Assembly (NCBI RefSeq): GCF_018860635.1
Contig: NZ_JAHKPT010000004.1
Coordinates: forward strand, 248,001-312,000
From: Aliiglaciecola lipolytica
GTDB taxonomy: Bacteria > Pseudomonadota > Gammaproteobacteria > Enterobacterales > Alteromonadaceae
Direction of reading: 5' to 3'
Length of the DNA stretch: 64,000 bases
Part shown: piece by piece, positions 1-64,000 of the stretch
Layout of the letters: the number at the start of each line of letters is the position of its first letter
Numbering within the stretch: position 1 is the first letter of the stretch
Position numbers and translations under genes: made by a program
Notes under the pieces: generated by a model
The model's input: only the letters and a program-made list of their open reading frames with translations
Told to the model about the DNA's origin: nothing
Database searches by the model: none

Positions 1-561
1 CCAGATGATATTGACTATTTAGAAGAAATTCGCTTAGAAGATGAAGAGTTTTATCAATCTGAATTGGTCTCTATTTTACCTCACCTAAATAAAATATTAG
101 TGGTTGATGATGTCATTTATATTGCTGGGGAGTCTGGGTTATTGGCTAAAAGCGAAGACAAAGGACACACTTGGCAGCGTATGGACGTAAACTATTATGG
201 TTCGTTCTTCGATATACAGCAGTTGAATAATGGCGATATTGTTGCAGTTGGTTTGCGTGGCAACATTTTCAGAATGACTGCTAATGATGGAAACTGGATG
301 ACCATCCACTCAGGGATAACTTCCTCATTAAATGTGATTATGCCTATTTCTCAATCCCAGTTTGTGGCGATGGGTAATAGCGGTAACGTTGTGTGTGTTG
401 ATGATACAAATGTTTCAAATGCACATTTTGATGATGGCAAAGCGATAAATGCTGCTGTTTCTTTTCAAAACCATATTCTTTTGGCCACAGCTGAAGGAAT
501 TAAAAGTGTTTTGTATAACGAAGGCGAGTCAGTTTGCGAAGGAATTAGTAAAGACCTATGA
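1..561 (+). CDS. YCF48/BNR-repeat-like protein, 5' end outside window
   Basis: The frame is open from base 1, so the gene starts upstream; the TTG at 64 is only the first start-like codon inside the window. The visible 186 residues contain an Asp-box/BNR-type repeat (SEDKGHTWQRMD) and weaker copies, as in YCF48-like beta-propellers. Such proteins are often exported and occur next to RND/MMPL transporters in marine gammaproteobacteria. The stop overlaps the start of the next gene (ATGA at 558-561), so the two are translationally coupled. The exact role is unknown; a periplasmic accessory to the exporter is an inference. Confidence 0.7.
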   Translation, partial: PDDIDYLEEIRLEDEEFYQSELVSILPHLNKILVVDDVIYIAGESGLLAKSEDKGHTWQRMDVNYYGSFFDIQQLNNGDIVAVGLRGNIFRMTANDGNWMTIHSGITSSLNVIMPISQSQFVAMGNSGNVVCVDDTNVSNAHFDDGKAINAAVSFQNHILLATAEGIKSVLYNEGESVCEGISKDL

Positions 562-2873
562 CTAAATTGATAGATTTTTGTGTAAACACAATTTTTCGAA
601 ATCGGATTATTGTAATAATACTGTTTGCGTTAACCACTGCGTTTTTAGGTTACCAATCTTCGCAACTTAAATTAGACGCAGGCTTCACTAAAAATATACC
701 GTTGAATCATGAATACATGGTCAACTATATGAAGCATGCTAAAGATTTTGGCGGTGCTAACAGTATATTGGTATCAGTATGTGATAAAGATAGTGATATT
801 TTTAACACCGAATTCTTCGATACGCTGAAAAACGTACATGACCAGTTGTTTTTCATTAACGGCGTTGAACGTTCTTTAGTTAAATCATTATTTTCGTCCT
901 CCACTCGTTTTACTGAAATTGTTGAAGGTGGGTTTTCTGGTGGTCCAGTGATCCCTGCAGACTTTGATTCAACAAACCCAGACGCGTTAGCCTTAGTTTC
1001 TCAAAACATCGATAAGGCCGGCATAGTTGGGCAATTGGTCTCAGATGATTTCAAATGTGCCATGGTTTCTGCGCAGTTGCTTAATATTGACCCAGCAACG
1101 GGCGAAAAATTAGATACCCTAGTACTGGCTGATCAATTAGAAGAGCAATTACGGGGTAAATTCGAAAACGAAAATACCACTATTCATATAATTGGTTTTG
1201 CCAAAATGATTGGCGATGTTGCCAATGGTGCCAAAGACGTACTGTTGTTTTTTGCCATTGCATTAGCAATTACTGCCGTAATGGTTTATTTCTTTTCCAA
1301 ATCAATCATGCTCACCATATTGCCTTTACTGTGTTCAGTGATAGCCGTTGTCTGGCAATTAGGTTTGCTAACCATTCTAGGGTTTGGCTTAGATCCTATG
1401 TCGATTTTAGTACCATTCTTAGTCTTTGCCATAGGCGTAAGCCACGGTGTGCAAATGATTAATGCAGTAGGCAAACGTGTTGTTGAAGGCGGAACTGCGC
1501 TATTTGCAGCTGAAAGTGCGTTTAGAACTTTACTGATTCCTGGTGGTATTGCGTTGCTATCTGATACCGTCGGTTTTATGACCCTGTTAGTGATCGATAT
1601 TGGTATCATCAGAGAGTTAGCAATAACCGCTAGTTTGGGTGTTGCAGTCATTATATTGACCAACCTGATCCTATTGCCGGTGCTGATGTCTTATGTAAAA
1701 TTTAGTGATTCATATAAAAACAAATTTAAGAACAAAGAAAATCGTTCCGATAAATTTTGGAATACGATTGCTCATTGTTCGACTCCTAAAGTGGCATATT
1801 TAATCTTAATCGTGACCGCCGTTTTGTTTGTATTTGGTTGGCTTCAATCGTCAAAAATGAAAATTGGTGACTTGCATGCAGGTGCGCCTGCGCTGCACGA
1901 AAGTAGTCGCTACAATCAAGATACATTTTTGATAACCGATAAGTACGCCATCAGTGTCGATTACATCTCCATTTTAGTAGAAACAACGCCTGAGGCATGT
2001 ACTTCCTATGAAGTAATGAATGCGATTGATGAATTGCAGTGGAAAATGGGCAACATTGAAGGAGTACAATCAACTGTTAGCCTCCCATCGGTGGCGAAAT
2101 TAGTCAACGCAGGTTACAACGAAGGTAATCCTAAATGGCGTGTTATTCCGCGTAATCAGCAAACCTTGGTGCAGGCAATTGCACAAATCCCAACGTCTTC
2201 TGGTTTGCTCAATACTAATTGTTCAGTTATGCCGATCATCTTGTTTATGGAAGATCACAAAGCAGAAACCATTAAACGCGTGGTTGATGCGGTTAAAGTC
2301 TTCAGACAGGATTACGAAACAGATGAGCTTAAATTTAGTTTGGCATCTGGCCCTGTTGGCGTAATGGCGGCTAAAAACGAAGCTGTCGATGATGCTCAGA
2401 ATCCAATGATGATGTATGTGTTTGGTGCAGTGATTATTTTATGTCTACTGAGCTTCCGTTCTTTACGGGCTACAATGTCAGTGGTTATTCCTCTGTATGT
2501 TGTTTCAGTATTAGCCCAGGCATTGATGACATTTTTAGAAATTGGACTTACTGTGTCTACATTACCGGTCATTGCTTTAGGTGTAGGTATTGGTGTGGAT
2601 TACGGTATTTACATATTATCGACCATGAACATTAAGCTCAAATCAGGCATGCCGGTTAGACAGGCTTATTTTGAAGCATTGAAAGAAAGAGGTAGTGCCG
2701 TTCTCTTTACTGGTATTACGCTTGCGGTAGGTGTGAGTACTTGGGTATTCTCTTCTCTCAAGTTCCAAATGGATATGGGTATACTATTAACCTTCATGTT
2801 TGTCGTAAATATGTTGGGTGCTATCGTAGTTTTACCGGCTTTAGCCGCTGTTTTCTGGCGAAAACAAAAATAA
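558..2873 (+). CDS. RND superfamily (MMPL-type) exporter
   Basis: 771 residues with the duplicated RND/MMPL layout: TM1 near residues 15-32, a soluble periplasmic loop to about residue 220, a block of TM helices (about 225-390), then the same pattern again (TM near 415, loop to about 610, final TM block 620-765). The family exports lipids or hydrophobic compounds using the proton gradient. The gene overlaps the YCF48-like gene by 4 bases, so they probably work together. The substrate cannot be read from sequence. It resembles single-component predicted RND exporters rather than AcrB (about 1000 aa), and no HlyD/TolC partner is visible here. Confidence 0.85.
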   Translation: MTKLIDFCVNTIFRNRIIVIILFALTTAFLGYQSSQLKLDAGFTKNIPLNHEYMVNYMKHAKDFGGANSILVSVCDKDSDIFNTEFFDTLKNVHDQLFFINGVERSLVKSLFSSSTRFTEIVEGGFSGGPVIPADFDSTNPDALALVSQNIDKAGIVGQLVSDDFKCAMVSAQLLNIDPATGEKLDTLVLADQLEEQLRGKFENENTTIHIIGFAKMIGDVANGAKDVLLFFAIALAITAVMVYFFSKSIMLTILPLLCSVIAVVWQLGLLTILGFGLDPMSILVPFLVFAIGVSHGVQMINAVGKRVVEGGTALFAAESAFRTLLIPGGIALLSDTVGFMTLLVIDIGIIRELAITASLGVAVIILTNLILLPVLMSYVKFSDSYKNKFKNKENRSDKFWNTIAHCSTPKVAYLILIVTAVLFVFGWLQSSKMKIGDLHAGAPALHESSRYNQDTFLITDKYAISVDYISILVETTPEACTSYEVMNAIDELQWKMGNIEGVQSTVSLPSVAKLVNAGYNEGNPKWRVIPRNQQTLVQAIAQIPTSSGLLNTNCSVMPIILFMEDHKAETIKRVVDAVKVFRQDYETDELKFSLASGPVGVMAAKNEAVDDAQNPMMMYVFGAVIILCLLSFRSLRATMSVVIPLYVVSVLAQALMTFLEIGLTVSTLPVIALGVGIGVDYGIYILSTMNIKLKSGMPVRQAYFEALKERGSAVLFTGITLAVGVSTWVFSSLKFQMDMGILLTFMFVVNMLGAIVVLPALAAVFWRKQK

Positions 2874-2905
2874 TTTTTGCATAATTATTTGCTTAAACTT
2901 CAATG

Positions 2906-2927
2906 AAAGGGCCATTCGGCCCTTTTT
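2906..2927 (+). terminator. Rho-independent terminator after the RND exporter
   Basis: A perfect 8-bp stem AAAGGGCC/GGCCCTTT with a 4-nt loop (ATTC) is followed by a T run, 33 bases after the exporter stop codon. Confidence 0.85.
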
Positions 2928-3123
2928 AATTAGATTCCTTGCATATTTATATTTATTGTAAATTTATAGTTAATTTAATCCTTTTAAAGGCTTCAATTTT
3001 TAGCGAAAATAGAGCAACTAAATTATCAAAAACTGTATATATCTCAGCATTTTGACTAATCTAAAAAGAACCTATTTATTGTGTTAAGAAAAATTAGCAC
3101 TTTTATCATTACAAGGTAATAAA

Positions 3124-6100
3124 ATGACGGTTGCCAATAGCCAACATTCAGTACTGCTAGAAAACGTATTTAAACTGATTAATAAAAAAATCGATAAATC
3201 CAATGCCGAATTAGTGGAGCAATTTTCTCGTTTACTATTTAAGAATATTTCGATAGACGACTTAGAAAATCGCAATGACAGCGATTTATATGGTGCGACA
3301 TTAAGTCTGTGGAATGAGTTTGTTAAATATGACGGTCAACAGCCAAAAATTCGTGTGTTTAATCCAGAAATATCTAAACACGGTTGGCAATCCTCTCACA
3401 CTATCGTTGAGATCATTGTTAGGGACATGCCGTTTTTAGTTGATTCTGTCAGGATGACTCTAAATCGCCTGAATATAACCTCACATTTATTGTTACATAG
3501 TCCTATTAGTCTAAAGCGAAATGATAAAGGTGAAGTAGATACATTTTTATCTAGCAAAAGCCGAGTTAAGCAAAAAATACGTGAAACTGTTTTTTTAATT
3601 GAAGTTGATAGGCAAGTCACTAGAGAAGCGCTGAATAAACTAACCAGTGAACTACTGTCTGTGGTCGGTGAAGTATCATTAGCGGTTTCAGATTGGGAGT
3701 CAATGCGCGACAAATTAAACAGCATAATTGATGAATTTCCTTCATCAAATTGCCCCGTCAGCAAAGACGAACAAACTCAGGCCATGGAGTTTTTAACTTG
3801 GTTAAATGATCATAACTTTACGTTAATGGGCTATCGCTACTATGACGTAAACGCTATCGAAGGTGATCATCGTTGGACGCCTAAAAACGAAACCAGTCTC
3901 GGTTTGATGAAAAATTCAATAAGCGACCGCGATAGAATTTTATCTAATATGCCACAATCGGCGCAAAAAGAAGCATTAAGTAAAAACCCGCTTATTTTAA
4001 CTAAAACCAACAGCAGGGCGCGAGTAAGTCGTCCCGCGTATATGGACTATGTAGGTATTAAATGTTTCGACAAGGCCGGTAATGTAATTGGCGAACACCG
4101 CTTCTTAGGATTGTATGCAGCTTCATTCTACAATAGCAGCGCTACACAGTTGCCTGTTTTACAACGCAAAATTGAACGCATTTGTGGACATTCCGGTTTT
4201 GATAAAAACTCACACGCGTACAAAGCATTCGTCAATATTATCGAAACTTATCCTCGTGACGAGTTGCTACAAGGTGATGATGAAGAGTTAGGCAAGATAA
4301 TATTGGGCATTTTTCAAATGCAGGAACGTGGAATATCTAAATTATTCGTACGTAAAGATGCATTTGGTCGTTTTATTAGTTGTATGGTTTATGTTCCGCG
4401 GGAACGCTACAACACGCAGTTACGTAAAGAGACCCAAGAATTATTACAAAAGTCTTTTAATAGTACAGAACAAGTAGAGTTTACTACTTATTTTTCTGAG
4501 TCTGTTTATGCGCGTACTCACTACATTGCACGAGTGAAAGATAACAATGCGGAATTTAATGTGAAGGAAATTGAAAAGAATATTATCGAGCTAACCAAAA
4601 GTTGGAATGACAGGTTGGCAGCTTCTATTAGCGCAACCTATGGTGAAGCAGCTGGTAAAGCCATAGAACAAATGTACGGTAATGCATTTTCTCGCAGTTA
4701 TACAGAACAAAACTTACCAAGCGTTGCATTAGTCGATATCAGTAAGCTTGAACAACTTACCGAATCTCATACCCTGGATATGTTGTTTTATCGACCTCAA
4801 GAAGAAGGTCACGACTCTAAAGCGGTTAAACTAAAACTGTTTCACCGTAAGGAACCCATTCATTTGTCTGCTGTATTGCCAATGCTTGAACACTTTGGTT
4901 TGCGGGTAATTGATGAAAGTCCCTATAAAATAAAATGCCAAAATGGCGATGTGCATTGGATTATGGACTTTTCAATGCTGCACAGTAATAGTCAAAACTT
5001 AGACATGGAAGCAGCGCAAGCATTGTTTCAAGATGCGTTTGCCAAAGTATGGCACAACACCTTAGAAGACGACCCATTTAATAGGTTGGTTTTAGGTGCC
5101 GGTTTAACCGGACGGAACGTCACTATATTGCGGGCCTACGCAAAATATATGCGTCAAACCGGAAGTTCGTTTAGTTTGACTTACATGGCAAACACACTGG
5201 CTAATTACCCAAGTATTGCAAAAAAACTAATTGAATTATTTGCCAATAGATTCAATCCAAATAAAAAACGCAGTGAAAAGAAAAACGACAGTATTTTAAG
5301 TGATATTAAAGAGCGCCTAGACCAAGTATCTAATCTAGATGATGATCGAATTATTCGCCGTTATTTAGACATGATTTTGGCCACTTTGCGAACCAACTTC
5401 TATCAACCTGATGAAGATGGCAACGAAAAACCTTATATGTCATTTAAGTTGCTGCCTGAATTAATTCCAGACATGCCTCTTCCTTTGCCAAAATATGAAA
5501 TATTTGTGTATTCCCCTCGAATTGAAGGTGTGCATTTACGCGGTGGCAAAGTAGCACGAGGCGGTTTGCGCTGGTCTGACAGAAGAGAAGACTTTAGAAC
5601 CGAAGTACTTGGATTGGTTAAAGCCCAACAAGTTAAGAATACGGTAATAGTACCCGTGGGCGCTAAAGGTGGATTTGTTTGTAAAAACTTACCCATGGAT
5701 CAAGGTAGAGACGCGATTCAAAAAGAAGGGCAGGCTTGCTATCGCATATTTATCCGCAGCCTATTAGATATCACTGACAACATTATTGATGGTGAAGTCG
5801 TACCGCCTAAAAATGTGGTTAGACTTGATGAAGATGACCCTTATTTGGTTGTGGCGGCAGATAAAGGAACGGCGACCTTCTCTGACATTGCGAACAGCAT
5901 TTCCGATGAATACAATTTTTGGCTTGGTGACGCCTTTGCTTCAGGTGGCAGTATCGGTTACGACCACAAGAAGATGGGTATTACCGCTAGAGGTGCATGG
6001 GAATCAGTAAAACGTCACTTCCGTGAAATTGATATTGATTGTCAAACCACTGATTTTACCTGTGTTGCCATCGGCGATATGGCAGGTGACGTGTTTGGTA

Positions 6101-7962
6101 ACGGAATGTTGTTATCAAAACACACACGTTTAATCTGTGCGTTTAACCACTTACACATATTCTTTGATCCTGATCCAAACACCGCAAACAGTTATGCAGA
6201 ACGAAAACGTTTGTTTGAAAATCCATCTCTGACCTGGGATGACTACGATAAATCGCTAATCTCTAAAGGCGGCGGTATCTTTAGTCGCGCCTCGAAGTCG
6301 ATCAAATTAACCAATGAAATGAAAAAATGGTTAGGTACGACTCAGGCAGCTATGACTCCTAATGAACTTATTCACAATGCATTAAAAATGCAGGTTGATT
6401 TGATTTGGAACGGCGGGATTGGAACATACGTCAAAGGTAGCAAAGAAACCCACAGTGAAGTTGGGGACCGCGCCAATGATGATACTCGCGTAAATGGTAA
6501 AGATGTCCGCGCCAAAATTATTGGTGAAGGGGGTAACTTAGGGTTAACCCAAATGGGCCGAATCGAATATGCATCTCAAGGCGGTAGGGTAAATACCGAC
6601 TTTATCGATAACGTAGGTGGGGTTGATTGTTCAGATAACGAAGTGAACATAAAAATCTTACTGAATGCTTTGGTTCGCGCCGGTGATTTAACCAGTAAAC
6701 AACGCAATGAGTTACTTTACTCTATGACCGATGATGTTGCCGAGTTAGTGATACAAGATTGCTATCGTCAAACTCAATCAATATCCATTACTGAATATGG
6801 CGGTCCTACGCTACTTAAAGAGCAACTGCGATTCATACATGGTTTAGAACGAGAAGGGGCGTTAAATCGAGAACTCGAATTTATTCCATCTGACGATGAA
6901 TTATCGGATAGACAAGCTTTGGGTAAAGGCTTAACACGACCAGAACTATCGGTATTGATAGCTTACGGCAAAATGGTTTTAAAACAGAAGTTAAATATCG
7001 AACAGATCACTAACAATCCTTTCCATGAGCAATTACTGGTTAGTGCCTTCCCGCAGAAACTGCAAGACAGGTTTGTACCGCAGATGGAATTCCATCCGCT
7101 GCGAGCTGAGATTATCGCCACTAAATTAACCAACAATATGGTTAATGATATGGGGCTTAATTTTGTGTTTAGGATGCAAGAAGAAACCGGTGCTGCAGTG
7201 GAAGAAGTGGCGACGGCATACTCGGTTGTTAAAGCTGTATTTGGTATCGATGCATTGTGGCAAGAAATAGAAAGTTTAGACAACAAGGTTTCAGCAAAAA
7301 CCCAATTGGGAATGCTCGATCTAATGCGTAGAACAATGCGCAGAGCATCACGTTGGTTCTTGCGCCACGGTGAAAAAAATCTGTCTATCACCGAGTCAGT
7401 TAACTTGTACGTTTCTACTTTTAGCGCGTTAAGTGAAAACTTAGAAAACTACTTAGTTGATACAGAATATAGCCAATTGGAAAAATCCACTTCAGATTAT
7501 GTGGCGCAAGGTGTTCCTAAAAATATTGCCTACAAAGTCGCTAGTTTGAGCAATATGTTCTGCAGTTTAGATTTGGCCCAAATGACCCAATCAGAAAACC
7601 GAAAATTGGATGTGGCAGCAAGCTTATACTTCAATTTAGGTTCAAAATTGCAGTTACATTGGTTCCTTGATCAAATTAACAACCAAACAGTAAGCAACCA
7701 TTGGCAAGCACTCGCCAGAGCCTCTTATCGTGAAGAGTTAGATTGGCAGCAACGATCGCTTACTACTGTATTGTTATCAGGTGCACCAGATAACAATGAT
7801 CCTGAAGAAATTTTGAATAAATGGATGGAGAACAATACCATATTGTTGGAACGCTGGTATCATATGATGTCAGAATTCAAAACCAGTAATTCTCATGAAT
7901 TTGCTAAATTCTCTGTGGCACTAAGAGAATTGATGTTGCTTAGCATAAACGCGAGCAGTTAA
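3124..7962 (+). CDS. gdhB: NAD-specific glutamate dehydrogenase (large, about 180 kDa class)
   Basis: 1612 residues, the usual size of the large bacterial NAD-GDH family. The enzyme oxidises glutamate to 2-oxoglutarate and ammonium in the cytosol, a catabolic route. The long N-terminal region (about 1-700) corresponds to the regulatory ACT-like segments. The catalytic core follows, with the substrate-lysine region VPVGAKGGFVCKN near residue 843 and the nucleotide-binding glycine segment GEGGNLGLTQMG near 1135. The C-terminal helical domain is intact. The gene is monocistronic, with terminators on both sides and a 250-base AT-rich leader. The ATG at 3124 is preceded by AAGG-like bases (acaaggtaataaa). 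No frameshift was seen. Confidence 0.95.
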   Translation: MTVANSQHSVLLENVFKLINKKIDKSNAELVEQFSRLLFKNISIDDLENRNDSDLYGATLSLWNEFVKYDGQQPKIRVFNPEISKHGWQSSHTIVEIIVRDMPFLVDSVRMTLNRLNITSHLLLHSPISLKRNDKGEVDTFLSSKSRVKQKIRETVFLIEVDRQVTREALNKLTSELLSVVGEVSLAVSDWESMRDKLNSIIDEFPSSNCPVSKDEQTQAMEFLTWLNDHNFTLMGYRYYDVNAIEGDHRWTPKNETSLGLMKNSISDRDRILSNMPQSAQKEALSKNPLILTKTNSRARVSRPAYMDYVGIKCFDKAGNVIGEHRFLGLYAASFYNSSATQLPVLQRKIERICGHSGFDKNSHAYKAFVNIIETYPRDELLQGDDEELGKIILGIFQMQERGISKLFVRKDAFGRFISCMVYVPRERYNTQLRKETQELLQKSFNSTEQVEFTTYFSESVYARTHYIARVKDNNAEFNVKEIEKNIIELTKSWNDRLAASISATYGEAAGKAIEQMYGNAFSRSYTEQNLPSVALVDISKLEQLTESHTLDMLFYRPQEEGHDSKAVKLKLFHRKEPIHLSAVLPMLEHFGLRVIDESPYKIKCQNGDVHWIMDFSMLHSNSQNLDMEAAQALFQDAFAKVWHNTLEDDPFNRLVLGAGLTGRNVTILRAYAKYMRQTGSSFSLTYMANTLANYPSIAKKLIELFANRFNPNKKRSEKKNDSILSDIKERLDQVSNLDDDRIIRRYLDMILATLRTNFYQPDEDGNEKPYMSFKLLPELIPDMPLPLPKYEIFVYSPRIEGVHLRGGKVARGGLRWSDRREDFRTEVLGLVKAQQVKNTVIVPVGAKGGFVCKNLPMDQGRDAIQKEGQACYRIFIRSLLDITDNIIDGEVVPPKNVVRLDEDDPYLVVAADKGTATFSDIANSISDEYNFWLGDAFASGGSIGYDHKKMGITARGAWESVKRHFREIDIDCQTTDFTCVAIGDMAGDVFGNGMLLSKHTRLICAFNHLHIFFDPDPNTANSYAERKRLFENPSLTWDDYDKSLISKGGGIFSRASKSIKLTNEMKKWLGTTQAAMTPNELIHNALKMQVDLIWNGGIGTYVKGSKETHSEVGDRANDDTRVNGKDVRAKIIGEGGNLGLTQMGRIEYASQGGRVNTDFIDNVGGVDCSDNEVNIKILLNALVRAGDLTSKQRNELLYSMTDDVAELVIQDCYRQTQSISITEYGGPTLLKEQLRFIHGLEREGALNRELEFIPSDDELSDRQALGKGLTRPELSVLIAYGKMVLKQKLNIEQITNNPFHEQLLVSAFPQKLQDRFVPQMEFHPLRAEIIATKLTNNMVNDMGLNFVFRMQEETGAAVEEVATAYSVVKAVFGIDALWQEIESLDNKVSAKTQLGMLDLMRRTMRRASRWFLRHGEKNLSITESVNLYVSTFSALSENLENYLVDTEYSQLEKSTSDYVAQGVPKNIAYKVASLSNMFCSLDLAQMTQSENRKLDVAASLYFNLGSKLQLHWFLDQINNQTVSNHWQALARASYREELDWQQRSLTTVLLSGAPDNNDPEEILNKWMENNTILLERWYHMMSEFKTSNSHEFAKFSVALRELMLLSINASS

Positions 7963-8002
7963 TGGGGTATTGGTAAACTAATATCCAGTTGTTTTTAATA
8001 AT

Positions 8003-8027
8003 AAAGCCCTGCTAATCAGGGCTTTTT
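8003..8027 (+). terminator. Rho-independent terminator after glutamate dehydrogenase
   Basis: Stem AAAGCCCT/AGGGCTTT (8003-8010 and 8018-8025) with a 7-nt loop and a short T run. It lies only about 15 bases before the pyrD start, so pyrD may be transcribed from a promoter before the hairpin or by read-through. Confidence 0.8.
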
Positions 8028-8041
8028 GTTGAGGTCTTTTT

Positions 8042-9052
8042 ATGTATCCACTTGTGCAAAAAGCACTATTTCAATGTGACCCAGAATGGAGTCATGACTT
8101 CACGTTAAACTATTTGAAACGTTCTCAACATAATTTATTAAAGCTAACCTATCAGCAGACGGTAGAAGACCATCCAGTTAAATGTTTAGGATTAACCTTC
8201 AAAAATCCATTAGGCCTTGCCGCAGGCTTAGATAAGAATGGCGAATGTATTGATGCATTTTCTGCCATGGGATTTGGCTTTATCGAAGTTGGCACCGTAA
8301 CCCCTCTAGCACAGCCTGGTAACGAAAAACCACGCATGTTCAGATTGCCTGATGCGAAAGCTATCATTAATCGCATGGGATTTAACAATAAAGGTGTTGA
8401 TTATCTAGTTGAGCAGGTGAAACAGTCCCAATATGATGGGGTTTTAGGTATTAATATTGGTAAAAATAAACAGACAGAAGAAAAGAACGCCCTAGATGAT
8501 TATTTAATCTGTTTGAAAAAAGTTTACGCCTATGCAGATTATGTCACAGTTAATATTTCTTCTCCCAATACGCCAGGGTTAAGATCGTTGCAATATGGTG
8601 AAGCATTAGATCACTTACTGTTGGGCCTAAAAAATGAACAACAGCAATTATCCCAATTTCACGGTAAATATGTGCCACTTGTGGTCAAAATAGCGCCTGA
8701 TTTAACCGATGAGGAAGTGCAGGGCATTGCTGCATCTTTAGTTAAAACCGGAATTGATGGGGTCATAGCCACCAATACCACGCTAGATCGTTCTGCTGTA
8801 GAAGGCTTGCGCTATGCAAAAGAAGCTGGCGGGTTAAGTGGAGAAGTGCTAACTGATAAGAGCCTGCATATAACTAAGAAACTAGCGCAATACTTAGATG
8901 GTGCAATGCCTATCATTGGCGTAGGTGGGATTCATTCTAGTGCTACTGCAAATGAGAGACTAAGTGCGGGAGCCAGTTTAGTGCAAATATATTCCAGCTT
9001 TATTTATCAGGGACCTCCACTGATAAAACAAATAGTGAAAGGATTAGTATAA
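8042..9052 (+). CDS. pyrD: Dihydroorotate dehydrogenase (quinone), class 2
   Basis: 336 residues, the same length as E. coli PyrD. It converts dihydroorotate to orotate in pyrimidine synthesis, passing electrons to membrane quinone. Visible motifs: FMN-binding [11 protein letters not shown] near residue 60; [14 protein letters not shown] near 170-183, which includes the catalytic serine of class 2 enzymes; and the glycine-rich phosphate-binding stretch PIIGVGGI near residue 298. The N-terminal amphipathic segment ([11 protein letters not shown]) fits membrane association. The pyrD-zapC-rlmL-uup order is the standard gammaproteobacterial synteny. Confidence 0.97.
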
Positions 9053-9111
9053 GGCTGTAATTGTGATAAATTCACACTAGATAAAATAGCCTTTACTGAA
9101 GTTTATATTCT

Positions 9112-9666
9112 ATGTTGTTGCCATCAGGTCATTGGAAATGGTTTATAGATAAACAGTCACATTTTTTGATGATTGAGTTAAATGCTGGATTATCGTTTCA
9201 AACTGCTTATTTGGATTCTCAGTTAAAGCTGATTCCAGAGAATTTGTACTTTGAAATTCAGCATTCTCAATGTTTCATTGAATCACTTGAAGCGGTAAAT
9301 AACTCCAATGTACCCTTCGAAGATAGTGTGAAGACTCAAATTGCATTAAACGCAACTGCTGCGAAGTGCTTTCATAAACCGGTTTTAAACAAAAGCTGGT
9401 TATACCAAAAAAATAGTTGTTGTTTGCATAGTGAGGAGCAGCAACTGGCTTGGTTAAGCTGCAATGGTGAAAGTTACCTGATGCTTACTCTGCAACAACA
9501 GGGTAGTTCAGTATTGTGTTTAAATTTATCTGAAGAGTTTACAACCTCCGATAATAAAGTACATAGTCAGTTTTCGTTAATAAATGTGCTGTCCGATAGA
9601 TTGTTGAGCTTAGAGCAACTTGAAGATGACAGCGACGAACAATCAGACAATTTTTCTTATTTTTAA
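9112..9666 (+). CDS. zapC: Cell division protein ZapC
   Basis: 184 residues, acidic C-terminus (LEQLEDDSDEQSDNF), no signal peptide or membrane segment. ZapC is a cytoplasmic FtsZ-ring stabiliser. The call rests on size, composition and, above all, position: zapC (ycbW) lies directly after pyrD and before rlmL in E. coli, Vibrio and Alteromonadales. The N-terminal WKWFIDKQSHFLMIELN segment and the QLAWLSCNGESYLMLTLQ segment fit the family as I recall it, but no alignment was run. It is separated from pyrD by 59 bases and probably co-transcribed. Confidence 0.8.
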   Translation: MLLPSGHWKWFIDKQSHFLMIELNAGLSFQTAYLDSQLKLIPENLYFEIQHSQCFIESLEAVNNSNVPFEDSVKTQIALNATAAKCFHKPVLNKSWLYQKNSCCLHSEEQQLAWLSCNGESYLMLTLQQQGSSVLCLNLSEEFTTSDNKVHSQFSLINVLSDRLLSLEQLEDDSDEQSDNFSYF

Positions 9667-9768
9667 TCTTCATTTTTTATACAAATATAATCCGCTATTC
9701 AATAATAACCCTTATACCCTCTGCCTTTATCCCGTATAATCGCCGAGATTTTATTTTCTGGTACATAC

Positions 9769-11868
9769 ATGTTTGAAATTCTAGTTACAACCTCAAGGGG
9801 ACTCGATGGGCTATTGCTTGACGAGTTAACGACTTTATTACCGAATAGCAGTTTAAAAATGCGACCTGGTCAGGTGTATTTTAGTGGTGAGCTAAAAGAT
9901 GTATACCAAGTTTGTCTGTGGTCTCGGTTAGCGAATCGTGTTCTTGTGCAATTGGCCGAAGGCAAAATAGATACTGCCGAAGAGCTGTATGATATTGTTG
10001 CAACTGTGCCGTGGCAGGATCACTTTAGCGTTTCAAATACCTTTGTGGTTGATTTTGTGGGTACCAATAGAACGATTAATAACACCCAGTTTGGTGCTTT
10101 AAAGGTTAAAGACGCAATTGTTGATACCTTTAGCCATCATTTTGGCGAAAGACCGTCGATCAGTAAAGTTCAGCCAGATATAAGAATTCATGCTCGAGTA
10201 CGCAGAGAAAATTTTGCGGTATACGTGGATATTTCGGGCCGCAGCTTACACCAACGTCACTATCGTCAGCAAACGGGACAAGCTCCTTTAAAAGAACATT
10301 TAGCCTGTGCGATGTTATTACGTAGTGGATGGAATAATGATCGCTCTAAGCCATTATTTGATCCAATGTGTGGTTCAGGAACCATTGCCATCGAAGCGGC
10401 ATTGATGGCATGTAATATTGCTCCTGGCTTAGGTAGACAGCACTGGGGCTTCAGCAATTGGAAATTACATCAAGCTGAACTTTGGCAAGTATTAGTTGAT
10501 GAGGCACTGGATGCTCAAGTACAGCCTGAGGCAAAAATATATGCTAATGATCTGGATAGAAGAGTTTTAAACACTGCAAAACAAAATGCCGATTCAGCCC
10601 GAATGCTTGAGCACATTACTTTTTTCAATTCTGATGCGACTAAATTACAAGTTGATTGCGAAGCCGGTTACATAGTGTCTAACCCACCTTACGGGGAAAG
10701 ATTAAATGAGCTGACTGAACTATTACCAGTGTTCCAATCATGGGGCGAACATTTAAAACAACACTTTCAAGGTTGGCGAGTAAGTTTACTCACTGCTAAT
10801 AGAGACCTGTTTAAACAGCTGAAATTGGTTGCCAATAAAGATTACAAATTAATGAACGGGGCTATTGAGTGTCAGTTGGTTAATTACGTTTTAGATGAAA
10901 AGAATGTCATTGTTAAAGAGTCGGTGAAGCCGCAATCAGATTTTGCCAACCGCTTAGCTAAAAATATTAAGTCCCTATCTCGTTGGCTCAACAAACAAAA
11001 TACTAACTGTTATCGTTTGTATGATGCCGATTTGCCCGAATACAACGTAGCAATAGATCGTTACGCTGATTGGTTAGTTGTGCAAGAGTACGCTGCGCCA
11101 AAAGATATTCCAGAGCAAAAGACCCGTAAACGCTTGCATGACGTACTCTTGGCATTGCCCGAAGTGACTGGGGTGAATTCAACGCAAATTGTAGTGAAAA
11201 CACGCCAAAAGCAAAAAGGCAGTGAACAGTATCAAAAGGTAGCTGAAAAGAAAGTTACTTTAGAGGTTTACGAAAATGGGGCTAAGTTTTTAGTTAACCT
11301 GTCTGATTACCTTGATACGGGACTGTTCTTAGATCATCGAATTACCCGCCAAATTGTGCAACAACGATCAAGCAATAAAGATGTGTTGAATCTTTTTGCC
11401 TATACCGGAAGTGTCTCTGTGCACGCTGGATTAGGTGGTGCAAAATCAGTGACCACAGTTGATATGTCGAAAACCTATATTAGCTGGGCGAAACAAAACG
11501 TTCAGTTGAACAACATCAATTGCGCAAATCAATTTATTCAAGCGGATTGTATTAATTGGCTAACCGACCATCAGCAAACTTATGACTTAATATTTATCGA
11601 TCCTCCGTCATTTTCTAATTCTAAAAGAATGGATTCAACTTGGGATGTTCAGCGTGATTATATGCAACTGCTTGAACATGCCTACCAGCGCTTAAATCCA
11701 AAGGGTGAGATTATTTTTTCTAATAATCTACGCAGTTTTAAATTGGATGAAAGTGCCGTTAAGTCACTGGGGCTATCGGTGGAAAATATAAGTCAAAAAA
11801 CATTGCCTGAAGACTTCAAACGTAATCCTAAAATTCACCACTGCTGGATATTTACCAAGCAAGACTAG
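9769..11868 (+). CDS. rlmL: Bifunctional 23S rRNA methyltransferase RlmKL (m2G2445 / m7G2069)
   Basis: 699 residues, close to E. coli RlmL (702). The fused enzyme methylates G2445 (N2) and G2069 (N7) of 23S rRNA. An N-terminal THUMP RNA-binding domain occupies about 40-155. The RlmL methyltransferase follows, with LFDPMCGSGTIAIEAALMA near 203 (SAM site) and catalytic NPPYGE near 304. The C-terminal RlmK methyltransferase has NLFAYTGSVSVHAGLGGA near 542 and DPPSF near 610. Both domains look intact. ATG at 9769 is the only sensible start. Confidence 0.97.
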   Translation: MFEILVTTSRGLDGLLLDELTTLLPNSSLKMRPGQVYFSGELKDVYQVCLWSRLANRVLVQLAEGKIDTAEELYDIVATVPWQDHFSVSNTFVVDFVGTNRTINNTQFGALKVKDAIVDTFSHHFGERPSISKVQPDIRIHARVRRENFAVYVDISGRSLHQRHYRQQTGQAPLKEHLACAMLLRSGWNNDRSKPLFDPMCGSGTIAIEAALMACNIAPGLGRQHWGFSNWKLHQAELWQVLVDEALDAQVQPEAKIYANDLDRRVLNTAKQNADSARMLEHITFFNSDATKLQVDCEAGYIVSNPPYGERLNELTELLPVFQSWGEHLKQHFQGWRVSLLTANRDLFKQLKLVANKDYKLMNGAIECQLVNYVLDEKNVIVKESVKPQSDFANRLAKNIKSLSRWLNKQNTNCYRLYDADLPEYNVAIDRYADWLVVQEYAAPKDIPEQKTRKRLHDVLLALPEVTGVNSTQIVVKTRQKQKGSEQYQKVAEKKVTLEVYENGAKFLVNLSDYLDTGLFLDHRITRQIVQQRSSNKDVLNLFAYTGSVSVHAGLGGAKSVTTVDMSKTYISWAKQNVQLNNINCANQFIQADCINWLTDHQQTYDLIFIDPPSFSNSKRMDSTWDVQRDYMQLLEHAYQRLNPKGEIIFSNNLRSFKLDESAVKSLGLSVENISQKTLPEDFKRNPKIHHCWIFTKQD

Positions 11869-11888
11869 ATAAACGAGATAATTGATAC

Positions 11889-12122
11889 ATGCAGTTAAAA
11901 TTCTATTCTGGAAAACAGTGCCATTTGTGTGACTTAGCTCATGCTTTGTTAGCAGAAGTAGCGACAAGTTATGACTTGGAAGTTACCACTGTTGACGTGA
12001 AATCAGACCATCAGTTATACCATTTATATGGCGCACGAATTCCGGTTATCCAACGCCAAGACAACCAGAAAGAATTAGGCTGGCCATTTGATTTAATGCA
12101 ACTGAAGGAGTTTTTAGCTTGA
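11889..12122 (+). CDS. Glutaredoxin family protein (thioredoxin-like fold, CxxC)
   Basis: 77 residues covering one small thioredoxin-fold domain. It begins MQLKFYSGKQCHLCDLAHALL, with a CHLC redox-type motif at residues 11-14, and the cis-proline segment RIPVIQ lies near residue 50. This is the DUF836 glutaredoxin-like type commonly found between rlmL and uup in Alteromonadales. Its stop overlaps the TTG start of uup (TTGA at 12119-12122), and AAGGAG at 12104-12109 inside this gene serves as the uup ribosome-binding site. The physiological substrate is unknown. Confidence 0.85.
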   Translation: MQLKFYSGKQCHLCDLAHALLAEVATSYDLEVTTVDVKSDHQLYHLYGARIPVIQRQDNQKELGWPFDLMQLKEFLA

Positions 12123-14008
12123 GCTTATTACAATTAAAAAATGCTCAACTGTCGTTTGGACATCCTGCCATTTTAAACAAAGGCGAATTAGTGGTTCACC
12201 CTGGCGAACGTATTTGTTTAGTAGGCCGTAATGGTTGTGGTAAGTCCACGTTACTAAAAGTCTTAGAAGGTGACCAGCCATTAGATGATGGCCAACGAAT
12301 TATTTCACCTAACGTTAAAATATCTCGTCTTCCGCAAGATCCGCCGGAAAGTGTTGAGTCAACACTATTTGATTATGTCGCTGAAGGTATGGCTGAAACA
12401 GGTGAGTTATTAAAGGCCTATTTCCACCAAATAAATTTAGTGACTACCGATCCATCTGATAAAAATCTACAAGTTTTAGAGCAGCTTCAACATAAGTTAG
12501 AGCATCAAGATGCTTGGCAATTTGAGCAACAAATTAGTCAGGTACTGACTTTATTGGATTTGGATGGTAATCAGCAATTATCTTCTTTATCTGGTGGTTG
12601 GCGTCGAAAAGCCGCGCTAGCTAGAGCCTTGGTGGGGAACCCAGACATATTATTGCTAGATGAGCCAACTAACCATTTAGACATTCACATGATTAAGTGG
12701 CTTGAAGGAATTGTTAAGGAATACAAAGGCGCGGTAGTTTTTGTCAGTCACGACCGAGCATTTATCCGCGCTGTGGCATCCAGAATTATCGATTTAGACC
12801 GCGGTAATCTCACCAGTTATCCTGGTAACTATCAAACCTATTTAGATAAAAAAGCCGAAGATCTTAAAAACGAAGAAAATGCTAACGCTGAGTTTGATAA
12901 AAAATTATCCCAAGAAGAGCAATGGATTAGACAAGGAATAAAAGCACGTCGTACTCGTAATGAAGGTCGGGTAAGAGCGCTTAAAGCACTGCGCCAAGAG
13001 CATTCGCAAAGGAATAAATTGCAAGGCAGAGCGAAAGCTACCGTTAGTGCCAGTAACTCTTCCGGCAAGATTGTGTTTGAAGCCGTCGACTTGCACTATG
13101 AAATTGACAATAAAGTTATTGTTAATAATTTAGAATTAAATGTATTTAGAGGCGATAAACTTGCCTTAATCGGCCCCAACGGCTGTGGTAAAAGTACCCT
13201 GATACGTTTGTTATTAGGTAGTTTGCAACCCCAGTCGGGTTCTGTAAAACAAGGAGCTAATCTAGAAGTTGCCTATTTTGACCAACACCGATTAGCCTTA
13301 GATTTAGATAAAAGTGTTATTGATGTAGTGGGTGACGGAAAGCGTGATTTGTTGGTTAATGGCCAATACAAGCATGTTATGAGTTATTTACAGGACTATT
13401 TGTTTACGCCAGATAGAGTTAACGCACCGGTTAGGTCACTTTCTGGCGGAGAAAAAAATAGATTATTGTTGGCTAAGCTATTGTTAAAGCCCTCAAATAT
13501 ACTAATTCTAGATGAACCAACAAATGATTTAGATGTGGAAACTTTGGAGTTACTTGAAGATTTAATTTCCGGTTACCAAGGTACTGTTATTTTAGTAAGT
13601 CATGATAGAGAATTTGTTGATAATGTCGTAACATCTAGCCTGTTTTTTGAGGGCAATGGTAAGCTTAAAGAGTTTGTTGGTGGTTATACTGATATCGAAA
13701 CTTGGTATCAAACAGAAAAAAAACCCACAGAAGACGAAACTTCTGTAAAATCAGCGAGTCCTAAGTCTCAACCGGTAATAAAAAAGACAAAAAAGTTGTC
13801 TTATAAACATCAATTAGAGCTAGATTCTTTACCACTAGAAATAGAAAAGCTGGAAAATGAAGTCCAAGCTTTACAAAGTAAAATAAATGATCCGGAATTT
13901 TTTAAGCAGTCCCAAGATGAATTTAATACCGCAATCAATGAACTAGCAGATTGTGAAAGTTCGCTGGAAAAAGCGTATGCACGATGGGATGAGCTAGAAG
14001 GTATGTAG
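12119..14008 (+). CDS. uup: ABC-F family ATPase Uup
   Basis: 629 residues, cytoplasmic, no membrane segments. Two ABC nucleotide-binding domains: Walker A GRNGCGKST near 36 with LSGGWRRK and LLLDEPTNHLD near 177, then Walker A GPNGCGKST near 352 with LSGGE near 440 and ILDEPTNDLD near 463. An ABC-F interdomain linker rich in Arg/Lys (WIRQGIKARRTRNEGRVRAL) precedes the second domain. A charged C-terminal coiled coil (about 560-629) is the Uup hallmark DNA-binding tail. Uup is linked to ribosome function and to limiting precise transposon excision. The TTG start is supported by AAGGAG nine bases upstream; no alternative ATG fits the N-terminal LLQLKNAQLSFG strand. Confidence 0.93.
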   Translation: MSLLQLKNAQLSFGHPAILNKGELVVHPGERICLVGRNGCGKSTLLKVLEGDQPLDDGQRIISPNVKISRLPQDPPESVESTLFDYVAEGMAETGELLKAYFHQINLVTTDPSDKNLQVLEQLQHKLEHQDAWQFEQQISQVLTLLDLDGNQQLSSLSGGWRRKAALARALVGNPDILLLDEPTNHLDIHMIKWLEGIVKEYKGAVVFVSHDRAFIRAVASRIIDLDRGNLTSYPGNYQTYLDKKAEDLKNEENANAEFDKKLSQEEQWIRQGIKARRTRNEGRVRALKALRQEHSQRNKLQGRAKATVSASNSSGKIVFEAVDLHYEIDNKVIVNNLELNVFRGDKLALIGPNGCGKSTLIRLLLGSLQPQSGSVKQGANLEVAYFDQHRLALDLDKSVIDVVGDGKRDLLVNGQYKHVMSYLQDYLFTPDRVNAPVRSLSGGEKNRLLLAKLLLKPSNILILDEPTNDLDVETLELLEDLISGYQGTVILVSHDREFVDNVVTSSLFFEGNGKLKEFVGGYTDIETWYQTEKKPTEDETSVKSASPKSQPVIKKTKKLSYKHQLELDSLPLEIEKLENEVQALQSKINDPEFFKQSQDEFNTAINELADCESSLEKAYARWDELEGM

Positions 14009-14078
14009 ATACCCAAATGTATTTGCTATATCAAAATACCGAAATTAGCTAATTAAGTAGTAATTTACAGGATACGTA

Positions 14079-15833
14079 ATGAAAATGAATCGGCTGGCCT
14101 CTGGGCTAACCCTTTGTGCGCTAACCATTTGTTCAGCGCAAGCAGCAAAATATACAGTTGTGGAATTACCTTTAAGAGATAAAGGGATTAACAGCTATGC
14201 TAGAGCAATTAATGATCGAGGTGAAGTCGCTGCATCAATTGCTAACCCTTTTAATCCGCCAATAGATGTTGATTTAATTAACTTTGAAAGCGAAGCATTA
14301 ATTAATACGTTAACAGATGCAGATGGCGCATCTGTGGGCAATATTAATGATGATGACTTACTGATTTTATATAGTTTCATCACTTCCGACGCTACAACGA
14401 CTAACATCTTTTACCCACAAAGTAATGATTCAACCAATCCCTTTCTACAACAAATTGCAACTGTGCAAAGTTATGTATTGGAAAATACTGAAGTAGAAGA
14501 AAAAATTGGCTTCGATGTCATCGAACAAGATCTTCAAGGTTTAACAAAAAGTGCTGATACTTTGGCCACCGGAATTAATAACTTTTCTGCTATCGTAGGT
14601 TTTGGAGAAGCTCCATTCCAAAAAATCAACTACCGAAATGAAAACGGCTTGAACCTAAAATACCACGTTCAAGATTTCCTCGTTCGTGGTTTTATGGATA
14701 TCAACGGTGTCACAATCGAAGTTCCTCCCATTGAAGATCTGTTGGGAGGGATAAGTGTTGCAAATGATATCAATGATAGTTTTGAAGTCGCTGGATATGG
14801 ATCTGTGGATGTTATCGACGGCTTTGATGACGTTGTGGATTTATGTGACGACAAAGAAGCTAGAGGCGACATTCCTCAAGAATACTGTTTAAGGCAACTC
14901 CGTGATGAATATCAAGGCAGAGTGCGGTCAAAACTCGCTAATTCCTTGGGTAATCGCGATCCAGTTGACGAAACATTTTTGCGTAGGGCGATCATTTGGG
15001 AGTTTAGTTCAAGCGGAGAACTTCTAAATAGTAGAGAGCTGGGCACAATATTAGAACCTGCACCTGGTGATACTAGGTTCTATGAAAGCCGCGCTAATGC
15101 CATCAATAATAATGGCATCGCAGTAGGCGTTTCTAATGACTTTTATCAGGATTCACAGACGGTAGTGATAAACAAAGCTGCTGTTTTTGATGGAGACGAT
15201 GTGCATGGATTCATCAGTGATGAAGAATATTTAGAAAGTACCGCTTTAGATATAAATGATAATGACGTTGTCGTTGGTTATGCCAATAAAATTATCACCT
15301 CAGCGACTCGTAATAAATTTTTTGTTTATGATTATCGTGGTGACGTTCTTAGTTTCCCGGACGACTTCTTTGAAAGCTCGTCAAGTATTGCCAGAGGCAT
15401 CAACAACAACGGTTTAGTTGTTGGGGAAGGTGAGGTAGACACAGATTTGATCGGTAGCCGTCGAAAAGAAGCTTTTCTTTACGATATCAATACTGAAGAG
15501 TTTACCAATATAAACGATTTATTAAGCTGTGATACCCCTTATACCATCGTGCAAGGCATTGATATTAACGATAACGATGAAATTACCGCAACAGCAGTGA
15601 TATATCGCGAGCGCACCGCCATTAATGGCGAGTTAGCACTAGATGCTCGTGGTAATACGATTTTCCAGAATATGTCTGTGGCAGTTAAATTAGTGCCTAT
15701 TCCAGGCGGTAGTATAGATGATTGTCATTTAGTTAAAGAGACTGTTGAGCGTAAAGGTGGCAGTTTATATTATCTATTGGGACTTGCTTTGTTCGTCTTC
15801 GGTGGTCGGTTAAGACAAAAATTTAAAGCCTAA
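14079..15833 (+). CDS. DUF3466 family exported protein with GlyGly-CTERM tail
   Basis: 584 residues. The N-terminal signal peptide (MKMNRLASGLTLCALTICSAQA) is followed by a repetitive body with recurring units of the type INDNDxVVGYAN (for example DINDNDVVVGYANK, INNNGLVVGEGEVD), as in DUF3466 extracellular repeat proteins. The last 30 residues contain KGGS, a hydrophobic helix (LYYLLGLALFVFGG) and a basic end (RLRQKFKA): the GlyGly-CTERM signal recognised by rhombosortase, implying type II secretion and C-terminal processing. The gene sits between uup and rmf as in Shewanella and Vibrio. Its function is unknown. Confidence 0.85.
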   Translation: MKMNRLASGLTLCALTICSAQAAKYTVVELPLRDKGINSYARAINDRGEVAASIANPFNPPIDVDLINFESEALINTLTDADGASVGNINDDDLLILYSFITSDATTTNIFYPQSNDSTNPFLQQIATVQSYVLENTEVEEKIGFDVIEQDLQGLTKSADTLATGINNFSAIVGFGEAPFQKINYRNENGLNLKYHVQDFLVRGFMDINGVTIEVPPIEDLLGGISVANDINDSFEVAGYGSVDVIDGFDDVVDLCDDKEARGDIPQEYCLRQLRDEYQGRVRSKLANSLGNRDPVDETFLRRAIIWEFSSSGELLNSRELGTILEPAPGDTRFYESRANAINNNGIAVGVSNDFYQDSQTVVINKAAVFDGDDVHGFISDEEYLESTALDINDNDVVVGYANKIITSATRNKFFVYDYRGDVLSFPDDFFESSSSIARGINNNGLVVGEGEVDTDLIGSRRKEAFLYDINTEEFTNINDLLSCDTPYTIVQGIDINDNDEITATAVIYRERTAINGELALDARGNTIFQNMSVAVKLVPIPGGSIDDCHLVKETVERKGGSLYYLLGLALFVFGGRLRQKFKA

Positions 15834-15866
15834 TCATCTTTTAGAGCTAAACAAAAATTAACTTTG

Positions 15867-15896
15867 AGCCCCGACATTTGTTTCGGGGCTTTTTTA
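15867..15896 (+). terminator. Rho-independent terminator after the DUF3466 gene
   Basis: Stem AGCCCCGA/TCGGGGCT (15867-15874 and 15883-15890) with an 8-nt loop, followed by a run of T's. It ends the uup-DUF3466 transcription unit. Confidence 0.9.
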
Positions 15897-16144
15897 TGAT
15901 TTTTGATTAACTTCAACCTAGACCGCGCATTTGTTGACGTCACAAAATTGTAATATTAATTTGGTATTAAAAAACCAAACTATATTCAAAATTGGTGTAA
16001 AGATAAAAACCTAAATTAATCATATATTTATTGATAAATAGGGAATTTTTATGCATCAACATATTGAACCCTTTTGTGTTTAAGATAGTCTCAGTATTGT
16101 GGTTCAGATAATCACATGTATTTGTTTCAACAAGAGGTCACTCA
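15897..16144. other. Leader region upstream of rmf
   Basis: AT-rich, no substantial gene. It holds a short inverted repeat TTTGGT/ACCAAA at 15960-15979 and a possible 10-codon reading frame at 16051-16083 with AGGGA six bases before its ATG. The rmf ribosome-binding site (AGAGG) is at about 16132-16136. The promoter cannot be fixed by eye. Confidence 0.4.
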
Positions 16145-16321
16145 ATGAAAAGACAAAAACGCGACAAACTTTCCCGTGCTCATTCAAAAGGCTATCAAGC
16201 AGGTATTTCAGGACGTTCTAAAGAAATCTGTCCATTTCAAACAACTGAATCTCGTTCCGAGTGGTTAGGAGGATGGCGAGAGGCTATCGAAGACCGTAAT
16301 ATTGGTTTAAACAGCCGTTAG
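16145..16321 (+). CDS. rmf: Ribosome modulation factor
   Basis: 58 residues, starting MKRQKRDKLSRAHSKGYQAG and containing KEICPFQ and SEWLGGWREA, nearly identical in pattern to E. coli RMF (55 aa). RMF binds 70S ribosomes and dimerises them into inactive 100S particles in stationary phase or starvation. It is strongly basic at the N-terminus. ATG at 16145 has AGAGG upstream. It is flanked by its own terminator and by the convergent fabA, the normal arrangement. Regulation by growth rate and ppGpp is known for the family, not visible here. Confidence 0.97.
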   Translation: MKRQKRDKLSRAHSKGYQAGISGRSKEICPFQTTESRSEWLGGWREAIEDRNIGLNSR

Positions 16322-16328
16322 GAAAATG

Positions 16329-16347
16329 AGCCCCGAAAGGGGCTTTT
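16329..16347 (+). terminator. Rho-independent terminator between rmf and fabA
   Basis: Stem AGCCCC/GGGGCT with a GAAA tetraloop (16329-16344) and a T run. The reverse strand has an A/T-rich flank too, so it may also terminate convergent fabA. Confidence 0.88.
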
Positions 16348-16372
16348 GTATTTTAGTGGGTTCTTAAAATAC

Positions 16373-16891
16373 TTAGAAACTACTAGTGTCTTGAAATAAA
16401 CCAACTTTTAGGTTTTCAGCAGCGTAGATTTCTCTGCCATCCACCTCAACAACACCGTCAGCCATTCCCATATACAATTTACGTTTTATTACTCGCTTCA
16501 TATTAATTTTATAGGTAACTTTTTTGGCTGTAGGAAGAATTTGCCCAGTAAATTTGACTTCACCAACACCTAAGGCTCGTCCTTTACCTGGTCCGCCACA
16601 CCATCCTAAGAAAAATCCAACTAACTGCCACATTGCATCGAGTCCTAAGCAACCAGGCATAACTGGATCACCAGGAAAGTGACAATCGAAAAACCAAAGA
16701 TCAGGAGAAATATCTAACTCGGCTAAAATATACCCTTTATCGTATTTTCCGCCTGTTTCGCTTATCGTTACAATACGGTCCATCATAAGCATATTCGGAG
16801 CGGGTAATTGACTATTACCTGGCCCGAAAAGCTCCCCTTGACTACATGCTAAGAGATCTTCACGGCTAAAACTTGATTTAAAATTACTCAT
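16373..16891 (-). CDS. fabA: 3-hydroxydecanoyl-ACP dehydratase/isomerase FabA
   Basis: 172 residues, same length as E. coli FabA. It dehydrates 3-hydroxyacyl-ACP and isomerises trans-2- to cis-3-decenoyl-ACP, the branch point to unsaturated fatty acids. Catalytic pair: His71 in [14 protein letters not shown] and Asp85 in GLDAMWQL, matching H70/D84 of E. coli. It is convergent with rmf. A palindromic FabR-like site (16926-16943) lies 35 bases upstream of the start, fitting unsaturated-fatty-acid feedback control. Confidence 0.97.
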
Positions 16892-16925
16892 TTAGGCTTC
16901 TTCTAGTTTATAAAGTGTCTAATTT

Positions 16926-16943
16926 AGCGAACACTTGTAAGCT
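16926..16943 (-). promoter_or_regulatory. Putative FabR-type operator upstream of fabA
   Basis: The 18-base site AGCGAACACTTGTAAGCT is an imperfect palindrome (6 of 8 half-site positions symmetric) resembling the FabR site in front of enterobacterial fabA (AGCGTACA..TGTTCGCT, from memory). Its position 35 bases before the fabA ATG suits a promoter operator. PsrA or another regulator remains possible. Confidence 0.45.
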
Positions 16944-17027
16944 AAACAACTCTGAACAGTGAAATTTTCCAAACAAACTGTTATTTTGTAGCTATTCTAA
17001 CGTTAAATTTTATTGATATTATATTAA

Positions 17028-17282
17028 ATGCAAAAAAACCAGAAAAAAGTCGCAAACGCAGAAAAGCAAAAACGCTATCGACAACGACAAAAAGAGTTGG
17101 GTCATAAACAAGTTCGTGGTTACGTAACCAAAGATGCGATGAGCTGTTACAATGAAATCCGCGATAAAACCAAATGGACCGACAATGAGGTTTTGTCTAA
17201 TGCACTGCGGATAACTTATGCTGCTTATAAATGCGGTCAAATTAAATTATTAAATGAATGGCTAAAAGATCATAAGCGTTAA
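17028..17282 (+). CDS. Small basic protein, possible ribbon-helix-helix type
   Basis: 84 residues. A very basic N-terminus (QKKVANAEKQKRYRQRQKEL) is followed by KQVRGYVTKDAMSCYNEIRDKTKWTDNEVLSNALRITYAAYK. The short strand plus two helices recalls ribbon-helix-helix DNA-binding proteins (compare MetJ/Arc-type proteins and small RHH proteins with KxRxRQRExG starts). No partner toxin or operon is visible; it stands alone between fabA (divergent) and the next gene. There is no obvious Shine-Dalgarno before the ATG. The family assignment is tentative. Confidence 0.6.
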   Translation: MQKNQKKVANAEKQKRYRQRQKELGHKQVRGYVTKDAMSCYNEIRDKTKWTDNEVLSNALRITYAAYKCGQIKLLNEWLKDHKR

Positions 17283-17379
17283 TCAGAAATAGCCATAAAT
17301 TACTTAAAAATCTGTGCATAGTTAACGGATAATAAAATTTAAATTAGTCAAAGTAGTTTCGAGTACTAAGGATTTCGTT

Positions 17380-18099
17380 ATTAAAAAGTTTCAATTGTTT
17401 TGTTTTATCCTGCTTAGCTGTTTAACGATGGCAACAAAGAGCACAGCGAAAGATATATTACACTCTTCCGTTTCGCCAGAATTTCCCAACGGATTGCATG
17501 CACAGTATTTACATTATATGGCGGATAAATTGAATGCCGATCTTGTCATAACACCATTATCTTTTGGTCGTCGATTAGTTGAACTCAGGAATGGTCATTT
17601 AGATTTAGTGGTTGGAGTCCACCATTATGCTGCGCCGGATCAGGGCTTCATTATTTTGCAACCGAGTTACGAATCAATTCAAAACACCTTATTCGTGAAG
17701 TTAGAAGATAAATATCGATTATCTTCTTTTGAGGAATTTAAACAATCCACTTTTGCGGTTACTATTCGCGGGAATTATTTTCCTGAACTGAGCTTAACTG
17801 AAAGGCCGCAAACAGTAAAAGTATCTACATTAAAACAAAAAATAGGTTTACTAGAAAAAGGGAGGGTAGACGGTTTTGTGCATTTTGCTCACAGTACCAA
17901 TAAGTTATTGGAAACCGTAAAAAGTGAAGTAACTATTGTACCTGCACTCTATCAGCCAGAAGCTCAGCGCAATTACTTTTTTGGGCTAAGTAAATCTTCT
18001 AAATTTACCGATAGACAAGCAGAGATTGAACAAATAATTAGAACAGCTAAACAAAACGGAGATTTTAAAAGAATCAGAGAACAATATTACGCTGATTAA
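17380..18099 (+). CDS. Periplasmic solute-binding protein-like (family 3), probable ATT start
   Basis: About 239 residues. The mature part resembles extracellular solute-binding family 3 domains: FPNGLHAQYLHYMADKLNADL, then LRNGHLDLVVGVH, KQSTFAVTIRGN and GRVDGFVHFAHS. Stand-alone proteins like this are common in Alteromonadales and not always transporters. Start choice: the first standard codon, TTG 17395, would give a signal peptide with no positive charge. Fifteen bases upstream, ATT AAA AAG (17380) gives IKKFQLFCFILLSCLTMA, a proper signal peptide, and AAGGA (17368-17372) stands 7 bases before it. ATT initiation is therefore more likely, or an ATG was lost by mutation or base-call error. 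Confidence 0.75.
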   Translation: MKKFQLFCFILLSCLTMATKSTAKDILHSSVSPEFPNGLHAQYLHYMADKLNADLVITPLSFGRRLVELRNGHLDLVVGVHHYAAPDQGFIILQPSYESIQNTLFVKLEDKYRLSSFEEFKQSTFAVTIRGNYFPELSLTERPQTVKVSTLKQKIGLLEKGRVDGFVHFAHSTNKLLETVKSEVTIVPALYQPEAQRNYFFGLSKSSKFTDRQAEIEQIIRTAKQNGDFKRIREQYYAD

Positions 18100-18367
18100 C
18101 TTCAACTTATATACCCTTTGTGGAAAATGTAATTTTTACAATGGGTGAAAAATTTTTATACACTTTAAACACTCTTCCTTTCTATCTTCCCCTTCAAATG
18201 GCCATTGCCGAATTGGCTAACAAATTGCTTTGAATTACTCAAAGAACATAAACAAAGAATATTTTATTTAATGGAACGATTTTGATGGGAACCCGCTCTA
18301 AAAGCTATTAGATTTAATTCTCAGTCTTTCAAAGTACCATTTTTAAATGCACACAAAAGGAAGCACC

Positions 18368-21097
18368 ATGGATTCATCTTCAAAGTATCAATCTACTCTT
18401 TCTGTTGACGGTAAAAATTACCTTTTTTACGACATTAATAAAGCTGGTTCAGCTGAACAACTTCAACGCCTTCCATTAACTGCAAAGTTGCTTCTGGAGA
18501 ATCTACTCCGGCATAGTCATAACGATTTTGTACAAACAGAAGATATTGATGCCTTAATAAAATGGGATAATAACGCCGCCTCATCCACCGAGATTGCCTT
18601 TGTCCCTTCCCGAGTGATTTTACAAGACTTTACCGGTGTTCCAGCTGTTGTAGATTTAGCTGCAATGCGAGATGCTATGAATGATTTAGGAGGGGATCCT
18701 AAAAAAATCAATCCGTTAAAGCCGGTCGACTTGGTGATCGATCACTCAATTATGGTGGATGAGTACGGCAGTAAAGATGCGTTTAAACATAACACTGCAA
18801 TTGAAGTAAAAAGAAACAAAGAGCGCTATCAATTTTTAAAATGGGGACAAAAAGCTTTTAACAATTTCAAAGTTGTGCCGCCAGGAAAAGGCATTGTTCA
18901 CCAAGTCAATCTAGAATATTTGGCTCGTGTCACCTTTGCACAAGATAGTGAAAATCCCGATGATAGTAATAAAGTTCTGTTTCCAGACACTTTAGTTGGC
19001 ACCGATTCACATACCACTATGATAAATGGACTTGGCGTCATGGGCTGGGGCGTAGGCGGCATAGAAGCAGAGGCTGCCATGTTAGGACAGCCAGTGACAA
19101 TGCTAATTCCAGAAGTCGTTGCAATGGAATTGACCGGCAAGCTTGCACCTGGGGTCACCGCAACCGATATGGTCTTGGCGGTTACTCAGCAGTTGCGTGA
19201 GTTTGGGGTGGTAGGGAAGTTTGTAGAGTTTATCGGTGAAGGTATTCAACATTTGACGGTCGCAGACAGAGCAACTATTGCAAATATGTCGCCCGAATAC
19301 GGAGCCACATGCGGTTTGTTTCCAATCGATGAACAAACGGTAACCTATTTAAGGTTAACCGGTCGCAGCGAAGAACAGATAGAGTACATTACGCAATATA
19401 ACAAAGCGCAAAAAATGTGGGGCTCAGATAGCCTAAGTGAAGCCCAATACCATGATAAATTACAATTAGACTTATCCAGCATAGTTCCATCTATTGCTGG
19501 ACCCAAAAGACCCCAAGATAGAATTGCCCTTAATGATGCTGCCAGTAGCTTTAAAAAATGGGTGTCGGATCAATCTGATCTGAAAATAGCGCCAAAGGAT
19601 ACCATCGAAGGCCGCTATGAAAATGAAGGCGGGCAGGGGCAAGAGCCCATTAGTAAAAAGGTCGAATGCCAATACAATGGTGAAAGCTTTGACATCGAAG
19701 ATGGTGCTATCGTCATCGCAGCAATAACAAGCTGCACTAATACCTCGAATCCATCTGTGTTAGTCGCCGCAGGATTATTGGCTAAAAATGCCAATAAATT
19801 GGGCTTGCATGTTCATCCTTGGGTAAAAACCAGCTTTGCCCCAGGTTCACAAGTTGTGACAGAGTATTTAGATAAGGCTGAGTTAACTGAAGAGCTGAAT
19901 CAACTAGGCTTTAACCTTGTGGGATATGGTTGCACAACCTGTATCGGCAATTCAGGTCCTCTTCCGGATCCTATATCGAAAGCGATCAATTCAGGGGATC
20001 TCACAGTCTCTTCGGTTCTTTCAGGCAACCGTAATTTTGAAGGTCGCATTCACCCAGAAGTCAAAACAAACTATCTAGCATCTCCACCTCTTGTTGTTGC
20101 TTATGCGCTTGCAGGTAACATGAATATAGATCTGACCTCAGAACCCCTAGGCACCAGCAAAGATGGAAAACCTATTTACTTAAGAGATATATGGCCGAGT
20201 AATGAGGAAATAGCCGAGATTGTCGAAAAAGTAGTGGATAAAAGCATGTTTACTGAAAAGTATGGCTCTATCTATGACGGTGGAGAGATTTGGAATGACC
20301 TCGAAGCGGTTGATTCCGATATTTATGATTGGCCAGAATCAACCTATGTAAAACGCCCGCCATTTTTTGAAAAAATGAAAGCGACGGCTACCGATATTGA
20401 CCCCATTGAAGGTGCTAAGTGTCTTCTAAAATTAGGTGATAGTGTAACTACTGATCATATTTCACCAGCTGGCACTATTGGATTAGATACTCCAGCAGCA
20501 AAATATCTACAGCGACAAAACGTCAATAAAACGGATTTTAATTCCTATGGTTCACGACGTGGTAATCATGAGGTCATGATGCGAGGCACCTTTGCAAATG
20601 TGCGTTTAAAAAATCAACTTGCACCTGGAACCGAAGGTGGATGGACTCGTTTGCAGCCAGAGTCTGAGGAAATGACCGTATTTGAAGCCGCTGAAGTTTA
20701 TAAAAGTCGTGGAACGCCAACTATCGTTATTGCAGGCAAGGAATATGGAACTGGAAGTTCTAGAGATTGGGCTGCAAAAGGACCTTTAATGCTAGGAATC
20801 AAAGCCGTTATTGCCCAAAGTTATGAGCGGATCCATAGATCAAATTTAATTGGAATGGGCATATTACCATTACAATTTAAATCAGGACAAAGTGCAGAAA
20901 CTTACAAGCTAGATGGCACTGAAACCTACGACATTGATGCTATATCCAGTGATCAGAAGAGTGTCGTGGTCAATGTTCACCGCGCCAATAAACAACCCTT
21001 TAGTTTTGATGCTGACATTCGCATCGATACTCCCAACGAGTTTGAATATTTCAAACATGGCGGAATCCTGCAGTTCGTGATCAGAAAACTGTTGTAA
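18368..21097 (+). CDS. acnA: Aconitate hydratase A
   Basis: 909 residues from the ATG at 18368, chosen because AAAAGGAAG (18355-18363) precedes it at the right distance; an upstream in-frame ATG (18347) would add seven residues. It isomerises citrate to isocitrate via cis-aconitate in the TCA cycle. The [4Fe-4S] ligands are in AITSCTNTSNPSVL (Cys near 455) and GYGCTTCIGNSGPL (Cys near 521 and 524). The swivel-domain motif YGTGSSRDWAAKG is near residue 790. Length and motifs match the AcnA/IRP1 group rather than AcnB. It is monocistronic; no Fur or Fnr-type site was seen upstream. Confidence 0.96.
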   Translation: MDSSSKYQSTLSVDGKNYLFYDINKAGSAEQLQRLPLTAKLLLENLLRHSHNDFVQTEDIDALIKWDNNAASSTEIAFVPSRVILQDFTGVPAVVDLAAMRDAMNDLGGDPKKINPLKPVDLVIDHSIMVDEYGSKDAFKHNTAIEVKRNKERYQFLKWGQKAFNNFKVVPPGKGIVHQVNLEYLARVTFAQDSENPDDSNKVLFPDTLVGTDSHTTMINGLGVMGWGVGGIEAEAAMLGQPVTMLIPEVVAMELTGKLAPGVTATDMVLAVTQQLREFGVVGKFVEFIGEGIQHLTVADRATIANMSPEYGATCGLFPIDEQTVTYLRLTGRSEEQIEYITQYNKAQKMWGSDSLSEAQYHDKLQLDLSSIVPSIAGPKRPQDRIALNDAASSFKKWVSDQSDLKIAPKDTIEGRYENEGGQGQEPISKKVECQYNGESFDIEDGAIVIAAITSCTNTSNPSVLVAAGLLAKNANKLGLHVHPWVKTSFAPGSQVVTEYLDKAELTEELNQLGFNLVGYGCTTCIGNSGPLPDPISKAINSGDLTVSSVLSGNRNFEGRIHPEVKTNYLASPPLVVAYALAGNMNIDLTSEPLGTSKDGKPIYLRDIWPSNEEIAEIVEKVVDKSMFTEKYGSIYDGGEIWNDLEAVDSDIYDWPESTYVKRPPFFEKMKATATDIDPIEGAKCLLKLGDSVTTDHISPAGTIGLDTPAAKYLQRQNVNKTDFNSYGSRRGNHEVMMRGTFANVRLKNQLAPGTEGGWTRLQPESEEMTVFEAAEVYKSRGTPTIVIAGKEYGTGSSRDWAAKGPLMLGIKAVIAQSYERIHRSNLIGMGILPLQFKSGQSAETYKLDGTETYDIDAISSDQKSVVVNVHRANKQPFSFDADIRIDTPNEFEYFKHGGILQFVIRKLL

Positions 21098-21113
21098 AAC
21101 CCAAAAAGAATAG

Positions 21114-21143
21114 GCCAAGCTTCTTAAATTAGGAGCTTGGCTT
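21114..21143 (+). terminator. Stem-loop after acnA
   Basis: GCCAAGCTTC (21114-21123) pairs with GGAGCTTGGC (21132-21141) with one G-U wobble and an 8-nt loop. Only a weak T run follows, so termination efficiency is uncertain. Confidence 0.55.
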
Positions 21144-21362
21144 AAACGATTTTTGCTTCAACAAAGCTAGTAAAACCACTAAGAATATTACTAATTTTAC
21201 TATCTTGTTTATTTTCTGAATTGCCCCCCTAGTCAAACTTTTCTTAAACGTTTAACATTACAAATAAGTAAATGATACGTAAATGCTTTGTAATCGTGCA
21301 TTCGTCACGTCGAAGCAGTAAAAATTTACCTTCTAAGAAGCTACAGCTTAAAAGGACGAACT

Positions 21363-23048
21363 ATGAAGACAAACGAATATGATGCAATAGTCGTGGGCTC
21401 CGGAATTAGTGGTGGTTGGGCGGCCAAAGAACTGTGTGAAAAAGGTTTAAAGGTTTTGATGTTAGAACGAGGTAAAAACGTAGAACACATCAAAGACTAT
21501 AAAAACGCTCACAAAGAAGTATGGGACTTCCCCCATAGAGATTTAGCAACCCAAGACATGAAACAAGACTACCCGGTGCTTAGTCGTGATTATCCATTAA
21601 ATGAGTCAACTTTTGGTATGTGGGCGAATGAGAAAGATGCCCCCTATACCGAAGATAAAAGGTTTGATTGGTTTCGTGGATACCATGTGGGAGGGCGTTC
21701 TTTATTGTGGGGACGTCAAAGTTATCGATTAAATGCAGAAGACTTCGAAGCCAATCAAAAAGAGGGCGTAGCAGTGGATTGGCCGATTCGTTATGAAGAT
21801 CTCTCTGATTGGTATGACTATGTGGAAAGATTTGCAGGAATTAGCGGAAATCGTGACGGTTTAGATGTTTTACCTGACGGGATATATCAACCTGCCATGG
21901 CGTTAAATTGTGTTGAAAAAGAAGTCGCCAAGCGAATTAAAAAAGCTTTTAAAGGAACTCGTCATCTAATTCCCGGTAGAACGGCCAATATGACAGAAGC
22001 GAAACCCAGTGAAGGTAGGACAGCCTGCCAATATCGCAATAAATGTTGGTACGGGTGTCCATTTGGTGCCTATTTTAGTACTCAGTCTTCAACATTGCCG
22101 GCCGCCGTTAAAACCGGCAATTTAACTTTGCGCCCATTTTCCATTGTAAAAGAAATAATCTACGACAAAGATAAAAAACGTGCCACAGGCGTAATGATCA
22201 TAGATGCCCAGACTAATCAAACAATCGAATACAACAGTAAAATCGTGTTTGTTAATGCATCTGCACTAAACTCTGCCTGGTTATTAATGAATTCTGCTAC
22301 AGACATTTGGCAGGGAGGACTTGGCAGCAGTAGTGGTGAATTAGGTCACAATGTTATGGACCATCATTTTCGCGCAGGGGCCTCGGCTGAGGTTGAAGGT
22401 TTCGATGATAAATATTATTACGGACGCCGACCCAGTGGCTTTTATGTTCCTCGCTACCGAAATTGGGGGAGTGATAGCAGAGACTACTTAAGAGGCTTTG
22501 GTTATCAAGGCGGTGCTAGCCGTCAAGGCTGGGGGCGGGATGTTGCGGAAATGGGTATTGGAGCGAATTTAAAAGAACAAATCAGTGAACCTGGAGCTTG
22601 GCGGATCGGTATGACTGCGTTCGGAGAAATGTTACCTGACCATAAAAATCGGATCTATTTAAACCATAAAGTAACAGACAAATGGGGGTTACCGGTTTTA
22701 GCCATGGACGTTGAAATTAAGGAAAATGAGTATCGAATGCGCAAAGACATGCAACAAGATGCAATCGATTTTTTTGATGCTGCAAAGTTAAAGAATATTG
22801 AAGGCTTTGATGCAGGCTATTACCCAGGAATGGGAATTCATGAAATGGGAACTGCGCGTATGGGCAGAGATCCCAAAACCTCGGTGTTAAATGGAAATAA
22901 TCAGGTTTGGGACGCACTAAACGTGTTTGTAACTGATGGAGCATGTATGACTTCTGCATCTTGCGTCAATCCGTCATTAACCTATATGGCATTAACCGCT
23001 AGAGCTGCGGCTTTTGCAGTGGAAGAGCTTAAAAAAGGGAATTTGTAA
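21363..23048 (+). CDS. GMC family FAD-dependent dehydrogenase, large subunit
   Basis: 561 residues. The N-terminal Rossmann motif (YDAIVVGSGISGGWAAKEL) ends in MLERG, typical of GMC oxidoreductases. The conserved DWFRGYHVGGRSLLWGRQSYR, the CxxxCxxGCPFGAYFST segment near residue 225-240, and the C-terminal GIHEMGTARMG and SCVNPSLTYMALTARAA motifs match the membrane-bound/periplasmic sugar dehydrogenase group (gluconate, sorbitol, glucoside 3-dehydrogenase). It has no signal peptide; in this group the partner small subunit carries the Tat signal and takes the folded complex out. The next gene starts at its last base. Likely role: oxidising a glycoside, perhaps at C3, with electrons passed to the respiratory chain. 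Confidence 0.88.
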   Translation: MKTNEYDAIVVGSGISGGWAAKELCEKGLKVLMLERGKNVEHIKDYKNAHKEVWDFPHRDLATQDMKQDYPVLSRDYPLNESTFGMWANEKDAPYTEDKRFDWFRGYHVGGRSLLWGRQSYRLNAEDFEANQKEGVAVDWPIRYEDLSDWYDYVERFAGISGNRDGLDVLPDGIYQPAMALNCVEKEVAKRIKKAFKGTRHLIPGRTANMTEAKPSEGRTACQYRNKCWYGCPFGAYFSTQSSTLPAAVKTGNLTLRPFSIVKEIIYDKDKKRATGVMIIDAQTNQTIEYNSKIVFVNASALNSAWLLMNSATDIWQGGLGSSSGELGHNVMDHHFRAGASAEVEGFDDKYYYGRRPSGFYVPRYRNWGSDSRDYLRGFGYQGGASRQGWGRDVAEMGIGANLKEQISEPGAWRIGMTAFGEMLPDHKNRIYLNHKVTDKWGLPVLAMDVEIKENEYRMRKDMQQDAIDFFDAAKLKNIEGFDAGYYPGMGIHEMGTARMGRDPKTSVLNGNNQVWDALNVFVTDGACMTSASCVNPSLTYMALTARAAAFAVEELKKGNL

Positions 23049-23629
23049 TGCAAAGACGAGAATTACTAAAAATGATTGCTGCAGCCACCGGCACTGCATT
23101 TATTGGTGGTCAATCTCTGGCTTATGACTTACGGCCAAAGGTATCTTTAACTGATACGAGCTTTAATCAAGAAGACGTTATCTTGTTCAACCAATTGGGA
23201 GAAACCATTATTCCGCAAACTGATACTCCTGGCGCGAAGCAAGCCAATGTAGGTCTAACCATAGCCATAATAATTACAGATTGTTATACGGCCGAAGAAC
23301 AACAGATATTTAAAAAAGGGCTTATAGAGATTGAAAAACAAGCTAGTGATGAATTTAATCAAGCCTTCCTTCTTCTTAGTGCAAATCAGCAAACGCAGTT
23401 ACTCACTAAACTCGACACCGAAGCTAAACAATATATTCATCAAAACAAACAACAAATAGCGAATAAATCCGTTCCTATTCACTATTTTACGATGCTCAAA
23501 CAATTAGTTTTGTTTAGTTTTTTTAGCTCTGAATTGGGAGCAACAAAAGTCTTACGCCATGTAGCGATCCCAGGATCTTATAACGGCGATTTGGATTATA
23601 AAAAAGGAGATAGAGCATGGGCCAGATAA
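23048..23629 (+). CDS. Gluconate 2-dehydrogenase subunit 3 family protein (Tat-exported small subunit)
   Basis: 193 residues. The N-terminus MQRRELLKMIAAATGTAFIGG is a twin-arginine signal (RR followed by a moderately hydrophobic stretch). The rest (LFNQLGETIIPQTDTPGAKQANV) carries the gluconate 2-dehydrogenase subunit 3 signature. The start overlaps the stop of the GMC gene and the end overlaps the DUF1080 gene by 13 bases, so the three form one tightly coupled operon. The protein likely chaperones and exports the flavoprotein. No cytochrome c subunit follows, unlike the classical three-subunit dehydrogenases. Confidence 0.88.
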   Translation: MQRRELLKMIAAATGTAFIGGQSLAYDLRPKVSLTDTSFNQEDVILFNQLGETIIPQTDTPGAKQANVGLTIAIIITDCYTAEEQQIFKKGLIEIEKQASDEFNQAFLLLSANQQTQLLTKLDTEAKQYIHQNKQQIANKSVPIHYFTMLKQLVLFSFFSSELGATKVLRHVAIPGSYNGDLDYKKGDRAWAR

Positions 23630-24423
23630 CCCCAAAAACAGAATATTTATTCATTTCCTGTTTTTCAAAAATCCCCCTAATGCTTGCGATAGGCTTTGCT
23701 CTTTCTGGGGGCCAAAGTATTGCTGGTGAAGCGCCTATTGAACCTTGGCAACAAGCTGAAAAAACCGAGGTTTGGAAGCCTGTCCCTAAGGTTATTTCGG
23801 CATCAGAGAATCGTCCACCTTCCGATGCAATTGTATTATTTGACGGGACTGATTTGTCTAGATGGCGATCTTTATCTAATGAAGATGCTAAATGGATAGT
23901 TGAAAATGGCAGCTTGACTGTTAATCCTGGAGCAGGAGACATTAAAACTGTAAAAGAATTTTGCGATATTCAATTGCATTTAGAGTGGAAAACGCCAACA
24001 GAAGTAGCGGGGCTTGAGGGACAACAACGCCACAACAGTGGTGTTTTTTTGCAGCAAAGATATGAAATTCAAATATTAGATTCATACAACAATCAAACTT
24101 ATGTAAATGGACAAGCAGCTAGCGTCTATAAACAAAGTATACCATTGGTTAATGCAATGCGACCTGCAGGTCAATGGCAGGTGTATGACATCATTTATAA
24201 GGCCCCAAAATTTAATGGGGATAGATTAACTTCTCCTGCTTTTATTACGGTTTTACATAACGGAGTTGTTGTACAAAACCACACCGAAATAAAAGGTAAA
24301 ACAGAATGGATTGGAGCACCAAGTTATGAGGCTCATGGCTGCGCACCAATTCAATTACAAGACCACGGAAATAAAGTCAGTTTCAGAAATATTTGGCTTA
24401 GAGAATTAAAAAATACACCTTAA
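23617..24423 (+). CDS. DUF1080 protein, probable 3-keto-glycoside hydrolase/lyase, exported
   Basis: 268 residues with an N-terminal signal peptide (hydrophobic FSKIPLMLAIGFALSGGQSIAG). The body is a single DUF1080 (3-keto-disaccharide hydrolase, concanavalin-like) domain: AIVLFDGTDLSRWRS, WIVENGSLTVNPGAGDIKT, FCDIQLHLEWKTP, HNSGVFLQQRYEIQILDSYNN and HGCAPIQLQDHGNKVSFRNIWLREL. Family members act on glycosides whose sugar has been oxidised to a 3-keto form. Coupling to a GMC dehydrogenase makes a two-step periplasmic pathway likely: oxidise, then cleave. The natural substrate is unknown. Confidence 0.85.
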   Translation: MGQITPKTEYLFISCFSKIPLMLAIGFALSGGQSIAGEAPIEPWQQAEKTEVWKPVPKVISASENRPPSDAIVLFDGTDLSRWRSLSNEDAKWIVENGSLTVNPGAGDIKTVKEFCDIQLHLEWKTPTEVAGLEGQQRHNSGVFLQQRYEIQILDSYNNQTYVNGQAASVYKQSIPLVNAMRPAGQWQVYDIIYKAPKFNGDRLTSPAFITVLHNGVVVQNHTEIKGKTEWIGAPSYEAHGCAPIQLQDHGNKVSFRNIWLRELKNTP

Positions 24424-24904
24424 AAAAAGCCTAATAAATTGTTCAAATATCAGGCTATACAGTGTGTTTTTTAACTAAATTAGACAGTCTTATTTTGATT
24501 TTGATGATAATGTGAAGTTACGCGTGGTTATGCGTAACTCTTGCAGGCCAACAGCAGCATAGATTAAATATTCTTTCCATGGAAATTTCTAACAATTCAA
24601 AGCGAAGTTGCTTCGACCTTAAGGATTATAGGTTTTCGAATTCAAATTGTTCAAAATCGTATTGTTAGTGTGTTTTATGGTGCTGTTTTTAACGAGTAGT
24701 TATAAATAAAAATGGGCCGTTTGTGTCAAGTAGACGTGCTTAAAAAGGGCATTATTTAAATGACTTTGATGCAAATTCGCCTTCAGAAAAACACTTTTTT
24801 GTTCTATTTACTGGCCGTTTTTGAGGATACAATTTAATTGAAATAGACAAGGTCAACTACAAATATAGTTGACCTTTATCTTATTAAAACCGTAAATATT
24901 TACA
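24424..24904. other. Intergenic region between DUF1080 gene and cbpM
   Basis: No gene found. It contains a hairpin with a perfect 8-bp stem AGTTACGC/GCGTAACT (24516-24523 and 24532-24539), a short CGAAG/CTTCG hairpin near 24602-24616, and the terminator at 24849-24876. On the minus strand a stop-bounded, startless frame of about 30 codons (near 24480-24590) reads WKEYLIYAAVGLQELRITT; it could be a gene relic or part of a dispersed repeat. Confidence 0.4.
24849..24876. terminator. Bidirectional stem-loop 3' of cbpM
   Basis: Perfect 11-bp stem AAGGTCAACTA/TAGTTGACCTT with a 6-nt loop, 29 bases beyond the cbpM stop. The plus strand has a modest T-rich flank; on the minus strand the T run is weak. 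Confidence 0.6.
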
Positions 24905-25204
24905 CTAAAGCAAACGCTCTATTCTAGTTTTTAGTTGGTCGTTTTCTCTCTCTAATTGTTCTTTTTGACGCATTAACTCAATGACCATTGCAGTAGCAAC
25001 CCAATCAATCTGAAATTGCTGATTAAGTCGAACGGCTTTTTTTATCCAGTGAGCGCTGTCTAAATCAAAAATCCATTCAGAAATAGTATTTCCTTCAATG
25101 GGTATGGCTATCCCGTATTCTACAACTGCGTAAATCGAGTCTTGGGTAATTTCGTCGTATTCACATAACTCATGAATTGAAAGGTGAAGTGTAATTTCTG
25201 ACAT
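24905..25204 (-). CDS. cbpM: Chaperone modulator CbpM
   Basis: 99 residues from the ATG at 25204, one base past the cbpA stop; a longer frame from 25234 would overlap cbpA and is less likely. It begins MSEITLHLSIHELCEY and ends in a coiled coil (MRQKEQLERENDQLKTRIERLL). CbpM is the specific inhibitor/modulator that binds the J domain of CbpA and blocks its DnaK co-chaperone and DNA-binding activities. Its position directly after cbpA in one operon is diagnostic. Confidence 0.9.
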   Translation of the reverse strand: MSEITLHLSIHELCEYDEITQDSIYAVVEYGIAIPIEGNTISEWIFDLDSAHWIKKAVRLNQQFQIDWVATAMVIELMRQKEQLERENDQLKTRIERLL

Positions 25205-25205
25205 C

Positions 25206-26153
25206 TTAATTGCTCCAATCTGCTCTAGGATCAAAATTAGCGGCTTCAGCTAATTGAGCCCACAATTTTTCTGTTTCAGGAGTTGTTTTGCTTGGAATAT
25301 CTATTTTAATCACGGCAAAAAGATCACCTTGCTGCTGTTTATGCTTAAGCCCTTTACCTTTCACACGTAACTTTTGTCCTGAGCGGCTATTAGCTGGAAT
25401 ATTAAGACTAATTTTCCCGTACAACGTCGGCACCTCGAGTTTAGTACCAAGTGCAGCTTCCCAAGGAGCTAAGGGTAAGGTAAGTAATAGGTTATGGCCC
25501 TGAACATCAAATAAAGGGTGGGGTATTAAACGAATATGTAAATATAAATCGCCATTTAATTTGCTTTCACTTCCTGGTACTCCTTGACCTTTAACTCTAA
25601 TTCGTTCGCCATCAGAGGTCCCTTCAGGAATCTTAACTTCAAGTGACTTCTTCAGCTGTTCGACTCTATTACCGGTTAAATTAGGAACCGTATATTCCAC
25701 TCTTTTCACTATGCCTTTAACAGATTCTTCCAAAAACAGTGGTACTTCTAATTCAACATCTTGGCCCTTAAATAAGTCAGACTCTGTTTGACGTGATTGT
25801 CGATGTTGACGATTTGCACCACCAAAAATTGAATTAAAAAAGTCGGAAAAATCAGCACTTCCAGAACCGGGTGAATGTTCATAGTTTCCACTAGGCTGCC
25901 AATCGGGCGGGACATCAAACCCTTGTCCTCCTTGAGCACCGTAACGTTTTAATTGATCATACTCGGCTCGTTTGTTTTCATTTTTCAATACTTCGTAGGC
26001 TTCAGCCACTTCTCTGAACTTTTCTTCTGCGTTTGGAGCAGCATTCATATCGGGATGAAGTTTGAGTGCAAGTTTACGATAGGCCTTTTTAATCTCTTTT
26101 AAATCAGCGTCATCTTTGACACCTAAAACTTGATAGTAATCTTTAAAATCCAT
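25206..26153 (-). CDS. cbpA: Curved DNA-binding protein / DnaJ-like co-chaperone CbpA
   Basis: 315 residues. N-terminal J domain (about 1-70) with HPD at residues 33-35; glycine-rich linker with [11 protein letters not shown]; then two beta-rich C-terminal domains ([23 protein letters not shown]-type [19 protein letters not shown]). There is no zinc-finger domain, so it is type B (CbpA/DnaJ-B), not DnaJ. It stimulates DnaK and binds curved DNA in stationary phase. It is the first gene of cbpA-cbpM, transcribed divergently from gldA. Confidence 0.95.
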
Positions 26154-26317
26154 ACATGTTCCTTACCCGATAGTTAGAGCGACATAATGTTTACATCGTT
26201 CGGCGTAATAATTCTTTGACCTCATACATATTTTGTATGTATCAGTCTGATTATAGTTCCTTCATGATCGCGATATAAATGGTATTACTAGTTTGTATCC
26301 CTAAGAAGCAAATGTTG

Positions 26318-26331
26318 TTGATGTAGATCAA
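26318..26331 (+). promoter_or_regulatory. Perfect FNR/Anr-type box upstream of gldA
   Basis: TTGATGTAGATCAA matches the FNR consensus TTGATNNNNATCAA at all ten defined positions. Its centre is about 69 bases before the gldA ATG, and an A/T-rich -10-like stretch (TAAATT) lies where a class II FNR promoter would have it. The divergent cbpA promoter is about 165 bases away and could also be affected. Confidence 0.7.
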
Positions 26332-26393
26332 CATAAAACGTGGCTATTGCTTTAAATTAATATACATCTTCAAACAACAGCGAGGCCTTTCAG

Positions 26394-27488
26394 ATGATTT
26401 CCACTTCGATATTCCCAGGTCGTTATGTTCAAGGTGACCAAGCACTAAGCATTCTGCCTGAAGAAGTAGCAAGACACGGCAAGAGAGCTTTTATCATAGC
26501 TGATAAATTTGTTACTGATAGTAATAATGGAATGTTTAAAGAGGCTTTGGGTCAATTAAATGATTCTAAACTACAGCTTTTTGGTGGTGAATGTTGCGAC
26601 CAAGAAATAACCAAGCTATGTGAACGGTTTTCCGGTGACACCAGTGATGTGATTATTGGTATTGGCGGTGGTAAAACACTTGATACAGCTAAAGTTGTCG
26701 GCTACAAACAAAATTGTCCGATCATCTTAATTCCAACCATTGCCTCTACTGACGCACCATGTAGCGCGTTATCCGTAATATACAATTCCGATGGTTCATT
26801 TAATCGATATGAAGTACTGCCACATAACCCTGAGGTGGTTTTAGTCGACACTAATGTCATAACCCACGCTCCGGTAAGATTTTTAGTGGCAGGCATGGGA
26901 GATGCATTTGCCACTTGGTTTGAAGCTGAAGATTGCAGAGTAAAACGCGGCACAAACATGACCGGCAGAGTAGGGCCATTAAGTGCTTATGCCTTAGCTA
27001 AGTTATGTCATGAAATCTTGATTGAATATGGTCTATATGCAAAACGCGCTTGTGAAAGCAGCATAGTAACGCCCGCACTTGAACATGTGGTTGAGGCCAA
27101 TACGTTATTAAGTGGATTAGGCTTTGAAAGTGGCGGTTTGGCAGCAGCACATGCAATCCACAACGGATTAACGACTATCGCAGCTACTCACAATTATTAT
27201 CATGGTGAAAAAGTCGCAATTGGACTTCAAGCAATGATGTTTCTCACTGATAGGCCCAGTAAAACCATTGATTTAGTATTCGATTTTTGTCAATCAATCG
27301 GTTTACCTATTTGTCTTGAGGATATTGGAATGATTGATCCCACGGAAGATGATCTAATGAAAGTTGCTAAACGAGCATGTGCTGAGGGTGAAACTATCCA
27401 TAATGAGCCTTATGAAGTAACCCATAGAAAAGTCATGCATTGCATTAAAGCCGCAGATGCCGAAGGTAGACGTAGAAAGAAATTATAA
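26394..27488 (+). CDS. gldA: Glycerol dehydrogenase (iron/zinc-containing, NAD-dependent)
   Basis: 364 residues, against 367 for E. coli GldA. It interconverts glycerol and dihydroxyacetone with NAD. The NAD-binding GIGGGKTLDTAK is at 89-100; metal ligands are Asp170 (GMGDAFATWFEA), His253 (AAHAIHNGL) and His270 (YYHGEKVAIG). Start MISTSIFPGRYVQG is typical. The perfect FNR-type box upstream suggests control by oxygen, consistent with fermentative glycerol or DHA use or methylglyoxal/hydroxyacetone handling at low oxygen. It is a single gene, convergent with the Na/Pi transporter. Confidence 0.95.
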   Translation: MISTSIFPGRYVQGDQALSILPEEVARHGKRAFIIADKFVTDSNNGMFKEALGQLNDSKLQLFGGECCDQEITKLCERFSGDTSDVIIGIGGGKTLDTAKVVGYKQNCPIILIPTIASTDAPCSALSVIYNSDGSFNRYEVLPHNPEVVLVDTNVITHAPVRFLVAGMGDAFATWFEAEDCRVKRGTNMTGRVGPLSAYALAKLCHEILIEYGLYAKRACESSIVTPALEHVVEANTLLSGLGFESGGLAAAHAIHNGLTTIAATHNYYHGEKVAIGLQAMMFLTDRPSKTIDLVFDFCQSIGLPICLEDIGMIDPTEDDLMKVAKRACAEGETIHNEPYEVTHRKVMHCIKAADAEGRRRKKL

Positions 27489-27499
27489 ATCTAATGGAG

Positions 27500-29089
27500 T
27501 TAACCATTTGTCAAAGCCCTTGACTCTGACAAGTGGTTTGCACACCTTTCAATGTGTTGGGCGACATGGACTAACCAGCGAAAAGCATCCAGCATGTTAG
27601 TCGCATCTACTATGTTAAACTCATCGTTGGTTACTCTTGTAAGTATATTATGCCTAAATTCCCGATGTTCAGAATTGAGTTTTTTGTATAATTCAGTCAC
27701 CTTTTTCATTGGTGTTGACCATTGGTTTTGCTCAATTCCGCTGACTAATGTTGTTATTGCCTCGTTTAGTTTAATAGACCAATCATTGAGTTCAGTGGGT
27801 AGGGAATTAGAAAACCTTTGACTGGGTAATTCTTCGCATCGTTCATGTAACCTTTGCATATGATCCAAAGTGTGGATCATATTTAATAGACGTTCTTGTT
27901 GCGCGCTGTTTTCAACCGGGATGGAATCTATAAATTCACGAGAAACATCAATATCGGTCTGTAGTTCAACCAGTTTAGTGGCCATTGAAGTGTCTTTTTG
28001 CAATATTTCTGACGTGGTTTTTAATAACGAAATCATTTGTTTTCTTAACGAATCCAGCGCTAAATCTAGTGCAATTGAAGGTTGATTAAGAATGCTGTCG
28101 TCTAACTGATCTGAATTTGTTTTTTGATTAGATCGAATTAAGCGTTCTATCACTTTTGCAAAAACGTTGCTAAAGGGTAAAACAATAATGATCCCGAGTA
28201 AGTTAAACGTCGAATGAAAAGTAATTAGCGCTATTTCTGCATGTTCAACGATAGGCTCTGCCGTAAGGTATTCCCATGCCACTACAAAAGGCGTAACAAA
28301 CATTAAAGCGGTTACACCTGTAAATAGATTATAAATCACATGAGAATAGCCAGTACGTTTAGCGGCTATAGATGCCCCCGTTGTTGCCATTAGTGCGGTT
28401 ACAGTAGTGCCAATGTCCATTCCTATCACCAGGGTTGCTGCTACTTCAAAATCAATTAAATCGGAATAAAGCGCAGTTAATGCAGCGGCGACACCGGCGC
28501 TTGATGATTGGATAACGAGGGTAAAAAGAATAGCAAAACCTAAAACCGTTAATTTTTGCAATAAGGTGGAAACCGACAAACCTTCGAATGAGAAAAAATC
28601 TCGCAGGCTAGACATACTTTGTTGGAGTTCAGTTATTCCTACAAAAATAAGTCCAAAACCCGCAATAGTTAGCCCTAATGCGGCTAAGTTCGTTTTAGCA
28701 AACAGACGAAGAAGAGCGCCACTAAAAATAAGCGGAAACGCAATTACACCGAGTTTAAGTTTAAACCCAAACAATAAAACCAACCATCCGGTAATGGTTG
28801 TTCCTATGTTAGCGCCAAATATAACGCCTAGCGAATGACTAAAAGTCATTAAACCAGCTCTTACAAAGCCGACCGTTGCCACAGTTACTGCACTAGAGGA
28901 TTGTAAAATGGCTGTACTCAACGCGCCACAAAGTGCGCCAGAGTAGGGGCTGCGAGTGTATTCCATTAAACGAACTCTAATTAATTTACCTGCGAGATCT
29001 TTTAAACCGTCAGTCATAACTATCATGCCAAGCAAGAAAAGTCCGACGCCGCCTAAAATCTCTGCAAATAGTGTCCATTTATCTGTCAT
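27500..29089 (-). CDS. Na+/phosphate cotransporter family protein (NptA/YjbB type) with PhoU-like tail
   Basis: 529 residues. Two copies of the Na/Pi cotransporter core carry the signature QSSSA (LQSSSAVTVATVGFVRAG near residue 63 and IQSSSAGVAAALTAL near 195), each within TM bundles covering about 5-320. The cytoplasmic C-terminal half (about 350-529) is helical and PhoU-like (LQTDIDVSREFIDSIP, HTLDHMQRLHERCEEL). It probably moves phosphate by sodium symport; the direction, uptake or efflux, cannot be told. It is convergent with gldA with only 11 bases between, and monocistronic. Confidence 0.9.
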   Translation of the reverse strand: MTDKWTLFAEILGGVGLFLLGMIVMTDGLKDLAGKLIRVRLMEYTRSPYSGALCGALSTAILQSSSAVTVATVGFVRAGLMTFSHSLGVIFGANIGTTITGWLVLLFGFKLKLGVIAFPLIFSGALLRLFAKTNLAALGLTIAGFGLIFVGITELQQSMSSLRDFFSFEGLSVSTLLQKLTVLGFAILFTLVIQSSSAGVAAALTALYSDLIDFEVAATLVIGMDIGTTVTALMATTGASIAAKRTGYSHVIYNLFTGVTALMFVTPFVVAWEYLTAEPIVEHAEIALITFHSTFNLLGIIIVLPFSNVFAKVIERLIRSNQKTNSDQLDDSILNQPSIALDLALDSLRKQMISLLKTTSEILQKDTSMATKLVELQTDIDVSREFIDSIPVENSAQQERLLNMIHTLDHMQRLHERCEELPSQRFSNSLPTELNDWSIKLNEAITTLVSGIEQNQWSTPMKKVTELYKKLNSEHREFRHNILTRVTNDEFNIVDATNMLDAFRWLVHVAQHIERCANHLSESRALTNG

Positions 29090-29396
29090 TCAATTTGCCC
29101 ATAAGTTATCCATGCTACTGAGACACAATGTGTCCAGCTTGAAACTCTTCTAATCATGCAATTTTGTAACCCTGACACTGTAATATTTTCACAGATGCAG
29201 ATATTAGATTAGTCTAGAAAACACAATTTTGAACCAATAAAAAAGATAGGTAAGAAAATAATTCTTTTAAATCAATGCATTTAGCCAATTTGAGCATACC
29301 AAACGAGTTGCCACGTCCACATGGTCCAGTCTTTGCTCCATACCTAGTGCAGTCAACAAACGTCTTATTTAACTTCAACACTAAACGGAGAATTTT
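29090..29396. other. Intergenic region upstream of the Na/Pi gene and csbD
   Basis: Divergent promoter region for the Na/Pi transporter (minus) and csbD (plus). No gene, repeat or clear operator was found. CsbD has a reasonable ribosome-binding site (CGGAG) just before its ATG. Confidence 0.4.
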
Positions 29397-29591
29397 ATGA
29401 ATGATGATCAAATTAAAGGCAACTGGAAAGAGTTAAAAGGTAAAGTACAGAAGAACTGGGGAAAGATTACCAATGATGACCTTGATAAAATGGAAGGTAC
29501 TCGTAAAGAGTTAGTTGGTAAGGTCCAGCAGTCCTATGGAAAATCCAAAGAAGAAGCGGAAAAACAAGTCGATCAATTCCTTAATAGCTAA
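29397..29591 (+). CDS. CsbD family stress protein
   Basis: 64 residues, almost entirely a CsbD domain: MNDDQIKGNWKELKGKVQKNWGKIT, DDLDKMEGTRKELVGKVQQSYGKSKEEAEKQVDQF. Highly charged, soluble, no cysteine. Members are general stress-response proteins of unknown molecular function (E. coli YjbJ, B. subtilis CsbD). It stands alone with its own terminator. Confidence 0.93.
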   Translation: MNDDQIKGNWKELKGKVQKNWGKITNDDLDKMEGTRKELVGKVQQSYGKSKEEAEKQVDQFLNS

Positions 29592-29614
29592 TTTTTCGTT
29601 ACTTTAAAAAAACT

Positions 29615-29643
29615 AGTGGTCGGTAAATACCGACCACTTTTTA
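29615..29643 (+). terminator. Rho-independent terminator after csbD
   Basis: Stem AGTGGTCGG/CCGACCACT (29615-29623 and 29630-29638) with a TAAATA loop, followed by a T run. Confidence 0.9.
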
Positions 29644-30820
29644 TACCGTACTAAGAAACGATCATTAACCATATTTCAAAAGCTTCATGTAATAACTTCC
29701 TGAATCATTCCTGAGTAAACCCTAAATCTCAATTCCCAAAATCTTAAAACTCTGAATCTTATAAGAGTATGTTCGAACCTCTAAACACTCAATTTAAACG
29801 GATGAGTGCTTATTAAGTTAAAGTGATGATCCAACAAAGATTAAATGGCCACAGAAAATAAATTCCTCTAAAACAAATCTTCTAATTGAATCTAGTTTGC
29901 TCAAAACAAAAATAAGAGTAACAGCACCGTACGTAAATTCTGACAACTTAGGTACGTTAAATTCAAAAAGCAGAAGCACACAGACTCGTTAAATAAGCCC
30001 ATATTTTATCAAAAACGCCCGAGAAGCCCTCTCATCCACATTAATACTAATATTCGTATAATGTATATTATGTTAAATTAAATATAGTTTTATTAATAAG
30101 TGCTTACTCTCGCTGCCCGACACCACCAGAATTGACGTATTGAGGCTAAATGAGATTTTTTCACCCCTCTTTGAATTTAATAATTAAATTATTTTTGTAG
30201 GAACTCTTGCGTTTAATTTGATTGGAGTTGGTTTGTTGAATGGCAATTATTGAATACTATGATTTAATAGGTTCACTTCTTATAAAGCCCTAGATACTTT
30301 TAAACACTGATCGTTGAAATATGATCTGATTGAATGGTTTGCTTTTGTTTCTACAAACAGCTAGAAATTACTCTTTGGCTAATAATTGAAAGTGTTTTTC
30401 TTTCTCGGAAACTTACAAGCATCGACTGACGTTTCAATTATTGAACGCTACCAAGGCCCAGTTAGTAAATCTTACTAGTTAGTGGTTAATCGAGTCTTGT
30501 TTAAAAATTTCTCGATTACCTATTCTAGTTTATCTCTGTGATCTCAGTACTTTGTGATTAGCATTTCAAACATTAGTATTTTAAAAGAATAATTGAGTGT
30601 CATTTTATTGGTATTTGAAAATTGACAGCCTAGCAATAGCTAAAATGAAGTGATTGTTTAGAGTGTTACATGGGTTTAAATAGCTGCAAATAAATACTTT
30701 TTCTCAATGTGGTAAGTGAATCATGGTTATATTTTGCGAATTTATTAACCTTTAGCTAAATTATTTAGTTATTGTTAGCTATAGCTAAATAATTTAGATT
30801 TTTGTAGTGAAAAAGTATTT
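29644..30820. other. 1.2-kb AT-rich region without a recognisable gene
   Basis: No reading frame with plausible coding character on either strand. Structures seen: imperfect direct repeat GTACGTAAATTC (29929-29940) / GTACGTTAAATTC (29952-29964); inverted repeat AATAATTGAAA/TTTCAATTATT (30381-30391, 30432-30442), with further copies of the core TCAATTATT or its complement near 30244 and 30588; hairpin GGTTAATCGAG/CTCGATTACC (30484-30520, one bulge); inverted repeat at 30756-30797. It may be a decayed gene region or carry RNA genes; nothing can be named. Confidence 0.5.
30756..30797 (+). promoter_or_regulatory. Inverted repeat just upstream of a secreted-protein gene
   Basis: Two 13-base arms, CTAAATTATTTAG (30756-30768) and CTAAATAATTTAG (30785-30797), are exact reverse complements, 16 bases apart, and end 23 bases before the ATG at 30821. 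The spacer also holds a TTAGCTATAGC near-palindrome. Position and symmetry suggest an operator; a cruciform or mRNA leader hairpin is the alternative. Confidence 0.5.
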
Positions 30821-31249
30821 ATGAAACAACGGTACCTCAGCTTATTGGTATTTTTAGGGTTTTGTGTTGAAGCGTCTGATTCAAAACCCGTTATAGCTAT
30901 TTTTGATCGGAAAATTGAATTGCCCAGCAATTGTGTCCGAAATATAAAACAAAGTAATCAAACGCAAATATCTTATTATTGTTCAGCAAATAATATTAAG
31001 TCTGACATTTGTGAAGTGATTGTTACTGCTAATGATTTTAATCAAAGCATTATTTCAAACTTGGTAGCGGATTTAAGTTTAGACAGTAACTCGTATAGAT
31101 TGAACCAGTTTAAAGTATCGGAGTTGTCTAAAAAGGACAGCAATACGGCATTTCGTATCTACACTTCAATATGTAACGCTGACGCATGTATTACTATTTT
31201 TGGAAACTATCAAACTGTTGTTTCTGATATAAAACAACAATTGAGGTAA
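30821..31249 (+). CDS. Hypothetical exported protein with several cysteines
   Basis: 142 residues. MKQRYLSLLVFLGFCVEASDS is a signal peptide. The mature part has five cysteines (NCVRN, YYCSA, DICEV, SICNADAC), likely paired as disulfides in the periplasm. No family recognised. It is followed 8 bases later by a DUF3592 gene, probably one operon. An inverted repeat precedes the start. Confidence 0.65.
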   Translation: MKQRYLSLLVFLGFCVEASDSKPVIAIFDRKIELPSNCVRNIKQSNQTQISYYCSANNIKSDICEVIVTANDFNQSIISNLVADLSLDSNSYRLNQFKVSELSKKDSNTAFRIYTSICNADACITIFGNYQTVVSDIKQQLR

Positions 31250-31257
31250 TTAAACAG

Positions 31258-31752
31258 ATGATTGAGTATACAAAAGAAATGTGGGGGCTAGCCTCTGAAG
31301 GAGAAAAGCAAGGTGTACTCTTTTTTGTCGTCCTCTACCTGTTGATAGTGTGCTTATATTCTTTTATCAAACAAATTTTAATACGACAGTGGCCTGTAGC
31401 AAAAGGTACTTTATTAACAGCCTCTGTTGAACAATCGGGAGTACCGCAAATTCTTTTATCCGACCAAGAATATAAAGTGAACTCGTTATATGCGTATCAG
31501 GTCTCAGGTAAAGTGTATCAAGGAAAACGAGTGTCCCCATGGATTATAATTGCCTCGCACAATGCTAAATTCATCCTTAAAACCCAGTTAAATAAGATCA
31601 AAAAAAATGAAGATGGCAGCGTAAATGTAATTTATAACCCTAAAGCACCCGCTAAAAGCTATTTATTAAAACCAGGCGTTATTGGTATGGTTATCACTTT
31701 CGGTATCGCGGTTATCCCGCTGCTGTTATATTTTCAAGAATACTGTGCTTGA
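31258..31752 (+). CDS. DUF3592 domain membrane protein
   Basis: 164 residues. One TM helix near the N-terminus (VLFFVVLYLLIVCLYSFI), a soluble central part with the DUF3592 pattern (QWPVAKGTLLTASV, YAYQVSGKVYQGKRVSP, VNVIYNPKAPAKSYLLKPG), and a second TM helix at the C-terminus (GMVITFGIAVIPLLLYF). Inner-membrane location is likely; the family function is unknown. It is probably co-transcribed with the secreted cysteine protein upstream. Confidence 0.8.
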   Translation: MIEYTKEMWGLASEGEKQGVLFFVVLYLLIVCLYSFIKQILIRQWPVAKGTLLTASVEQSGVPQILLSDQEYKVNSLYAYQVSGKVYQGKRVSPWIIIASHNAKFILKTQLNKIKKNEDGSVNVIYNPKAPAKSYLLKPGVIGMVITFGIAVIPLLLYFQEYCA

Positions 31753-31848
31753 GGTCTTAAAAAGCACATAGGTATCGCCTCAGAACAGCACTTTAGTGGA
31801 TTTTCATTTAGCGTTATGCAACAACCATAACCCTTCCCTATTTTTTAT

Positions 31849-32430
31849 TTAATGCTGCTGTAGCCTGTTATACACACATAAACTCGCGTAAGCATCGTTG
31901 GATGCATAAAGTATTTGTTTTGTTGTTAACGTTATATTTGACCAATTACTTTTCTGTGCAGATTTCGAGAGTTTTTGATGCAGTATCATGGCAACCGCTA
32001 ATCTCGCCCCAACCTTGTCCTTTAGATTAAGATGTTGCATCACTGAACTAGACAACTCTTCTGTATTGACCAATTCAACAGCAAATTTTTTACGCAACAA
32101 CTTTCGATCAACGGTTAAGCCGAACCCTACTTTCTTAATCTCTGGATTTTGCAAAATAGGCAAAATTACAGTTAACGCGTCCAAAAAATGCGTTTGAAAT
32201 AAATATGAATTATTAAGCGTGGATAACTGAATTAAATGAGGGCCATCAGAAACCTCCCCTTTAACAAATACAGGTTTAGATTCAGTATCAAAACCAAGTG
32301 CAACATGCTCTTCTAGTATTTGTAAAACTTGTTTTGCTCGTTTGTCAGTAGTCACAACTTCTACTTTATCTACAGGTAAGCCGACAAATATCGGTAATTG
32401 ATTTATTTCATCCTTTGTTGGCCTATCCAC
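31849..32430 (-). CDS. RNase D-like 3'-5' exonuclease domain protein
   Basis: 193 residues, a single DEDD-type 3'-5' exonuclease domain with no HRDC domain. Metal-binding acidic residues: GFDTES (DxE), VGFGLTVDRKLL and YASNDAYASLCVYNRL (DEDDy-type with Tyr in the last motif). Substrate, RNA or DNA, cannot be told; close relatives are annotated as 3'-5' exonucleases. GTG start. Transcribed alone and convergent with the DUF3592 gene. Confidence 0.85.
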   Translation of the reverse strand: MDRPTKDEINQLPIFVGLPVDKVEVVTTDKRAKQVLQILEEHVALGFDTESKPVFVKGEVSDGPHLIQLSTLNNSYLFQTHFLDALTVILPILQNPEIKKVGFGLTVDRKLLRKKFAVELVNTEELSSSVMQHLNLKDKVGARLAVAMILHQKLSKSAQKSNWSNITLTTKQILYASNDAYASLCVYNRLQQH

Positions 32431-32576
32431 TAGGTACCTCTATTTAGAAAGTTTTAGGAAGTACACCGTAAATCAAGTTCACCTGTTTGGGCAACTCATC
32501 TTCGACGATAAATAATGAATATCTTACCTACAAAGCGCCAATCTAGGAGATATAAAAAAACCTTAAGGAATTAATT

Positions 32577-32666
32577 ATGTTGCGTAATGTCCATGTTAAT
32601 ATTCAATTATCTAAACTCAGTTTAAATTCGTATCTAAAGACTGAGCATAATGATTTAACACAATGA
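32577..32666 (+). CDS. Possible 29-residue small protein or leader peptide upstream of ydbH
   Basis: ATG at 32577 has AAGGA (32565-32569) seven bases upstream and runs 29 codons to TGA, 38 bases before the ydbH GTG. The sequence (MLRNVHVNIQLSKLSL...) has no recognisable feature. Only the strong ribosome-binding site supports it. Confidence 0.25.
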   Translation: MLRNVHVNIQLSKLSLNSYLKTEHNDLTQ

Positions 32667-32704
32667 CTTAACAAAGTGCATTAGAAATCAGGAAGATAAC
32701 CTAA

Positions 32705-35305
32705 GTGACACAAAAGAAATCAACCATCAGTAAAGTAATACGAACTTTCGTCGTTTTGTGTTTGGTGCTTATTTTAGCGCTGCTGTTTTCGTTTGTGTTT
32801 AGAAACTCGTTGGTAAAATGGGTAAGTTCCTTTTGGCTAACAGAGGATGTTTCCATAGAATGTTTAGACTTCGACGTTGGTATGGATCCTTTATTAGTCA
32901 TCAAAACATTATGTCTCAAGGCCGAAGGTATAGAGATTCAAATCAATAACGCAGAATATACTATTGCCTCAAGCGAGTTTTCTAAACGCAATTTTATTAC
33001 TCAAGCCAATGTCAATATCGAACGCATAGATGTACTCCATCAACAAATCCCCTACTCATCAGACGCTGATCCTGAAGCAAGCCCTGTCGCATTTGAGCAA
33101 ACAGTAGCTAACAATGAGTTATGGTCACTGCCAGAGCTTTTGCCGCTGATTAAAATTGACCAAATCAATATAGATTCTTATCTTTTTGAACACGTTTTAA
33201 GTATTAGCATTTTTCAACCCAGTCGCTCGGAACTGGCCATTAGAGGTGACATAGAGGCAAATCTGGTGATAGCTAAAGGCAATGTTAGCGGCGATTTTAA
33301 TTGGTCTGGAAAGTTAATTTTATCGCAAAGCCAGCAACTTGAAATAATGAGTCAGCCTTATCAAGGATATATTAAAGATTGGCAAGGTTTGATGGAAATG
33401 CCAATTCAAAGCCATTTTCAATACTCAGGGTCAATGCTTCAAAGCCAACATGAGTTTAACCTCAGCAATGTTATTACATTTGATAATTGTGCGATCCCAC
33501 TGCAAGTTGATGGGGTCATAGATACCCAGTTAATTTTGACATCGTTGCAACTGCAAATAGACCTCAGCTCTTTACATACTCAAGTAACAACGAGTCAATG
33601 TAGTTCGGCGACAGCGGTTACCACTGCAGTCAATCTAGATTCTTGGTTAATAGACATCCCTGCACTTAATACTGTATCTCAATCGGGTATTACGCTGCCA
33701 GAAATTAACCTCATGTCTAATGCAGTGGAAAATCCAGTAAAAATTAAGTTGAATGATATTCAAATAAGTAGTCAAAACGATGTGAAATTAAATTATCAGA
33801 TGACACTAAATTCCAATGCAACCGCTATTTTAAGTGCTGATAGTGCTCAATCTATTGACGCAAAACTAAATATCACGGCCTCTGGGAGTATTTTAAAAGA
33901 GGCTGAAGAAACTCGAATTAGCGGTACTGAGAACCTTTTTCAGATTAGCGATGTAACAACCGATTTAGGCACAATTAAATCCGTTAATACTCGCTTCGAT
34001 TTCGCTTTATTAAAAAGCGCTGATGGCCCTTGGAAAACAAGTGGTAATGGTCAGATTCAGGCTAACGAGTTAACAAATAAAGCATTAACTATTCGTTCTC
34101 TGGTCACTGATTTTAACATTGAGCAAGACACAATCGCTCTGTTAACCGTTAATCTTAAAACTAAGCTGCAAGGGATTCAAAATGATAAATTTGCGGTGAA
34201 AACGGTTAGTAACGATCTCAGCTTTAGTTTCGCTGAATTTCAACAAATCAGTGGCAACGGGAAATCAAAATTACAAGGCATTACTGCAAATACTGTCAAT
34301 ATAAGTAGTATCGATTTTAACCATCAAGTTAACGGCCAGATTCAACCCTACAAGTTAGCTGGGAACCATGAGTTTACTTTGCCTTCTGGTTTATTAGGGA
34401 ATCTATTTCACGATGAGCAAAATATATCGGTTTTAGTGCCTGAACAGTCAGTAACCTATCTTAATTCCATTGTGAAACAGTTAGCACCAGAGCTGAATTT
34501 GTTAACCGGAAAACTAGCGGTGAGTTTAACAAAGGCAAATGACGAAAGTGACTTCAACGGTAAGGCTATGCTGAATAATTTGAGCGCCGAATACCAAGAT
34601 TATCAGATAATAAATGCACAAATTGACGCTCCATTTATACTTGATTCATCTGGAATTCAGCTTAACAATGGCAAAATTAACGTAGAAGAGATTAATGTAG
34701 GCGTCCCCATGACGCAGATTGACGCAAGTTTAAGTATGCACGATAGTGTGCCTAAGTTAGATTTTGCCCAAGCCCACATTATTGGCGGACAAGTGACACT
34801 TTCTGACTTTTGGCTAGACAACCGAAAACAATTACTTATGCTGGATATTAATGATATTGATTTAAAGCAACTGGTAGATTTACAAAATCAAGAAGGTATC
34901 GAAGTTAGTGGTGAAGTATCTGGAGATCTACCCATTTATTGGGACTCTGGATTCAGCACAATTGACAAAGGTATATTATTAAACGATGGGCCTGGTAAGT
35001 TAAAAATAAGCAATAACGAAGCCTTTAACGCCATCAAACAACAGCAAGATCAATTGGCCTTTTTAGAAAATGTCGAATTTAGCAAGCTTTCAAGTGAAGT
35101 ATCTCTGTCGGATGATGGCTGGTTAGATTTGAAAATCGGAATAAATGGAATTAACCCTGAAAAAAACCAAGAAATAAACTTTAATTACAGCCATAAAGAA
35201 AACATTTTCACGTTATTTAAGTCAATGCGAATAACTAACTCAGTTCAAAATTCCATTGAAAAACGCATTCAACAAAGATTATCAAATAAGGATAAGAATC
35301 TGTGA
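32705..35305 (+). CDS. ydbH: YdbH family AsmA-like envelope lipid-transport protein
   Basis: 866 residues. One N-terminal TM anchor (VIRTFVVLCLVLILALLFSFVF) and a very long beta-rich periplasmic part with repeated strand patterns, ending in the conserved dicarboxylate region (GEVSGDLPIYWDSGFSTIDKGILLNDGPGKLKI). YdbH with TamB and YhdP forms bridge-like proteins carrying phospholipids between the inner and outer membranes. GTG start with AGGAAG upstream. It overlaps ynbE by four bases, and ydbL follows: the same operon as in E. coli. Confidence 0.9.
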   Translation: MTQKKSTISKVIRTFVVLCLVLILALLFSFVFRNSLVKWVSSFWLTEDVSIECLDFDVGMDPLLVIKTLCLKAEGIEIQINNAEYTIASSEFSKRNFITQANVNIERIDVLHQQIPYSSDADPEASPVAFEQTVANNELWSLPELLPLIKIDQINIDSYLFEHVLSISIFQPSRSELAIRGDIEANLVIAKGNVSGDFNWSGKLILSQSQQLEIMSQPYQGYIKDWQGLMEMPIQSHFQYSGSMLQSQHEFNLSNVITFDNCAIPLQVDGVIDTQLILTSLQLQIDLSSLHTQVTTSQCSSATAVTTAVNLDSWLIDIPALNTVSQSGITLPEINLMSNAVENPVKIKLNDIQISSQNDVKLNYQMTLNSNATAILSADSAQSIDAKLNITASGSILKEAEETRISGTENLFQISDVTTDLGTIKSVNTRFDFALLKSADGPWKTSGNGQIQANELTNKALTIRSLVTDFNIEQDTIALLTVNLKTKLQGIQNDKFAVKTVSNDLSFSFAEFQQISGNGKSKLQGITANTVNISSIDFNHQVNGQIQPYKLAGNHEFTLPSGLLGNLFHDEQNISVLVPEQSVTYLNSIVKQLAPELNLLTGKLAVSLTKANDESDFNGKAMLNNLSAEYQDYQIINAQIDAPFILDSSGIQLNNGKINVEEINVGVPMTQIDASLSMHDSVPKLDFAQAHIIGGQVTLSDFWLDNRKQLLMLDINDIDLKQLVDLQNQEGIEVSGEVSGDLPIYWDSGFSTIDKGILLNDGPGKLKISNNEAFNAIKQQQDQLAFLENVEFSKLSSEVSLSDDGWLDLKIGINGINPEKNQEINFNYSHKENIFTLFKSMRITNSVQNSIEKRIQQRLSNKDKNL

Positions 35306-35481
35306 AAAAACTGCTCATATTGGTTCCTGCAATGTTTATCATTGCTTGTACGCACACAGTGCAAGTTGAAACCAAAGAACCGATTACAATTAATATTAAC
35401 GTTAAAGTTGACCATGAAATTAGGGTTAAAGTTGACAAAGAATTAGATGATATCTTCAGTGATGACAGTGAATTATTTTAA
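35302..35481 (+). CDS. ynbE: YnbE family outer-membrane lipoprotein
   Basis: 59 residues with a GTG start overlapping the ydbH stop (GTGA at 35302-35305). Lipobox FIIAC with the lipidated Cys at residue 16, then THTVQVETKEPITININVKVDHEI, closely matching the EPITINMNVKIEHEI core of E. coli YnbE. YnbE partners YdbH at the outer membrane by beta-strand augmentation in current models. Confidence 0.92.
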   Translation: MKKLLILVPAMFIIACTHTVQVETKEPITININVKVDHEIRVKVDKELDDIFSDDSELF

Positions 35482-35490
35482 GGAGTTATG

Positions 35491-35808
35491 ATGAAATTTT
35501 TACGTATAACAATGTTAAGTACCCTACTCTTTTGTAGCGCTGTATTTGCTCTAGAGTTAGATGATGCTAAACAAAGTGGTTTAGTCGGCGAACAAGACAA
35601 CGGCTATTTAGGCGCGGTAGTAAACCGCTCTGATGTGATGGAATTAGTTGGTGAGATCAATGTTAAACGCAAAGCGAAATACATTGAGTTGGCAAATAAA
35701 AATAATATATCTTTAGCACAAGTTGAAAAATTAGCCGCTAAAAAAGCCTTCGAAAAAACCGCTAAGGGCCACTACATCAAATATGATGGTGATTGGGTGA
35801 AAAAATAA
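35491..35808 (+). CDS. ydbL: YdbL family periplasmic protein
   Basis: 105 residues from the second of two adjacent ATGs (35488 and 35491); the second lies five bases after AGGAG (35481-35485). Signal peptide MKFLRITMLSTLLFCSAVFA, then the DUF1318 core: LDDAKQSGLVGEQDNGYLGAVV, VNVKRKAKY-type INVKRKAKYIELANKNNISLAQVEKLAAKKAFEKTAKGHYIK. In E. coli YdbL helps YdbH-YnbE assembly. Last gene of ydbH-ynbE-ydbL. Confidence 0.92.
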   Translation: MKFLRITMLSTLLFCSAVFALELDDAKQSGLVGEQDNGYLGAVVNRSDVMELVGEINVKRKAKYIELANKNNISLAQVEKLAAKKAFEKTAKGHYIKYDGDWVKK

Positions 35809-35880
35809 TGGTCAAGGGGTTTTTGACTATCTAAATATCATCATTTGATTGTCAAAAGCCTCAGCTTGCACGACCGCAAT

Positions 35881-35982
35881 ATGGTCAATGAGCAAACTGA
35901 CAGAGATTTATGCATGGATGCATTAAAACGTCTCGAAGAAAAAAATAAACAACATCAGCAATTATTGAAAAAAGCAAAATAA
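35881..35982 (+). CDS. Short charged reading frame, possibly the displaced N-terminus of the next gene
   Basis: 33 codons from ATG 35881 (the frame is open further upstream to a TTG at 35845). The end (MDALKRLEEKNKQHQQLLKKAK) is an amphipathic charged stretch. It stops two bases away from the start of a basic, hydrophobic frame that lacks any ATG. An extra A in the A6 run at 35968-35973 would explain the split. There is no convincing ribosome-binding site for the ATG. Confidence 0.35.
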   Translation: MVNEQTDRDLCMDALKRLEEKNKQHQQLLKKAK

Positions 35983-36013
35983 ACGGATCTTTCCAATATT
36001 TTTACTCGCTATT

Positions 36014-36505
36014 TTGGCTTTTCTGATTTATCTAGCTACTATTTGGTTCGTTGCGGATTTAAGCAGTTCAAGGGAGCCTGATCGACTACCAGAGATGACG
36101 CGGCACTTATGGTTACTGTGTATGATCTTTACTGTCGGCTTAGGGTCAATGTTGGTAATTAAGAGTTATACCTCGACTCTTTACGCGGAAACCGTTGCTC
36201 AAAGAGTAAATGCTAGATTAAACTATATGGTAGTAATCTCCAACGCCCTGTGGCTATTACTACCTGGCTTAGGGTTAATTTACCTTGGTATTTGGCTTGA
36301 TGATTTGATCACGGCTAACCGTTATGCACTAGCAAAATTTTTGAGGTTCGGTTTTAATCATCCTCCATTTATATTAGAAATAATTGCGGTAGGAACAATC
36401 GTTCTCAGTGCAACGATTTTAGTTATTTCTATTTTTCTTAATTTTGTTTTACTCCCAAGATTCATTGCGCATCAAGTTAGAAAGCGAAAACGCAAAAAAA
36501 CCTAA
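36014..36505 (+). CDS. Hypothetical multi-span membrane protein, start uncertain, probably frameshifted
   Basis: 163 residues from TTG 36014, but the frame is open back to 35969 and encodes KQNKRIFPIFLLAILAFLIYLATIWFV, a natural first TM helix with a positive N-terminal flank; no ATG/GTG precedes it. Three further hydrophobic segments follow (HLWLLCMIFTVGLGSMLVI, ALWLLLPGLGLIYLGIWL, ILEIIAVGTIVLSATILV) and a very basic end (RKRKRKKT). No family recognised. Joined to the preceding 33-codon frame by a +1 shift it would be one protein with a charged cytoplasmic N-terminus. Confidence 0.6.
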   Translation: MAFLIYLATIWFVADLSSSREPDRLPEMTRHLWLLCMIFTVGLGSMLVIKSYTSTLYAETVAQRVNARLNYMVVISNALWLLLPGLGLIYLGIWLDDLITANRYALAKFLRFGFNHPPFILEIIAVGTIVLSATILVISIFLNFVLLPRFIAHQVRKRKRKKT

Positions 36506-36718
36506 CTATATAGACAACTCACTTCGACATTTAAGGTTCCGATCGAAACCACGAAAATAATACGTACTATTACCTATATCGACTGATTTTTCGAACCTTT
36601 ATACTTCCCCATTCTGAAATTAACCCCATTAAATCACCTATCTAATTTTAAAAGCAAATTGCCTAAAAGCGATTTGTACTTAGAGTGTGGATGTTTGTAA
36701 AAGGAAAGGACGGTTAGA

Positions 36719-39439
36719 ATGGAAAAAGTAAAAACCGCTGGGACTCAGTTGTTGTGGCATACTATTTCAGCACAAGAATCTATTGCTAAATTAAACTCAA
36801 ACGAGTTAGGCGTAACCCAAAGCGACGCCATCGAAAGGCTTAAAAATCATGGACCTAACCGACTTCCGCAAACTTCAGGGCGAAATCCTTTACTACGGTT
36901 CTTTTCACACTTTCACAACATATTAATATATGTACTAATCGGCTCTGCAATCATTACTGCGTTGCTTGAGCATTGGATAGATAGCGGCGTAATATTAACG
37001 GTTGTGATTGCTAATGCCATTATTGGTTATATCCAAGAAGGCAAAGCCGAACAAGCAATGAATGCTATTCGTCACATGCTAGCACCTAAGGCGAATGTTA
37101 TTCGCGACGGTGAACGAATTACCATTGATGGCGAAAATTTAGTGCCTGGTGATATCGTGCTTTTAGAGGCTGGAGATAAAGTCCCTGCCGATTTGAGATT
37201 ATTCAGCGCGCATAACGCATATATCCAAGAAGCCATTTTAACCGGTGAATCGGTTCCTGTAGAAAAAAACATTCAACTGGTAGATGTAAATTCATCCTTA
37301 GGCGATCGTTCATGTATGGCGTTTTCAGGAACATTAGTTACTAGTGGACAATGCAAAGGCGTGGTCGTTGCTACTGGTCCGGATACTGAAATAGGACGCA
37401 TCAGTGGGTTATTGAATAAAGTTGAAACGCTAACCACTCCCCTAGTTACGCAAATGGGAATATTTGCAAAATGGTTAACGGTGTTCATTTTGGTGATCGC
37501 AGCTTTATTAATTGTATTTGGTACTTTTGTCGCTAACTACGATTTTACTGAAATGTTTATGGCTGTAGTTGGCCTATCCGTTGCGGCAATTCCTGAAGGT
37601 TTACCAGCGGTACTAACGATTACACTTGCTATTGGCGTACAAGCTATGGCTCGTCGAAATGCCATCGTCCGACGACTACCAGCGATTGAAACATTGGGTT
37701 CTGTGTCTGTCATTTGTACCGATAAAACTGGAACTCTGACCCGCAATGAAATGATGGTTTCGTCTGTTCTTACCAACAAGCACTTATTTACCCTAACCGG
37801 AAACGGCTACGAGCCTACGGGCACACTAAAATTAGGCGACAATACAGTCACTCTGGATGAACATTCTATGCTCGAAGAAATAGCTCGAGCATCAACACTG
37901 TGTAACGATGCGGCGCTTCGCGAGGTTGGGGATAACTGGACGGTAGAAGGTGATCCTATGGAAGGCGCTTTATTAGCATTCGCTGGGAAAATGGATTTAG
38001 ATATTCGCCAAGAAAAAGCCCTATGGACACGCACAGACGCTATTCCGTTTGACGCTAAACATCGATTTATGGCTACCCTAAACCATGATCACGAACAACA
38101 CGCTTTTGCATTTATCAAAGGAGCGCCTGAACAAATATTAGCGATGTGTGAAAATCAACGAGGCGCGGATGGTTCAACAGAACCACTTGATAAAAACTAC
38201 TGGAATCAACAATCAGAATCTATCGCAGCTTTAGGTCAGCGGGTTTTAGCTTTCGCGGTAAAATCAATGCCGCCAGAGCATTCCGTTCTGGAACATCAGG
38301 ATATAACTGGCAGTATAACCTTATTAGGTTTAGTTGGCATGATCGATCCCCCTAGGCAAGAGGCAATTGAGGCAGTAGCTGAATGTCATCGCGCAGGTAT
38401 ACAAGTCAAAATGATAACGGGTGACCATACTAAAACTGCGGCGGCTATTGGCAAACAAATCGGTTTGCACAACCTTGAAAAGGTCCTTACTGGCGCAGAT
38501 TTAGACCAACTGGATGATACTCAGTTACGCCAAATCGTCCTCGATTGTGATATTTTCGCGCGTACAAGTCCTGAACACAAACTAAGACTCGTTATGGCCC
38601 TACAATCCCATGGAATGACAGTTGCCATGACGGGGGATGGGGTGAATGATGCCCCTGCCCTTAAGCGCGCGGATGCCGGTATTGCGATGGGACAAAAAGG
38701 CAGCGAAGCAGCTAAAGAAGCAGCTGACCTAGTATTAGCTGATGACAACTTTTCTTCCATTGTCGCAGCTGTTGCGGAAGGACGGACCGTTTACGATAAT
38801 TTGAAAAAGGTAATTAGCTGGACGTTACCCACTAATGCCGGTGAAGCCATGACAATCATTGTGGCTTTATTAATGGGAATGACATTACCTGTCACCCCAA
38901 TACAAATTTTATGGATAAATTTAGTTACGGCAATCACACTCGGGGTGGTATTGGCCTTTGAACCAACAGAAGAAGATACTATGCAGCGACCGCCAAGAAG
39001 CCGCAATGAGCCGCTATTGAACGCTGGATTAATTTGGCATGTGGTGTTGGTCTCGCTGTTATTTTTATGCGGTGTATTCGGTATTTATCAATATGCAATT
39101 GAAAAAGGTTATTCAATTGAACTGGCTCGCACTATCGCGTTAAATACGCTGGTTGTTATGGAAATTTTTCACCTTTTCTTCATCCGTAATATTTATGGCA
39201 CATCGTTAACCTGGAAGGCGATTCGCGGCACGAAATTTGTGTGGTCAGTAATTTTAGCCATTACACTGGCTCAATTTGCCATCACTTACTTAAAACCACT
39301 ACAAGCTGTATTTGATACTGTGGCAATTCCTTTTTGGGATGGTCTGATAATTGTCGCTGTTGGGGTTGCACTATTTACCATTATTGAAATTGAAAAGCAG
39401 CTACGTTTAGCGTTTACAAAAGTAAAAAATAGCAACTAA
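36719..39439 (+). CDS. Cation-transporting P-type ATPase (P2, Ca2+-ATPase-like)
   Basis: 906 residues, full-length P2-type pump. Actuator motif LTGESVPVEKN near residue 178; PEGLPAVLTITLAIG in M4; phosphorylation site ICTDKTGTLTRNE with Asp335; nucleotide-binding FIKGAPEQIL; hinge MTGDGVNDAPALKRADAGIAMG near 638; six C-terminal TM helices. The layout matches the bacterial Ca2+/cation ATPases (PacL-like, also annotated as KdpB-unrelated cation-transporting ATPases); Ca2+, Na+ or K+ cannot be separated by eye. It has a strong ribosome-binding site (AAGGAAAGGA). Next to a stress protein and two antiporters, so ion homeostasis is the theme. Confidence 0.92.
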   Translation: MEKVKTAGTQLLWHTISAQESIAKLNSNELGVTQSDAIERLKNHGPNRLPQTSGRNPLLRFFSHFHNILIYVLIGSAIITALLEHWIDSGVILTVVIANAIIGYIQEGKAEQAMNAIRHMLAPKANVIRDGERITIDGENLVPGDIVLLEAGDKVPADLRLFSAHNAYIQEAILTGESVPVEKNIQLVDVNSSLGDRSCMAFSGTLVTSGQCKGVVVATGPDTEIGRISGLLNKVETLTTPLVTQMGIFAKWLTVFILVIAALLIVFGTFVANYDFTEMFMAVVGLSVAAIPEGLPAVLTITLAIGVQAMARRNAIVRRLPAIETLGSVSVICTDKTGTLTRNEMMVSSVLTNKHLFTLTGNGYEPTGTLKLGDNTVTLDEHSMLEEIARASTLCNDAALREVGDNWTVEGDPMEGALLAFAGKMDLDIRQEKALWTRTDAIPFDAKHRFMATLNHDHEQHAFAFIKGAPEQILAMCENQRGADGSTEPLDKNYWNQQSESIAALGQRVLAFAVKSMPPEHSVLEHQDITGSITLLGLVGMIDPPRQEAIEAVAECHRAGIQVKMITGDHTKTAAAIGKQIGLHNLEKVLTGADLDQLDDTQLRQIVLDCDIFARTSPEHKLRLVMALQSHGMTVAMTGDGVNDAPALKRADAGIAMGQKGSEAAKEAADLVLADDNFSSIVAAVAEGRTVYDNLKKVISWTLPTNAGEAMTIIVALLMGMTLPVTPIQILWINLVTAITLGVVLAFEPTEEDTMQRPPRSRNEPLLNAGLIWHVVLVSLLFLCGVFGIYQYAIEKGYSIELARTIALNTLVVMEIFHLFFIRNIYGTSLTWKAIRGTKFVWSVILAITLAQFAITYLKPLQAVFDTVAIPFWDGLIIVAVGVALFTIIEIEKQLRLAFTKVKNSN

Positions 39440-39468
39440 CTCAACGATTATCTAAACCACTGATTCAG

Positions 39469-39514
39469 CTAATCTCCTGCACTAATAAGAGCTATTTTTA
39501 GTAAAGGAGATTAG
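39469..39514. terminator. Long inverted repeat between convergent ATPase and Usp genes
   Basis: CTAATCTCCT (39469-39478) and AGGAGATTAG (39505-39514) are perfect 10-bp arms around 26 bases that can also pair internally (ACTAA...TTAGT). There is no T run directly after either arm. It is a candidate bidirectional terminator or 3'-end stabiliser for the two convergent genes. Confidence 0.5.
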
Positions 39515-39550
39515 TAACAACAGCCACCATTTAAATAACCGTTTTAATGC

Positions 39551-40504
39551 TTACGAAACCGGAGATACAAAGCCTTTAGGTTTTATCGCTAACACTGAAC
39601 TTTGTAATTGATAAAGAATAGTCTCAGCAGTATTTCCAATAACAAGCCCTGCAATACCTGTCCGTGCAACGGTTCCCATAACCACTAAATCGGCTTTAAT
39701 GCTATCGGCTATTTTAGGCAATTCCTGACCGGGGTTGCCTTTACTTATGTGTGAGCGAAGGGATAAGAAATTGAAAGCCTCCTCTCCTATTTTTTGTTTT
39801 AACTCATCAAATATAGAATCCATCCTAAATTTTCTATTACGGTACTCCGACTCGTATAATTCTCTTTCAACTTTTTCTGGTTGTTCGACCCAAAGGCTAA
39901 TAAATCCAGCATCAGGCACGTCATACGCATTTACTACGTGCAATGTGGCAAATTCAGACAAGGATATTGACCCTGCGAGTTCAATGATCATGTCATTTAA
40001 TTCATCGTTACAGGTTTCATCATCTTCTGAATCAAAATCAACCGCCGCCATAACGTGTTTATATTCAGCCTGTTCATCTTTTTTCATTAACCACACTGGG
40101 CAAGGACAATTGCGTAGTAATTGCATATCATCACTGCCGATTAAGCGATCTAACCAGCTAACTTTATCAGCCTCTTTTACCACCAAATCATATTTTTGAG
40201 AAAGAACGGCTCGGATACTTTCTAAATACCTTTTACCTACTCTGACTTGAGCTTTTGCGTTTACCTCGTTATCCAAGGAAGCAATCAACTGTTGTAAATT
40301 TTCGAGTTCACTATTGAGGATATTTTCTTCGAGTTTGTGCTTATCAATACCTGTACTTTTTGGAAGAGAAAGTTTAGGAAGCACATAAAGCAAGGTTAAA
40401 TCTGCTTGGTTGTTTTTAGCAAGGGAAACTGTTCGCATTAGTGCGGGTGAAGGTTCGTTCATGTGATTGCTCATTACGTATAGAAAGTTCTTAAACCTTT
40501 TCAT
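39551..40504 (-). CDS. Tandem universal stress protein (UspE-like)
   Basis: 317 residues made of two Usp domains (about 1-145 and 150-310), the UspE architecture. The second domain has the ATP-binding-type pattern GxVARTGxxGLVIGNTAE (LVVMGTVARTGIAGLVIGNTAETILYQL). The first domain starts KNFLYVMSNHMNEPSPALMRTVSLA and lacks a clear glycine motif. Its start overlaps the end of the upstream antiporter by 14 bases, so the two are translationally coupled and probably functionally linked: a stress protein that senses nucleotide or redox state for the transporter is an inference. Confidence 0.9.
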   Translation of the reverse strand: MKRFKNFLYVMSNHMNEPSPALMRTVSLAKNNQADLTLLYVLPKLSLPKSTGIDKHKLEENILNSELENLQQLIASLDNEVNAKAQVRVGKRYLESIRAVLSQKYDLVVKEADKVSWLDRLIGSDDMQLLRNCPCPVWLMKKDEQAEYKHVMAAVDFDSEDDETCNDELNDMIIELAGSISLSEFATLHVVNAYDVPDAGFISLWVEQPEKVERELYESEYRNRKFRMDSIFDELKQKIGEEAFNFLSLRSHISKGNPGQELPKIADSIKADLVVMGTVARTGIAGLVIGNTAETILYQLQSSVLAIKPKGFVSPVS

Positions 40505-42209
40505 ATTGAGTATCTCCTATTACATTTTCATTTGATTGCACATAAAGTCCATCGAGTAAAACACTAGCTGCCCGATCTGCGGTATCTTGGAAGGGTTCTA
40601 AAATCAGTTCAACACCAAGTAAGGCTAACTCTTCGCTATCATCGCTACTATGTGAAACAGCGCCAAGCTTGCCAGTGAAACCAGCAACTTGAGTTAATTG
40701 AACTATGGTTCTTCGTGTGTCTTCTGCTGATAAGCCAGTTTGGTGATGCGGGATGGTTGATAACACCCATTTAGCGCGTTTGAGGGGTAATTCAAGAATA
40801 AATTCGGCATCAGTTGCGTCGCCATACTCGGTACTTAGACCCAGATAATTCCAACGTTTTATCGCAGCAGGATTAAAATCGACGCCTAACACTTTGATTC
40901 CTTTCTGTTTCAAACGCATGGCAATAGCGGTCCCCAAACGGCCTAGCCCAAAGATAATCACCGAGTAATCTTCACCGGAAAGGTGTTCAGTGGCTTTTTC
41001 TCGAGGTGCCCCAGGACGCTCAAACCAACTAATAAAGGGTTCAAAAAATCCATACAATTGATGGGAATAAGTGATCATATAAGTTGATGCTGCGATAGTG
41101 ACAATGCCGACTAAAGTCACTAATCCTAAAATATCTGAGGGTACATGGCCTAAGCTGATACCCATAGCAATAAAAATCAATGAGAATTCGCTTATTTGTG
41201 CCACTGTCAAACCTGCTAGAAATCCGGTCCTTTTGCGATACCCCAACATCCCCATAATAATCATAACAATTAGAGGATTACCAATAAGCACAAACAATGA
41301 AAATAGGATTGCGCCTTGAAAATGAGAACCTAGTAGGGTCAGATCTAACGAAGCACCTAACGCAACAAAAAAGAACAATAATAAAAAATCACGTAAGGGC
41401 GCGAGTCTAGCCGCAATACTTTCACGATATGGCGTAGAGGCTAAAGAAACGCCTGCTAATAACCCCCCTACTTCCATGCCCAACCCCACTAGATCACCAA
41501 TTGCAGCAAATAACGCTGCTTGTGCTATAGCATAAATAACCAATAATTCTGGGGCTTTTGCTAATATTTCAGTAAGGGGATTGGCAATATAGCGAACAAA
41601 AACGATCACAAAGCAAACCAAGCCAACTCCTGAAGCTGCTACCTGTAAGACAGATGAATCACCACCATGACCAGAACCAATACCGATGGCGGCCAAAACG
41701 ATCATAGCTAACACTACGACCAAATCTTGTACTATCAAAAACCCTAACGCAATTTGACCGTGTAAGGAGTCGATTTCACGCTTATCTGACAGAAGTTTTA
41801 CAATAATTATGGTGGATGAAAAAGTGAGTGAAACAGCTACATATACACTAGTAATCTGATCTAAACCTATGGCTAAACCAATGTAATATCCCACTAAAGA
41901 AGTAAAAGCAACTTGCCCAAGACCGGTTAAAACCGATACCCCGCCAATGGATTTAATCAATTTAACATCGAGTTTGATGCCTACTAGAAACAACAGTACC
42001 GCTATACCCAATTCAGATAAGAGTTTAATTTGTTCTTGAGAATGGACGATATCTAAAACCGATGGGCCAGCGACTAGACCTACAGCAATAAAACTGACAA
42101 TAAGAGGTTGCCGCAAAAGCAGGCCGATAAAGCCTAGCAAAGCGGCTAACACTAAGAGCGCCGCAATTTCTGCGAAAGATGATCGAGAAATAATATCAAA
42201 AATGTTCAC
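40491..42209 (-). CDS. KefB/RosB-like monovalent cation:proton antiporter with TrkA-N domain
   Basis: 572 residues. CPA2-family membrane domain (about 1-385): AALLGFIGLLLRQPLIVSFIAVGLVAGPS, LLFLVGIKLDVKLIK, LTFSSTIIIVKLLSDKREIDSLHGQIALGFLIVQDLVVVLAMI. A C-terminal cytosolic NAD-binding TrkA-N domain follows (YSVIIFGLGRLGTAIAMRLKQ near 415, GVDFNPAAIKRW). It exchanges K+ (or Na+) for H+. First gene of a pair with the Usp gene. No glutathione-binding ancillary KefF/KefG gene is seen. Confidence 0.9.
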   Translation of the reverse strand: MNIFDIISRSSFAEIAALLVLAALLGFIGLLLRQPLIVSFIAVGLVAGPSVLDIVHSQEQIKLLSELGIAVLLFLVGIKLDVKLIKSIGGVSVLTGLGQVAFTSLVGYYIGLAIGLDQITSVYVAVSLTFSSTIIIVKLLSDKREIDSLHGQIALGFLIVQDLVVVLAMIVLAAIGIGSGHGGDSSVLQVAASGVGLVCFVIVFVRYIANPLTEILAKAPELLVIYAIAQAALFAAIGDLVGLGMEVGGLLAGVSLASTPYRESIAARLAPLRDFLLLFFFVALGASLDLTLLGSHFQGAILFSLFVLIGNPLIVMIIMGMLGYRKRTGFLAGLTVAQISEFSLIFIAMGISLGHVPSDILGLVTLVGIVTIAASTYMITYSHQLYGFFEPFISWFERPGAPREKATEHLSGEDYSVIIFGLGRLGTAIAMRLKQKGIKVLGVDFNPAAIKRWNYLGLSTEYGDATDAEFILELPLKRAKWVLSTIPHHQTGLSAEDTRRTIVQLTQVAGFTGKLGAVSHSSDDSEELALLGVELILEPFQDTADRAASVLLDGLYVQSNENVIGDTQYEKV

Positions 42210-42535
42210 AACAGCATTCCTATTCCTTGTAGTCGTGTCGATTCATTATTTAATTGATAGTAACCTGACTTATCCATTTAATGTACAACGCACCACCGCT
42301 GCTCATTGAGAGTTTAATAAACCTAACCCCCCCTTTATCAAGTCTTCATCTGCAATTTATGCCAACCAGTAATAGCGCAGCTTTTAGCGGCAGAAACTGT
42401 CCAATTCAGTGAAACAACTTTAGTCAGTTAAGGTTTCATTAATAGCTTTTAATTATACCAGCTAACGCATTATTGAGAATTATTTTAACCGTCTCTTTTG
42501 TTTGTAAATTGATAATGGTTGAAGGCTTATTCATG
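42210..42535. other. Intergenic region between two antiporter genes
   Basis: Should contain the promoter of the KefB-like/usp operon (minus strand) and the end of the NhaP2-like transcript. No gene, strong hairpin or consensus operator was recognised. Confidence 0.35.
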
Positions 42536-44278
42536 TCAAATTTTGTCTTCAACCGCTTTTAACTTTAAACCTACAGATACAATATGATCGCCATTAACTT
42601 CTCGAACAATTAGCTTAACTTGACCTAGTTTTACATGATCTCCAACCACGGGCTTACCGTGAAAATGATTGATAAGGTAACGCTCTATAGTGACGCCTTC
42701 ATTAGACGGGGCGACGTCGAACCCGTAGACGTGAGCTATATCGGTTAAGCGTGCCTCTGGATTCAAAACAAACTCCCCAAAGAAACGGTCAGATTCTAAG
42801 AAGGACGAATGCGCAGCAGAAGCGAAAAAACGGCCAAATGCAGGTCTTGCGCTACTGGTAGCCAAAATCATCACTTGATCATCCCCTAACAATTTTTCGT
42901 GCTCTTCAACATCGGCAAGAATACCTCTGCGAATAACCCCAACAATCTGACTTCCTTCAGCTGACGGCAATTGTTTAATAGTCGACTCAGCCGCGCGACT
43001 CCCGGCTAGAACAGGATATATAAGGAGTTCTTTATCCTGTTCATGTTTTATCTTTAACTGTAAATATTCAGGCTCTTTTGCCGTTGGCGGCAATTCAATT
43101 TGCAACCATCTCGCCATTGGAGCCATTGTCCAACCTTGTAACACTAAAGAAATTAAAACCACAAAGAAAACCAATTCAAAATAGGTCTGTGTGTGCTCTA
43201 ATCCAGCCAATGATGGGAATAGCGCTAAGATAATTGGAACCGCACCACGTAACCCACACCAACTAATAAAGGTTTGTTCCCGCCATGGAAAGTGAAAAGG
43301 CAGTAACGAAATCAATACTGCCAATGGTCTGGCGATAAATATCAGTACAAAAGCAATTGCCATAGCCGGAATTATGATCGGGACCAGATTACTTGGCGTA
43401 ACCAAAAGGCCTAGCATTAAAAACATACCAATTTGACTCAACCAAGCGATACCATCATGAAATCTATGGATATCATTGCTATAAGGAATTGAAGTATTAC
43501 CAATCATTACCCCAGCAATAAAGATCGCGAGAAACCCACTTCCATCCCAAAGTGTGGTCAAACCGAACAGGCTAATACCGCCAGCTAACGCCAACAATGG
43601 ATACAATGAAACAGGCAGGGGTACGCGTCTTAACAATTGTGACAGCACATAACCGCCTGCAAAACCTATGGCTAGACCCAGTCCCATTTGACGGAAAAGC
43701 TCATTAAATATTGTCCAACCCTGACTACCATCACCACTAAGTTGTATAATTTGTACTAAAGTAATGGTTAAAAATATGGCCATGGGATCATTTGATCCAG
43801 ATTCAATTTCGAGGGTGGCTCCAGTACGCTCTTTCAGTTCTAATCCAGCATTCCTCAATAAGCCGAATACTGCTGCAGCATCAGTAGAACCAACAATTGC
43901 ACCAATTAGTAAACCTTCTTGCCATGGTAATCCTAAAATCGCATGGGCGGCATAACCGGTGATGCCGGCGGTAATTAAAACGCCAACGGTAGCTAAAGAT
44001 AACGCTGGCTTGAGGCTTACACGAAAAGTGTCTTTACGAGTACCTAAACCACCGTCAAAAATGATAATGGCTAATGCCACATTTCCAAATAGGAAAGCGA
44101 GGCTAAAATCATCAAATTTCACCCCCCCTAAACCTTGTTCTCCGGCAAGCATGCCTAACAGTAAAAAAACTAAAAGAATTGGAGCCCCGATGCGACGAGT
44201 GAGCACTGTCGCAATAACACAAAGTAAAGCGAGAATAGCCGCGCCAAATATATTTTGGTATATGAGATCTATTGTCAT
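42536..44278 (-). CDS. nhaP2: K+/H+ antiporter of the NhaP2 (CvrA) type
   Basis: 580 residues from the ATG at 44278, where AGGA lies five bases upstream; a frame extended to 44326 is less likely. CPA1 membrane domain (about 1-390) with GLGGVKFDDFSLAFLFGNVALAIIIFDGGLGT, IVGSTDAAAVFGLLRNAGLELKERTGATLEIESGSNDPMA and the highly typical FISWCGLRGAVPIILALFP. The cytoplasmic tail holds a TrkA-C/RCK domain (LLIYPVLAGSRAAESTIKQLP) and a CorC/HlyC-like end. NhaP2 expels K+ at alkaline pH or high K+. Monocistronic. Confidence 0.93.
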   Translation of the reverse strand: MTIDLIYQNIFGAAILALLCVIATVLTRRIGAPILLVFLLLGMLAGEQGLGGVKFDDFSLAFLFGNVALAIIIFDGGLGTRKDTFRVSLKPALSLATVGVLITAGITGYAAHAILGLPWQEGLLIGAIVGSTDAAAVFGLLRNAGLELKERTGATLEIESGSNDPMAIFLTITLVQIIQLSGDGSQGWTIFNELFRQMGLGLAIGFAGGYVLSQLLRRVPLPVSLYPLLALAGGISLFGLTTLWDGSGFLAIFIAGVMIGNTSIPYSNDIHRFHDGIAWLSQIGMFLMLGLLVTPSNLVPIIIPAMAIAFVLIFIARPLAVLISLLPFHFPWREQTFISWCGLRGAVPIILALFPSLAGLEHTQTYFELVFFVVLISLVLQGWTMAPMARWLQIELPPTAKEPEYLQLKIKHEQDKELLIYPVLAGSRAAESTIKQLPSAEGSQIVGVIRRGILADVEEHEKLLGDDQVMILATSSARPAFGRFFASAAHSSFLESDRFFGEFVLNPEARLTDIAHVYGFDVAPSNEGVTIERYLINHFHGKPVVGDHVKLGQVKLIVREVNGDHIVSVGLKLKAVEDKI

Positions 44279-44438
44279 AATGTTCCTAATTAGCCCAAAC
44301 TTCAGATAAGTATTGTTTCCTAACAACGCTATTTTATTAGGCTAAATTTACTAAAATTCGCTTTCACTTACATATTTTTTAATTATCTAGTGCTCCTTAA
44401 TAATAAATGAAAAAGGTTAATTTTATAACCAAAAAGAA

Positions 44439-45563
44439 TTAGTGCTCTGCGGCAATGCTTCTGCGAAATAATGCCAAGCTTGAAAAGAAGAAAACAGAAC
44501 CCAGCCCAATCATATATAGCAGTTGTGGCCAAACAATGACTAGGTCAGCACCGCGAAAGACCACAGCTTGTGCGAACGCCATATAGTGTCGAGACGGTAA
44601 AAGCATAGTAAAAGGTTGAATGATATCCGGTTGGCTCTCTATGGGGGTTAATCCACCTGACAGTAACATCATCGGGATAATCACGATCATTAACAGTAAT
44701 GCAAACTGAGCCATAGTACGCGCAATAGTACCAAGGAAAATACCAATGGCTGCTGCTGCAAATAAATAAACCGTAGTACCGGCAAGCAATAACCATCGGG
44801 AACCAGTAATTGGCACATCCAATAATGTACTTACAACCAACCACATAGATATAGAGAACGCGATCAGAATGATAAGACCATTTGCCCACACTTTAGACAT
44901 CGCTATCTGAAAAGAGTTGAGAGGCATAACCAACAAATGTTCAATGGTTCCATGTTCCCGCTCTCTTAAAAGTGCTGCCCCTGTGAGTATGATAGTAAGC
45001 ATCGTAATTTGATTCAGTAACGCATTAATTGCACCAAACCACATACCAGTTCCATTTGCGTTAAATGCACGTCGAGAGACTAACGTCACCGCATATGTTG
45101 TATCTTGGTCCGATCGATTTACGTAATGATTAACTTCTTTATTCACAATAGTCTGAATATAGCTATTTCCAAGGCTAGCTTGCGAAACTGCTGTTGCGTC
45201 AACATCGATTTGCACAGTCGGTTGTCGATGGCTGCGCACATCTTCTTCAAAGTTTGGTGGGATCGTAACGACAAAAATAAAACGATCATGATCCATGGCT
45301 TCATCAATCTCATCTGCACTAATCAATTCTGGTTGTTTAAAGTATGGTGGATAGAGTGCATTGGTAATTCTTCTCGACAGAGCTGAATTATCTTCATCGA
45401 CAATTGCCACTGACGCGTTATTGACCGACTCACTGATGGCTGTTGATTGTAGGTATATATCGAGACTGAATGAATAGATGACCAGCCCCACTACGACAAA
45501 GTCTCGCATGACTGTGCGTAATTCTTTAGTACCGAGGTAGAAAATGTTCGACCACAATTTCAT
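44439..45563 (-). CDS. ABC-2 type permease (YhhJ-like)
   Basis: 374 residues. N-terminal TM helix (RDFVVVGLVIYSFSLDIYLQ), a periplasmic domain (about 45-180), then five TM segments typical of ABC2_membrane_3 (ITMLTIILTGAALLREREHGTIEHLLVMPLNSFQI, where the REREHGT cytoplasmic motif is diagnostic). Last gene of an operon with hlyD-like and rbbA-like genes; three bases separate it from rbbA. It forms an export channel together with the permease half of RbbA, in the arrangement of E. coli yhiI-rbbA-yhhJ. Confidence 0.9.
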   Translation of the reverse strand: MKLWSNIFYLGTKELRTVMRDFVVVGLVIYSFSLDIYLQSTAISESVNNASVAIVDEDNSALSRRITNALYPPYFKQPELISADEIDEAMDHDRFIFVVTIPPNFEEDVRSHRQPTVQIDVDATAVSQASLGNSYIQTIVNKEVNHYVNRSDQDTTYAVTLVSRRAFNANGTGMWFGAINALLNQITMLTIILTGAALLREREHGTIEHLLVMPLNSFQIAMSKVWANGLIILIAFSISMWLVVSTLLDVPITGSRWLLLAGTTVYLFAAAAIGIFLGTIARTMAQFALLLMIVIIPMMLLSGGLTPIESQPDIIQPFTMLLPSRHYMAFAQAVVFRGADLVIVWPQLLYMIGLGSVFFFSSLALFRRSIAAEH

Positions 45564-45566
45564 CGG

Positions 45567-48338
45567 TTACGCCTCTTGTTTCTTCAATATGACCGAGGCC
45601 ATCAATACAAATAAGGGACCAAAAATAGCCAGAATAAAAAGATCTTGGGCTAAATCATTGAAGCTTAAACCTTTGGTAAAGGCCGCTACACTCATATGCA
45701 TGTAATAAGTGGCAGGCCAAAGTGAACCAATAAATTGGCCTATCCCTTCTAAGGTCGAGGTTGGCTGTATTATTCCTGAATATTGGATAGTGGGCATTAC
45801 CGATAGTACTGTGGTTGCAAAAATAGCAGCCACTTGTGATTTCGTCATTGATGAAATTAACAATCCAAAACCGGTTGAAGCACAAACATAAAATAACGCG
45901 CCTAAGCTCAAGCCCAGTAAACTTCCTTTTAGTGGCACTTGAAGTAGGAATACAACCATCAATGTCAGAATGAAAAAATTGATTAGCCCAATGCAAATGT
46001 AAGGTAATTGCTTGCCAATTAAAAATTCCAGTGTGCTGGTGGGCGTTACATAAAAATTAGTAATGGTACCTATTTCTTTCTCGCGGGAAATACTAACTGC
46101 CATCAGAATTGCCGGAAAAAGTAGCAATAACATTGCCGGCGTTTTGGGTCCTATAGAATAAATAGTCTCAAACGAAGGGTTATAGCGATATCGCGACTCT
46201 AACGTAACATTGTAATAAGCTGAGGCATCAATACCGGCCTCGGTGGCCAGCAACGTTAGGTATTTAATATGACCACCTGCAACATAGCCTTCAATGGTGC
46301 CTGCTCGTGTGGTATTCGCGCCATCTATCCACGCAGATACGCTAGGGGTTTCACCTTTTTTTAAGTCTCTACCAAAGCCTGGAGGAATAACGATGGCCAA
46401 GGTGATGTCATTGGATTTTAAGCGCAATTCCAATTCTTCTTGGGTGTGTAATTCGCCTTTTTCAATAAAATAGCGTGACCCCTGGAAATTACTAATATAT
46501 TGACGACTTTGTGGGGTTTGATCGTGATCAAGGACCGCGAACGTTAAGTCTTCAACATCCAGCGAAATGCCATAGGCAATCACCACTAACAAGATCGCAC
46601 TGCCTAAAAAAGCAAAAGCTAATCTTATCGGGTCACGTATGACCTGTTTGCTTTCTAAAAAACTATATGCAAATAGCCTAAATAAACTAAATTTCTTAGG
46701 AGGAACATGGGCTTCTTGCTCACTAGGCAAGTCGCTGGCGATATCCAGTTTCACGTCCATTTCTGAATTCTTATCGCTAGTCTGGCTCTCGCCTATTGCA
46801 GCTTGAATATACTCAATAAAAGCATCTTCCAACGAATCTGCGGCTTTTTCAGCAACCAAATTTTGTGGCGTATCGCAGACTAATACCTGGCCAGCATGCA
46901 TCAAGGAGATACGATCACAGCGCATTGCTTCGTTCATAAAGTGAGTGGAAATAAAGATGGTAACTTTGTCACGTCGGGACAATTCGATTAACAATTCCCA
47001 GAAACCATCGCGAGCAACTGGATCTACTCCTGAGGTAGGTTCATCTAATATAAGAATCTCTGGTTCGTGAATAACAGCCACAGCAAGTGACAGCCTTTGT
47101 CGTATGCCTAGTGGCAATGATGACGCTTGTGAATCTCTAAACTCTTCCAATGCAAAACGTTTTAGCAACGAATCAATTCTGTTGCGCATTTTAGTACGAG
47201 GTAAGTGAAACAATTTAGCGTGTAGGATGAGGTTTTCTTCAATACTAAGTTCGCCATACAACGAAAACCCTTGAGACATAAAACCGACCCGTTTACGGGT
47301 TTCCAGATCAGACGCATCTACAGCTTGTCCAAAAAGAAAGGCTTTCCCCTCAGAAGCTGGCAATAAGCCAGTTAACATTTTCATTGTGGTGGTTTTGCCA
47401 CAACCGTTTGAACCTAAAAAGCCAAATATCTCCCCTGCTTGAATATCAAAACTAACCTTATTAACCGCTGTAAAATCACCAAACTTGCGGGTTAAGCCCT
47501 CAGCGACGATAGCCGGCGTAGCATCTGATTGTTCAAATGGTGGAATAACTAATTCGATGTCTTTTTTCTGGATATCTTCTGGTAACAGTTTAACAAATGC
47601 GGCTTCAAGATTGTCAGTACCGGTTTTTGTTTTCAGTTCGTTTGGGGTGCCAGTTTCTAATATAACCCCATTATTCATCGCTACTAGCCAATCAAATCCT
47701 TCAGCTTCGTCCATATAGGCAGTCGACACAACCACTGTCATTGACGGGCGTTCTTGACGAATATTGGCAATTAGTTGCCAAAATTGACGTCGTGATAAGG
47801 GATCTACCCCTGTGGTGGGCTCATCCAAAATGAGTAGGTCTGGATTATGTATTAGTGAACAGCACAGACCTAACTTTTGCTTCATGCCGCCAGATAGTTT
47901 TCCTGCAGGTCTGTCTAAAAAAGAATTTAAACCAGTAGCAAGGGTTAATTTTTTAATTCGGCTTTTACGCTGAGCGGCACTTAAATCAAATAATTTACCG
48001 AAAAAATCTAAATTTTCTTCGATACTGAGTTCTGAATAGAGATTTTTACCCAATCCTTGAGGCATAAACGCTATCCGCGGACCAACTCTATTGCGATGGT
48101 CTTGCGACCCCATATCGCCACCGAGCACCTCAAGTTGTCCTTGTTGAAGCTTACGTGCTCCGGCAATTAAACTTAACAAGGTAGATTTACCCACCCCGTC
48201 AGGGCCTAATAGCCCTATCACTACACCTGATGGAATATCTAACTCTATACCATCTAAGGCCAGAGTATTTTTATATATATGTCTAACGTCCCGAATCTTA
48301 GCAACGGTAGACTGAGTGTCTGCCTTAGCGCTTTCCAT
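45567..48338 (-). CDS. rbbA: RbbA-like fused double ABC ATPase and ABC-2 permease
   Basis: 923 residues. First NBD (about 10-240): Walker A GLLGPDGVGKSTLLSL, signature LSGGMKQKLGL, Walker B LLILDEPTTGVDPLSR. Second NBD (about 280-510): GFLGSNGCGKTTTMKML, LPLGIRQRLSLA, ILILDEPTSGVDPVAR. The C-terminal permease (about 560-920) has the SREKEIGTITNFYVTP motif. This is the RbbA/YhiH architecture. E. coli RbbA is called a ribosome-associated ATPase, yet the fused permease and HlyD neighbour point to export. It shares one base with the upstream hlyD-like gene. The LPLGI signature in NBD2 departs from LSGGQ, so that half may be degenerate. Confidence 0.9.
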   Translation of the reverse strand: MESAKADTQSTVAKIRDVRHIYKNTLALDGIELDIPSGVVIGLLGPDGVGKSTLLSLIAGARKLQQGQLEVLGGDMGSQDHRNRVGPRIAFMPQGLGKNLYSELSIEENLDFFGKLFDLSAAQRKSRIKKLTLATGLNSFLDRPAGKLSGGMKQKLGLCCSLIHNPDLLILDEPTTGVDPLSRRQFWQLIANIRQERPSMTVVVSTAYMDEAEGFDWLVAMNNGVILETGTPNELKTKTGTDNLEAAFVKLLPEDIQKKDIELVIPPFEQSDATPAIVAEGLTRKFGDFTAVNKVSFDIQAGEIFGFLGSNGCGKTTTMKMLTGLLPASEGKAFLFGQAVDASDLETRKRVGFMSQGFSLYGELSIEENLILHAKLFHLPRTKMRNRIDSLLKRFALEEFRDSQASSLPLGIRQRLSLAVAVIHEPEILILDEPTSGVDPVARDGFWELLIELSRRDKVTIFISTHFMNEAMRCDRISLMHAGQVLVCDTPQNLVAEKAADSLEDAFIEYIQAAIGESQTSDKNSEMDVKLDIASDLPSEQEAHVPPKKFSLFRLFAYSFLESKQVIRDPIRLAFAFLGSAILLVVIAYGISLDVEDLTFAVLDHDQTPQSRQYISNFQGSRYFIEKGELHTQEELELRLKSNDITLAIVIPPGFGRDLKKGETPSVSAWIDGANTTRAGTIEGYVAGGHIKYLTLLATEAGIDASAYYNVTLESRYRYNPSFETIYSIGPKTPAMLLLLFPAILMAVSISREKEIGTITNFYVTPTSTLEFLIGKQLPYICIGLINFFILTLMVVFLLQVPLKGSLLGLSLGALFYVCASTGFGLLISSMTKSQVAAIFATTVLSVMPTIQYSGIIQPTSTLEGIGQFIGSLWPATYYMHMSVAAFTKGLSFNDLAQDLFILAIFGPLFVLMASVILKKQEA

Positions 48339-49363
48339 TAGTTACCGCTTTTTTCAGATAAATTCAAAGCGGGTGGAAAGTTTTGTAAATACTCAGGCCA
48401 TTCTGACGGAGACTCATTATCAGTGGGCGCAAGACGCACATAGGCAACCCCACGAACGCCAGTTTTAACTTGTTCAATATGGGATAACACTAATTCTTGA
48501 GGAATTCTTACTTTCACCCGAAACATCAGCTTATCTCGCTCACTTTGCGTTTCTACTTGTTTTGGCGTGAATTGAGACTCCGGAGATACAAAGCTAACGG
48601 TGGCTGGAATAGGATAATCGAGAATATCAAGCTTGACCCGCGCCTCTGCGCCAATAGCAATACGATGTACTTGACTAGAAGGCAAGAAAATCTCCATATA
48701 CACGTCTGCTAAATTAATGATGGTCAATACTTTGCCGCCGCTGCCTAAAACTTCACCAGGCTCTGCAAGACGATAAAGCACTCGTCCAATACTTGGTGAT
48801 ACTAAAGTGGCATCTTCAATTTGCGTTTGAATTTCATGCACTCCAGCTTTAAGTGCATCCACATTTCTTTGGCGAGAAATAAGCATCGCATCAGCAGCCT
48901 CCACTGACGCATCAGCAACCGCTAAAGCACTTACCCGAGTGTCGTATGTTTCTTTGCTAATGGCCGATTTTTTAATTAAATCACTGGCCCGAGATAACTC
49001 TTGTTTAGCTAAAAGTTGTTGGGCTTTAGCTTGTGCGATGGAGGCTTTAGCGGAAGCTATTAGACTCTCACCTGCAGCCACATCGGCTTCGGCACGCAGT
49101 AATTGGGCTTGCAATTGATCGGTATTGATACGGGCTAACGCTTGTTGAGGTTGTACAAGGTCACCTTCAGATGCAATGACCTCTTGCACGCGGCCGGCAA
49201 TCTTGGTTGAAATATCCACTTGTACAGCTTCAATACGACCGTTACCTGAAGCGAAATCCGAAGGTAAAGAAGGTTGTTGGATATAATCCCAAAGCAACCA
49301 AAACGCGACCGCTACGATTACCAATAATACTGCGCTAAAAGGTAATTTATTACCTTGCTTCAT
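48338..49363 (-). CDS. HlyD family periplasmic adaptor (YhiI-like)
   Basis: 341 residues. N-terminal TM anchor (FSAVLLVIVAVAFWLLWDYI), a first biotinyl-lipoyl half (VDISTKIAGRVQEVIASEGDLVQPQQALARIN), a long alanine-rich coiled-coil hairpin (about 85-190), the second lipoyl half (ATLVSPSIGRVLYRLAEPGEVLGSGGKVLTIINL) and beta-barrel. It links inner-membrane ABC parts to a TolC-like outer channel not encoded here. First gene of hlyD-rbbA-yhhJ. Confidence 0.92.
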   Translation of the reverse strand: MKQGNKLPFSAVLLVIVAVAFWLLWDYIQQPSLPSDFASGNGRIEAVQVDISTKIAGRVQEVIASEGDLVQPQQALARINTDQLQAQLLRAEADVAAGESLIASAKASIAQAKAQQLLAKQELSRASDLIKKSAISKETYDTRVSALAVADASVEAADAMLISRQRNVDALKAGVHEIQTQIEDATLVSPSIGRVLYRLAEPGEVLGSGGKVLTIINLADVYMEIFLPSSQVHRIAIGAEARVKLDILDYPIPATVSFVSPESQFTPKQVETQSERDKLMFRVKVRIPQELVLSHIEQVKTGVRGVAYVRLAPTDNESPSEWPEYLQNFPPALNLSEKSGN

Positions 49364-49884
49364 TGTTTGTCCTTAACGTTACTTTTTAAAATTTTTCTTA
49401 GACAAGCGGGAGCGCTAAAATAGATTGGTTACAAGGTGGTTTATGTTCTTCAATCACTTTGTCACCAATGCTCTACTCGTTTAAGTCATGGTTTTATCAT
49501 TTTTTAAAATCAATAAAGTTGAGAGAAAATTGAGTGATTTCACACGCTTTTAATCGAAACGGTCTTGAGCATGTTTTAATGTGCATAGGCGAAATATAAT
49601 TGTGGATACTACTCAAGATTGAAGCTGTAAACAAAGTTAAAGATCAACAACAATTTGTCTAATGTACGGAATTTTAATATTGAATGGCTCCTTTATAAAT
49701 TAGCGATTCCTCTTACTAAAATGTGGAAACTACGTATAGAAGAGAACAAATTATGCAAACTTCACGTATTTACTTAGTTAACCATCAATTTACGCTCATA
49801 ATTTATGCTAATAAGTGAAATTTTTAAGGGGTAATTGAGCAAAGTATTAAGTAGTAACCACAATATGTTTTGCATATTCCCTTA
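49364..49884. other. Divergent intergenic region between hlyD-like and GNAT genes
   Basis: About 520 bases, AT-rich, with no convincing gene on either strand. The hlyD-rbbA-yhhJ promoter should lie near its left end. No strong repeat was noticed except the promoter elements listed next. Confidence 0.35.
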
Positions 49885-49922
49885 TTGTTGCTGTTGAGGT
49901 CTATACTATACTAATCGATTAG
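49885..49922 (+). promoter_or_regulatory. Probable sigma-70 promoter with overlapping palindrome for the GNAT gene
   Basis: TTGTTG (49885-49890), 16 bases, TATACT (49907-49912; a second TATACT is at 49902). The predicted start point falls in the perfect 12-base palindrome CTAATCGATTAG (49911-49922), a possible operator. Confidence 0.45.
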
Positions 49923-49953
49923 GAGAGTGTTTTGTTACCAAAGAGTATCAATT

Positions 49954-50481
49954 ATGACAGTAAGACTTACCACCGATCATTCCCATTTAAAAATTGGCAA
50001 ACTAGATGTCACAATTCGCCCCATTTCGATTGATGATCAAAACATAGAAGCTGAATTCGTTAAAAATCTTTCTGCGCAAAGTAAACACAACCGTTTCATG
50101 GAAGGGATAAGAGAATTATCTCCATCAATGTTGAAAAAAATGTGTGATATCGACTATGTAAATAATATGGCCTACATTGCCACCATTGAAGAAGATGGGA
50201 ATGAAACAGAAATTGGTGTGTGTCGCTATGTGAATGGTAAGCAAAAAAATGAACGGGAAATGGCGCTCGTTGTAGCCGATAAATACCAACACCTTGGTAT
50301 AGGCGCTGAGTTATTTAATCATCTATATGTGCATGCTAGAGCAAATTGTATTAAAAGACTGTATTCCATTGATTTACGCAGTAATACCAAAATGCATGAG
50401 TTCGCACAAAGTGTGGGAATGAAAATGGAATTAGATCCAGAAGATGATGCGCTGGTTATATACAGTATAGAGCCCTGCTAA
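49954..50481 (+). CDS. GNAT family N-acetyltransferase
   Basis: 175 residues from ATG 49954; a GTG at 49927 in the same frame sits too close to its only AGGAG. One GNAT domain: LDVTIRPISIDDQNIEAEFVKNLSAQSKHNRFMEGIRELSP, EIGVCRYVN, and the acetyl-CoA-binding MALVVADKYQHLGIGAELFNHLYVHARANCIKRLYSIDLRSNTKM (Q/RxxGxG/A-type motif QHLGIGAE). The opening ...RPISIDDQ...SxxSxxxRF resembles the acetyltransferase domain fused to acyl-CoA synthetases/Pat, so protein acetylation is possible but unproved. Single gene, convergent with glgC. Confidence 0.85.
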   Translation: MTVRLTTDHSHLKIGKLDVTIRPISIDDQNIEAEFVKNLSAQSKHNRFMEGIRELSPSMLKKMCDIDYVNNMAYIATIEEDGNETEIGVCRYVNGKQKNEREMALVVADKYQHLGIGAELFNHLYVHARANCIKRLYSIDLRSNTKMHEFAQSVGMKMELDPEDDALVIYSIEPC

Positions 50482-50493
50482 AACGGGGCTCTA
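50468..50493. terminator. Hairpin overlapping the GNAT stop codon
   Basis: TAGAGCCC (50468-50475) and GGGCTCTA (50486-50493) form a perfect 8-bp stem; the loop contains the TAA stop. No T run follows, so it may act as a 3'-end protector or weak terminator between the convergent GNAT and glgC genes. Confidence 0.5.
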
Positions 50494-50531
50494 TGGATTT
50501 ACAATATGCAAGCTAACCAGCACTCTGTTGT

Positions 50532-51839
50532 TTAAGCTCTTAACCTTTTGTGTTGGTTATTCTGTTCATATATTTCGACTTTATTAAGTTCGCTTAACAT
50601 ATCACTTGTTACCAACACAACTCCTCCCTGACTTATTCGAAATCCTCTGGCTTTGTCTAACTTAGTGTCAATGCCTATTTCAAAACCATCAGGTATCTCA
50701 CAATCTGCGTCGATAACAGCTCGGTAAATTTTAACATTTTTACCAATTTTCACATGGGGAAGAATTACCGAATCTTCCACAAAGCTGTTATTTTCTATGT
50801 GCACATCAGAAAACAATAGAGATTGTTTGACAATAGCGCCCGATATTATGCATCCACCTGAAACATTGGAATTAACGGCATAACCACTTTGTTTTTCTTC
50901 ATCGTAAATAAATTTAGCAGGGGGAGATTGTTTCTGATAAGTCCATATTGGCCAATCTTTATCGTATAAATCAATATCTGGCGTTGCTGTAACTAAATCC
51001 ATATTTGCCTGCCAAAATGAATCTAAAGTGCCCACATCTCGCCAATAAGTTGCCTCATTTGGGTTTTCTGAGCGGAATACAAACGCTTCTACGTGATTAT
51101 TTTTTATCACATTCGGTATAATATCATGACCAAAGTCGTGCTGAGACTCGTTATTTTTTGCATCTTCAATTAGCTTTTCAATCAAAAACTCAGTGCTAAA
51201 TACGTAATTTCCCATAGAGGCTAAAGTTGAACCTGGTTTATTTTTCATAACCCAAGGATTAATTGGTTTTTCTTGAAACTCAGTAATTCTGCTATTTTGA
51301 TCAACGGACATTACGCCGAATTTACCTGCGGCTTCTTCAATTGGCATTTCAATACAAGATATGGTCATATCTGCTCCACTTTGTGCGTGTTGAGCAAGCA
51401 TGTCTCCGTAATCCATTTTGTAAATATGATCACCAGATAATACAACCACATATTTTGGGGCGTTTTCACGGATAAACCGAATATTTTGATAAAGTGCATC
51501 AGCGGTACCGGCATACCAACTTGATGAGTATTGTTGAGACGCAGGAAGTAATTCTACAAATTCCCCCAAATCTCTATTCAAATGTCCCCAACCTCTGGCC
51601 AGATGTCGTAATAAGCTATAGGCCTTATATTGTGTCATTACACCTATTTTTCTAATTCCTGAATTAACACAATTCGACAACGGGAAATCTATAATTCTAA
51701 ACTTACCGCCAAAATGAACAGCCGGTTTTGCCTGATGTTGTGTCAATTCACATAAACGACTTCCCTTCCCTCCAGCTAAAACCAGAGCTAACGTATCCCG
51801 TGTTAAATGACTTACATACCGACTATTTGAAATTACCAT
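50532..51839 (-). CDS. glgC: Glucose-1-phosphate adenylyltransferase (ADP-glucose pyrophosphorylase)
   Basis: 435 residues, against 431 for E. coli GlgC. It makes ADP-glucose from glucose-1-phosphate and ATP, the committed step of glycogen synthesis. Nucleotide-binding [17 protein letters not shown] near 17-33; substrate region [40 protein letters not shown]. The C-terminal left-handed beta-helix is intact. It stands alone: no glgA, glgB or glgX neighbours, so glycogen genes are scattered or only glgC is here. Confidence 0.96.
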
Positions 51840-52259
51840 CTGCCTTCCTTTATTTCTAAAAATATAGTTAACGCTCGGATTTTGAAAAATGTTGTTAACA
51901 TCTGTAGAAGATATAGTGTTAATTTTTTAAGGGTGTGTCGTAACGCCAATAAAACTAAGTTTACGGTTCACATCAGGATTGGGTTATTGGAGATTTCTCG
52001 TAATTAATTGTGGGAAATACGTACTTTTGAATCATGTTTTTGTGGGGATTATTTTTTACCAACCGTTTTTTGTCAAAAAACGGCTTATTAAAGCCAAAAC
52101 ATCCGAAAATTAAAGACAATTTGCGCAATTGGGAATTTATCTAATGTAATCATGGAATTAAAAACGACAGCTAAATAGTTGATTTAGTTTTACGATATCT
52201 ATTAGGGATTTCCACAGGTTAGTCTCGCGCATTTAGCGGTAACCCCCAATATTCTGATT
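51840..52259. other. Intergenic region upstream of glgC
   Basis: No protein gene. It should contain the glgC promoter (minus strand). A perfect stem CCGTTTTTT/AAAAAACGG with a 3-nt loop is at 52063-52083, followed at once by a GGCTT/AAGCC hairpin (52082-52095). Confidence 0.4.
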
Positions 52260-52378
52260 AAGCGATAGTAGTTAAGCTATTCCTGTGTAGACATATACAC
52301 AGCAACTACCTGAAACAAAGGTTTCAGTTCCTCTTTGGAGTTCATCACATCCAACCATAGATGGACTCCATTTTTTTA
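52260..52378 (+). ncRNA. Candidate structured small RNA ending in an intrinsic terminator
   Basis: Three successive hairpins on the plus strand. (1) An outer GTAGTT/AACTAC pair (52268-52273, 52304-52309) encloses CTGTGTA/TACACAG (52283-52289, 52296-52302). (2) CTGAAAC/GTTTCAG with an AAAG tetraloop (52310-52327). (3) TGGAGTTCATC/GATGGACTCCA (52336-52346, 52360-52370; one G-U wobble) followed by T7 (52371-52377). Only the plus orientation carries the T run, and no plus-strand gene precedes it for more than 1.7 kb, so the terminator is not that of a protein gene. It ends just at the stop codon of the fixJ-like gene on the other strand. The 5' end and promoter are undetermined. Confidence 0.6.
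52336..52377 (+). terminator. Strong plus-strand intrinsic terminator of the candidate small RNA
   Basis: 11-bp stem with a single G-U wobble, 13-nt loop and seven T's. The fixJ-like gene is on the opposite strand, where no T run follows the stem. Confidence 0.85.
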
Positions 52379-52379
52379 T

Positions 52380-52988
52380 TTACTGTTCCGACAGTATTTT
52401 TATTCGCACTAGTTGCGCCAAGGTTTTTGCGCCAAGTTTTTCCATAACGTGGGAGCGATGAACCTCAACGGTTCGCTCACTGATATTTAACTCAGACGCA
52501 ATCATTTTATTCATTGCCCCTTCGGTAACTAAATTGAATACTTCCTTTTCTCGATTAGACAGAAGACTGATTTTTCTGACTTCCTTCTGCTTATTATCAA
52601 TACTGGCATTTTGTTTGGAGTTTAACGCTAGGGCTTCATTGATTCGGTCAATTAAATTTTGATCATTAAAGGGTTTTCGGATGAAGTCAATAGCACCGTT
52701 TCGCATAGCTTCAACTGCCATCGGTATATCACCATGGCCTGTGATAAAAATGATAGGTAACAAACTATTTAGTTCTTTAAGCTTTAATTGTAATTCTAAA
52801 CCACTCATTTTCGGCATTCTAATATCGAGTACGATGCACCCTTTCATGTCGTCATTGAACTCTTTCAAAAACTCCTGGCCATTCACAAAGCTTTTAGCAT
52901 TAAGTCCAATCGATGCAAGCAACATTTCCATTCCATCACGGATAGCTTCGTCATCGTCGATGATATATACCGTTTGCTGATCAGTCAT
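52380..52988 (-). CDS. fixJ: FixJ-like response regulator
   Basis: 202 residues. Receiver domain (1-120) with acidic DDD at 11-13, phospho-acceptor Asp55 (CIVLDIRMPKMSG), Thr83 (FITGHGD) and Lys105 (FIRKPF). C-terminal LuxR/FixJ helix-turn-helix (about 138-200) with LSNREKEVFNLVTEGAMNKMIASELNISERTVEVHRSHVMEKLGAK. It overlaps the kinase gene by eight bases, so the two are translated together. The FITGHGDIPMAVEAMRNGAIDFIRKPF pattern is that of the FixJ/NarL-like subgroup that partners PAS kinases. Target genes are not shown by the sequence; the nearby cbb3 operon is a candidate. Confidence 0.9.
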   Translation of the reverse strand: MTDQQTVYIIDDDEAIRDGMEMLLASIGLNAKSFVNGQEFLKEFNDDMKGCIVLDIRMPKMSGLELQLKLKELNSLLPIIFITGHGDIPMAVEAMRNGAIDFIRKPFNDQNLIDRINEALALNSKQNASIDNKQKEVRKISLLSNREKEVFNLVTEGAMNKMIASELNISERTVEVHRSHVMEKLGAKTLAQLVRIKILSEQ

Positions 52989-55386
52989 GTGTTTTTCCTC
53001 CTGAAATGGGTAGCGTAAAATAAAAAACGGTCCCGTATGGTTTATTATCTTTGAACATTAAGTGTCCACCATGTTCTTCAATAATTGATTTGGAAATTGA
53101 CAACCCAATCCCCATTCCATTCTTTTTGGTTGTGCTAAATGGCGTATAAAGTTCGTCTTTTAACTTTTGAGATAAACCACACCCTGTATCTTCTATCGAA
53201 ATCTGAAACGTGTTTGCTTCGCTTTGAGACGCTCTAATTGTTAATACATTACCATTTTTAAAGTCAATTGCTTGCATTGATTCCATGGCGTTTCGCAATA
53301 AATTCAGTATCACTTGTTGGATCTGTACTCGGTCAACAAAGACAGCAACATGCTGGTCACCCGTTTCTACCTGAATCAATATTTCATGTAAGCGTGAAAT
53401 AGGTTCAATTAATTTTATGACCTCTTCGATTAATATATTGCTATCAACCGCTTCTTTTTGACTATCGCCTTTTCTAGTCATTATTTGCACACGCTCCAAA
53501 ACACTGCCAGCACGAAGTGATTGTTGAGTTAATTTATCTAATAACTCAGGGAGCATTTCGAAATTTTGTTTTTCGCACATATTTTTAGCAGTTGCTGAAA
53601 ATAATGCTATTGCGGTCAGTGGTTGATTAATTTCATGGGCAACTGCAACGGCCATTTCCCCTAACGCATTTAAGCGATCAAAGTGAGCTAATTGTTCGGT
53701 TAATCGACGAGTTTTATCTTCTGAAGCTATTTGCTCGGTAATATCTCGAATTAAACCAACAAATACTCTGCCCTCGGGATTAACAATTTCACTGACCGAT
53801 AAATGAATAGGAAACATTGAACCATCTTTGCGCTTGGCCGTTAACACACGTCCAGTTCCAATAATATGAGTTTCATTTGTTTCTAAGTACTTAGCTAAGT
53901 ACTGATCATGTTGCTCACTTTGACGCTGAGGCATTAAAATTTTTACGTTTTTGTCTTTGATTTCTTTAAAAGAGTAGCCAAACATCTTGAGGGCAGCTTT
54001 ATTGAAACTTTTTATATTGCCCTTTTGGTCGATGGTAATAACCGCCTCAACCACTGAATTAACAATTGCCTCAGAAAATGCGTGGCTATGTATCAAGTCA
54101 GCTTGTGCTTGTTTAATAGAAGTTATATCGGTTATGAACCCCTCCAATATAAAGTCTTCTGTTAAATGGGAACGTACCGGCTCTCCTCTTTCCCAAACAT
54201 ACTTAATTTCATTGTTTTTTGTCACTATCCGATATTCAAATTCAAAGCGTCGTTGTTGCTTTACTGCCTTGTCGACTAATTTCACAATCCGTTCATAGTC
54301 ATCGGGATGAATGATTTGTCCCCAAATAATGCTATCTCTTGCGAATTCATCTTTAGAATATCCAGTTAATTCTTCACATTCCTCGTTTACCAATATTATT
54401 GGCCATCCTTTTTCGTTAAAGGATTGATATGCCATCCCTGGTAACATTTTTAAAAAATGTTCAGTTTTTTTACGATCATCCTTTATGTATTTTTCTTTTC
54501 TGCGTGACAGCAAAACAGCATAAAAAGCAAGTGCCACAAAAAAGCTGAGCAGTACACCGAGCAAGGTTAAAATTTTGATTATTCGATAATGTTTGTGGGC
54601 TAAAAACTCATTGGTAGGTGCAATATTGATTTGCCAATTTTGGCCTTCAAGTGTAAATGCTGCGTGTTTATTCCATCGAGTATCAATTAAATTACTAGTG
54701 AGTGTATTTGGATAGATACGTAGACCATCTACAGTCAACAGTATTTGATGGTCAGACAATAAATAAGAAGGCAGTACTTCTTTAAAATAGGTGTTAAAAA
54801 GAAACACGCTGCCGATAAAACCTTGTAATTGTTTTGTGCTGCCAAGACCTTTAAAAAACGGTGCGTATATTCCGAAACCGGATTTTCCATCCACTGAAGA
54901 AATAGGAATTGTGAATGCTGAATGAGTGCTATTTTGAGCTTTCACGGCTGCAGATAACGACGCTGAAACAGCATTTAAATCAATATTTAATGCTATTTCG
55001 TTCTGTTCAACGGGCAACACTTTTTTTACTTGAAAAGTACTGTCAACCCAGCTAATTGCTTGATAACCCTGTTGCGTATCATACAAAGTTTGTGCAATTA
55101 AATTCCAATCGGCATCGGATAAATTATTCGATATTTTGGATAGTTGAGCAAATTCTGTCAATGACACAATTCGTGTGTTTATATCTTCCTCTAACAATAT
55201 TTTAATTTTGTTAGCGGTAGTTTGAGTTACATTGTCGATATAAGCACGTTCTTGCGTCTCAATGTACAAAATTAGAAAAGCGATTAGTGCCGAAGTAACT
55301 GCGCCAGCGATAACCGCATAAATAAGAATAGCGATCTGTGGAGAAAAACTAATACGCCATTTGTTGGTGTTTATTTTCTTTTCCAT
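52981..55386 (-). CDS. CHASE-PAS-PAS histidine kinase, FixL-like with haem-pocket residues
   Basis: 801 residues. TM1 about 18-40, a periplasmic CHASE domain (about 41-268), TM2 about 269-293, PAS1 (about 309-425), PAS2 (about 435-553), then HisKA with His584 (AVAHEINQPLTAI) and a HATPase with NLLRNAMESM, DTGCGLS, GMGIGLSISKSI. PAS2 aligns with FixL: MPQRQSEQHDQYLAKYLE...THIIGTGR puts His493 at the FixL haem-ligand His200 position, with His507 and Arg513 at H214 and R220 (B. japonicum numbering, from memory). The kinase thus may sense O2 through haem and a second signal through CHASE. Coupled to the fixJ-like gene. Confidence 0.88.
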   Translation of the reverse strand: MEKKINTNKWRISFSPQIAILIYAVIAGAVTSALIAFLILYIETQERAYIDNVTQTTANKIKILLEEDINTRIVSLTEFAQLSKISNNLSDADWNLIAQTLYDTQQGYQAISWVDSTFQVKKVLPVEQNEIALNIDLNAVSASLSAAVKAQNSTHSAFTIPISSVDGKSGFGIYAPFFKGLGSTKQLQGFIGSVFLFNTYFKEVLPSYLLSDHQILLTVDGLRIYPNTLTSNLIDTRWNKHAAFTLEGQNWQINIAPTNEFLAHKHYRIIKILTLLGVLLSFFVALAFYAVLLSRRKEKYIKDDRKKTEHFLKMLPGMAYQSFNEKGWPIILVNEECEELTGYSKDEFARDSIIWGQIIHPDDYERIVKLVDKAVKQQRRFEFEYRIVTKNNEIKYVWERGEPVRSHLTEDFILEGFITDITSIKQAQADLIHSHAFSEAIVNSVVEAVITIDQKGNIKSFNKAALKMFGYSFKEIKDKNVKILMPQRQSEQHDQYLAKYLETNETHIIGTGRVLTAKRKDGSMFPIHLSVSEIVNPEGRVFVGLIRDITEQIASEDKTRRLTEQLAHFDRLNALGEMAVAVAHEINQPLTAIALFSATAKNMCEKQNFEMLPELLDKLTQQSLRAGSVLERVQIMTRKGDSQKEAVDSNILIEEVIKLIEPISRLHEILIQVETGDQHVAVFVDRVQIQQVILNLLRNAMESMQAIDFKNGNVLTIRASQSEANTFQISIEDTGCGLSQKLKDELYTPFSTTKKNGMGIGLSISKSIIEEHGGHLMFKDNKPYGTVFYFTLPISGGKTHD

Positions 55387-55561
55387 TTAAACATTGGCCT
55401 ATAAATACACTTACGAGTAAAAATTTAAAAACTTGTTATTGCTCCTTGCATGAGACCAGTTAAAGGAATGCAAATTAGCGTTTAGATATATTGATTGTAA
55501 TACCTTGTGTTGAATATTTTTCTTAGCCTTAAATGAGCGTAAAGCAAATTGTATTTTATCA

Positions 55562-55984
55562 CTAATCCATTAAAGTGTGTTTTTTTACCGATTCAGAACT
55601 AGGCACTTTCAACCCAAGATTTTCTAAATAAGACAAGGCATCGTTAAGATCATCAAATCGTTGCGGGGTAAATGATACGTCTTCGAAAAAGGGCATCAAC
55701 TCTTGTCCTTGGGTTGAAGATTTAGTAACCCAACTTTCACCGATTTGATTTCTTCGTTTCAAGGATATTTTACTTTTAAATGGAGATTCAAACACTTCTT
55801 GTGGCATCGTCCAATTAGTCATGTCGACGCATATCCCCCAATCACGGCCTTTTTTCTTTCCTGTTAATAGTGACAATTCACTAATATAAGAAAGATCAGC
55901 CTGAATGGTCCAAAGCCCTTTTAAAACAATAAAAAGAATATCTCCCATGGGAGTGATTTTAAAAGCGGCTGCATCATCACTCAT
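55562..55984 (-). CDS. Small STAS/SpoIIAA-like protein, function unknown
   Basis: 140 residues, soluble, no signal peptide. The pattern (FKITPMGDILFIVLKGLWTIQADLSYISELSLLTGKKKGRDWGICVDMTNWTMPQEVFESPFKSKISLKRRNQIGESW...) suggests the SpoIIAA/STAS-type alpha/beta fold seen in stand-alone signalling proteins. No phosphorylatable Ser/Thr site could be identified. It lies 175 bases upstream of the FixL-like kinase on the same strand, which may reflect shared regulation. The assignment is tentative. Confidence 0.65.
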   Translation of the reverse strand: MSDDAAAFKITPMGDILFIVLKGLWTIQADLSYISELSLLTGKKKGRDWGICVDMTNWTMPQEVFESPFKSKISLKRRNQIGESWVTKSSTQGQELMPFFEDVSFTPQRFDDLNDALSYLENLGLKVPSSESVKKHTLMD

Positions 55985-56439
55985 ATAATTACCTTAAAAG
56001 TCGTAAACCATTTGTGCAAATGTATATCTAAGCAGATGCTTAGTTTGAATACATTATAACGCTAATTAAGGTAAGTGATTGAAGTTTTTATAAAACTTTC
56101 TAATAAATGTAAGATTTCACCTTAATCAAATTTGTGCTCTAATATATTCAACTTAAATGACGTGCACCTAAAGATGCCAAACAATAGCAAATAGTTGGGC
56201 CCAACTGGTATAACGAGCTTTTCGCCCAAAAAAATAAACATTGGGATCACTACATTTATACAAAATCCATCTAAATAATGTATCCAATTTGATAGAGATA
56301 AAAATAGTTAAGGGTTAACACAAACATAACCCATCTGAACAATGTCTAAGTTATTACAATTAATTTATTTAATGCATCTTTATCTCTGAGTATATTATTT
56401 AATTAAATCTATCTATTACATATCTATTGTCGGAGTATT
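55985..56439. other. Divergent intergenic region before the KefC-like antiporter
   Basis: AT-rich, no gene. It contains the short inverted repeat GGGTTA/TAACCC at 56312-56332 and an FNR-like half match at 56289-56302 (right half degenerate). Promoters for both flanking genes should be here. Confidence 0.35.
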
Positions 56440-58014
56440 ATGGAATTCGCTTTCATCCTAGTAGCATTTTTATGCGGTTTAATTATGAAAATCATAGGTT
56501 TACCGCCATTGATTGGATTTTTGGTTGCTGGATTTAGCTTAAATTTTATGGGTTATGAACCTGATGCATCTCTAGATACATTAGCAAGCCTTGGCATTAC
56601 CCTAATGCTGTTTACTATAGGTCTTAAACTCAATATTAGAGATCTGATTAAATCAGAAGTATGGATGGGCAGCAGTTTACACATGATGCTTTGGGTACTC
56701 ATCGTCGCTTCGAGTTTTGTTTTCCTCACCGCATTAGGAATTGGATATTTTGCGGATATAAATATTGTAACCGGTGCTCTCATTGCTTTTTCACTTAGTT
56801 TTAGCAGCACGGTTTGTATTGTAAAAATACTAGAAGAAAGTGGTGAAATTCGGACAAGGCATGGAAAAGTCGCGATTGGTATTTTGGTTATGCAGGATAT
56901 TTTTGCGGTGATTTTCCTGGTAATTGCCACCGGTAAAATCCCTTCAATATGGGCGGTGTTATTGCTTCTATTATTATTAGCAAAACCAATTTGGTCATTG
57001 TTATTAGATAAAGCCGGTCACGGTGAGTTATTACCGTTAATGGGGTTTCTGATTGCAATTGGTGGTTATGAATTATTTGAATTAGTGGGACTTAAAGGCG
57101 ATCTTGGTGCGCTTATTCTTGGTATGTTGTTAGCTAATCAAGCAAAAGCCTCTGAATTATCTAAATCACTAATGAGTTTCAAAGATCTTTTTCTTATCGG
57201 CTTTTTCTTGTCAATCGGTTTCACCGCGTTACCCACATTAGAAATGTTGCTTACTGCATTATTACTATGCTGCCTCATTCCACTTAAATTCGGACTATTC
57301 TTCAGTATATTTACTCGTTTACGTCTACGAGCAAGAACTTCGTATTTAGCGAGTTTGGTATTGGCCAATTACAGTGAATTTGGACTTATCGTTGTTGCCT
57401 TATTAGTAAATGAAAATTTAGTCGAAAAGCACTGGTTGGTTGTACTAGCTTTGGCGGTGTCTATCTCTTTCCTTTTCACCGGTTTTGGTTATCGTTCTTC
57501 GCATCAACAGTACAACAGAATCAAACACAAACTTAAAAATTATGAACATCCGCAACGCTTAAAAGAAGATATTTATAACTTACCAGATAATGCACGTGTG
57601 CTTATCATTGGAATGGGCCGAGTCGGTAAAGGTGCGTATAAGGCATTGGAAAGCGTTATGAAAGAACAAGTTTGGGGAATGGATGCTGATCCAAATCGAA
57701 TACGCAAAATGCAAAAACAAGACATGCAAGTATTTGTTGGTGACGGTGAAGATGTAGATTTTTGGGAAAATTTCGATTTACGTCAAACCGATATCGTCAT
57801 GTTGGCGGTCCCATCAGTAGAAGATATTAGTAATATCACTCAACAACTTAGGAACGCTGATTATCAAGGAACAGTGGCATCCATTGCGCGCTATGAAGAT
57901 GAAATCGAATTACTCCAAAAAGCGGGGGCAGACAAAGTATTCAACTTCTTCACAGAGGCAGGTACGGGTTTCGCTGAAGAGAGCTTACAAATGTTATCCC
58001 TTTCCAGTAAGTAA
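56440..58014 (+). CDS. KefC-like CPA2 cation:proton antiporter with TrkA-N domain
   Basis: 524 residues. Membrane domain about 1-350 with IIGLPPLIGFLVAGFSLNFMGYEPD, LFTIGLKLNIRDLIKSEVW, FSLSFSSTVCIVKILEESGEIRTRHGKVAIGILVMQDIFAVIFLVIAT (the FSST motif of CPA2 proteins), and a C-terminal NAD-binding domain (NARVLIIGMGRVGKGAYKALESV, GMDADPNRIRKMQKQDMQVFVGDGEDVDFW). It likely exports K+ or other monovalent cations against protons; a YbaL/KefC-type. It is a different subgroup from the KefB-like protein 16 kb away. Start ATG 56440 with GGAG upstream. Followed by bacterioferritin genes. Confidence 0.9.
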   Translation: MEFAFILVAFLCGLIMKIIGLPPLIGFLVAGFSLNFMGYEPDASLDTLASLGITLMLFTIGLKLNIRDLIKSEVWMGSSLHMMLWVLIVASSFVFLTALGIGYFADINIVTGALIAFSLSFSSTVCIVKILEESGEIRTRHGKVAIGILVMQDIFAVIFLVIATGKIPSIWAVLLLLLLLAKPIWSLLLDKAGHGELLPLMGFLIAIGGYELFELVGLKGDLGALILGMLLANQAKASELSKSLMSFKDLFLIGFFLSIGFTALPTLEMLLTALLLCCLIPLKFGLFFSIFTRLRLRARTSYLASLVLANYSEFGLIVVALLVNENLVEKHWLVVLALAVSISFLFTGFGYRSSHQQYNRIKHKLKNYEHPQRLKEDIYNLPDNARVLIIGMGRVGKGAYKALESVMKEQVWGMDADPNRIRKMQKQDMQVFVGDGEDVDFWENFDLRQTDIVMLAVPSVEDISNITQQLRNADYQGTVASIARYEDEIELLQKAGADKVFNFFTEAGTGFAEESLQMLSLSSK

Positions 58015-58027
58015 TAAGGGAATCAAA

Positions 58028-58046
58028 AATGATAATTGTTAGCATT
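58028..58046 (+). promoter_or_regulatory. Putative Fur box upstream of the bacterioferritin genes
   Basis: The 7-1-7 type palindrome TGATAAT-T-GTTAGCA (58030-58044), extended to AATGATAATTGTTAGCATT, agrees with AATGATAATNATTATCATT at 16 of 18 positions. It lies 30 bases upstream of the -35 element, an unusual place for simple repression; Fur could act by antirepression, as reported for some ferritin genes. Confidence 0.5.
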
Positions 58047-58075
58047 GGGTATCCATTTGTTTTTTAAGGAAAATA

Positions 58076-58104
58076 TTACATTTCATGGATTGTTGGTCTA
58101 TACT
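58076..58104 (+). promoter_or_regulatory. Sigma-70-like promoter of the bacterioferritin operon
   Basis: TTACAT (58076-58081) and TATACT (58099-58104) separated by 17 bases, about 30 bases before the first ATG; the ribosome-binding site AGGAG is at 58121-58125. Confidence 0.65.
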
Positions 58105-58134
58105 TGCCACATACTGTTTTAGGAGAATTTTGAA

Positions 58135-58611
58135 ATGAAAGGTCAAGCCAATATATTAGCAGCTCTGAATGAGGTGCTAACCACTGAGCTTACGTCTATC
58201 AACCAATATTTTTTGCATGCGAGGATGTATAAAAATTGGGGATTAGAAAAACTGAATTCAGTTTGTTATAAAAAGTCTATAAAAGACATGAAACAAGCCG
58301 ACGAGTTAATTGAACGTATTTTGTTTCTAGAAGGTCTGCCTAACTTGCAAATGCTTGGAAAGCTATATATTGGTGAAGAAACCGTTGAAATGTTGCAGTG
58401 CGACAGTAAGTTTCAATTAGAACAAATTCCCAAGCTGAAAAATGTGATTGCTCTTTGCGAATCTGAACAAGATTACGTATCTCGCGATTTATTAGAAGAA
58501 ATATTGGAATATGAAGAAGCGCATTTGGATTGGTTAGAAACACAAGAATACCAAATTTCAGCGTTAGGTTTGGAAAATTACTTGCAAACGCAAGTGGGCT
58601 CGGGAGATTAA
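58135..58611 (+). CDS. bfr: Bacterioferritin subunit, haem-type with altered ferroxidase centre
   Basis: 158 residues, same length as E. coli Bfr, starting MKGQANILAALNEVLTTEL and containing INQYFLHARMYKNWGLEKLN, IERILFLEGLPNLQMLGKL, QDYVSRDLLEEIL. Haem ligand Met52 is kept. The ferroxidase centre is changed: Glu18, Glu127 and His130 remain, but Glu51 is Asp and His54 is Gln (YKKSIKDMKQAD). It probably forms the haem-bearing, poorly ferroxidase-active chain of a mixed 24-mer with the next gene product. Four bases separate the two genes, so one operon. Two-type bacterioferritins are known in Neisseria and Pseudomonas-like bacteria. Confidence 0.95.
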   Translation: MKGQANILAALNEVLTTELTSINQYFLHARMYKNWGLEKLNSVCYKKSIKDMKQADELIERILFLEGLPNLQMLGKLYIGEETVEMLQCDSKFQLEQIPKLKNVIALCESEQDYVSRDLLEEILEYEEAHLDWLETQEYQISALGLENYLQTQVGSGD

Positions 58612-58614
58612 GTT

Positions 58615-59082
58615 ATGAAAGGTAATCAAATAATAATAGATTCATTAAATGGCTTGCTAGCCTATGAATTGGCAGCAATGGATCAATACTTCATCCATTC
58701 TCAAATGTATGACGATTGGGGATTAACTAAACTTCATGAGCGTATTGCCCATGAATTTGATGATGAAAAGGGTCACGCCACTAAGCTAATTGAACGTATG
58801 TTATTTTTAGAAGGCACTCCCGACATGACAGTGCGTTCAGGATTCAAAGTCGGTAAAGACGTGCTTGAAATGTTGGAAAGTGATTTGCGCGTTGAATACA
58901 CGGTTACAGACGAACTAAAGAAAACAATCGCCCTGTGTGAAGCGGAAAAAGATTATGTGACCAGAGATATGCTAATGGTCTTATTAGAAGACACCGAAAT
59001 GGATCATGCACATTGGTTAGAACAACAAATAGGCCTAATCAAACGTCTTGGCTTACCTAACTACTTGCAGTCACAAATGTAA
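58615..59082 (+). CDS. bfr: Bacterioferritin subunit, ferroxidase-active, non-haem type
   Basis: 155 residues, starting MKGNQIIIDSLNGLLAYELAAMDQYFIHSQMYDDWGL. All ferroxidase ligands are conserved: Glu18, Glu51 and His54 (FDDEKGHA), and the C-terminal pair in LEDTEMDHAHWLE at the E127/H130 positions. Position 52 is Lys instead of the haem-binding Met, so this chain cannot form the bis-Met haem site. It is complementary to the preceding subunit (haem Met kept, ferroxidase residues lost). It stores iron as a ferric core; co-expression probably gives a hetero-oligomer. Confidence 0.95.
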   Translation: MKGNQIIIDSLNGLLAYELAAMDQYFIHSQMYDDWGLTKLHERIAHEFDDEKGHATKLIERMLFLEGTPDMTVRSGFKVGKDVLEMLESDLRVEYTVTDELKKTIALCEAEKDYVTRDMLMVLLEDTEMDHAHWLEQQIGLIKRLGLPNYLQSQM

Positions 59083-59094
59083 TTAGATCTCTAC

Positions 59095-59520
59095 TTAAGC
59101 ATGGGTTTGGAAGAATACTGAAACCGTTTTTAAATCACTGGTTTGTATATCTTCCAACTCTATGGTTAATTTCCATCTCATATTCGACTCACTACAAGCA
59201 CCAATAAACAACTCTGCATCTAAGTTCACTTGATTATTTAACTTGTCTATTCGACTTGTTTTCAAAAACAATGGGGTTTTACCCATATACATATTAGTAC
59301 CTTCAAGCCACCCTCGCCTAACCACGTAATGCGTATCGTAAATTATCGATAAATTAAGCATCTCTTCAATCTGAATAGGAAAGTCAGAAAAACTCACCTG
59401 CATTATTGAATCGTCTAATTCAATTCGACAGGACTGCGCTTCGAGATAACAAAGATTTTTAGTTAAAATTGAGTCTTTTTGATTATTTAATGAATAAACA
59501 ACGGAAAGAATCAAAATCAC
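59095..59520 (-). CDS. Hypothetical membrane-anchored protein next to ccoN
   Basis: 141 residues from GTG 59520. The frame is open further upstream and encodes LIKRTFPIIVVILILSVVYSLNN, a natural N-terminal TM anchor with positive flank, if initiation is at CTG 59550 (AGG nine bases before it); no ATG/GTG is available there. The soluble part (CYLEAQSCRIELDDSIMQVSFSDFPIQIEEMLNL, VRRGWLEGTNMYMGKTPLFLK) is beta-rich. No family recognised. It is divergent from ccoN with the oxidase promoter between them, so it may share oxygen control. Confidence 0.6.
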   Translation of the reverse strand: MILILSVVYSLNNQKDSILTKNLCYLEAQSCRIELDDSIMQVSFSDFPIQIEEMLNLSIIYDTHYVVRRGWLEGTNMYMGKTPLFLKTSRIDKLNNQVNLDAELFIGACSESNMRWKLTIELEDIQTSDLKTVSVFFQTHA

Positions 59521-59854
59521 AACTATAATAGGAAAGGTGCGTTTAATCAGAGTGTTGTGCCTATTAACTGTCTGTTTATGAGATTTATTGAAAGTCAGTT
59601 TGAATGATCACTACTATAAAAACAAGAAATGCTGAAAATCTATTGATTAAGATCAAGCTAATGGTGTTTATGCTATCTTTTTCAAAGCAAAAACTTTATG
59701 ATCCCGTCTGCAAAATCTAAGTTCCGAAGTGAATTCAGGGACTTAGTTAATGAAATGTAAAAACCGTGACAATAGTGTCACATACACATAACAAAACAAT
59801 ACAAAAATAGTTAATTATTTTTGTCATAAATAATGATGTGGAAGATCCATTGAT
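59521..59854. other. ccoN upstream regulatory region
   Basis: 334 bases between a small membrane-protein gene and ccoN. It holds the perfect FNR-type box at 59643-59656 and -10-like TATCTT at about 59674. No extra gene is seen. The leader from the box to the ATG is about 200 bases, longer than usual. Confidence 0.5.
59643..59656 (+). promoter_or_regulatory. Perfect FNR/Anr-type box upstream of ccoN
   Basis: TTGATTAAGATCAA matches TTGATNNNNATCAA at all ten defined positions; cbb3 operons are classic FNR/Anr targets. It is 199 bases before the ccoN ATG, with a possible -10 element 17 bases downstream of the box. Confidence 0.75.
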
Positions 59855-61300
59855 ATGAGCGTAGCCAGCCAAGTACATCCGGAATACAACTATAAAGTCG
59901 TTAGGCAGTTTGCCATAATGACTGTCGTATGGGGAATTATTGGGATGGCAGTAGGTGTGTTTATCGCAGCACAACTCTACTGGCCAGCCTTAAATTTTGA
60001 CATTCCTTACCTCACCTTTTCTCGATTGCGTCCTTTACACACTAATGCAGTTATATTTGCATTTGGTGGATGTGCGCTGTTTGCCACTTCTTATTATGTA
60101 GTGCAGCGAACATCACAAGCTAGGATATTCAGTGATAAGTTGGCCTCATTTACGTTTTGGGGATGGCAAGCGGTTATTGTTTCAGCGGCAATCACTCTTC
60201 CACTAGGTTTAACGACTACCAAAGAATACGCAGAATTAGAGTGGCCAATCGATATTTTAATCACTTTGGTTTGGGTGGCGTACATTATCAACTTCTTCGG
60301 TACTATAGTTATCCGAAAAGTTTCGCATATATATGTAGCTAACTGGTTCTTCGGCGCATTCATGTTAACCGTTGCGGTATTGCACATCGGTAACAGTATG
60401 GCTATACCAGTATCACTGTTTAAATCCTACTCGATTTACGCTGGTGCTGTAGATGCTATGATGCAGTGGTGGTATGGACATAACGCAGTAGGTTTCTTCT
60501 TAACCGCAGGTTTCTTGGGTATGATGTACTACTTCGTACCGAAACAAGCCGGCAGACCAGTATACTCTTATCGTCTGTCTGTTGTTCACTTCTGGGCACT
60601 TACCTCACTTTATATTTGGGCCGGTCCTCACCACTTACACTACACAGCATTGCCAGACTGGACACAGTCTCTTGGAATGGTAATGTCAATCATCCTATTT
60701 GTACCTTCTTGGGGTGGCATGATCAACGGTATTATGACGTTGTCAGGCGCTTGGCATAAGTTGCGTACCGACCCAATTTTACGCTTCTTAATTGTTTCCC
60801 TTTCATTCTACGGCATGTCGACTTTCGAAGGTCCGATGATGGCTATTAAAACAGTTAATGCCCTATCACATTATACGGATTGGACAATAGGACATGTTCA
60901 CTCTGGTGCGTTAGGCTGGGTAGCAATGGTTTCAATCGGTTCGATTTATCACCTTATCCCTGTGTTGTTTAATAAACCTGCTATGTATAGCGTTAAATGG
61001 ATTAACGTGCATTTTTGGTTAGCAACAATTGGCGTGGTGTTATACATAGTCGCTATGTGGATGTCAGGCGTATTGCAAGGTTTGATGTGGCGCGCGGTAA
61101 ACCCAGACGGCACTCTAACTTACAGTTTTGTTGAATCTCTACAAGCATCTAAGCCTTTCTATTTTGTTCGCTTTATTGGTGGTGTGTTCGTAGTAGCCGG
61201 TATGTTATTGATGGCATACAACGTTTACAAAACCGTACGTACACCTAATGAAGAGTTTTCTAAAGATCCTGAAAACTCACCTCAACCTCAAGCAGCATAA
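59855..61300 (+). CDS. ccoN: cbb3-type cytochrome c oxidase subunit I CcoN
   Basis: 481 residues, 12 TM helices. Catalytic haem-copper subunit: [13 protein letters not shown] (low-spin haem His), [26 protein letters not shown] (CuB His and cross-linked Tyr), [20 protein letters not shown] (two CuB His) and [21 protein letters not shown] (haem b3 and b ligands). With CcoO and CcoP it reduces O2 to water at very low oxygen while pumping protons. First gene of ccoNOQP; FNR-type box upstream. Confidence 0.98.
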
Positions 61301-61311
61301 GGAGATTTGAG

Positions 61312-61917
61312 ATGAAGAACGTTCACGAGCTGGTTGAGAAGAATATTGGATTGATGGCGATATTTATTCTAATAGCGATTAGTTTTGGTGCCATGGTTGA
61401 AATTACACCACTAATGTTCCAACAACAAACAATGGAAAAAGTAGAAGGTCTTAAGCCTTACACTGCTTTGCAAATGGAAGGTCGAGATATTTATATTCGC
61501 GAGGGTTGTGTTGGTTGTCATAGCCAGATGATTCGTCCATTTAGAGCAGAAACAGAACGCTACGGACACTACTCTGTCGCAGGTGAATCAGTTTGGGAAC
61601 ACCCATTTTTATGGGGTTCAAAACGAACTGGTCCTGACTTGGCAAGAGTCGGCGGTCGTTACAGTGATGATTGGCACCGCGTTCACCTTCTTAATCCTAG
61701 AGACGTAGTACCTGAATCCAATATGCCTGGTTTCCCTTGGTTAGCTGAAAATACACTTGACGGCAAATTAATTGAGAAAAAACTTCGTGTATTTAAAGAC
61801 TTTGGAGTGCCTTATAGCGAGGAAGAAATCGCTGGCGCAAAAGAAGCAGTACAAGGTAAAACAGAGATGGAGGCTTTAATTGCCTACCTACAATCTCTTG
61901 GAACGGCGCTGAAATAG
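61312..61917 (+). CDS. ccoO: cbb3-type cytochrome c oxidase subunit II CcoO (mono-haem c)
   Basis: 201 residues. N-terminal TM anchor ([21 protein letters not shown]), then the haem c site [24 protein letters not shown] (CxxCH) and the axial-Met region [10 protein letters not shown]. Shuttles electrons from CcoP to CcoN in the periplasm. Its stop is one base before the ccoQ ATG. Ribosome-binding site AAGGAG before the start. Confidence 0.97.
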
Positions 61918-61918
61918 T

Positions 61919-62104
61919 ATGGATTACGGTGCAGCGGGTAGCATATTTACAGTTGTGGTTTTTGTTTGCTTTATCGGCATAGTGGTATGGGCTTTTAGCA
62001 GCCGCGCTAAAAAACGCTTTGATGAAGCAGAAAATTTGGTTTTTGATGATGAGCCAACCCAACAATCAGAAAAAAAAGAGCGGGAGTCTTCGATAAATGA
62101 GTAG
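61919..62104 (+). CDS. ccoQ: cbb3-type cytochrome c oxidase subunit CcoQ
   Basis: 61 residues, single TM helix (GSIFTVVVFVCFIGIVVWAFSSRAKKRFDEAENLVFDDEP), the standard CcoQ/FixQ composition with a charged C-terminal tail. It stabilises the oxidase. It overlaps ccoP by eight bases. Confidence 0.92.
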   Translation: MDYGAAGSIFTVVVFVCFIGIVVWAFSSRAKKRFDEAENLVFDDEPTQQSEKKERESSINE

Positions 62105-63077
62105 CTTTTGGAGTATTTGGGTCTCAGTAATCTCATTGGGAACAATTCTAGGGTGTTACCTAATCTTACGCTGGTGTCTGTTGAATAAAACAGGCGTTGA
62201 AGAAGGTGACGATATGCATCATTCGTTTGATGGTATTATCGAAATCAATAACCCTCTACCTAAATGGTGGACAATCATGTTCTACATGACCATGATTTGG
62301 GGGATTTTGTATTTATTACTTTATCCGGGTTTAGGGAATTGGAAAGGTTTGTTAGGTTGGAAAAGTTCAAACCAAGATATTCAAACCCTGCAAGAATCGA
62401 AAGATGCAGTTTTAGCGTCTCGAGAAGAAGCGAAAAACGCCCTCTTCGGTTTAGGTGGTGTTGGTGTTGAATATGATCGTGAACTTGAAAAGGCCGAAGA
62501 AAAATTTGCGCCAATTTTCAACCAATACGCCGAACAGCCAATTGAAGTGTTAGTTAATAACGAAGAAGCCCTAAAAATTGGTCAGCGCTTGTTTATGCAG
62601 AACTGTTCTCAGTGTCACGGTTCTGATGCTCGTGGTCAACGAGGCTTCCCTAACCTGACTGACCATGACTGGTTATACGGTGGAACGCCAGAGAAGATTG
62701 TTGAAACCTTAACAAATGGTCGCCAAGCCAATATGGCCGCATGGTTACCTTCTTTTGGTGAGCAAGGTGTTAAAGAAGTCGTTGCTTATGCGTTAAGTTT
62801 AAGTGGTAGACAAGTTGACCCTGACTTAAAAGAAGCAGGTAAAGTACGCTTTGCAGTATGCTCTGCTTGTCACGGCGCAGATGGTAAAGGTAATCAAGCG
62901 CTAGGCGCTCCGAACTTAACAGATAATATTTGGTTATATGGTGGCAGCACCGACGTAGTCACTGAAACTGTTAACTACGGACGAGCTGGTGTTATGCCCT
63001 CTTTCAAAAACACTTTGGGAGAGAAGAAGATACACCTAGTGGCTACCTATGTTTATAGTTTATCTAAAGATAAATAA
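62097..63077 (+). CDS. ccoP: cbb3-type cytochrome c oxidase subunit III CcoP (di-haem c)
   Basis: 326 residues. Two TM helices near the N-terminus (FWSIWVSVISLGTILGCYLIL and WWTIMFYMTMIWGILYLLLYPGLG), the FixP N-terminal domain (HHSFDGIIEINNPLPKWW), then two cytochrome c domains with NCSQCHG (near 171) and VCSACHG (near 256). It accepts electrons from soluble c-type cytochromes. The final gene of the ccoNOQP block; a hairpin follows. Confidence 0.97.
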   Translation: MSSFWSIWVSVISLGTILGCYLILRWCLLNKTGVEEGDDMHHSFDGIIEINNPLPKWWTIMFYMTMIWGILYLLLYPGLGNWKGLLGWKSSNQDIQTLQESKDAVLASREEAKNALFGLGGVGVEYDRELEKAEEKFAPIFNQYAEQPIEVLVNNEEALKIGQRLFMQNCSQCHGSDARGQRGFPNLTDHDWLYGGTPEKIVETLTNGRQANMAAWLPSFGEQGVKEVVAYALSLSGRQVDPDLKEAGKVRFAVCSACHGADGKGNQALGAPNLTDNIWLYGGSTDVVTETVNYGRAGVMPSFKNTLGEKKIHLVATYVYSLSKDK

Positions 63078-63097
63078 ACATTGAGTTGTTACCTAAC

Positions 63098-63121
63098 AAA
63101 GCCTCGTTTAACGAGGCTTTG
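63098..63121 (+). terminator. Hairpin between ccoP and fixH
   Basis: Perfect 10-bp stem AAAGCCTCGT/ACGAGGCTTT with a TTA loop. The T run is poor (GTGTTCTT), so it may be a partial terminator or processing site that sets oxidase subunits apart from assembly genes. Confidence 0.6.
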
Positions 63122-63147
63122 TGTTCTTAAATAAGAAGTAAATATTA

Positions 63148-63639
63148 ATGAATCGCTCAGATAAAACACCTTGGTACAAACAATTTTGGCCTTGGTTTTT
63201 AATCACCATACCCGTTGTTTCCATATGTCTTAGTGTCACCATGTTAAATCTTGCCTTAAATACTGAGGATAGTCTGGTCATAGATGACTATTACAAGGAA
63301 GGCAAAGGCATCAATTTAGAACTAACTAAAATTCAAGAAGCCAAAGCTCAAGGTATCACCACACTTTTGACAATTGATGGTAGTCGAGTACAACTTGAGT
63401 TTTTATCAGGCAAACCCACTTCTGGTGAAGCGTTAAAACTGCATTTTTATCATGCAACGCTCCAAGATAATGATTTTTCGTTATTGTTGACCCAAGATGC
63501 AAATGGCAATTACAAAGCTAATGCAGAGAAACCTATTACTGGTAAATGGAAGTTAACTCTTTCACCTTTGAATGAGCAATGGAAGATAATGCAGGATACA
63601 GGTTTACCACAAAAAGCCCCTTTCAACTTTAATCCTTAA
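63148..63639 (+). CDS. fixH: FixH-like cbb3 oxidase assembly protein
   Basis: 163 residues. N-terminal TM helix (QFWPWFLITIPVVSICLSVTML), then TEDSLVIDDYYKEGKGINLELTKIQEAKAQG, the conserved FixH motif ([S/T]xVxxDYYxxGKxIN). FixH helps CcoI-dependent copper delivery to the oxidase. Its stop overlaps the ATG of the next gene (TAATG at 63637-63641), so fixH and ccoI are coupled. Confidence 0.93.
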   Translation: MNRSDKTPWYKQFWPWFLITIPVVSICLSVTMLNLALNTEDSLVIDDYYKEGKGINLELTKIQEAKAQGITTLLTIDGSRVQLEFLSGKPTSGEALKLHFYHATLQDNDFSLLLTQDANGNYKANAEKPITGKWKLTLSPLNEQWKIMQDTGLPQKAPFNFNP

Positions 63640-64000
63640 TGCAAAATAGTAACTCACAAAATTGCTATCATTGTGGGCTTCCAATAATAAATGGAGAAGT
63701 CTTCTGGGCAGACATCTTAGGTGAGCCTCGCAAAATGTGTTGCCCTGGCTGCCAAGCTGTGGCTGAAGCAATTGTCAGCAACGGACTAGAAGATTATTAC
63801 CGCTTCAGAACCGAATTTGCCGACAAGGGAGATGAATTACTAACCGAAACACTCGATACCTTAAAAGCATACGATCATGAAGAGATTCAGCAAGAATTTG
63901 TGGTCGATGACGGCAGCCAAAAACAAATACAATTAACCATCGAAGGAATAAGCTGCGCTGCCTGTGGTTGGCTGATTGAAAAACAACTTTTAAAAACGCC
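63639..64000 (+). CDS. ccoI: Copper-translocating P-type ATPase CcoI/FixI, 3' end outside window
   Basis: First 120 residues only. The N-terminal cysteine-rich region (NCYHCGLPI, MCCPGCQAVAEAI) is followed by the heavy-metal-associated domain TIEGISCAACGWLIEKQL, both characteristic of CcoI/FixI, the pump that supplies copper for cbb3 assembly. The phosphorylation and channel motifs lie outside the window. The start overlaps the fixH stop, as in other fixGHIS-type operons; ccoS would be expected next. Confidence 0.93.
   Translation, partial: MQNSNSQNCYHCGLPIINGEVFWADILGEPRKMCCPGCQAVAEAIVSNGLEDYYRFRTEFADKGDELLTETLDTLKAYDHEEIQQEFVVDDGSQKQIQLTIEGISCAACGWLIEKQLLKT

Follow-up and report, generated by a model that had tools for sequence, protein, structure and literature searches.

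What does an intrinsic terminator end where no gene precedes it? In the window, i.e., the whole stretch of 64,000 nt analyzed here, a sequence-only reading had described three hairpins followed by seven T residues on the plus strand, with no protein gene on that strand for more than 1.7 kb upstream, and had proposed an independent transcript. Direct reading of the sequence bears out the hairpins and the T run (Table 1). The nearest plausible plus-strand gene upstream (GNAT, 49927-50481) ends 1.8 kb away, as claimed, and glgC and the fixJ-like gene are both on the minus strand. The locus thereby shows the intergenic setting, the stem followed by a U run and the lack of a gene just upstream on the same strand that are looked for in an intergenic sRNA with intrinsic termination. 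We consider it fairly probable that this is a stand-alone gene for a trans-acting regulatory sRNA, complete from promoter to terminator and probably under the adjacent FixL/FixJ-like system. An independent plus-strand unit is supported at the level of sequence by a promoter region with a recurrent site layout, the terminator, conservation and the tie to the FixL/FixJ-like pair, and the case for an sRNA further draws on dispersed copies and on the lack of a conserved ORF. In kind, it would be an ordinary intergenic sRNA, whose family is, as far as searched, new relative to Rfam 15 and the open-licence literature.

Table 1. Features of the putative sRNA locus and its neighbors (positions in the window).
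Feature	Position	Strand	Basis and remarks
Upstream regulator site CTGTGGAAATCCCTAA	52202..52217	-	Putative; inverted in this genome; top PWM match in the window (17.1)
Downstream regulator site TAGCGGTAACCCCCAA	52234..52249	+	Putative; third PWM match (15.9); 32 bp from the upstream site
-10-like hexamer CAATAT	52247..52252	+	Predicted promoter element
sRNA, ~119 nt	52259..52377	+	Conservation, no conserved ORF; 5' end predicted from the -10 position
Hairpin 1, inner stem	52283-52289/52296-52302	+	Sequence and fold; re-forms with changed bases in G003 (by eye), none seen beyond
Hairpin 2, perfect 7-bp stem	52310-52316/52321-52327	+	AAAG loop in this genome
C/U-rich linker UUCCUCUU	52328..52335	+	Approximately CAACCUCUUU in several relatives; candidate seed, predicted to pair
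Intrinsic terminator (hairpin 3)	52336-52377	+	11-bp stem 52336-52346/52360-52370, 13-nt loop with CCAACC, T7 at 52371-52377
FixJ-like response regulator (receiver and LuxR-type HTH)	52380..52988	-	Pfam; convergent to the sRNA, candidate regulator
FixL-like PAS histidine kinase	52981..55386	-	Pfam; CHASE match sub-threshold

The segment 52250-52390 folds with -37.6 kcal/mol (z = -4.78), and none of 200 shuffles folds equally well. The outer stem of hairpin 1, which is read from the sequence at 52268-52273/52304-52309, is absent from this fold and from that of the RNA alone. A strict terminator scan of the 64-kb window (perfect stem of at least 9, loop of at most 14, T6 or more; limits chosen after hairpin 3 had been seen) yields two sites, hairpin 3 and 29638-29615 on the minus strand, and no site in six first-order Markov surrogates. 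A simpler scan with a loop limit of 8 omits hairpin 3. The site at 29638-29615 (-), the sole other one in the strict scan, has a 10-bp stem with six GC pairs, followed by T7.

Plain DNA searches recover few relatives of the locus. Two of 40 relatives matched (the own genome, G000, and G003), strong matches were obtained in three of nine genomes of the genus (the own genome, G040 of the same species and the congener G003), the plasmids gave no match, and the hairpin-2 pattern occurs in the own genome only among 247 genomes of the order. Synteny, with the fixJ-like protein as anchor, succeeded where this direct search gave few relatives. The protein is matched at E 1e-64 or better in 21 of 395 genomes of the bacterial family, and 12 of these 21 (own genome counted) have fixJ orthologs at 66% identity or more. 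In nine of the 12 (G000, G040, G003, G522, G511, G561, G490, G533, and G160), the sRNA block is convergent to fixJ and consists of a promoter site, a -10-like hexamer, a variable middle, the linker, and the terminator. The block is missing beside fixJ in G491, G059, and G508, where the model search described below is also without a match and where one promoter site is retained in G508 (by eye); for the nine more distant fixJ matches there is no block in the 420 bases examined and no model match. Identity to G003, with gaps counted as differences, is 85% over 52283-52377 (95 positions) vs. 64% over the other 445 intergenic positions, and two further 40-base intergenic blocks (51880-51919 and 51960-51999) reach 78%.

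A first covariance model, built from the nine fixJ-side sequences and run on the 395 genomes of the bacterial family, matches 15 places in 12 genomes (14 in 11 without the marginal G134), nine of which are its own building sequences and match by construction. The match in G134 (E 0.07) was set aside, as no promoter site is visible there by eye. Five copies are new, namely second copies in G511, G490, and G561 (the last weak, E 0.013) and single copies in G161 and G393, and none of them adjoins a close fixJ ortholog. The overlap between the genomes with fixJ orthologs and the 11 model-positive ones among the 395 has P ~2e-14, a value that ignores kinship such as that of G040 and G000. A second model, made from 13 sequences, finds 10 places in seven of the 22 genomes of the genus of G511; among 394 genomes of the order it matches only the own genome, under strict filters that can miss weak members. 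Based on these searches, the RNA family appears to be restricted to three genera (g1, g3, and g5) of one gammaproteobacterial family.

The dispersed copies of G490, G161, and G393 are divergent from a second GAPDH gene and that of G511 is near a fumarase gene, while genes resembling nhaA and PRC-barrel genes (named by eye) are found beside the G511 and G561 copies. Among 12 genomes checked, relatives of the second GAPDH gene (L196, L197, and L198) at 93% identity or more occur only in G393, G490, and G161, and G059 has a 62% match.

Which parts of the RNA are maintained in the family? In the alignment of 13 sequences, the terminator hairpin is the sole conserved structure, with 91.5% of the stem cells paired vs. 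28-55% when the stem is slid. Covariation in this stem does not exceed that of shuffles, 130 of 500 of which reach the same level, and hence the support for the stem is conservation, not compensation. Furthermore, the consensus hairpin does not form in single-sequence folds of G561 and G533, and the terminator stems of G511 and G561 are weakened. The three hairpins that had been described are thus not the conserved form, as only hairpin 3 recurs in the alignment: hairpin 2 is common only to the own genome, G003, and G040 (in G003 with the stem kept and the loop altered), and G003 does not retain the outer stem of hairpin 1. The motif CCAA(C/G)C is present in the terminator loop of seven of eight fixJ-side rows (CCAACC in six, CCAAGC in G160, neither in G490) and is unpaired in the predicted folds of G000, G003, G522, G511, and G160 and partly paired in those of G561 and G533. 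No dispersed copy has CCAACC or CCAAGC in its terminator loop; CCAAC is present in the linker of G393b and G490b.

Upstream of the RNA, the -10-like hexamer (TAATAT, TAACAT, CAATTT, TTATTT, or TTATAT in relatives) directly follows the downstream site in every one of the 13 alignment rows except G561b. A second 16-bp site is located 31-32 bp further upstream in 10 of the 13 copies (32 bp in nine, 31 in G160). This upstream site is degenerate in G003 and was not found in G511b, and G561b is without any site. The PWM scores in Table 1 derive from 15 sites of other genomes, with G000 and G003 left out. As the maxima in 10 surrogates range from 11.8 to 20.7, comparable single-site scores arise by chance, and we therefore place weight on the pair of sites and its position rather than on single scores. 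In the own genome, a pattern search gave 67 matches with up to three mismatches vs. 41 for the reversed control, and the upstream site is the best match of a longer pattern (one mismatch). Of the 65 other matches, 15 were inspected; 14 are within ORFs, although C33:52612 falls right where its frame begins, and the remaining one lies immediately beyond the end of an ORF. The paired-site layout and the genome-wide pattern search make it likely that a regulator acts at the sRNA promoter. The downstream site extends to the -10 hexamer, which is an odd position for an activator.

The adjacent FixJ-like protein is the natural candidate for this regulator. The scores miss the NCBIfam equivalog cut-offs (234.5 of 255 bits for FixJ, 365 of 850 for FixL); hence we call the proteins FixL/FixJ-like only, and oxygen sensing should not be assumed. 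G161 and G393, which carry the RNA together with only a 52% and a 49% relative of the FixJ-like protein, respectively, weigh against control by the FixJ-like protein. Weaker relatives of the promoter site are found at 49600-49615 (+), 49721-49736 (+), 49848-49863 (-), and 52008-52023 (+), with the form TTGTGGNNACTACNTA upstream of the GNAT gene and TTGTGGGAAATACGTA upstream of glgC. The last three are retained in G003, and the PWM scores of these weaker sites are within the chance range; these sequences near GNAT and glgC possibly respond to the same regulator. A CrbR (ACTU) site was rejected as an identity for the promoter site, since the matched sequences printed for CrbR differ from it by eye (PMC5715377).

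In the mechanism that we propose, transcription would start at the -10-like hexamer, preceded by the 16-bp protein site and by a second copy mostly 32 bp, i.e., about three helix turns, upstream, and would end at the intrinsic terminator. The FixL/FixJ-like system most likely controls this promoter. The RNA would then most likely work in trans, through base pairing of the C/U-rich linker and, in fixJ-side copies, also of the CCAACC terminator loop with mRNAs, aided by a chaperone such as Hfq.

A consistent target did not emerge among 101 start regions tested for five copies, nor was there consistent pairing with fixL, fixJ, glgC, gapA, ppsA, or the GNAT gene (30 mononucleotide shuffles for each mRNA test). 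For fixL, G511 (0/30) and G490 (0.03) stand out and the other six tests do not, while none of eight fixJ tests does (lowest 0.07, G003); glgC gave 1.0, 0.17, and 1.0, ppsA 0.9, and GNAT 0.63 and 0.13. Dispersed copies tested against the adjacent second gapA gave 0.03 in both cases (G490 and G161), and complementary runs to this gene are present in G490 and G393. The own gapA ranks 2 among the 101 start regions for G490b and 60 for G161b; for the G393 copy, whose own gapA start is outside the tested set, gapA relatives rank 53 and 75. The top-ranked start region for the RNA of the window is the gapA of another genome, which indicates noise in the ranking, and we do not claim gapA as a target.

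The searches for known RNAs returned no match to 4227 Rfam models at gathering thresholds, neither in the window nor in six relative loci; sub-threshold scores at 51840-52400 are 18.8 bits of 40 for ar15 and 17.8 of 42 for McaS. An account of this sRNA was not found in the open-licence literature searched. ArcZ, a trans-acting sRNA that adjoins arcB in enterobacteria, is likewise convergent to a two-component gene, and the Qrr sRNAs of Vibrio are likewise multicopy, with one beside the regulator gene luxO, although LuxO works with sigma-54. Unlike both, the RNA of the window is without any Rfam match, and ArcZ is not known to have a counterpart to the dispersed copies. In Pseudomonas, CbrAB and CrcZ/CrcY/CrcX comprise an sRNA gene beside a two-component system, related sRNAs elsewhere, and several promoter subsites, with crcZ depending on sigma-N and CrcZ binding the Crc/Hfq complex (PMC8871633). 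The adjoining two-component system, the further copies, and the several regulator sites at the promoter are shared with our locus, whereas the regulator here is of the FixJ/LuxR type, no sigma-54 element is recognized by eye, and the sRNA and the regulator gene converge. Aln1a-c of Alteromonas macleodii, probably from the same bacterial order, also occur in copies, but these proposed CsrA-sequestering sRNAs are clustered in one 404-bp intergenic region (PMC5864184), while the copies here are dispersed.

Does the position beside fixJ imply that the RNA acts on its neighbor, as the sequence-only reading had considered besides action in trans? An RNA that acts in cis as antisense to the 3' part of the fixLJ mRNA, or that this mRNA binds, would be in line with the convergent layout. 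The hairpin of the sRNA is without a T run on the minus strand and a terminator-like minus-strand site lies beyond the sRNA (52096-52081), such that a fixLJ transcript reaching it may cover the whole sRNA. However, two bases separate the T run from the fixJ frame (52380) and the fixJ coding sequence is thus not overlapped. The distance from the RNA end to the frame is 2 bp in G000, G040, and G003, but ~50-185 bp in the other six of the nine genomes. The five further copies are not beside a close fixJ ortholog, on account of which we reject antisense to fixJ as the general function and regard this explanation as unlikely. The RNA might instead titrate a protein, in the way of CsrB and CsrA or of CrcZ and Hfq/Crc, and not act by pairing with mRNAs. 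In its favor, the cbrAB-crcZ layout similarly combines a two-component system, an adjacent sRNA, and further copies (PMC8871633). Yet the AANAAYAA motif is present in none of the 13 copies, unlike in CrcZ, which also speaks against membership in CrcZ/CrcY. Nor was a GGA found in a hairpin loop, the feature examined for membership in CsrB/RsmZ and a further difference from Aln1a-c: the 13 RNAs have 0-3 GGA triplets each, mostly in predicted stems, and those that are partly unpaired lie, to judge from the folds, elsewhere than in hairpin loops. A titrating RNA is thus improbable.

Two further explanations would do without an autonomous regulatory RNA. The block could be conserved DNA, made of operator sites and a leftover terminator, and it is true that conservation is highest at the sites in some copies and that covariation is weak. 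Against this, the linker and the terminator stem stay alike, at much the same spacing from the promoter, while the middle diverges, and a plus-strand terminator without an upstream gene would have nothing to end, which makes this explanation distinctly improbable. Alternatively, the RNA could belong to a longer transcript, as its 3' or 5' untranslated region, or could encode a small protein. In G490, ppsA precedes the RNA on the same strand, and ATG frames of 37 codons in G533 and 30 codons in G160 stay open up to the RNA end. In the window, however, a plausible plus-strand gene is lacking within 1.8 kb upstream, and conserved sites are found just before the RNA. No ORF frame is shared among the 13 sequences, due to which the small-protein reading was rejected, and the three longest frames in the RNA of the own genome comprise 14 codons, 5 codons, and one codon, the first two extending beyond the RNA end. 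We consider this explanation very improbable.

Returning to a trans-acting sRNA, we tentatively suggest, as a real possibility, that the multicopy family could constitute the output arm of the FixL/FixJ-like system in marine Alteromonadaceae-type bacteria. It might then be an independently evolved counterpart of CbrAB-CrcZ, with two operator copies spaced by three helix turns and with sRNA copies beside the carbon-metabolism genes glgC, ppsA, second gapA, and fumC. If so, marine carbon-cycling bacteria would have a conserved and so far undescribed riboregulator family tied to a sensor-regulator pair, the defined promoter layout would make the regulator testable, and the homolog set would allow annotation of the RNA in other genomes. 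The glgC product of the window is 74% identical to a named relative from Paraglaciecola arctica, by which the source is probably a member of the Alteromonadaceae close to Paraglaciecola. Two bacterioferritin genes lie side by side at 58135-59082 (+), ~3 kb beyond the FixL-like gene. A strong match to the promoter site (20.0) is also present in G522 at L201:2539-2554 (+), ~75 bp upstream of a gene for an outer-membrane efflux protein.
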